In this document: one piece after another, positions 1-26,397 of the stretch
How positions within the stretch are numbered: position 1 is the first letter of the stretch
Layout of the letters: every line of letters starts with the position of its first letter
Origin: a virus
Length of the DNA: 26,397 nucleotides
Virus record (IMG/VR): IMGVR_UViG_3300010368_000090
Span: 1 to 26,397 of that record
Direction: 5' to 3' (one strand)
The notes under the pieces: generated by a model
Seen by the model: only the letters and a program-made list of their open reading frames with translations
The model's database searches: none
Told to the model about the DNA's origin: nothing
Position numbers and translations under genes: made by a program

Positions 1-1
1 T

Positions 2-361
2 ACTAGGAAGCTCTCAGGCTCCGAAAGAGAGCTAGGTGGCATACCTAACTCATCTGAGGCTGTTAAACAGGCTCACGCAGCCGCTATTGAGACTTTTATA
101 GAAAAATATGTAGGACTTGATATTGATGGCACATATAGATCCCCTGATGAGATGGGTACAATGTATTTTAGTAAGACACTTCAGGATTGGGCTAGGTTTG
201 ATATAAACAATAGGACTAAATTTGATGCCTCAATAAGCTCAGGATTAGCTATAATGGCTAACCAGCAGCACCTATATAAAAACGTTAAAAAAGAGTCCAA
301 AATAAGCATTAACTTTGCAAGATATAATAATAACGGAATATCTAGTAAATTAATTAGATGA
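2..361 (+). CDS. Terminase large subunit, C-terminal end (partial)
   Basis: The frame is open from base 2 to the TGA at 359-361, so this is the last 119 residues of a protein that starts outside the window. Large terminases are packaging motors with an N-terminal ATPase and a C-terminal nuclease that cuts concatemeric DNA. The readable part contains a conserved-looking block around KFDASISSGLAIM (Asp codon at 224-226). It lies where the last acidic metal ligand of the nuclease domain is expected, but I cannot prove that without the rest of the protein. The main support is position: in crAss-like and many other phages the terminase gene lies directly before the portal gene. Here the stop overlaps the portal start by ATGA, which suggests translational coupling. 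A possible internal ATG at 152 is not the real start, because the frame continues upstream. Confidence 0.62.
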   Translation, partial: TRKLSGSERELGGIPNSSEAVKQAHAAAIETFIEKYVGLDIDGTYRSPDEMGTMYFSKTLQDWARFDINNRTKFDASISSGLAIMANQQHLYKNVKKESKISINFARYNNNGISSKLIR

Positions 362-2778
362 AAGAGATAAATATATCTATTAACCCATCTTCTTTTCCAA
401 GTCAATATGTTCCTGATTCTATAAAGAAAACCAATGAATTTGGTCTTAAGATAGGTCAGGCGATTCAGTATGAATGGTTCAGAAAAGACAATGGAGGTTC
501 TAAGTTTTACGATCAATGGGATTCTTTCCATAAATTAAGGCTTTACGCAAGAGCAGAGCAATCTGTAGGAAAATACAAAAACGAATTATCAATAGATGGT
601 GATTTGTCACACTTGAATTTGGATTGGACACCTGTGCCTATTATACCTAAGTTTATAGATATAGTAGTTAACGGAATGTCTGATAGATTATTCGATGTAA
701 AGGCATACGCACAAGATGCATTATCTGCTGATAACAGGAATAAGTACCAAGAAAACCTTGAGGCTGATATGGTTTCAAAGGATTTATTAAGTCAAATAAA
801 GGAGGATTTTAATGTTGATGCATTCAATACTAATCCTGACGATTTACCAGAGAATGATGATGAGCTTTCATTGCATATGCAGTTGAGCTATAAGTCATCA
901 ATAGAGTTAGCTCAAGAGGCAGTAATAAATACTGTTTTATCTGAGAATAATTATGAAGATACACGGAAAAGAGTAATATACGATTTAACAACTTTAGGGA
1001 TTGGAATTGTTAAGCATGAATTCCTGCCAGGCGCTGGTGTTGTCGCTAAGTATGTAGATCCTGCTAATGTGGTATATAGCTATACAGAAGATCCAAACTT
1101 TAAGGATTGCTTCTACTGGGGTGAGGTGAAAACAGTGCCTATAAATGAGGTACTTAAAATAGACCCAGACTTAACGAAAGATGACCTAGAGAAGATTTCT
1201 CAATCAAGCTCACAGTGGCATGATCATTTTAACGCTACTCAGTTTTATAATAACTCATTATTCAATAATGACACGGTTACATTACTATACTATAACTACA
1301 AGACCACTAAGAAGTTTGTTTACAAGCAGAAAGGTGAGAAAGTAATACAAAAAGACGATGAGTTTAATCCTCCAGCAGAAATGATGGAAGAGAGAGGATT
1401 TCAGAAAGTAGAAAAAAATATAGATGTTTGGTATGAGGGTGTTATGGTCATGGGGACAAATATAATACTTAAATGGGATATGTCTGAGAACATGGTGAGA
1501 CCTAAGTCTGCCTCTCAACATGCTACACCAAATTATATCGCATGTGCTCCTAGAATGTATAAAGGTAAGATAGAATCCACATTAAGACGTATGATTCCGT
1601 TTGCTGATCTTATACAGATGACACACATGAAACTTCAACAAGTTATACAAAGGGTTGTACCTGATGGTGTGTTTATAGATGCCGATGGTCTTAATGAAGT
1701 TGATCTAGGTAATGGATCTGCTTATAACCCAGAGGACGCACTAAGGTTGTACTTCCAGACAGGTAGTGTAATAGGGAGAAGTTTTACTGGAGATGGAGAC
1801 TTTAACAATGCAAGAGTTCCTATTCAGGAGTTAGCTAAAAACTCAGCTCAAGGTAAAATAGCTAGTTTAATAGGTAGTTATAATCATTACCTGCAAATGC
1901 TTAGGGATGTTACGGGATTAAATGAAGCAAGAGATGGCTCTATGCCAGATCCAAACTCATTGGTCGGGTTACAGAAAATGGCAGCATTAAATAGTAATAC
2001 AGCAACAAGACACATATTAGACGCTAGTTTAGATGTGAGTAGAGATTTAGCTGTAGCATTGACGTCTAGAATATCTGATGCTTTAGAGTACTACCCTTAC
2101 AAAGATGAGTTTGTTATGCAGATTGGTAAGTATAACGTAGATTTACTTAACGATATAAAGGATTTGCATATATATGACTTTGGTATATTTATAGAAATGG
2201 CTCCAGATGAAGAAGAGAAACAGCAGTTAGAGGCAAACATACAGGTTGCGCTATCTAGAGACTCTATTGATCTTGATGACGCTATTGATATAAGAGAGGT
2301 TAGGGATACTAAACTGGCTAATCAATTACTTAAGGTTAAGCGAAAGAGAAAAGAAAAACAAAGGCAAGATTATGAGATGCAGAAAATGCAGTCTCAACAA
2401 CAGGCACAGATGCAGTCACAACAAATGGCGGCACAAGCAGCGGCACAAAAGCTTCAGATGGAGACTCAATCAGAGATGCAGATTGCGCAAGCAAAGGCAG
2501 GATTTGATATTGAGAGAATGCGTGGAGAGGCTCAAATAAAGTCCGAGTTAATGAAGCTTGAGTTTGACTTAAACATGCAATTAAAAGGTGTTGAAGTTAA
2601 AGCATTAAGTGACAGAGAGGATATTAAGGAGAAATCTAAAGCTGATAGAATAAGTAAACAAAACACACAGCAATCTAAATTAATAGAACAAAGAAAGAAG
2701 GATTTACCTCCAATAAACTTTGAATCAAATGAGGATACGCTGGATGGTTTTGACCTAGCGGAGTTTGAACCTCGCTAA
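358..2778 (+). CDS. Portal protein, crAss-like/P22-like
   Basis: 806 residues, the usual size for crAss-like portals. The portal is the dodecameric ring at one capsid vertex through which DNA enters and leaves; it docks the terminase during packaging and the ring and tail proteins afterwards. The N-terminal part (about 60-330) holds conserved-looking stretches such as VPIIPKFIDIVVNGMSDR and TTLGIGIVKHEFLPGAG, followed by the alpha/beta body. Residues about 666-750 are a long Gln/Met/Ala-rich, probably coiled-coil segment, as expected for the C-terminal helical barrel that extends into the capsid in P22-type portals. The start ATG at 358 overlaps the terminase stop and has no Shine-Dalgarno sequence. 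The gene ends with TAA at 2776-2778, followed by a 49-base gap that carries a promoter for the scaffold. The role is inferred from length, domain pattern and gene order. Confidence 0.88.
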   Translation: MKEINISINPSSFPSQYVPDSIKKTNEFGLKIGQAIQYEWFRKDNGGSKFYDQWDSFHKLRLYARAEQSVGKYKNELSIDGDLSHLNLDWTPVPIIPKFIDIVVNGMSDRLFDVKAYAQDALSADNRNKYQENLEADMVSKDLLSQIKEDFNVDAFNTNPDDLPENDDELSLHMQLSYKSSIELAQEAVINTVLSENNYEDTRKRVIYDLTTLGIGIVKHEFLPGAGVVAKYVDPANVVYSYTEDPNFKDCFYWGEVKTVPINEVLKIDPDLTKDDLEKISQSSSQWHDHFNATQFYNNSLFNNDTVTLLYYNYKTTKKFVYKQKGEKVIQKDDEFNPPAEMMEERGFQKVEKNIDVWYEGVMVMGTNIILKWDMSENMVRPKSASQHATPNYIACAPRMYKGKIESTLRRMIPFADLIQMTHMKLQQVIQRVVPDGVFIDADGLNEVDLGNGSAYNPEDALRLYFQTGSVIGRSFTGDGDFNNARVPIQELAKNSAQGKIASLIGSYNHYLQMLRDVTGLNEARDGSMPDPNSLVGLQKMAALNSNTATRHILDASLDVSRDLAVALTSRISDALEYYPYKDEFVMQIGKYNVDLLNDIKDLHIYDFGIFIEMAPDEEEKQQLEANIQVALSRDSIDLDDAIDIREVRDTKLANQLLKVKRKRKEKQRQDYEMQKMQSQQQAQMQSQQMAAQAAAQKLQMETQSEMQIAQAKAGFDIERMRGEAQIKSELMKLEFDLNMQLKGVEVKALSDREDIKEKSKADRISKQNTQQSKLIEQRKKDLPPINFESNEDTLDGFDLAEFEPR

Positions 2779-2799
2779 TAAATTAAATTAAATAATACG

Positions 2800-2807
2800 T
2801 ATTTTTG
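2800..2807 (+). promoter_or_regulatory. Bacteroidota-type -7 promoter element (TATTTTTG)
   Basis: TATTTTTG matches the TAnnTTTG element read by the main sigma factor of Bacteroidota. It lies in the 49-base gap between portal and scaffold, 20 bases before the scaffold ATG. I see no clear TTG-type -33 element at the usual distance; the upstream sequence is an A/T stretch. It would let scaffold and capsid protein be made in excess over terminase and portal. Confidence 0.6.
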
Positions 2808-2827
2808 CGTCATAAATTAAATCAAAT

Positions 2828-3910
2828 ATGGAATTAAAAGTAAAAGCGGTCCCCGGACCAGATGAAAAGTCTGTACAAGAAGTTGAAGAAACTTTATTAG
2901 AACAGCACGAAGAGACTATTACAGATGTTGAAGAACAAGCTGTAGAAGAAGAAGTTACTGCTGACGAAGAGGTTGTCAGTGAAGCCGAAGAATTTGGCGA
3001 AGAGGACGTTCTTTCATTTATTAAGAGTAAATATAACAAAGACATTAAATCTGTTGACGATTTGTTTTCTAATGAAACACAGGGGTTACCAGAGGATGTG
3101 TCTGCGTTCTTAAATTATAAAAAAGAAACTGGACGAGGTATTAGTGATTTTATGAAGCTACAGGCTGATTTTGATCAAATGAAACCAGATCAGTTATTGC
3201 GTGATTATTATGCTTCAACAGAGGAGGATCTTGATTCAGAAGATATTGAATATCTTATGAGTGAGAAGTTTTCTTATGATGATGAGCTAGATGATGAATC
3301 AGAGGTTAAGCAGAAGAAGATCGCAAAAAAAAGAGAACTTGCTAAGGCAAAGAAATATTTTAACGAATTGAAGGAGACGTACAAGGTTCCGGTTGAGTCA
3401 ACTGGTGTTCCTGTCAATGATAATGAGTTAGAGTCTTACAACGCTTACAAGGAGTATATATCACAATCGCAAAATGTTCAAGAGGAGAATCAAAAGCGCT
3501 CTGAGTATTTTCAGAAAAAAACAGAAGAATTGTTCAACGATGAATTCAAAGGTTTTGAATTTAAAGTCGGAGACCAAAAGATGAGTTTTAGTCCTGGAGA
3601 TACAGTCGAAGTGAAGAAAGTTCAGTCTGACGTAAACAACTTTATATCTAGATACCTAGATGACCAAGGTGTTATCAAAGACGCAGCAGGATATCACAAG
3701 GCATTATCAGCAGCGATGAACCCTGATAAGTTAGCTGAGTTTTTCTATGAGAAAGGCAAGGCTGATGCTGTTGGAGATGTTTCGAGACAATCAAAAAATA
3801 TAAACATGGATGTCAGACAAACACCTCAACAACTAAAAGACAACTCAGGATTCAAGATTCGAGCCGTAGATCAAAGCAGCGGGCGTGGTTTAAAAATTAA
3901 AAAACGTTAA
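2828..3910 (+). CDS. Putative capsid scaffolding protein
   Basis: 360 residues between portal and major capsid protein, the classic place for a scaffold. Residues 1-65 are extremely acidic, with many Glu and hardly any aromatic residues. A helical, charged region follows, including about 150-190 where KQKKIAKKRELAKAKKYF is strongly basic and probably coiled. The C-terminus ends in the basic stretch GRGLKIKKR. An acidic, elongated helical protein with a basic C-terminal tail that binds the capsid shell is the normal scaffold design. Residues 64-80 (FIKSKYNKDIKSVDDLF) resemble a motif repeated at the N-terminus of the 2168-residue cargo protein. The ATG at 2828 follows the A/T leader AAATTAAATCAA and the promoter at 2800. 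No protease gene is visible nearby, so whether the scaffold is cleaved is unknown. Function comes from position and composition, not from a recognised domain. Confidence 0.68.
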   Translation: MELKVKAVPGPDEKSVQEVEETLLEQHEETITDVEEQAVEEEVTADEEVVSEAEEFGEEDVLSFIKSKYNKDIKSVDDLFSNETQGLPEDVSAFLNYKKETGRGISDFMKLQADFDQMKPDQLLRDYYASTEEDLDSEDIEYLMSEKFSYDDELDDESEVKQKKIAKKRELAKAKKYFNELKETYKVPVESTGVPVNDNELESYNAYKEYISQSQNVQEENQKRSEYFQKKTEELFNDEFKGFEFKVGDQKMSFSPGDTVEVKKVQSDVNNFISRYLDDQGVIKDAAGYHKALSAAMNPDKLAEFFYEKGKADAVGDVSRQSKNINMDVRQTPQQLKDNSGFKIRAVDQSSGRGLKIKKR

Positions 3911-3931
3911 ACATTAAAAAAAACAAAAATT

Positions 3932-5323
3932 ATGGCACTTACAGTGAACCCAACTCCTGGATATAGCTTACAACCGACTCCATCGCAAGTAGCAACTCCT
4001 GGATCTTACATTTCAGATTTTGACTTCTTAAGTCAATATCTACCTGATACGCACGAAGCAGAATTCGAGCGTTACGGAAACCGATCAGTCTCTTCTTTCT
4101 TACGTTTAGTAGGAGCTGAGATGCCTTCTAACTCTGACTTAATTAAGTGGTCTGAGCAAGGAAGATTACACATTAAATATACAAACGTAACAAGCGCTGG
4201 CGCTGCAACAGATGACACAGCTATCTTTACTATTGCTGATGCTGGAATTACAGCTGCTGCTGTTAGAGTAGGACAAACAGTTATGATCTCTGATAATACT
4301 GCTGCTTCTACATTAAACAACAAAGGTATTGTAACTGCGGTTAGCGGACTTACTTTTACTGTTGCTTTTTACGAGGCAGGTGGTCAAGAGAACTACGCAG
4401 GATCAGTTACTGTATTCATTTACGGTTCTGAATTCAAGAAAGGATCTAACGGCATGGATGGTGCTTTAGAAGCTGAGAGCGAAATTTTCGAGAACTCTCC
4501 AATCATCATCAAAGATAAGTACACTGTATCTGGATCAGATATGGCACAAATCGGATGGGTTGAAGTAACAACTGAGAATGGAGCAAGCGGATACTTATGG
4601 TACTTAAAGTCTGAGCACGAAACTCGTCTACGTTTTGAAGATTACTTAGAGACAGCTATGATTGAAGCAGTACCTGCTGAGGCTGGTTCTGGAGCGATTG
4701 CTGCTACTGGAGATTTAGGAAACAAAGGATCTGAAGGTCTTTTATATGTACTAGAAAACAGAGGAAACGTTGCCGCTGGAGCTTTAGCTGATTTAACTGA
4801 ATGGGACGCAGTTGTTGCTCGTTTAGATAAGCAAGGTGCTATCGAAGAGAATGTATTATTTGTTGATAGAACTTTCTCTTTTGAGATTGACAATATGTTA
4901 GCTTCACAAAACAACTTTGGTTCTTCAGGAGCTTCTTTTGGTTTGTTTGACAACGATACAGACATGGCTCTAAACTTAGGTTTCTCTGGTTTCCGTAGAG
5001 GATATGACTTCTATAAGTCTGACTGGAAATACTTAAACGATGCTACTATGCGTGGTGGAATTGTAGGTGGAGCTATCAATGGTGTATTAGTTCCTGCTGG
5101 ATCTACTTCAGTATATGATCAAGTTTTAGGTAAAAACGCTAAGAGACCATTCTTACACGTACGTTACCGAGCTTCTGAAGCTGAAGATCGTAAGATGAAA
5201 TCATGGGTTGTTGGTTCAGCTGGTGGTGCATCAAATAGCGATAAAGATGCTATGGAAGTACACTTCTTATCTGAGAGAGCTCTTTGTACTTTAGGTGCAA
5301 ATAACTTCTTCTTATTTAAGTAG
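3932..5323 (+). CDS. Major capsid protein, HK97 fold expected
   Basis: 463 residues, directly after the scaffold and within the range of crAss-like capsid proteins. It forms the icosahedral shell. The N-terminal arm (MALTVNPTPGYSLQPTPS onwards) is Pro/Gly-rich. Residues about 90-170 look like an inserted beta-rich domain, with alternating Val/Ile/Thr strands and glycines. The rest is the probable HK97 body, ending near LSERALCTLGANNFFLFK. Codon use differs from neighbouring genes: GCT, GGA, TTA, TAC and AAC are strongly preferred, as expected for the most highly expressed virion gene. The gap to the scaffold is 21 bases of A-rich leader with no Shine-Dalgarno sequence. A strong hairpin terminator follows the TAG at 5321-5323. 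The capsid role rests on position, size, codon bias and family resemblance. Confidence 0.85.
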   Translation: MALTVNPTPGYSLQPTPSQVATPGSYISDFDFLSQYLPDTHEAEFERYGNRSVSSFLRLVGAEMPSNSDLIKWSEQGRLHIKYTNVTSAGAATDDTAIFTIADAGITAAAVRVGQTVMISDNTAASTLNNKGIVTAVSGLTFTVAFYEAGGQENYAGSVTVFIYGSEFKKGSNGMDGALEAESEIFENSPIIIKDKYTVSGSDMAQIGWVEVTTENGASGYLWYLKSEHETRLRFEDYLETAMIEAVPAEAGSGAIAATGDLGNKGSEGLLYVLENRGNVAAGALADLTEWDAVVARLDKQGAIEENVLFVDRTFSFEIDNMLASQNNFGSSGASFGLFDNDTDMALNLGFSGFRRGYDFYKSDWKYLNDATMRGGIVGGAINGVLVPAGSTSVYDQVLGKNAKRPFLHVRYRASEAEDRKMKSWVVGSAGGASNSDKDAMEVHFLSERALCTLGANNFFLFK

Positions 5324-5336
5324 GATCAAACAATAA

Positions 5337-5368
5337 GGAGGGACCGCAATAAGCGGTCTCTCTTTTTT
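5337..5368 (+). terminator. Rho-independent terminator after the capsid gene
   Basis: GACCGC (5342-5347) pairs with GCGGTC (5353-5358) around the loop AATAA. The stem continues outward with GGAGG against TCTCT, including G-T pairs, and six T residues follow (5363-5368). It begins 13 bases after the capsid stop and should end or strongly reduce transcription there. No TAnnTTTG element follows before the next gene, so that gene probably depends on read-through. Confidence 0.85.
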
Positions 5369-5390
5369 ATAAACTTTAAATTAAATTAAA

Positions 5391-6134
5391 ATGAAAAAAC
5401 AAGCAGTCCTTAAGGACAGAACTTACCGATTACTAGGGGCAACCGCTCCATTAAGTTATTCACTTAACACAAGAAATTCAAGAAGAAAGCCATTGCTACA
5501 CTTTGACGGACAGTCAAATAGAGCCCTAAGGTATGCTTCAAACCAACAAACCCCATTTGAAGATAATCAGGATGGCAATGCTATTTTAGAGCCTGTTGTA
5601 TTTGAGAGAGGTATGTTGAATGTATCAAGAACAAATCCAGTACTACAGGAATTCTTATCACTACACCCAGGGAATGGAACAATATTCGTAGAGGTTGATG
5701 GAGAGAAAGATGCCAGCATCCAAGTTGAGGATTTAGATTATCAGTTAGAGGCACAAATTCAGGCCCGTGATTTAGGTATCGAAATGCTAGAAACAATTGG
5801 GCGAGTGGTATTATCTCTAAACATAGATAAGATGTCTACAGCTGAGTTAAAGAGAGACGTTAGGCTATACGCTAAGAACGATCCTCAAGACTTCTTAGAT
5901 ACACTTAATGATCCTATGCTTAAGATGCAAAACTTAGCATCTAAGTTAGTTGATCAAAAAATATTAATATTAAAAAACAGTGGCAAAGACATCTACTTCA
6001 ATATTAAAGGAAACAAAACGAAGCTGATAAGTATTCCGTTCGGACAGAACGCTATTTATACATTAGCTACATTCTTCCAAACAGATGACGGTATTGAGGT
6101 CATGACAATGCTAGAAAATAAGTTAGAAGACTAA
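5391..6134 (+). CDS. Conserved phage protein of unknown function, probable virion component
   Basis: 247 residues. I do not recognise a named family. The N-terminal half contains striking conserved-looking stretches (RNSRRKPLLHFDG, NRALRYASNQQTPFEDNQDG, LQEFLSLHPGNG). This style is shared by proteins next to capsid genes in other Bacteroidota and marine phages, where they are usually listed as structural or left unnamed. The C-terminal half is helical, with charged residues around 130-190 (TAELKRDVRLYAKNDPQDF). No signal peptide or membrane segment is seen. The ATG at 5391 follows the leader AAATTAAATTAAA, and the gene sits alone between two terminators (5337-5368 and 6145-6178). It may therefore be expressed at a lower level than the capsid protein, by read-through. 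A head-decoration, head-completion or packaging role is possible; none can be preferred from the sequence. Confidence 0.6.
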   Translation: MKKQAVLKDRTYRLLGATAPLSYSLNTRNSRRKPLLHFDGQSNRALRYASNQQTPFEDNQDGNAILEPVVFERGMLNVSRTNPVLQEFLSLHPGNGTIFVEVDGEKDASIQVEDLDYQLEAQIQARDLGIEMLETIGRVVLSLNIDKMSTAELKRDVRLYAKNDPQDFLDTLNDPMLKMQNLASKLVDQKILILKNSGKDIYFNIKGNKTKLISIPFGQNAIYTLATFFQTDDGIEVMTMLENKLED

Positions 6135-6144
6135 CACAATCAAT

Positions 6145-6178
6145 AAGCCCTCCATTATCGGAGGGTTTATTTTTTTTT
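6145..6178 (+). terminator. Rho-independent terminator before the tail operon
   Basis: CCCTCC (6148-6153) pairs with GGAGGG (6160-6165) around ATTATC. The stem extends with AAG against TTT, and a T-rich tract with an uninterrupted run of T at 6171-6178 follows. It closes the head-gene unit 10 bases after the stop at 6134. A new promoter follows almost immediately. Confidence 0.88.
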
Positions 6179-6181
6179 AAG

Positions 6182-6189
6182 TATCTTTG
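6182..6189 (+). promoter_or_regulatory. Bacteroidota-type -7 promoter element (TATCTTTG) for tail genes
   Basis: TATCTTTG matches TAnnTTTG and lies between the terminator at 6145-6178 and the ATG at 6206. With a start site a few bases downstream, the leader would be only about 11-13 bases. It should drive the ring, tail and possibly cargo genes as a unit separate from the head genes. The region upstream is the T tract of the terminator, with no clear -33 element. Confidence 0.68.
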
Positions 6190-6205
6190 CGTAAATTATT
6201 ACAAG

Positions 6206-6898
6206 ATGATAAACAGCGTAAGAAACACTGTACTTGCGGTTGCTAATAAACAAAATTTCGGGTATATCACACCGGCAGATTTTAACTTATATGCAAAGCA
6301 GGCACAACTAGACTTGTTTGAGGATTACTTTTACAGTTACTCTCAACAGTTATATAAACAAAATGCAAGACGTTCAGGAAGTGGTTATGCAGATATAGTA
6401 AAAGGACTAGAGGAAGTTATAGATTCATTCTCAGTTATAAGTACCCCATCTTCTGCAAGCGCACCAATATATCCATTGCCACAAGATTATTATCTAATAA
6501 ACTCAGTTAGGTATGGAACTAGAGAGGTTGAGCGTGTATCAAACAATAAAATAATACAGCTCTCATCTTCAAATTTAACAGCTCCTAATGCAACATTCCC
6601 GGCCTATGTATTAAATGGGAATGATATAACGGTATATCCAGATACAATATTAACAGGGATCACATTACAATATATAAGAAAACCTTTAGATCCTAAGTGG
6701 ACCTATGCTACTCTTTCTGGTGGTGAACCAGTATTCGATCAGGGTAGATCTGATTATCAAGACTTTGAGTTACCAGAGTCTGATGAACCATCTTTGGTTG
6801 CTAAGATACTTCAGTATGCCGGTATATCTATAAGAGAGAAAGATGTTTACCAATTTGGCGTAAACGAGGAGACCATAGAACAACAAACACAACAGTAA
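6206..6898 (+). CDS. Head-tail ring/adaptor protein
   Basis: 230 residues. The N-terminus (MINSVRNTVLAVANKQNFGY followed by ITPADFNLYAKQAQLDLFEDYF) is typical of a protein family found between capsid and tail-tube genes in crAss-like and other Bacteroidota phages. Members are thought to form a ring below the portal. The first 60 residues are helical; the remainder (residues about 85-170) looks beta-rich, and the C-terminal tail is acidic and Gln-rich. The next gene begins 3 bases after its stop, so the two are probably co-translated and may form neighbouring rings of the connector. The start ATG at 6206 follows a promoter at close range and has no Shine-Dalgarno sequence. Virion function is inferred from family flavour and context; which ring it forms cannot be told here. 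Confidence 0.68.
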   Translation: MINSVRNTVLAVANKQNFGYITPADFNLYAKQAQLDLFEDYFYSYSQQLYKQNARRSGSGYADIVKGLEEVIDSFSVISTPSSASAPIYPLPQDYYLINSVRYGTREVERVSNNKIIQLSSSNLTAPNATFPAYVLNGNDITVYPDTILTGITLQYIRKPLDPKWTYATLSGGEPVFDQGRSDYQDFELPESDEPSLVAKILQYAGISIREKDVYQFGVNEETIEQQTQQ

Positions 6899-6901
6899 GA
6901 C

Positions 6902-7819
6902 ATGGCATATATAACAGGATATCAGTACTACGAGAACTCAGGTAATAATTGGGAAGAAGACAATTGGGGTAGTTACCAATACGTGAACTTAATTGACATT
7001 GTAAACAACTTCATGCTAATGTATGTTGGGAATGATAAATTAATAAACAACGTTGAACGATATAACGTATTATTTCACGCCAAGCGTGGTTTACAGGAGT
7101 TGAACTACGATGCAATGAAAGAAACAAAGATCGTTGAGCTTACAGTTTGTGACAACTTAAGAGTGGTCCTGCCTCCAGATTTCGTAAACTGGGTCAGAAT
7201 CTCTCTATACAAGGATGGAATATTGAGGCCTCTTTCTGAGAATATACAAACAAATTTTGCTAAAAGTTACCTACAAGACAATGATTGCCGTGTTCTTTTT
7301 GATGAGGATGGAGGCGTGTTAATAGGTACATCTACTTTAGATGGAGATAGAATAGACGGCATCCAGAAAACACCTTACCTAGGCGATGGCAAGATGCACG
7401 GAAGAATGGGCTACAACATAGACGGTAATTGGGTCTTTGATATGCCACTAGGGGGGAGAATGGGTTTAAACACTGAGACAGCAAATACAAACCCAACGTT
7501 TAAGGTTGACAAGAAAAGTGGTGTCATAAACTTCAGCTCTCACATGGCAGATCAAGCCATTGTTATAGAGTATGTTTCTGATGGAATGGAAAATGGAGAT
7601 GATTCCAAAGTAAATGTCAATAAACTTTTTGAAGAATTTATATATGCTTACATAAGATATTCAATACTTAGCAGTAAGTTTGGAATTCAGGAATACATAG
7701 TAAACAGGGCTAGAAAAGAAAAATCAGCACTATTAAGAAATGCTAAGCTAAGATTAAGCAATATTCACCCAGGTAGACTACTTATGAATTTAAGAGGTCA
7801 AAATAAATGGATAAAATAG
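6902..7819 (+). CDS. Tail tubular / ring protein (P22 gp4- or T7 gp11-like)
   Basis: 305 residues in the position of the crAss-like tail tubular protein, just before the giant stabilisation protein. The N-terminus has an aromatic, acidic segment, then a helical part about 30-80 (DIVNNFMLMYVGND, HAKRGLQELNYDAMKE). A beta region follows with LRVVLPPDFVNWVRISLYKD, a pattern seen in this adaptor family. In short-tailed phages such proteins form the ring that joins portal to tail tip. A Gly-rich central loop (GRMGYN...GGRMGLN, about 165-195) may be flexible. The stop TAG at 7817-7819 is followed after one base by the ATG of the next gene, which indicates translational coupling. The role is inferred from context and motif style. 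Confidence 0.72.
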   Translation: MAYITGYQYYENSGNNWEEDNWGSYQYVNLIDIVNNFMLMYVGNDKLINNVERYNVLFHAKRGLQELNYDAMKETKIVELTVCDNLRVVLPPDFVNWVRISLYKDGILRPLSENIQTNFAKSYLQDNDCRVLFDEDGGVLIGTSTLDGDRIDGIQKTPYLGDGKMHGRMGYNIDGNWVFDMPLGGRMGLNTETANTNPTFKVDKKSGVINFSSHMADQAIVIEYVSDGMENGDDSKVNVNKLFEEFIYAYIRYSILSSKFGIQEYIVNRARKEKSALLRNAKLRLSNIHPGRLLMNLRGQNKWIK

Positions 7820-7820
7820 A

Positions 7821-10800
7821 ATGAATATAAATAACAACTTTATTGGGTCCAGAATGAACAAGAGTCTGGACGAAAGACTTATACCTCAGGGTGATTATAT
7901 AGACGCATTAAACATTAGAATATCTTCTGATGAAGACGGAGAATCAGGCTCTGTTGAGAATGCAAAAGGTAACGAATTAGTTACCTCTTTAACTTATAAT
8001 TCATCCCCACTTGTTGATGCGACTTGTATTGGAGCTTTTGAAGATGGCGAGCAAGAAACTATCTACTGGTTCGTAACAAGCCCTACGGTGGATATGATAG
8101 TATCGTACAACTTTAATAATTCAACATTATTATACCACGTTATTAGTACGGATGTTTTAAACTTTTCTACTGACTTCAGGATTGAATCTATAAACCTTAT
8201 AGATGATTTATTGTTTTTTACAGACAATTTAAACCCTCCAAGAAAAATAAATACTAAGAGGTCTTATCCAAGACCTATAACAGGTCAGGATCAAATAACT
8301 GAGGATGATATATCTGTTATTGTTAAGCCACCTATTGAAGCCCCTGGAGTTGGGTTAGTAAAAACATCTTCAAGTCAGAATTTTATTGAGGATAAGTTCG
8401 CTAGGTTTTCTTATAGATATAAATACAAAGACGGAGAATACTCTGCCTTGTCTGAATTCTCTGACATTGCTTTTTTACCAGGTGTTTTTAGACTAGACTT
8501 TGGTAATTATGATATGACTGGAATGAGGAACAGGTTTAACTCTGCTAACGTTTCATTTAACACAGGATCAAAACATGTAATTGGAATTGATGTTTGTTTT
8601 AAACTTTCAAACTCAAACGTAGTTCATGTGATTGAGAAGTTTGATAAATCAGAAGAAGGATGGGGCAACAATGAAGTTAAGAGTGTACAGTTTAGCAATC
8701 AAAAAATATTCACAACACTTCCGGAATCTGAACTATTAAGACTATTTGACAATGTACCTAAGGTAGCTAAGGAGCAAACCTTGATGGGTAATAGAATTAT
8801 GTACGGAAACTATACTGATGGATACGACATAGACACTAATATTAATTACAGTCTAAGTCTTGTTTCTGAGCTTATAGGTGACTCTGAACTTGAAACAACA
8901 AACTTTTACGATCCAGCATCTAAAGCAACAGGTTTTACGGTAGATTTTGATGGCGTAGAACTGGTACAGGGGCTTACTATTTTTATAGATCTAAACATAT
9001 TACACGCCGAGTTTGATGGTGATGCAGGTTATCCAATGACCCCACAGAATGACATACAACAGTCTTGGTCATTCCAACTCCCAAGGGATTATACATCTGT
9101 TCTAGATTTAGCAACTAGCACCGAGTGGAATGAGGCTATCCAATTAACAGACTTATGGACTAATACTGCTGACGGTAACAGTATGACTGATGTTTTTTTC
9201 ACCAACATAATAGCCGCTAATGGGTGGAGAAAAGTACAGGGGGCTACTTATAGAGTAGATCCACCTGCGTTCGTGCTTAACAAGGAAATAGAGACTACTC
9301 GATCTGGAACTGTGATTACATTTAATATACCAGGGGTACAATATGAAATAGATCCGCAGACAGAGCCTCCAACAGCATCGGCTTTTGAGTTTTTCCAAAC
9401 ATCAGTTACAGTTGCAGGTTTTATTGATGACACTACATCAAAAAGTTTACACAGTAATAGAGATTACGAGGTAGCTATAGAGTACCTTGATGAGTATGAG
9501 AGAGCATCTACGGCTCTTGTTAGTACAGCGAACAGTATATTTGTAGGCGCTGAATTATCTACTTTTCAGAATATAATAAGGGTAACCCTAAACAGTCTTG
9601 CTCCAAGCTGGGCTAGTAGGTATAGGTTTGTTTTAAAGCCTAGTAAGGGTGATTACGAGACCATATACTCTAGGTTCTACTATCAAAGTATAAACGATGG
9701 CGGTGCTTGGTGGGTTAGGCTTGAAGGAGATAACCAAACAAAGGCCAAGGTTGGGGATACATTAATAGTCAAGTCTGATTCAAGTGGAGCTACCCCAAGC
9801 CTAACTGAAACTAAAGTGCTAGATATACAGGCTCTTTCTTATAATTCTGAATACGTAAGCGGAGATCATCCAGCTGGATTGTATATGAAATTAAGGGCTA
9901 CTAATTACTCAATATCTAGCGACCCTGAAAGTGAACTTATAGACAGAAGAACTAATTCTGAAAGTAGTAGTCAGAGTGGAGCGGCATTATGGATGTCTGA
10001 ATTAGTTGACCCAGAGGTCCCTGGTGTTTATCAAAAGATAGATATACCAGCTGGATCAAAAATCACGATTTCTGTAAGATCCTTCAGGTTTGGTTCTTAC
10101 AGTTTTGACTACTATTTTACTGGGACATTTACGGCTCAAAATGATTACGAAGATATAAATCAGTTTATAAACGGTGAGAACGTAAACTTCACACCTCCAA
10201 ACACAAACAGCGGTATGGGTAGCCCTGCTGACGGAGATGAAAACAGGGTTAAGTGGTTCTCTGCCGTGGGTGACTCCAATGATTTAAGACGTGGGATAGG
10301 TGTACCTATTGAACCAGGATACAACGGCACTGTTAGAAATTATGACGAAGACTCTCCTAGCGTAGAAAGAGAACTTCAAATAAAATATTATGAGAATCCA
10401 TCTGATCCTACACAGAGTTGGTTATACCAATCACCAATTAGCGGCGGTTCGACGGGCCATAAGGTTAGGAATGAGCTTTCAGTCCAGATTGAAAGACCTG
10501 GTGACATACTTGTTTTTGAGACTAAACCAGAGGAAATAGCTGGGGAGATATACTACCAAAGCAGTAAGAGTTATCCTATACAGTCAATAAAAAATAGTAA
10601 TATAGGTCGATACGGGGTGACTGTTTCGGGTAACGAGACAAACCAACAAACTATACAATATACAACACCAGCAACACCAGGTGTTGAAAGTGAAGTAAGA
10701 ACTACCACGATAACACCAGGTGGGGCATCTTTTGTATTTGAGGCTGTAGTAGGAAGTGTTAGCCTATTAACAATACCTTTATCACCCTCAAACATAACTA

Positions 10801-13800
10801 TACAATTACTCAACTCTCCAACATACACTGGAGACGTGCCTACCCTTGGTCACTACGGAAACGTATCTAACCAAACCGCTACAGGGCCAGCAGTTATTGA
10901 TTTAGAATTGTATAACTGTTTCTCATTTGGAAATGGAGTTGAGAGTTTTAAAATAAATGATGGGTTTGCAACACCAGGTTTTAGGATAGGGGCTCGTACT
11001 ACGGCTGTTTCTTTAGAGGATTACAAAGAGGTTAACAGATACTTTGATATAACATATAGTGGTGTATATAACCAACAAACGAACATAAACAAGCTAAATG
11101 AGTTCAATTTAGCACTAGCAAATTACAAGAGCTTAGAGGCTTCATTTGGACCTATAAACAAGCTACATGGAAGACAGACAGATATATTAGTTCTTCAAGA
11201 AGACAAAATATCATATGTTTTAACTGGGAAGAACTTATTATCTGATGCCGCAGCTGGAGGGGCTATAACATCTATACCTGAAGTTTTAGGTACACAGATA
11301 GCTAGAACTGAAGAGATCGGAATAAGTAATGACACTGCGAGCTTTGCTACGGAATCTGGGGATGTATTCTTTACGGACTCAAAGAGAGGAATGGTATTAA
11401 ACCTTAAGGGTGGATCATACCAAGGAGAGTCGTTGAATATTATCTCTACATTAGGCATGAGGTCTTGGTTCAGGGATGAATTTTCTACTGGTTTTAATAA
11501 AATAAAACTTGGTGGATTTGATCCATACATGAATGAGTATGTACTAACTTTTGGTAATTATGAAAGACCACTACCACCTATATCAGTAGGGTGTGGCACA
11601 GAATTATCTTACCAAGATAGATCTACACCTGTGACATTTAATGTACAGCTAAATGATTCTATAGGAAATGTAAATACTGACTATAACTTTACCTCTGGGG
11701 CTGGTAATATTACCATTGTTTATAACGGAAGTGAAGTTACCAATGCAGACGTAACTGGAAGCGGTCAATTATCTTTCAACAAAGACATAATAGGACTCAA
11801 CGAATGTACTGTTACTGTAACACCAAGTGAAGAATCTACTTTTACTATTAAAGCAAACTGTATAGCAGATAAATCACTTACTATTGTTCATATTGTCAAG
11901 AATACAGACGAAATGAATGAGAAGATTATACACCATGAGTACCAATGGACTAACGGAACATATTCTTCTCTAGTATACCAACAAGAGATTACTTTCGGCG
12001 ATGGTCCGGTATCATATTATAGAAGATCAACTGGTATAGCATCACAGGGTGAGTTCCCTGTTGATGGATCTACAATAAGACTAAAGTATGCCCCTCAAAT
12101 TGGCGACACAGCATCATGGGAGGCAGATAGATTCCAGTACCATTTATCTGATATACTCTATACTGAGTCTGAGATAGACTTATTAAAACCTCTATTAACT
12201 AATATTCCTGAGGTACCGTCATCTAACCCTGTAAATGTTCAGGGTGAATTTACTTACAGTAATCCTACGTCAAAACAATATTTGTATTTAGTGTATGATT
12301 ATGTATCCCCAGTTATAGAGTGTGGTGTAGCTGTAAATACTACAGCCGCAAATACAGGGGCTTATGAGATGAGATCAGATTTAGGAACGGACATAGGTTT
12401 CGTAACGGTTGATTTTGAGGGTTACAACACACCGACTAGACTTCAGTTAGTCTATGATGGCAGTATTGTAGCAGATTCACTATTTATTGGTGATGTATTA
12501 CCAGACGCTACTCAAGAGGGACTGATAACATCTTTATCAACGCTTGATACATATAACTATAACGGGTATACTTACGACCTATCTAACTCAGAATCGGTAA
12601 CTTATACATCAGCAGATATAGCTGTATCAGATGGGTCTGAATTAAGATCTAGTGGAGACGGTACGGGGCAAACAGGTGTTGTCGCAAACTTCCCTTCGCC
12701 AACGGCAAAAGCCTCCGATGGAAGCGTAAAATTAAAGTTCTTAAAATCAACAGCTCTACCTACAGAAATGACAATAAGAGTCATAACGGCAGACGGTACT
12801 AATAACTGGAGCATGAACGGTGTTACTTGTCCTTCAAGAGCAGAAGTTCCTGACGATCAATTTGAGTGTACAAATGCGCCATTAGTAACGCCAGCTGCGG
12901 CAGGTTTCTGGAACTTGAATTCAGATATTGGCGTGGACACAGGTGCTGTTGTAATAACTATGAGACCTAAAAACGTTGAAGATACATTAGGTTCAGTTGT
13001 TGAGTATAATAGCACAACATACAACACATTTGTTAGTGATTTTGACGGAACACACAAGTCGGATACTGATGGTAACTACACATGGGTAGGTGCTACAATT
13101 CCTTCAAGCCCACAGGTTAGGGATGAGTACACATTTGAAAATGGTTCATTTGTAGATACAGGGAACGATGTTAGTCAAGCGGTAGCTGCTGGAGATGTTT
13201 CAACATCAAGCTTCCCGGTTGGATCTACTACAAGACCTAATTACACTATAGTAATACCAAAAATTGAAACTAACATAGAGGCTCTAAACTTTAAGGTATT
13301 CAGTGATACAGAAGCAGAAATGATAGTTAGATGTCCAAGATTGCTAAATTCAGCTCAAATAGACGGTCCGTATGAATTTCCTAACACTGCAATAAACCCA
13401 CCAGGGGTAGTGTTTAGAAACTTCTTTACTGTTTACAAGAGTGGCATTGGTACTTCATTACCTCTTTACGTTCCAATTTCAGATGACCCTATATTACATT
13501 GCGAGCAATTATTTTTAGACACAAATGGTATACAAACACTTCAGAAGGGGTATTACTATACAAACGATATAGAGACACCTTCTGAGTTTACTAATCAAGA
13601 CCAATATAAGATTATATATGTAGATGATTGGGGGACAGCTTATTACTACACACCAGAGGAAATATCTGAAAACCAATGCAACAATGCCACTTTAGTTAGT
13701 CTAAATGATTCTGGATATTTTGACGCTAATATTGAGTTATCATCTAGTACTGGTGCTGTAGTTATACATTTTAATGCTGGATCATACATACCTGATGGTA

Positions 13801-15326
13801 TATTAGCTACGTATAATAATAATACTTATAATATATTAACATCTCAGAACATTCAATTCTATAGTTCACAAGTTCCTTACGGAAGAACAGAAAACTTTGG
13901 GACAGGTTTACCTACATATGTGGGGGCTCCCGACAATTTTAGTGGTTCGCCTTATCAAAATGTGGAAGAGTATTCACTTCAAAATGGATCCTATCAAGCA
14001 TTAGGTACTACAAGAACTATAACTGTTGCATCGACACAAAATGACACTGCAAATCAAGATGTATTTACTTTAGTTGTACCTAAGACATCCTTATTTCCTA
14101 GTTCTTTAAACTTACAAATTTTCGCTCCATTACCACAAACGGCATTTTCATATAATATATCATGTCCAACAGCACTACCATCCTTCAGCTCTACGGTTGC
14201 ACAAACTGATACTAATTGCAATGTGCCTACTGAAACCTATTACTTTGCAAGAAATGCAACCTATAGTGGGGCTGGTTCTGGATCATTTACAACTGATACT
14301 AACACTATACCAAAAGTCGGTAACTTTGTATATGAGGATAGTAACGCTGCAACACCATTAAACGACAATGCCTTATCACAGTATTATATAATTGGTCAAA
14401 GTACATATATTGAAGTGAGATACGGAATGGTCATTGCTACTGGAGCTTGTGTACAACAAGAGAATCCAAATATAGGTGTTAATACATATATTTACATATA
14501 TTTTGATGCCTCAGGGTCCATGAGTACTACTCTTGGAGCCCTTCAAACCATGCGTACTGGAGCTTTAAAATCTACACTTCAAGATTTATACGCAACAGGT
14601 GGAGTAGAAGGAGCACCAGACTTTAATACAGACCCCGCAACTAACGGTAGTAATGAGTATGATAATAAGGTTTCTATTGTTTATAATCCAAACCCTCGTC
14701 AAGACTTTTGGGCAAATGAACGAACCCTCGCTGCTCTTTCTGACATTGATGTTAATAATTTCTTAACCACAAACACACATACCCCGTTTCCTGCAGACGC
14801 AAGTAACGTGATAGTTATGGTTTTCCAAGATGAGGCTTCAGACCCTCAGAATCCAAATAATATTTATCACGATTCTAGAGTAACTGGTACTTTTGACGAA
14901 GTAAACGATTTGAGAACACAAACTTACGACACAGACCTTGCTGATTTAAGGTCAAGAGTTGCTGCTTTAAATTCTTCTAATCCAGGTTTTTATAGGGGTG
15001 TTGTTTTTCATGTACAAGATAGTCCAACAGGAAGTCCAGTTTACCCATTCAAGGCGTTTTTGGAGGCTGTTGAATCCGGTGCAGGTAACTACACGGGAGT
15101 AAATGGTTTATCTGACTTGATGGGAGAAGACTCACCTACATTTGTGTTTGAGTATGACATTCGAGATAGCACAGGCAATGACGCTATTACGCCATTAAAA
15201 CCAAACTCTGCGACTGATACATTTGACCAATGGCAATATTACTATCTATATTGGATAACAAACTCACTTAACACGCTAGGTTTTACTCCAAATGGTATAG
15301 CTTGGCCAGCAATAATAGACGACTAA
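7821..15326 (+). CDS. Giant tail stabilisation/'muzzle' protein with adhesin-like repeats and a C-terminal vWA domain
   Basis: 2501 residues, among the largest of its kind. Residues 1-160 (NNNFIGSRMNKSLDERLIPQ onwards) match the style of the stabilisation protein (P22 gp10-like) of crAss-like phages. That core seems to run to about residue 1240 (GMRSWFRDEF near 1213, then FDPYMNEYVLTFG), with propeller- and Ig-like beta sequence. Downstream come a Cys-containing Ig-like segment (about 1250-1380) and three divergent repeats each opening with Cys and closing with Cys-Pro (1501-1672, 1683-1840, 1953-2117). Two short Cys-bounded modules flank the third repeat. A von Willebrand A domain occupies about 2215-2501, with the MIDAS motif DASGS at 2229-2233 and a second acidic site at D2337 after a hydrophobic strand (VIVMVFQDE). 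The core probably closes the portal channel; the C-terminal string probably binds the host surface or fibres. There is no signal peptide. Confidence 0.82.
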   Translation: MNINNNFIGSRMNKSLDERLIPQGDYIDALNIRISSDEDGESGSVENAKGNELVTSLTYNSSPLVDATCIGAFEDGEQETIYWFVTSPTVDMIVSYNFNNSTLLYHVISTDVLNFSTDFRIESINLIDDLLFFTDNLNPPRKINTKRSYPRPITGQDQITEDDISVIVKPPIEAPGVGLVKTSSSQNFIEDKFARFSYRYKYKDGEYSALSEFSDIAFLPGVFRLDFGNYDMTGMRNRFNSANVSFNTGSKHVIGIDVCFKLSNSNVVHVIEKFDKSEEGWGNNEVKSVQFSNQKIFTTLPESELLRLFDNVPKVAKEQTLMGNRIMYGNYTDGYDIDTNINYSLSLVSELIGDSELETTNFYDPASKATGFTVDFDGVELVQGLTIFIDLNILHAEFDGDAGYPMTPQNDIQQSWSFQLPRDYTSVLDLATSTEWNEAIQLTDLWTNTADGNSMTDVFFTNIIAANGWRKVQGATYRVDPPAFVLNKEIETTRSGTVITFNIPGVQYEIDPQTEPPTASAFEFFQTSVTVAGFIDDTTSKSLHSNRDYEVAIEYLDEYERASTALVSTANSIFVGAELSTFQNIIRVTLNSLAPSWASRYRFVLKPSKGDYETIYSRFYYQSINDGGAWWVRLEGDNQTKAKVGDTLIVKSDSSGATPSLTETKVLDIQALSYNSEYVSGDHPAGLYMKLRATNYSISSDPESELIDRRTNSESSSQSGAALWMSELVDPEVPGVYQKIDIPAGSKITISVRSFRFGSYSFDYYFTGTFTAQNDYEDINQFINGENVNFTPPNTNSGMGSPADGDENRVKWFSAVGDSNDLRRGIGVPIEPGYNGTVRNYDEDSPSVERELQIKYYENPSDPTQSWLYQSPISGGSTGHKVRNELSVQIERPGDILVFETKPEEIAGEIYYQSSKSYPIQSIKNSNIGRYGVTVSGNETNQQTIQYTTPATPGVESEVRTTTITPGGASFVFEAVVGSVSLLTIPLSPSNITIQLLNSPTYTGDVPTLGHYGNVSNQTATGPAVIDLELYNCFSFGNGVESFKINDGFATPGFRIGARTTAVSLEDYKEVNRYFDITYSGVYNQQTNINKLNEFNLALANYKSLEASFGPINKLHGRQTDILVLQEDKISYVLTGKNLLSDAAAGGAITSIPEVLGTQIARTEEIGISNDTASFATESGDVFFTDSKRGMVLNLKGGSYQGESLNIISTLGMRSWFRDEFSTGFNKIKLGGFDPYMNEYVLTFGNYERPLPPISVGCGTELSYQDRSTPVTFNVQLNDSIGNVNTDYNFTSGAGNITIVYNGSEVTNADVTGSGQLSFNKDIIGLNECTVTVTPSEESTFTIKANCIADKSLTIVHIVKNTDEMNEKIIHHEYQWTNGTYSSLVYQQEITFGDGPVSYYRRSTGIASQGEFPVDGSTIRLKYAPQIGDTASWEADRFQYHLSDILYTESEIDLLKPLLTNIPEVPSSNPVNVQGEFTYSNPTSKQYLYLVYDYVSPVIECGVAVNTTAANTGAYEMRSDLGTDIGFVTVDFEGYNTPTRLQLVYDGSIVADSLFIGDVLPDATQEGLITSLSTLDTYNYNGYTYDLSNSESVTYTSADIAVSDGSELRSSGDGTGQTGVVANFPSPTAKASDGSVKLKFLKSTALPTEMTIRVITADGTNNWSMNGVTCPSRAEVPDDQFECTNAPLVTPAAAGFWNLNSDIGVDTGAVVITMRPKNVEDTLGSVVEYNSTTYNTFVSDFDGTHKSDTDGNYTWVGATIPSSPQVRDEYTFENGSFVDTGNDVSQAVAAGDVSTSSFPVGSTTRPNYTIVIPKIETNIEALNFKVFSDTEAEMIVRCPRLLNSAQIDGPYEFPNTAINPPGVVFRNFFTVYKSGIGTSLPLYVPISDDPILHCEQLFLDTNGIQTLQKGYYYTNDIETPSEFTNQDQYKIIYVDDWGTAYYYTPEEISENQCNNATLVSLNDSGYFDANIELSSSTGAVVIHFNAGSYIPDGILATYNNNTYNILTSQNIQFYSSQVPYGRTENFGTGLPTYVGAPDNFSGSPYQNVEEYSLQNGSYQALGTTRTITVASTQNDTANQDVFTLVVPKTSLFPSSLNLQIFAPLPQTAFSYNISCPTALPSFSSTVAQTDTNCNVPTETYYFARNATYSGAGSGSFTTDTNTIPKVGNFVYEDSNAATPLNDNALSQYYIIGQSTYIEVRYGMVIATGACVQQENPNIGVNTYIYIYFDASGSMSTTLGALQTMRTGALKSTLQDLYATGGVEGAPDFNTDPATNGSNEYDNKVSIVYNPNPRQDFWANERTLAALSDIDVNNFLTTNTHTPFPADASNVIVMVFQDEASDPQNPNNIYHDSRVTGTFDEVNDLRTQTYDTDLADLRSRVAALNSSNPGFYRGVVFHVQDSPTGSPVYPFKAFLEAVESGAGNYTGVNGLSDLMGEDSPTFVFEYDIRDSTGNDAITPLKPNSATDTFDQWQYYYLYWITNSLNTLGFTPNGIAWPAIIDD
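12321..12836 (+). repeat. Protein repeat unit 1 in the giant tail protein
   Basis: Codes residues 1501-1672. It opens with Cys (CGVAVNTTAANTGAY) and closes with MNGVTCPS. Shared landmarks with units 2 and 3 are a Gly-x-Val-Val/Thr-Val strand after TGxxx, a V-Y-(D/N) step, and a final (K/R)-x-F-x-(S/K)...-CP strand. Similarity is visible at protein level only. Confidence 0.6.
12867..13340 (+). repeat. Protein repeat unit 2 in the giant tail protein
   Basis: Codes residues 1683-1840. It opens with CTNAPLVTPAAAGFWNLNSD, contains DTGAVVITM, VVEYNSTTYNTF, a Y-T-F-E-N-G-S-F block and YTIVIPKIETNIEALNFKVF, and closes with MIVRCPR. It aligns clearly with unit 3. Confidence 0.72.
13677..14171 (+). 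repeat. Protein repeat unit 3 in the giant tail protein
   Basis: Codes residues 1953-2117. It opens with CNNATLVSLNDSGYFDANIE, contains STGAVVIHF, ATYNNNTYNIL, EYSLQNGSYQ and FTLVVPKTSLFPSSLNLQIF, and closes with YNISCPT. Landmarks and spacing match unit 2, so the two arose by duplication and diverged. Confidence 0.72.
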
Positions 15327-15341
15327 TAATATAAATAAAAC

Positions 15342-16091
15342 ATGGCATATACATTAACATATAGTGAAAGCGCAAATGGGTGGCCATCGTTCTACTCCTT
15401 TATACCTGAAAAAATGATAGGAATGAACAACTCATTCTATTCATTTAAAGGTGGTAGTTTATACAAGCATAACTCTAACTCTAGACCTAGGAATAATTTC
15501 TATGGGGAACAATATGAATCAACAATTTCAGGAGTTATTAACGTTGAGCCAACCACTATAAAGAAGTTTAAGACTATCTCATTAGAGGGTAACGCTGCTT
15601 GGGATTGTTCCGTATATAGTGATTTAGAAGCAGGGTTTATTGATAAGGACTGGTTCTCGCTAAAAGAGGGTGAGCAATATGCATACATAAGAAGAAGAGA
15701 CGATGATAATACATTTGAGGCTAGATCAGCTCAAGGTGTTGGATCAGTATCGACCGTGGATTCATCTGTAATTACTAGTGTAATTTTAACCTTTACGTTC
15801 AACATAGATAGCATGATATCTGTCGGAGACAAGTTATATGGGGTTAATTCTGGTACACCTGAATTTGCAGGTACTATAATAGCTGTTTCAGGTGCAGCAA
15901 TAACCATAGATAGTAGTGCACCAGGGGCCATTGTCCCTGTAAACGGACAGTTTATCATGTATATTAAGAACAACATCGCAGAGTCCTATGGGGCTACTGG
16001 ATACTACCTTGCATATACCCTTACAAACGACTCAACAAGTTTCGTAGAGCTTTATGGAATAGGATCAAATTTATTCAAGAGTTTTCCTTAA
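15342..16091 (+). CDS. Tail protein carrying the 'GWxSFYSFxPE' module
   Basis: 249 residues, 15 bases after the giant tail gene. The first ~125 residues (YTLTYSESANGWPSFYSFIP, then NNSFYSFKGGSLYKHNS, NFYGEQYES, IKKFKTISLEGNAAW) form a module that I know as the C-terminal part of stabilisation proteins in other phages. Here it is an independent gene. Residues about 130-210 form a small beta domain (VSVGDKLYG-like turns, GTIIAVSGAAITID), and the last 35 residues lead to LFKSFP. Its protein probably assembles with the 2501-residue protein in the short tail. The ATG at 15342 follows an A/T-rich leader without a Shine-Dalgarno sequence; the stop TAA at 16089-16091 is directly followed by the promoter of the acetyltransferase gene. 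The module assignment rests on remembered family features rather than an alignment. Confidence 0.66.
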   Translation: MAYTLTYSESANGWPSFYSFIPEKMIGMNNSFYSFKGGSLYKHNSNSRPRNNFYGEQYESTISGVINVEPTTIKKFKTISLEGNAAWDCSVYSDLEAGFIDKDWFSLKEGEQYAYIRRRDDDNTFEARSAQGVGSVSTVDSSVITSVILTFTFNIDSMISVGDKLYGVNSGTPEFAGTIIAVSGAAITIDSSAPGAIVPVNGQFIMYIKNNIAESYGATGYYLAYTLTNDSTSFVELYGIGSNLFKSFP

Positions 16092-16098
16092 TTTTTTG

Positions 16099-16106
16099 TA
16101 TATTTG
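16099..16106 (+). promoter_or_regulatory. Bacteroidota-type -7 promoter element (TATATTTG) with near-leaderless start
   Basis: TATATTTG matches TAnnTTTG and lies in the 21-base gap after the tail gene. The ATG of the acetyltransferase is only 6 bases further on. Because transcripts usually begin a few bases after this element, the mRNA would have a leader of about 0-4 bases. A TTG inside the element (16104) is in frame but is unlikely to be the start. Confidence 0.6.
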
Positions 16107-16112
16107 CAACTA

Positions 16113-16517
16113 ATGGAAGTTAGAAATTTAATACATTCCGATTACGATGAAATACTCGTTAAGTGGTGGAAAGACTGGCGATGGGTAGCCCCATCTAGAG
16201 ATTTTCTTCCAGATAATGGTAATGGAGGCCTTATAGTTTATGATGGAGATATTCCAGTTTGCGCTGGATACATGTACGTAACTAACTCAAAAACAGGGCT
16301 TTGTGAATTTATAGTTTCAAATTTTCATTACAAGGACAAGAAAAAAAGAAAGGAAGCGATTAGTTTATTGATTTACACAATAGACAAAGTACTTAAAAAT
16401 GTTGGGTGTAAGTACTCATACTCAGTACTTAAAAATAAATCACTAATCAACATATATAAAGAAGTTGGATACCAGGAAGGGTCAAAGAACTGTACAGAGA
16501 TGGTAAAAATATTATAA
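16113..16517 (+). CDS. GNAT-family acetyltransferase-like protein
   Basis: 134 residues from ATG 16113. This start gives the usual GNAT opening (MEVRNLIHSDYDEILVKWW); the in-frame TTG at 16104 would add only three residues and lies inside the promoter. Conserved-looking blocks include WWKDWRWVAPSRDFLPDNG (18-36), GGLIVYDGDIPVCAGYMY (38-55), the strand EFIVSNFHYKDKKKRKEA (65-82) in the place of the acetyl-CoA pyrophosphate loop, and IYKEVGY (114-120) near the end. The loop is divergent: K-D-K-K-K-R replaces the usual Q/R-x-x-G-x-G/A, so catalysis is not certain. Similar small GNAT genes sit beside tail genes in many Bacteroidota phages; their substrate is unknown, with virion, host or cell-envelope targets all possible. 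It has its own promoter inside the virion operon, which suggests timing or dosage different from its neighbours. Confidence 0.75.
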   Translation: MEVRNLIHSDYDEILVKWWKDWRWVAPSRDFLPDNGNGGLIVYDGDIPVCAGYMYVTNSKTGLCEFIVSNFHYKDKKKRKEAISLLIYTIDKVLKNVGCKYSYSVLKNKSLINIYKEVGYQEGSKNCTEMVKIL

Positions 16518-16520
16518 AAA

Positions 16521-17303
16521 ATGGCAGCAGCAACAACAATAATAGCAGGAGGTAGTGCACTACTAGGAGCAGGTACCAGTATAATGGGAGGATTCGCTTC
16601 AAAAAAAGCAGCTAGAAAAGCTGAAATGGCAGCTCAAAACGCACTAAGCAGAGCTAAGAAGCAATTATCTATTACGAGAACAGAGGAGCTACAAGTGCCT
16701 CTAGAATCTTACCAGTTACAGCAACAAGCTTTAGTTGCTGGTCAGCAGCAAGCTATTGAAGGATTGAGAGAGAGCGGACAGAGAGCTGTTCAAGGTGGTC
16801 TACCAGCGTTACAAGCGCAGGTGCAGGCTGGTGCAGAAAATATAAGACAGGATCAGGCACAGGCGATATATGACAGAGAGAAGATGATCGTTGACGAGAA
16901 GAAGACGGCTGATCAACAACTAGCTAGCCTAGAATTACAAACAGCACAGGGAGCTCAGATGGCAGCAGCACAGGCTGACGAAAGAGCGGCTCAACAGTTT
17001 ACATCAGGTATCCAAGGTATAGCTGCGGCAGGGCAATCATTATATGCACAGTCAGACCTATACAAGAAAGTCGATCCAGCGGCTACAGCTACAGCTACAG
17101 CGGCAGCTACATCGGAAACGCCACAAGTAGCTCCATTCGCAGTAAGCAATGGCGTTGGGAAGACAGCATCAGTTTTTGTGCCACAAGCCGGTGTGCAGCC
17201 TGTGGGTGATTTTAATCAAATGACGAGACTACCAGGAATAAACGATCCAATTCAGCAATTCGGAATTCAACCTTATGATTTCTCAGGGATAAGATTTAAT
17301 TAA
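16521..17303 (+). CDS. Internal virion (ejection) protein, T7 gp14-like in style
   Basis: 260 residues, beginning 3 bases after the acetyltransferase stop. The N-terminus (TTIIAGGSALLGAGTSIMGG, about 5-24) is a Gly/Ala-rich hydrophobic helix, followed by a basic patch (KKAARKAE). Residues 35-180 are almost entirely Ala/Gln/Glu/Arg helix, probably coiled coil. A low-complexity Ala-Thr linker follows at about 188-198, then a Pro/Gly-rich C-terminus. This layout, small with one membrane-active helix at the N-terminus and a long Gln/Ala helix, is that of the smallest internal core protein of short-tailed phages, which helps build the trans-envelope DNA channel. Position next to two larger cargo genes supports it. 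No catalytic motif is seen, and sequence identity to T7 gp14 is not claimed. Confidence 0.62.
   Translation: MAAATTIIAGGSALLGAGTSIMGGFASKKAARKAEMAAQNALSRAKKQLSITRTEELQVPLESYQLQQQALVAGQQQAIEGLRESGQRAVQGGLPALQAQVQAGAENIRQDQAQAIYDREKMIVDEKKTADQQLASLELQTAQGAQMAAAQADERAAQQFTSGIQGIAAAGQSLYAQSDLYKKVDPAATATATAAATSETPQVAPFAVSNGVGKTASVFVPQAGVQPVGDFNQMTRLPGINDPIQQFGIQPYDFSGIRFN
17083..17100 (+). repeat. Short tandem repeat, CTACAG x3
   Basis: Three perfect 6-base copies encode an alternating Ala-Thr linker in the 260-residue internal protein. Imperfect continuation is visible on the 3' side (CGGCAGCTACA). It is a likely site of length variation. Confidence 0.8.
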
Positions 17304-17316
17304 ACAATAACAAAAC

Positions 17317-18900
17317 ATGGGAACATACTACGGATACGTAAACAGAGATCAGGATAAATCAGTAATTGATTGGGCTGGAATAACTAAGAATATATCTGAT
17401 GATATAATCAAAGAAAAAAACAGTAGAGAGGCTCGAAGATTTGAATTAGACAAGACTCAGGACGAGCAGTTAAGGAAACTAGACGAGTATACTCAAGGTA
17501 TAGATAAGAACGCTAATCAGGCGGCACTGGAAGCGGCACAGAGTTACAGAGACTTCTTAATGGAGAATCACAAGTTAATGAAGGCAGGACTTGTTAGTGT
17601 TAATGATTCTAAGCTAGTAAAGGAGAACGCAAAGTCAACATGGGGGACACTAAACAAAGCATTTAAGGGGCACCAAGATGCGATACAGGCTAAGATTGAT
17701 CAAGGTGGAGCAGGTAATCTACTCCTTGCTGAGAGAATGTCCACGGCTTTTGACTTCCAGAACAAAAAAATAGTACCAAGTAGAAATGGTGAGGCAGTAT
17801 TCGTTAACATTGATCCAAAGACAGGAAAGATGGATATGGAGACAGCTATGCCAGTTTCTGGTTTATTGAATAATCAACAGAGAATGTGGGACACCATAGA
17901 TGTACAAGAAAGCGCATCAAAGGCAGCGGATGCAGCCTCTATATATAAGTACTCCCCAACATCAACCAGGTCGATTAAAAACATAAGGGAAAACGAAGAT
18001 TTTAAGGATTGGAAAGAAAATACCATTTTAGCTGCCCTAGATACACCTCAAAGACAAGCCTCTGTATTAATGGATTATTTAGGCGTTGATCCTGATGATA
18101 TAAAAATGGTAGAAGATAGCCAAGGTGTTCTACAACCAGAACTAACCCCAGAACAACTACAGGCCGCAAAGGATGCCTACGGATCTGCCTTAGAGATAGG
18201 TTTAGGGTATGAAGAGACAATAACAGAGGCTAGAGCGCCTAGTGCGGCAGAAATATCAGTTGGCCGAGGTAAGAAAACTAAAGAAGCCACATATAACACT
18301 ATTAAAGAGGCTCTTCAAGGTGATTCAACTAAATTTAAGACTATATTTGACCCTATGGGTCAGGCGTTAGTTACTGTAGACCCAGAAGGGAAAACAATAA
18401 CAATAGGAAACAACGACCCAATAGACATAAGCTCTGACCAACTTATAGATCAAAGTGGTGGAAGGATTGCGGCTCAATTGAGTGGTCTTCCAGCTTTTGC
18501 TGATGCTGGTATGTCGGCAGAAGATTTTAGTGCGTTTATCAGAAAGAAAAACCTAAAAAATCCTAGAGTAAGTGAAAAAGTTTCTAAATTTGAAACCTTT
18601 GACACTACTAAAGCAAAACCATATGTCACCGAAGACAATATATCAAAACTAAACCGTGCGTTAATATTTGAGACAGGTATAGGTGAAATAACCAGAACTA
18701 ACCTAAAAGGCAGAAGAGATAGTTTTAGGAGATCAATAACGGAAATTGCTGGTCCAGCAAGGGTAAATGTTGAGGTATTAGATGATGACACAGTAGTTGT
18801 TGGTGATATTACCATACCAAATGGTATAACTAAGCCTAAGGAAGTACTAGAGGCAATAGAGGCTAGTAAAAAAGCTAAAAAGAAAATGCCAGGTACATAA
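17317..18900 (+). CDS. Putative cargo (internal virion) protein, unknown fold
   Basis: 527 residues between two presumed internal proteins. I do not recognise a domain. Residues about 25-135 are a charged helical stretch (REARRFELDKTQDEQLRKLD and following), probably coiled coil. Residues 140-370 are mixed, with a possible beta segment around TIFDPMGQALVTVDPEGKTI. The C-terminal ~80 residues end in a Lys-rich tail (ASKKAKKKMPGT). There is no signal peptide or obvious membrane helix. The start ATG at 17317 follows ACAATAACAAAAC, and the 13-base gap to the previous gene suggests one transcript. Genes in this place in crAss-like phages code proteins packaged in the capsid and ejected with DNA; that role is inferred from context only. 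Confidence 0.55.
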   Translation: MGTYYGYVNRDQDKSVIDWAGITKNISDDIIKEKNSREARRFELDKTQDEQLRKLDEYTQGIDKNANQAALEAAQSYRDFLMENHKLMKAGLVSVNDSKLVKENAKSTWGTLNKAFKGHQDAIQAKIDQGGAGNLLLAERMSTAFDFQNKKIVPSRNGEAVFVNIDPKTGKMDMETAMPVSGLLNNQQRMWDTIDVQESASKAADAASIYKYSPTSTRSIKNIRENEDFKDWKENTILAALDTPQRQASVLMDYLGVDPDDIKMVEDSQGVLQPELTPEQLQAAKDAYGSALEIGLGYEETITEARAPSAAEISVGRGKKTKEATYNTIKEALQGDSTKFKTIFDPMGQALVTVDPEGKTITIGNNDPIDISSDQLIDQSGGRIAAQLSGLPAFADAGMSAEDFSAFIRKKNLKNPRVSEKVSKFETFDTTKAKPYVTEDNISKLNRALIFETGIGEITRTNLKGRRDSFRRSITEIAGPARVNVEVLDDDTVVVGDITIPNGITKPKEVLEAIEASKKAKKKMPGT

Positions 18901-18918
18901 TAAATTAAATAACAAGAA

Positions 18919-21900
18919 ATGAACGAAGAAGCAATAAAAGCACTGTATGAGTCAGTATCTGTAGACTATGAGGTGGGGACTATAGATGAATTCAAGGCTT
19001 ACTTGTCTGATGATTACAAGCGTAACCAGTTTTTTGAAAATGTAATCAAACCGGAGTATGATGTCGAAAGTATAGATGAGTTTGAGTCCGCTTATGGTTT
19101 AAAAAAAAAAGTCGATTCTACTTTGGAAACGGAAGATATGGTTGGTACTACAAAAACGGGAACAACTCCTGGATCTTTGGCTTCTTCAGAAACACCACCC
19201 GTTAGCATACCGGTAAAAGAAGAAAAACTTCTAATCGATGGATTTGATCCGAGTACATTAACAGCACCTGTAGAGGATGGGACAATTCCTGACCCATTAG
19301 AGACAGAAACTAAAGTCTTAACTGAGCTAGGAGTTGAGCCAGTAGAGTTTAAGACATGGAAAGAAGAAAACCTAAGGCCGGAATCAAAATCATATAAGTT
19401 TTTTAAAGAACTACTCCTGAATGATGAGGGTCAACAATATGAGGATGAACAGAAAATCCAGAAACAGGTTACGGCTTACTTAGCTCAGAAATTAAACAAA
19501 AATCTAGAAGCAATAGATGCAGCAGATGAAGAGGCTCAAAAAGTTTTAATAGAACAGAACAGGAAAGATGCGCAGACTATTGTAAATAACCTAAAGGCAT
19601 ACAAGAAAGAGGCTGTAATTGACGACCTAGAGAGCAGAAAAAACCTACTAAGACGTCAAAGAGCTGGTGGCGTTAAAATGGCCGCTTCAACAGGTTTTGA
19701 AATGATAAAAGCCGCTGGTAATGCTGCCGCAAATTTCGCAATGGGTACAGCAGCAGCGCTGTTCACAGAGGCTGACGCTTTGTTGAACGCAACTGGTGCA
19801 GACAAAAAAGGAGCCCTCCTTGGCATCGCTGAAATGTTCCTAGATTCAGCGGAACACTACAGTTTAGATGCAGGTGAAACACAGAGATCCGCATTTGTAC
19901 AGGGTAAAGAAGTAATAAGCAATGGTAAAACATATATAGTATCTGATGATGGCGTTATTTACGATGAAGAAACACACATAAGAGTTGATGATATACTACC
20001 TGAGACAGAGGTAGCAAGCATACAAGATAAGGCGTCAAAAATTGAGGGAGACAGTACAAGCTTTGATATGGGATCTGGATTAACTGGACTTACAAGTACC
20101 GTAGTAAATTTATTTGGATTAATACGAGGAGGTAAGAAGCTTCAAAAATCTCTTGGAGTAAACCCTAAAGTTGGTATGGGGCTAATGTCTTTTGCCAGTA
20201 CAGTTTCGTCCAGTGTAGAATCTGTTAAGGACGATCTTATGGCTCAGGGAGTTAGTGAAAAAGAGGCCACAAATAAAGCCCTTGTTTTTGGTAGCGCCAT
20301 AGCAACACTAGACGGAGTTTTCTCTGCACTAGCAGGTAGTAATGAGAAATTACTTGGATCCACGAAAGTAGTAAAAGACTTATTAATAGACCTAGCAAAG
20401 AAAAAAGGTAAAGAATTTTCCGCTCAACAACTTAAAAGAAAAGCAGGAGATCTTATTAAAGAGAACGCAAAGGAACTGTTTATAGAGGAAATACCTGTTC
20501 TTTTATCTGAAAGAGGTATAAACAACGTTATAAACTATAGCGTAGGAATGGACGTAAGAGCTGGAGTTGAAGACTTAAAAAGAGCTGACTTCATGGAAAC
20601 CGCTTTCTTGACATTAGGGGCAACTACAGGAATGGGTAGTAAGAGATTACTTACATCTAATCAAAGAAACGATGTTGTTAGATACTTATCTAATAATATA
20701 AAAGATGTGGACGTAGTAAGCGCTAAGCTAGTGACAGAAGGTTTACTTACTCAGCAAGAAGCTGATAATGCCGTAAGTGAGGTAAAATCAATGCAATATG
20801 CGGAAACTAAAGTATCAGGTGCCGTTAAGACCACTGAGAATATGATAGAGGCCGCAGCCTTAATAGAGAAGAAAGAAAAGTTAATCTCAGAGAGAGAAAA
20901 TACAGACCCATCGTTAAGGGCTGATATAGATAAAAGAATAAACTCAATTGATCAGCAACTTGAACAACTCAAGCAGAAGGACGATAAAGATGTTCAGGAT
21001 ATTATTAACGGAGAGAAGGACGGAGAGATAAAAATAGAGGTAACTAGAGAGGAAGCTGTTGAGGCTTTGAAAGCTGAAAACGAAGCTAATGAAAGACTAG
21101 GACTTCCTACTATTATAGAGTCCGAAGCAAACATTCTTAAGACACAAGAGAAACTAATAAAAGAGAAACAAGATGCCATTCAAAAGCAAGAAACAAGAGA
21201 AGTACCTGATGCTAAACCAGCCGAAGGTGTACAAGAAGTGGAAACAGAGGTACGGGTTACTCCTGAGCAAGAAACAGAAGTAGAGAGTCCAATAAAGGAT
21301 AATCTACAAGAAAACGAAACTATTGTTCAAACTAGAAAAGATAGTAAAGGTCGAGTATTTACTACCACTAAACAAGAATCCGTAAGAGAACGTGATGGAT
21401 TAAAAACTACTAAGTTTAAGTTTAACAGAGACGATAAATCAACCGACCAAAGAAACGATGCTTTTGCTCCTGAGGACGTAGCATTAGCAGGAACTAACTT
21501 TGAGATTAACCCTGAAGATAGACTAGACCTTCAAGAAGGTGAGACAGCTACTTATGAGATAAGTGAAATAAGAGAGGGCGATACAGGAGTAGGCGCTTCT
21601 GTAAAGTTTACAACAATTGATGCTGATGGGAACCAAATAGGTAGCTTTCAAGGTGATGTGACATTGGTTGAAAAGCCTGATACAAAGAAAGATGAGAGTG
21701 AACAAACAGTATCTGAAATAGATGAAGTAACAGTTACTGAAGAGAAAGTAGTACCAGCTGGTAAGAGGTTGTTTAACAACCCAAACCCTGAAACTACAGA
21801 GATATCTAAGAAGTACAAGAAAGAAAGAAATAATGAAACACCTGAGGGTGAACCAATAACATCTATTGATACTGAGAACTCTAGAGATATTGCTGATGTG

Positions 21901-24900
21901 TATGAGTCACTAGAAGACTCGCCTAATGATCCAATGGTTCAGGAGGCATACTCATTAATGGCAGATGAAACAGCGGCACAACACCAAGATATTATTAACG
22001 CTGGATACGAGGTTGAGATCTGGAACGGAGAGGGTGAGCCTTACGCAAACGCTCAAGAAATGATTGACGATGTTCGTGACAATAAGCACATGTGGATATT
22101 TTCAACCGAGGCCGGGTTTGGGGATACTGCAATCACAGAAGAACAAAGACAACAAAATAAATTACTACAAGATTCTGGCTTCAAGGACAAGAACGGCAAC
22201 ACTTTACTATACAATGACTTGTTTAGATTTGTGCATGACTTCTTTGGACACACAGAGAGAGGTAATGGTTTCGGACCTGTTGGTGAAGAGAACGCATGGG
22301 ACGTACACTCAAGAATGTATACACCATTAGCTAGGAGAGCTATGACCACTGAGACAAGGGGTCAGAATAGCTGGGTTAACTTTGGACCTCAAATGAGGAA
22401 TGATAAAGGGGAGTTAATCAAGGAAGGTGAAGAGGGATATATTATTCCAAAAGAGAGAGCGTTTGCTCCTCAAAAAATGGCGCTTATGCCAGAACTATAC
22501 TCTATGCTTGAGAATGAAGTTGAGGCAGGTGTATCTAAGCTATCACAAGAGTTTAAAGGCAAGCCATCTATGGAAGAGGTTTACAATAAAGCTGAAGATT
22601 TAGGTATTACACAAAAAGAAGCTAGAGAGTATCTGAATAAAATAGGATACACAGAACAAGAGATAAAAGATTTTGTTTTTAAGAGAGAAGATATGTCTGT
22701 AAAGAGAGATGTCGCTGGCGATAAAAATATATTTGTAAAAGGTAAGAATATTACGTTAAACTTCTTAGACACTATAAAAAGAAAGTACGCCTCTGCAAAG
22801 TCATACATGCCTAAGAATGCGTTCATAGCAAAAGAAACTAAGAATGCACATATACAGGCTGAAGTTAAGGTAGCAGAGAGAATGGCTAGGAGGCTTAACA
22901 AAATGCTTAAGGGTCAACCTGATAGTGTGTATAATGAGGTAAACAAATTAATGAGAGGTGAACAGGCTGACCTACCAATAAAGATATCTCTAATAGCTAC
23001 AGCTATGAGGAATCATATTGACTCACTTTCAGAGAAACTTGTAATGAGTGGTGCGGTAGAATCTGAAGCTGCTGCGGCTAATATAATGAGTAATATTGGC
23101 GAATATATGAACAGATCATATAGACTATTCGATGATAAAAATTATGCCGACAATATATCAGAAGAGGTAATACTTGAGGCTAAAGAATTCCTAAAGGCGC
23201 AGGAATTAAATAGAATCACAAAGGAAGCGGCTAAAGAAAATATAACCCCACAAGAATATGTTAATAAACAAGAGGGAGGTAAAAACTTTACACTTGAACA
23301 GTACGTTAATGCTACAGCAGATCAAGCGGTTAGAAGTATAATTAAAAAGGATGAGGCCAATGCGTTTGTTAGTGCTGTAGTAAACGAAGCTAAAAAAGAC
23401 ACAAAGATACTTAAGGAGAGAAAAGAAATACCAGCAGAAATAAGAGCCCTTATGGGTGAGTACACAGATGCAGCGTACAATTATGTAATGAGCGTAGGTA
23501 AAATAAAGGCGATTATTGAGACACAGAAATACCTAGACAAACTTAAAGACATAGGTGATGGGGTATTCCTATTTAAAGAGGGTGATCGTAGAAGACCTGA
23601 TGGGTATACTAAAATAGCATCTGAAACAAACAAAACATTGGAGCCATTGAACGGATACTACGCACCCAAGGAGCTTGTTGATCAGATGAACTCAGGACCA
23701 CTTAACTTTAGAGGATTTGGAGAGGACTTTCAAAAGGCTTTTGAGGTATATATGAAAGCAGTTGGTGCTGTGAAGTACACAAAGACAATATTGTCTGTAG
23801 GTACTCACGTAAAAAACGTGCTAGGTAATGCTTACTTTATGGCTCAGAACGGATACTTTAACCCAAAAGATTACAATGAGGCATATAAAGTACTCATAAA
23901 TGAATTTAGGAACCTTGATAACGAGCAGTTAAATAAGAAGCTGGACGAGTACATAAAGGCAGGTATTATAAACCAAGGTGTTAGCCTAAGAGAGGTTCAA
24001 GGATTACTTGAAGGTGAACAGGATTTTGATGTCAAAATAGAGAAGAGAACAGCTAAGAGATCCGAGAACATAATAAAAAAGGGAGCTAAATATATAGGAA
24101 AAAAAGCAGAAGAAGCTTACCAAGCTGAGGATGATTTGTTTAAGATAGTTGCATATGAGAATGAAAAAAGAGACTACGCAAAGATAGAGTTCGACAAGGA
24201 TTACAATGATCTTTCAGAAAAAGAAAAAGCTAAAGTCGACAGTAAGGTTGCAGAGATAGTGAAAAACATACTACCAAACTACTCTAGGTTAGGGAATATA
24301 TCTAAGAAACTTAGAGCATTACCAGTTGCTACCTTTATATCGTTTCAATTAGAGGCATATAGAACAGCATATAACTCATTTGATTTAGCTCTAAAAGAGG
24401 TTAAATCTGAAAACCCTAGAGAGCGAAAAAAGGGAGCTAAGAGATTAACAAGTTTAATTGGTTTCCAGGGGCTAAAGTATGCTGTCCTTGGCATGTTAGG
24501 AAACGCACTTTTAGGAGATGATGATGAAGATGAAGAAGAAAGTAAATTACAAGAAGTTTTTGAAGGAGCAATTGGGATTTCAAAACCAAAAACAGGCGTG
24601 ATGGATGCAAGACCTTATTTACCTTTCTGGTCACAAAACTCAGATATATTAATAACAAAGGCTGGTAATGGCAAGTTCTCATATATAGACATGAGCGCAT
24701 CTGACCCTTACGGAGGATTAGCTAAAGTAGTTAGGGCAGCTCAAAGAGGAGATAATGTAAAAGACGCTGTTTTAGACGCAGCTACAGAACTTTTAAATCC
24801 AATATTCAGCCCCGATATACTTGCAGGAGCCCTTAATACAATAATACAAAATAGAGATATATATGGGAAAAAAGTATTTGAAGAAACAGACTCTGCTGAT

Positions 24901-25425
24901 GAGGCTGCAATTAAAATAATAGATGTGTTATATAAAACATTTGAGCCAGGGACATTGACATCACTAAGAAAAATAGCTGGAATGGACACCCCAGGTAAGG
25001 CGTACACAGACTATGGAAGGTATGTCACTAAAATGATGAAGACAAAAAACGGTCTTTTGGATGCACTTGGACAACTAACAGGGTTTAAGAACAACGAAGT
25101 TGATATTGAAATGCAGATGAACTATAAACTAGGAGATCTAAAGGAGAAGATGAAGCCTATTGAGATTAAAAAGTATATAGCAAAAAAGAACATAGAAACT
25201 ACTGGGGACGCTAGAGAATATGTTAAACTTATAAAAAGCGAGCACGCTGATAAAGATGAGGTTTACCAAGAGGCTAGTAAGTTAGTTAAATCTGCAATGA
25301 AATTTGGATTAACTATAGAAAAAATATACCCAATGTTAAAGAGCAAGTTTCCAAAAGGTGATGATGCAGATATTATCTTCTTGTATGATCAAATAGCCAG
25401 TCAGATTATACAAAAAGATGAGTAA
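18919..25425 (+). CDS. Giant polyvalent cargo protein, presumed ejected with DNA
   Basis: 2168 residues. The N-terminus holds two copies of a short motif, YEVGTIDEF (17-25) and YDVESIDEF (47-55). Residues about 249-292, 385-404, 416-430 and 455-475 are Gly/Ala-rich hydrophobic or amphipathic segments that could enter membranes. A charged, coiled region spans about 640-780. Residues about 975-1196 form a highly conserved-looking domain with V-H-D-F-F-G-H (1105-1111), GEENAW (1122-1127) and TTETRGQ (1143-1149). Residues about 1580-2050 (TKTILSVGTHVKNVLGN, RALPVATFISFQLEAYRT, TFEPGTLTSLRKIAG) resemble modules of phage 'polyvalent' proteins, possibly the LPD38 type, followed by a helical tail. 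No RNA polymerase signature is present. The gene carries a run of ten A at codons 61-64. It ends overlapping the opposing gene by 20 bases. Role inferred: channel formation plus one or more enzymes delivered at infection. Confidence 0.66.
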   Translation: MNEEAIKALYESVSVDYEVGTIDEFKAYLSDDYKRNQFFENVIKPEYDVESIDEFESAYGLKKKVDSTLETEDMVGTTKTGTTPGSLASSETPPVSIPVKEEKLLIDGFDPSTLTAPVEDGTIPDPLETETKVLTELGVEPVEFKTWKEENLRPESKSYKFFKELLLNDEGQQYEDEQKIQKQVTAYLAQKLNKNLEAIDAADEEAQKVLIEQNRKDAQTIVNNLKAYKKEAVIDDLESRKNLLRRQRAGGVKMAASTGFEMIKAAGNAAANFAMGTAAALFTEADALLNATGADKKGALLGIAEMFLDSAEHYSLDAGETQRSAFVQGKEVISNGKTYIVSDDGVIYDEETHIRVDDILPETEVASIQDKASKIEGDSTSFDMGSGLTGLTSTVVNLFGLIRGGKKLQKSLGVNPKVGMGLMSFASTVSSSVESVKDDLMAQGVSEKEATNKALVFGSAIATLDGVFSALAGSNEKLLGSTKVVKDLLIDLAKKKGKEFSAQQLKRKAGDLIKENAKELFIEEIPVLLSERGINNVINYSVGMDVRAGVEDLKRADFMETAFLTLGATTGMGSKRLLTSNQRNDVVRYLSNNIKDVDVVSAKLVTEGLLTQQEADNAVSEVKSMQYAETKVSGAVKTTENMIEAAALIEKKEKLISERENTDPSLRADIDKRINSIDQQLEQLKQKDDKDVQDIINGEKDGEIKIEVTREEAVEALKAENEANERLGLPTIIESEANILKTQEKLIKEKQDAIQKQETREVPDAKPAEGVQEVETEVRVTPEQETEVESPIKDNLQENETIVQTRKDSKGRVFTTTKQESVRERDGLKTTKFKFNRDDKSTDQRNDAFAPEDVALAGTNFEINPEDRLDLQEGETATYEISEIREGDTGVGASVKFTTIDADGNQIGSFQGDVTLVEKPDTKKDESEQTVSEIDEVTVTEEKVVPAGKRLFNNPNPETTEISKKYKKERNNETPEGEPITSIDTENSRDIADVYESLEDSPNDPMVQEAYSLMADETAAQHQDIINAGYEVEIWNGEGEPYANAQEMIDDVRDNKHMWIFSTEAGFGDTAITEEQRQQNKLLQDSGFKDKNGNTLLYNDLFRFVHDFFGHTERGNGFGPVGEENAWDVHSRMYTPLARRAMTTETRGQNSWVNFGPQMRNDKGELIKEGEEGYIIPKERAFAPQKMALMPELYSMLENEVEAGVSKLSQEFKGKPSMEEVYNKAEDLGITQKEAREYLNKIGYTEQEIKDFVFKREDMSVKRDVAGDKNIFVKGKNITLNFLDTIKRKYASAKSYMPKNAFIAKETKNAHIQAEVKVAERMARRLNKMLKGQPDSVYNEVNKLMRGEQADLPIKISLIATAMRNHIDSLSEKLVMSGAVESEAAAANIMSNIGEYMNRSYRLFDDKNYADNISEEVILEAKEFLKAQELNRITKEAAKENITPQEYVNKQEGGKNFTLEQYVNATADQAVRSIIKKDEANAFVSAVVNEAKKDTKILKERKEIPAEIRALMGEYTDAAYNYVMSVGKIKAIIETQKYLDKLKDIGDGVFLFKEGDRRRPDGYTKIASETNKTLEPLNGYYAPKELVDQMNSGPLNFRGFGEDFQKAFEVYMKAVGAVKYTKTILSVGTHVKNVLGNAYFMAQNGYFNPKDYNEAYKVLINEFRNLDNEQLNKKLDEYIKAGIINQGVSLREVQGLLEGEQDFDVKIEKRTAKRSENIIKKGAKYIGKKAEEAYQAEDDLFKIVAYENEKRDYAKIEFDKDYNDLSEKEKAKVDSKVAEIVKNILPNYSRLGNISKKLRALPVATFISFQLEAYRTAYNSFDLALKEVKSENPRERKKGAKRLTSLIGFQGLKYAVLGMLGNALLGDDDEDEEESKLQEVFEGAIGISKPKTGVMDARPYLPFWSQNSDILITKAGNGKFSYIDMSASDPYGGLAKVVRAAQRGDNVKDAVLDAATELLNPIFSPDILAGALNTIIQNRDIYGKKVFEETDSADEAAIKIIDVLYKTFEPGTLTSLRKIAGMDTPGKAYTDYGRYVTKMMKTKNGLLDALGQLTGFKNNEVDIEMQMNYKLGDLKEKMKPIEIKKYIAKKNIETTGDAREYVKLIKSEHADKDEVYQEASKLVKSAMKFGLTIEKIYPMLKSKFPKGDDADIIFLYDQIASQIIQKDE

Positions 25426-25669
25426 TCCAAGCTATTAATCCGTTAATATTTAACGCAACAAGATTCCACTGCTTCCTGGAGGAGGTTTGAACAATTACAA
25501 AAATAAAACCAACAATATACAGTGCTGGTTCAATGGTCCACTGGGCGGCGATAAGAAAACCGCTGCCCATGTATCCCACTCTTGACGCAAATTTTTGGTA
25601 TGAGGTTAGTTTGTTTGTATAAGACAGAAGTCTCAACAACTTCCGCTTAATTTTTTTGCGTTTTTTCAT
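25406..25669 (-). CDS. Small membrane protein, unknown function
   Basis: 87 residues. A very basic N-terminus (MKKRKKIKRKLLRLLSYTNK) precedes two hydrophobic segments, about 33-59 (MGSGFLIAAQWTIEPALYIV and following) and 67-86 (WNLVALNINGLIAWITHLFV). The basic end and short loop between the helices suggest a two-pass inner-membrane protein with the N-terminus inside. The motif RKQWNLVALNINGLIAW is distinctive, but I cannot name the family. A holin or other lysis role is possible, but there is no endolysin next to it in the window. It is the last gene of the - strand cluster and overlaps the end of the cargo gene by 20 bases, convergent. A hairpin (25684-25705) lies in the 66-base gap before its ATG. 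The start has no Shine-Dalgarno sequence; ACTTAAATTAAT precedes it. Confidence 0.65.
   Translation of the reverse strand: MKKRKKIKRKLLRLLSYTNKLTSYQKFASRVGYMGSGFLIAAQWTIEPALYIVGFIFVIVQTSSRKQWNLVALNINGLIAWITHLFV
25441..25455. repeat. Inverted repeat CGTTAA-TAT-TTAACG at the convergent junction
   Basis: A perfect 6-base stem with a 3-base loop lies 16 bases after the stop of the giant cargo gene and inside the 3' end of the opposing gene. It has no T tract, so it is at best a weak bidirectional terminator. Confidence 0.4.
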
Positions 25670-25683
25670 ATTAATTTAAGTAA

Positions 25684-25705
25684 AAGTTTCCATATAAAGA
25701 AACTT
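25684..25705 (-). promoter_or_regulatory. Hairpin in the leader of the small membrane protein
   Basis: AAGTTTC and GAAACTT form a 7-base stem with an 8-base loop, 15 bases before the ATG at 25669 on the - strand. The bases after it are TTACTTAAA, not a T tract, so it is a poor terminator. It could protect or pause the upstream message or affect translation of the 87-residue protein. Confidence 0.35.
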
Positions 25706-25735
25706 ATGAGAGTGATAAACACCCAAGAAAAAAAT

Positions 25736-25912
25736 TTAACTCTCTTTCTCGCTTTCTTTGGTTAAGTTAGCTATAGCCTCTCCGTATCCAGGCATCTTCT
25801 TGATAGTCTCAAGTGTACCTATTGAAAGAGTTCTAACGTTTAAAAGCTCAGCAATTACAGCCTCAACTTTCTTCTCTAATAAATCTAATCTACTCTGTTT
25901 CTTTCCCTTCAT
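25736..25912 (-). CDS. 58-residue coiled-coil protein
   Basis: I translated this frame directly: it starts MKGKKQSRLDLLEKKVEAVI and ends KESEKES with a TAA at 25736-25738. The N-terminal ~25 residues form a heptad-like amphipathic helix (L9, L10, L11, V15, V18, L23); the middle holds TIKKMPGYGEAIANL and the tail is Glu/Lys-rich. Its ATG lies 23 bases inside the 3' end of the diphosphohydrolase-like gene, so translation is probably coupled. Start context AAAATGAAGG fits the A-rich starts of the rest of the window. No known domain is recognised; a small oligomeric accessory protein is the most that can be said. The overlap and intact frame on the same strand as both neighbours argue that it is real. 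Confidence 0.6.
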   Translation of the reverse strand: MKGKKQSRLDLLEKKVEAVIAELLNVRTLSIGTLETIKKMPGYGEAIANLTKESEKES

Positions 25913-26249
25913 TTTCTAAGTATATTTGTAGTGAAGCAAGGGCTCTCCATGCAACCTTTGTTAAGTGAAGTATACCGTCATCATCAACTGGATCCTGTGA
26001 GTGATCAATCAAGTGACGAACTAATGCATCCTCATTATCTGTACTTTTATTCTTGTCCCAATGTAACGGCTTGTCTGGGTGGTGCTGTTTATTGCCGGCC
26101 TGCGAACACCTAGACACTTCTTTAAGAGCGTCCGGGAAGTACTTTAAAACACCTGTAAATACAGGCATACCCTTCCTTACAAGTGATGAATCTATATCAT
26201 CACTGTGGTACTCAACAAACCCATTCGTATCTGTTGTTTGCCACATCAT
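25890..26249 (-). CDS. dATP/dGTP diphosphohydrolase-like protein (DUF5664-type)
   Basis: 119 residues. The pattern FPDALKEVSRCSQAGNKQHH (38-57), PLHWDKNKS (61-69), EDALVRHLIDH (73-83), VDDDGILHLTKVAWRALASL (88-107) matches the phage family annotated as dATP/dGTP diphosphohydrolase N-terminal domain (formerly DUF5664). These proteins have a short all-helical MazG-like core. Acidic residues D89-D91 and His79/His95 are candidates for metal or substrate contact. The reaction expected is removal of pyrophosphate from dATP and/or dGTP, which would tune nucleotide pools during phage DNA synthesis. The family label does not prove activity. The ATG at 26249 overlaps the stop of the upstream membrane protein by ATGA, and its own 3' end overlaps the 58-residue gene, so the cluster is one tightly coupled - strand operon. 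Confidence 0.72.
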   Translation of the reverse strand: MMWQTTDTNGFVEYHSDDIDSSLVRKGMPVFTGVLKYFPDALKEVSRCSQAGNKQHHPDKPLHWDKNKSTDNEDALVRHLIDHSQDPVDDDGILHLTKVAWRALASLQIYLENEGKETE

Positions 26250-26395
26250 TTTACTGTAATTTTATTGTATATAAATCGTGTAACAAATACAAGATATAAC
26301 AAACCTATCATCCAAGAGTCGACGACTCTTATAGCTAGCATCCAACCTCCTGAAAGATCACCTCCTGATGTTATTCCAATCCACAATCCTATAGC
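26246..26395 (-). CDS. Membrane protein, C-terminal end (partial)
   Basis: The frame is open from the right edge to TGA at 26248-26246, giving the last 49 residues. Hydrophobic residues at the edge (AIGLWIGITS) are followed by a GGDLSGG turn and then a membrane helix, WMLAIRVVDSWMIGLLYLVF, with a short basic end (TRFIYNKITVK). At least one membrane helix is certain, and a second is likely at the edge. The stop overlaps the next ATG by ATGA. An internal ATG at 26341-26339 is preceded by AGGAGG four bases away, so a 31-residue product with only the helix is conceivable. Family unknown; a holin-like role is possible but unsupported. Confidence 0.6.
   Translation of the reverse strand, partial: AIGLWIGITSGGDLSGGWMLAIRVVDSWMIGLLYLVFVTRFIYNKITVK
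26300..26307 (-). promoter_or_regulatory. Possible internal -7 promoter element (TAGGTTTG)
   Basis: On the - strand the sequence reads TAGGTTTG, a match to TAnnTTTG, 50 bases before the ATG of the diphosphohydrolase-like gene and inside the upstream coding frame. A match of this kind is expected several times by chance in a window this size, so it is weak evidence. Confidence 0.25.
26314..26330. repeat. Near-perfect palindrome AAGAGTCG-A-CGACTCTT
   Basis: Two 8-base arms flank a single central A. The arms are too close to form a good RNA hairpin, so if it has a role a dimeric protein site is more likely. It lies inside the partial membrane-protein frame, encoding part of RVVDSW. Confidence 0.5.
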
Positions 26396-26397
26396 AA

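Follow-up and report, generated by a model that had tools for sequence, protein, structure and literature searches.

What is a conserved, enzyme-like domain doing deep inside a giant structural protein of a phage? The window analysed here (the whole 26,397-nt stretch of viral DNA) encodes P0001, in which the initial annotation had noticed, from residue 975 (position 21841) onwards, a histidine-glutamate triad resembling that of aromatic amino acid hydroxylases. Our preferred reading, to which we give slightly less than an even chance, is that the domain is a putative metal-dependent enzyme used at phage entry, perhaps on a metabolite of the S-adenosylmethionine (SAM) cycle or of sulfur metabolism. 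Kinship with the hydroxylases did not withstand the comparisons described below.

The P0001 ORF is preceded by portal, capsid and tail genes (gene list and PHROG matches). Its C-terminal part matches PHROG 22602, ‘virion structural protein’ (E 4e-28), and gp127 of Cellulophaga phage phi13:2, annotated as virion structural, is 26% identical to P0001. The earlier placement of the domain in an ejection-type protein was thus borne out at the level of a virion/ejection-type protein; judging from the synteny and the annotation of the relative, P0001 is probably ejected into the cell along with the DNA. No Cellulophaga or Flavobacterium records were found among the domain matches in a tblastn search of isolate phages. 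The features discussed are collected in Table 1.

Table 1. Coordinates of P0001 and of features of its HDxxGH domain in the window.
Feature	Position	Strand	Remarks
ORF of P0001, 2168 aa	18919..25425	+	Translation; final gene of structural block
Domain as modelled, residues 943-1209	21745..22545	+	AlphaFold2 and alignment A2
H1106-D-F-F-G-H1111	22234..22251	+	On predicted helix 156-170 of the model (DSSP); H1106, D1107, H1111 in 155/155
E1123, GE of GEENAW	22285..22287	+	12 residues past H1111; 155/155; counterpart E98 invariant in compact phage family
H1130	22306..22308	+	154/155 in family; substituted in compact family
E1145-T-R-G-Q1149	22351..22365	+	Predicted helix 194-213; E1145 146/155, Q1149 154/155
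Q1185-K1186, near-invariant QK	22471..22476	+	After helical core; K1186 99/99, Q1185 96/99 in alignment A2
Virion-structural-like C-terminal region, residues 1388-2147	23080..25359	+	Common to relatives without the HDxxGH domain

The residues singled out in the initial annotation lie where it placed them: V-H-D-F-F-G-H starts at residue 1105 (H1106 and H1111, 5 residues apart) and is followed by GEENAW (E1123, E1124) and TTETRGQ, with E1145 34 residues beyond the second histidine. The motif exceeds chance expectation, as H[DE]xxGH arose in 13 of 20,000 shuffles of P0001's own residues, 11 of which are histidines. Conservation was counted over 155 loci and is, for the motif, partly by construction, because VHD or GEE was part of the search peptides in two of the three main scans; the same residues were recovered by the first scan (peptides without VHD or GH) and by unfiltered tblastn on isolate phages. 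H1106, D1107, H1111 and E1123 are each present in all 155 loci, which contradicts the suggestion that the domain might be degenerate. For E1145 the position was described correctly, whereas strict conservation fails: G, S, T or Q replaces it in nine loci (L032-L038, L101 and L117). Since E1123 is invariant, it is the better candidate for a third ligand. Such clusters of invariant His, Asp, Glu, Gln and Lys residues are a usual feature of active sites.

An AlphaFold2 model of residues 943-1209 built with 99 homologues has a mean pLDDT of 96.2 and a pTM of 0.92 and contains a beta-alpha-beta segment ahead of the HD helix. Together with hundreds of relatives and the invariant His pair and acids, it supports a discrete, conserved and enzyme-like domain. 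No significant PDB fold match was found by Foldseek or VIA for this model or for that of a compact homologous family (below), with zincin, globin and TPH2 hits at noise level, so catalysis draws no support from fold analogy. PDB sequence searches with the single protein and with the 99-row profile returned nothing relevant. No Pfam domain was matched anywhere in P0001, no Pfam or NCBIfam model matches the domain, PHROGs yielded only families of unknown function, and we found no published description of the family in the literature searched.

The domain is a portable module, present in giant phage polyproteins, stand-alone phage genes, early genes and rare chromosomal genes. PHROG 3170, the family of Mycobacterium phage Alice gp99, matches P0001 residues 990-1161 with E 2e-17; other stand-alone copies are found in Streptomyces phage Dagobah and, within a terminal repeat, in Bacillus phage P59. 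Microcystis phage Mel-JY33 is a cultured phage with the domain. A structure search of BFVD linked the domain to small phage proteins, and a compact family of T7-like Pseudomonas phages (PHROG 7806) is homologous to it by hhalign (E 1.7e-6, prob 90). This family retains H-D-x-x-H, E98 and D128, with the motif in the form HDxGH; its model has only two short strands. In phi15 the member gene, gp02, comes second in the genome, and LKA1 ORF7 lies at 3.7 kb. Only four plasmid records had a domain match, none of them predicted to be mobilizable.

Chromosomal copies offer a lead on the substrate. In one actinobacterial operon type the domain gene is accompanied by a SufS-type desulfurase and a cystathionine synthase/lyase in 8 of 8 genomes, by a homocysteine S-methyltransferase in seven and by an SAHH paralogue in three, while in five proteobacterial genomes it adjoins DUF3293 and an SAHH-like gene. 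A second actinobacterial type has an N6-methylase-like gene, a kinase and a UvrD helicase as neighbours, not sulfur genes. The association with DUF3293 extends to fusion with the domain (L120) and to the presence of both in one phage polypeptide (L110, L022 and L067; weaker in L047 and L051); DUF3293 was not found within P0001 itself, and our literature search returned no paper naming it. Such chromosomal operons are few, partly orthologous to one another, and may differ in function from the phage copies; a census detected the domain in 2 of 398 Pseudomonadota and 2 of 396 Actinomycetota genomes, three of these four being known seed genomes.

A divergent hydroxylase-like Fe(II) oxygenase with H1106, H1111 and E1145 as ligands, as originally proposed, now appears very improbable. 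The H-[DE]-x-x-G-H spacing is identical, the Glu lies on a later helix, a loose hhalign path is collinear across 173 columns, and TPH2 ranks first and again third in the Foldseek PDB list. That best structural hit, however, has E 2.1, prob 0.02 and TM 0.15, and TPH2 is absent from the chains at Z>=2 in the VIA comparison; P0001 has no PF00351 match at E<=1, and the 99-sequence family profile finds no hydroxylase chains in the PDB at E<=10. The profile-profile comparison that the initial annotation had recommended, made against 20 bacterial sequences (phenylalanine hydroxylases), gave an hhalign score of 31.2 that is wholly due to the six-residue motif: keeping the six motif columns and shuffling the rest of the hydroxylase profile yields a mean of 30.6, with 64 of 200 shuffles reaching 31.2, and masking the motif reduces the score to 13.4 vs 14.0 for shuffled profiles, i.e. 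to background. E1145 is moreover missing in nine relatives, HDxxH occurs alongside HDxxGH in homologues (a spacing change absent from the hydroxylases aligned here), and the compact phage family has no similarity to hydroxylases. The literature search found no paper that brings aromatic amino acid hydroxylases together with both phage and virion.

Weak VIA matches would fit a zincin-like metallopeptidase with HDxxH/HDxxGH in place of HExxH, cleaving the polyprotein or a host protein: the minigluzincin selecase (Z 2.6, 88 residues, 4.7 A) and two M. tuberculosis regulator entries (Z 2.8 and 2.1) that we take to be PrpR, a protein containing an IrrE-like zincin region. Phage polyvalent proteins contain metallopeptidases, in some cases with HExxxH, more often than any other domain (Iyer et al. 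2017, PMC5512222). Yet Z values below 3 are at noise level, HExxH and HExxxH are absent, Asp stands for the catalytic Glu in 155/155 loci and in all but one of the 16 compact homologues, the exception having Asn, the compact homologue with its two short strands has no zincin match, and a peptidase is not what stand-alone genes within metabolic operons would suggest; we regard this reading as quite unlikely. Motifs of HD phosphohydrolases resemble HDxGH plus a later acid, the form seen in the compact family, and the N6-methylase and UvrD neighbours of one actinobacterial type would agree with an HD-domain-like metal-dependent phosphohydrolase or nuclease (HD, then GH and E) acting on nucleotide substrates. 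The absence of HD families from the Pfam matches and of an HD fold from the PDB matches, and the beta-alpha-beta segment ahead of the HD helix, make this very improbable. The domain might finally have no enzymatic role and serve the ejected protein as a binding or structural module whose conservation reflects the needs of folding or of binding a partner, as its place in a structural protein and its lack of known activity and fold match could suggest; we consider this unlikely, given that the invariant residue clusters look like active sites and that stand-alone chromosomal copies are located in metabolic operons.

Under the preferred reading of an entry-phase enzyme, residues about 985-1192 would form an independent, portable, enzyme-like domain, with H1106, H1111 and E1123 probably the ligands of a putative metal site and D1107 and usually E1145 and Q1149 in catalytic or second-shell roles. 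Because the phage puts the domain in a virion-type polyprotein, the domain is probably carried into the cell along with the DNA and would be active before expression of any phage gene; in other phages, a relative encoded as an early gene would act with similar timing. A small molecule is the most likely target, and the sphere of S-adenosylmethionine, S-adenosylhomocysteine and sulfur amino acids offers the best lead, since chromosomal homologues lie in operons of that metabolism. A possible effect would be to alter host methylation or restriction, or the nucleotide/sulfur pool, in favour of infection. The most specific version, in which a previously undescribed metalloenzyme family, with no detectable solved relative and either packed in the virion or expressed early, acts on a SAM-cycle/sulfur metabolite and, at entry, resets methylation or sulfur chemistry in the host, is in our estimate rather unlikely.

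If the entry-phase reading is right, a single enzyme family acting at entry, and not named by any Pfam or NCBIfam model, would be common to phages of Bacteroidota, Actinomycetota, Bacillota and Pseudomonadota. Related genes are found repeatedly among the early genes of phages and in sulfur/methyl operons of bacteria and so provide a concrete lead on the domain's job: the operons point to a range of substrates that can be tested, and the small early genes of LKA1 and phi15 make it easy to work experimentally with a domain that elsewhere lies hidden in a giant polyprotein. Should the SAM/sulfur reading be wrong, the family would remain a widespread unknown at the first phage-host contact.

Several known systems can be set beside the P0001 domain. 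Aromatic amino acid hydroxylases likewise have H-[DE]-x-x-G-H and a Glu further on; at the profile level the P0001 family is similar to them only in this motif, it shows no significant fold match, its Glu is not invariant and spacing varies among homologues. Their third ligand is a Glu at the E330 position; in the P0001 family E1145, at +34, is kept in 146 of 155 loci, and E1123 is invariant. Alice gp99 is a domain homologue that keeps HDFFGH, GE and ETKGQNS, but as a stand-alone 433-aa protein outside any giant polyprotein. LKA1 ORF7 and phi15 gp02, of unknown function, have a core homologous by profile with H-D-x-x-H, E and D retained; unlike P0001, they are about 160-190 aa long, have a motif one residue shorter and are early-region genes, not parts of a polyprotein. 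P0001 resembles the polyvalent proteins (PMC5512222) in its very large size, its adjacency to structural genes and its extra, potentially enzymatic module, and LPD38, ART-like or DUF3293 domains occur in its relatives, among them the homologues L110 and P0003; it differs in having no Pfam polyvalent domain, and the HDxxGH domain matches no Pfam LPD model. With T3 SAM lyase, an early phage enzyme acting on SAM (PMC8406200, PMC7877911), we propose an analogy only, that of an early enzyme altering the host SAM pool, and claim no kinship in sequence or fold.

The HDFFGH motif of the large protein (2168 residues, with H1106 and H1111 as the histidine pair) was confirmed in the translated ORF together with GEENAW and TTETRGQ (E1145), at the positions reported in the initial annotation. 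Given that the protein contains 11 histidines and that H[DE]xxGH appeared in 13 of 20,000 shuffles of its residues, the motif is unlikely to be a chance occurrence, and conservation across homologous sequences makes this firm. H1106, D1107, H1111, F1118, G1122 and E1123 are invariant over 155 loci (H1130 and Q1149: 154 each), although this conservation is partly a product of retrieval since some scan peptides contained VHD or GEE. H1111 was absent from every scan peptide, neither VHD nor GH figured in the first scan, and the same conserved residues recur in the tblastn matches. E1145, initially proposed as the third ligand, is retained in 146 of the 155 loci; L032–L038, L101 and L117 have G, S, T or Q in its place. 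As a candidate third ligand the invariant E1123 is therefore preferable, judging from the alignment. The loci with replacements are natural E1145 variants that retain H1106, H1111 and E1123. AlphaFold2 modelling of residues 943–1209 with 99 homologues (mean pLDDT 96.2, pTM 0.92) placed the His pair on helix 156–170, E1123 on helix 178–189, and E1145 on helix 194–213 (model numbering).

The motif had also been taken to indicate kinship with aromatic amino acid hydroxylases. A Pfam search gave no match to PF00351. When the domain was aligned by hhalign with a profile of bacterial hydroxylases gathered from genomes, the score was 31.2 (E 0.001 for a single comparison). Shuffling the hydroxylase profile except for six motif columns gave a mean of 30.6, with 64 of 200 shuffles reaching or exceeding the observed score, and masking the motif lowered the score to the background level of 13.4; the profile score is therefore wholly motif-borne. 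Foldseek comparison with PDB placed TPH2 at ranks 1 and 3, a weak fold match (E 2.1–3.4, TM 0.15–0.19), and no TPH2 chain was found at Z ≥ 2 in a second structural comparison. We conclude that the original observation is sound, while membership in the hydroxylase family is not supported: the fold comparisons do not speak against kinship, but positive evidence is confined to the motif.

The scans revealed 40 loci at first and then at least 565 relatives in viral contigs, as well as 51 loci in cellular genomes. Among isolate phages the domain is present in ~200 records. Most are Mycobacterium phages, in which it forms a 433-aa protein of its own; in cyanophage isolates it lies inside giant proteins. 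The domain is thus portable. A divergent homologue (HDVFAH) was observed in a small-gene-rich long terminal repeat of Bacillus phage P59. A BFVD search with the domain model retrieved small phage proteins including LKA1 Q0E607, a member of PHROG 7806, which is an early-region gene of LKA1, phi15 and >100 other phages, chiefly Pseudomonas phages of the T7-like type. A profile–profile alignment of this compact family with that of the large-protein domain gave E 1.7e-6 (probability 90). The compact family has the motifs N-x-x-F-R-x-x-H-D-x-x-H, E98, D128-T and FPxDQ, while Gordonia phage Yvonnetastic retains the longer HDxxGH spacing, so His spacing varies within the superfamily. The predicted compact model (pLDDT 96.7) has just two short strands and found no PDB match in a structural search.

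Portal, capsid and tail-type genes of the 26,397-base virus record match PHROGs. A search with its capsid-type structural protein gave 49–67% identity to Flavobacterium, Maribacter and Manatee Spring podoviruses; Cellulophaga phages were matched as well. In its C-terminal part, the large protein shares ~26% identity with gp127 of Cellulophaga phage phi13:2 (1990 aa, annotated "virion structural"), the last gene of that phage's structural block. The domain itself matched no record of Flavobacterium or Cellulophaga, so it resembles an insertion on the N-terminal side of the shared structural region. Two other ORFs of the window are listed in the table; the GNAT-like one lies in the structural block, and the gene syntenic with it in MW202828 is annotated as acetyltransferase.

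Coordinates of the large protein, domain neighbourhoods and further features
Feature	Location	Strand
ORF of the 2168-residue large protein	window 18919-25425	+
2501-aa structural-type protein; C-terminal part with IYFDASGSMS, von Willebrand A (MIDAS)-like	window 7821-15326	
137-aa GNAT-like ORF; listed TTG start doubtful, ATG few codons downstream	window 16104-16517	
Operon: domain, DUF3293, SAHH-like protein	L114:5863-8227, L123:5863-8235, L131:5842-8227, L108:4781-6720, L120:4777-7128	
Cluster: domain, SufS-like desulfurase, cystathionine synthase/lyase, homocysteine S-methyltransferase; SAHH paralogue and MFS in some	L129:5914-10088, L136:5830-9962, L145:5908-10860	
Domain near N6-methylase-like gene; protein kinase and UvrD-like helicase in most	L140:3595-10131, L141:3514-10118	
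Bacillus phage P59 homologue	L166:2258-2836	

Cellular copies give a functional lead. Near the domain gene, and mostly directly downstream of it, eight actinobacterial loci (L129, L132–L134, L136, L137, L145, L155) encode a SufS-type cysteine desulfurase together with a relative of cystathionine gamma-synthase/lyase. Homocysteine S-methyltransferase accompanies them in seven of the eight, a methyltransferase in five, and an S-adenosylhomocysteine hydrolase (SAHH) paralogue with an MFS transporter in three; the paralogue scores ~100 bits, whereas the canonical SAHH that two of these three genomes carry in addition scores 361 and 504. A second actinobacterial type (~14 genomes) has an N6-methylase-like gene near the domain gene, with kinase and UvrD helicase in most, and is perhaps a defence island. 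In Enterovibrio, two Ruegeria, Pelagibius and BD1-7, a 351–362-aa SAHH-like gene and DUF3293 adjoin the domain in varying order, DUF3293 being fused to it in BD1-7. DUF3293 and the domain are also joined in one polypeptide in the phage polyproteins L110, L022 and L067, with weaker matches in L047 and L051. Across 20 genomes searched, DUF3293 was adjacent to or fused with the domain at 7 of 8 places. Shared ancestry of all these operons makes their counts non-independent. Actinobacterial and proteobacterial contexts do differ, yet converge on SAHH-type and sulfur/methyl genes.

The domain is widespread and uncharacterised, lies outside Pfam and NCBIfam, and has a usable functional lead. It probably acts as a metal-dependent enzyme through a His/His/Glu site; its substrate would belong to the sphere of SAM, SAH and sulfur amino acids, as the operons suggest. 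Its location in a virion-type protein, presumably ejected, or among early genes points to timing at entry as the common theme. An early enzyme of phage T3 lowers host SAM (PMC8406200); its link to restriction was later disputed, as the same source notes. Without claiming homology, we regard the T3 enzyme as a precedent for the logic of an entry enzyme of this kind.
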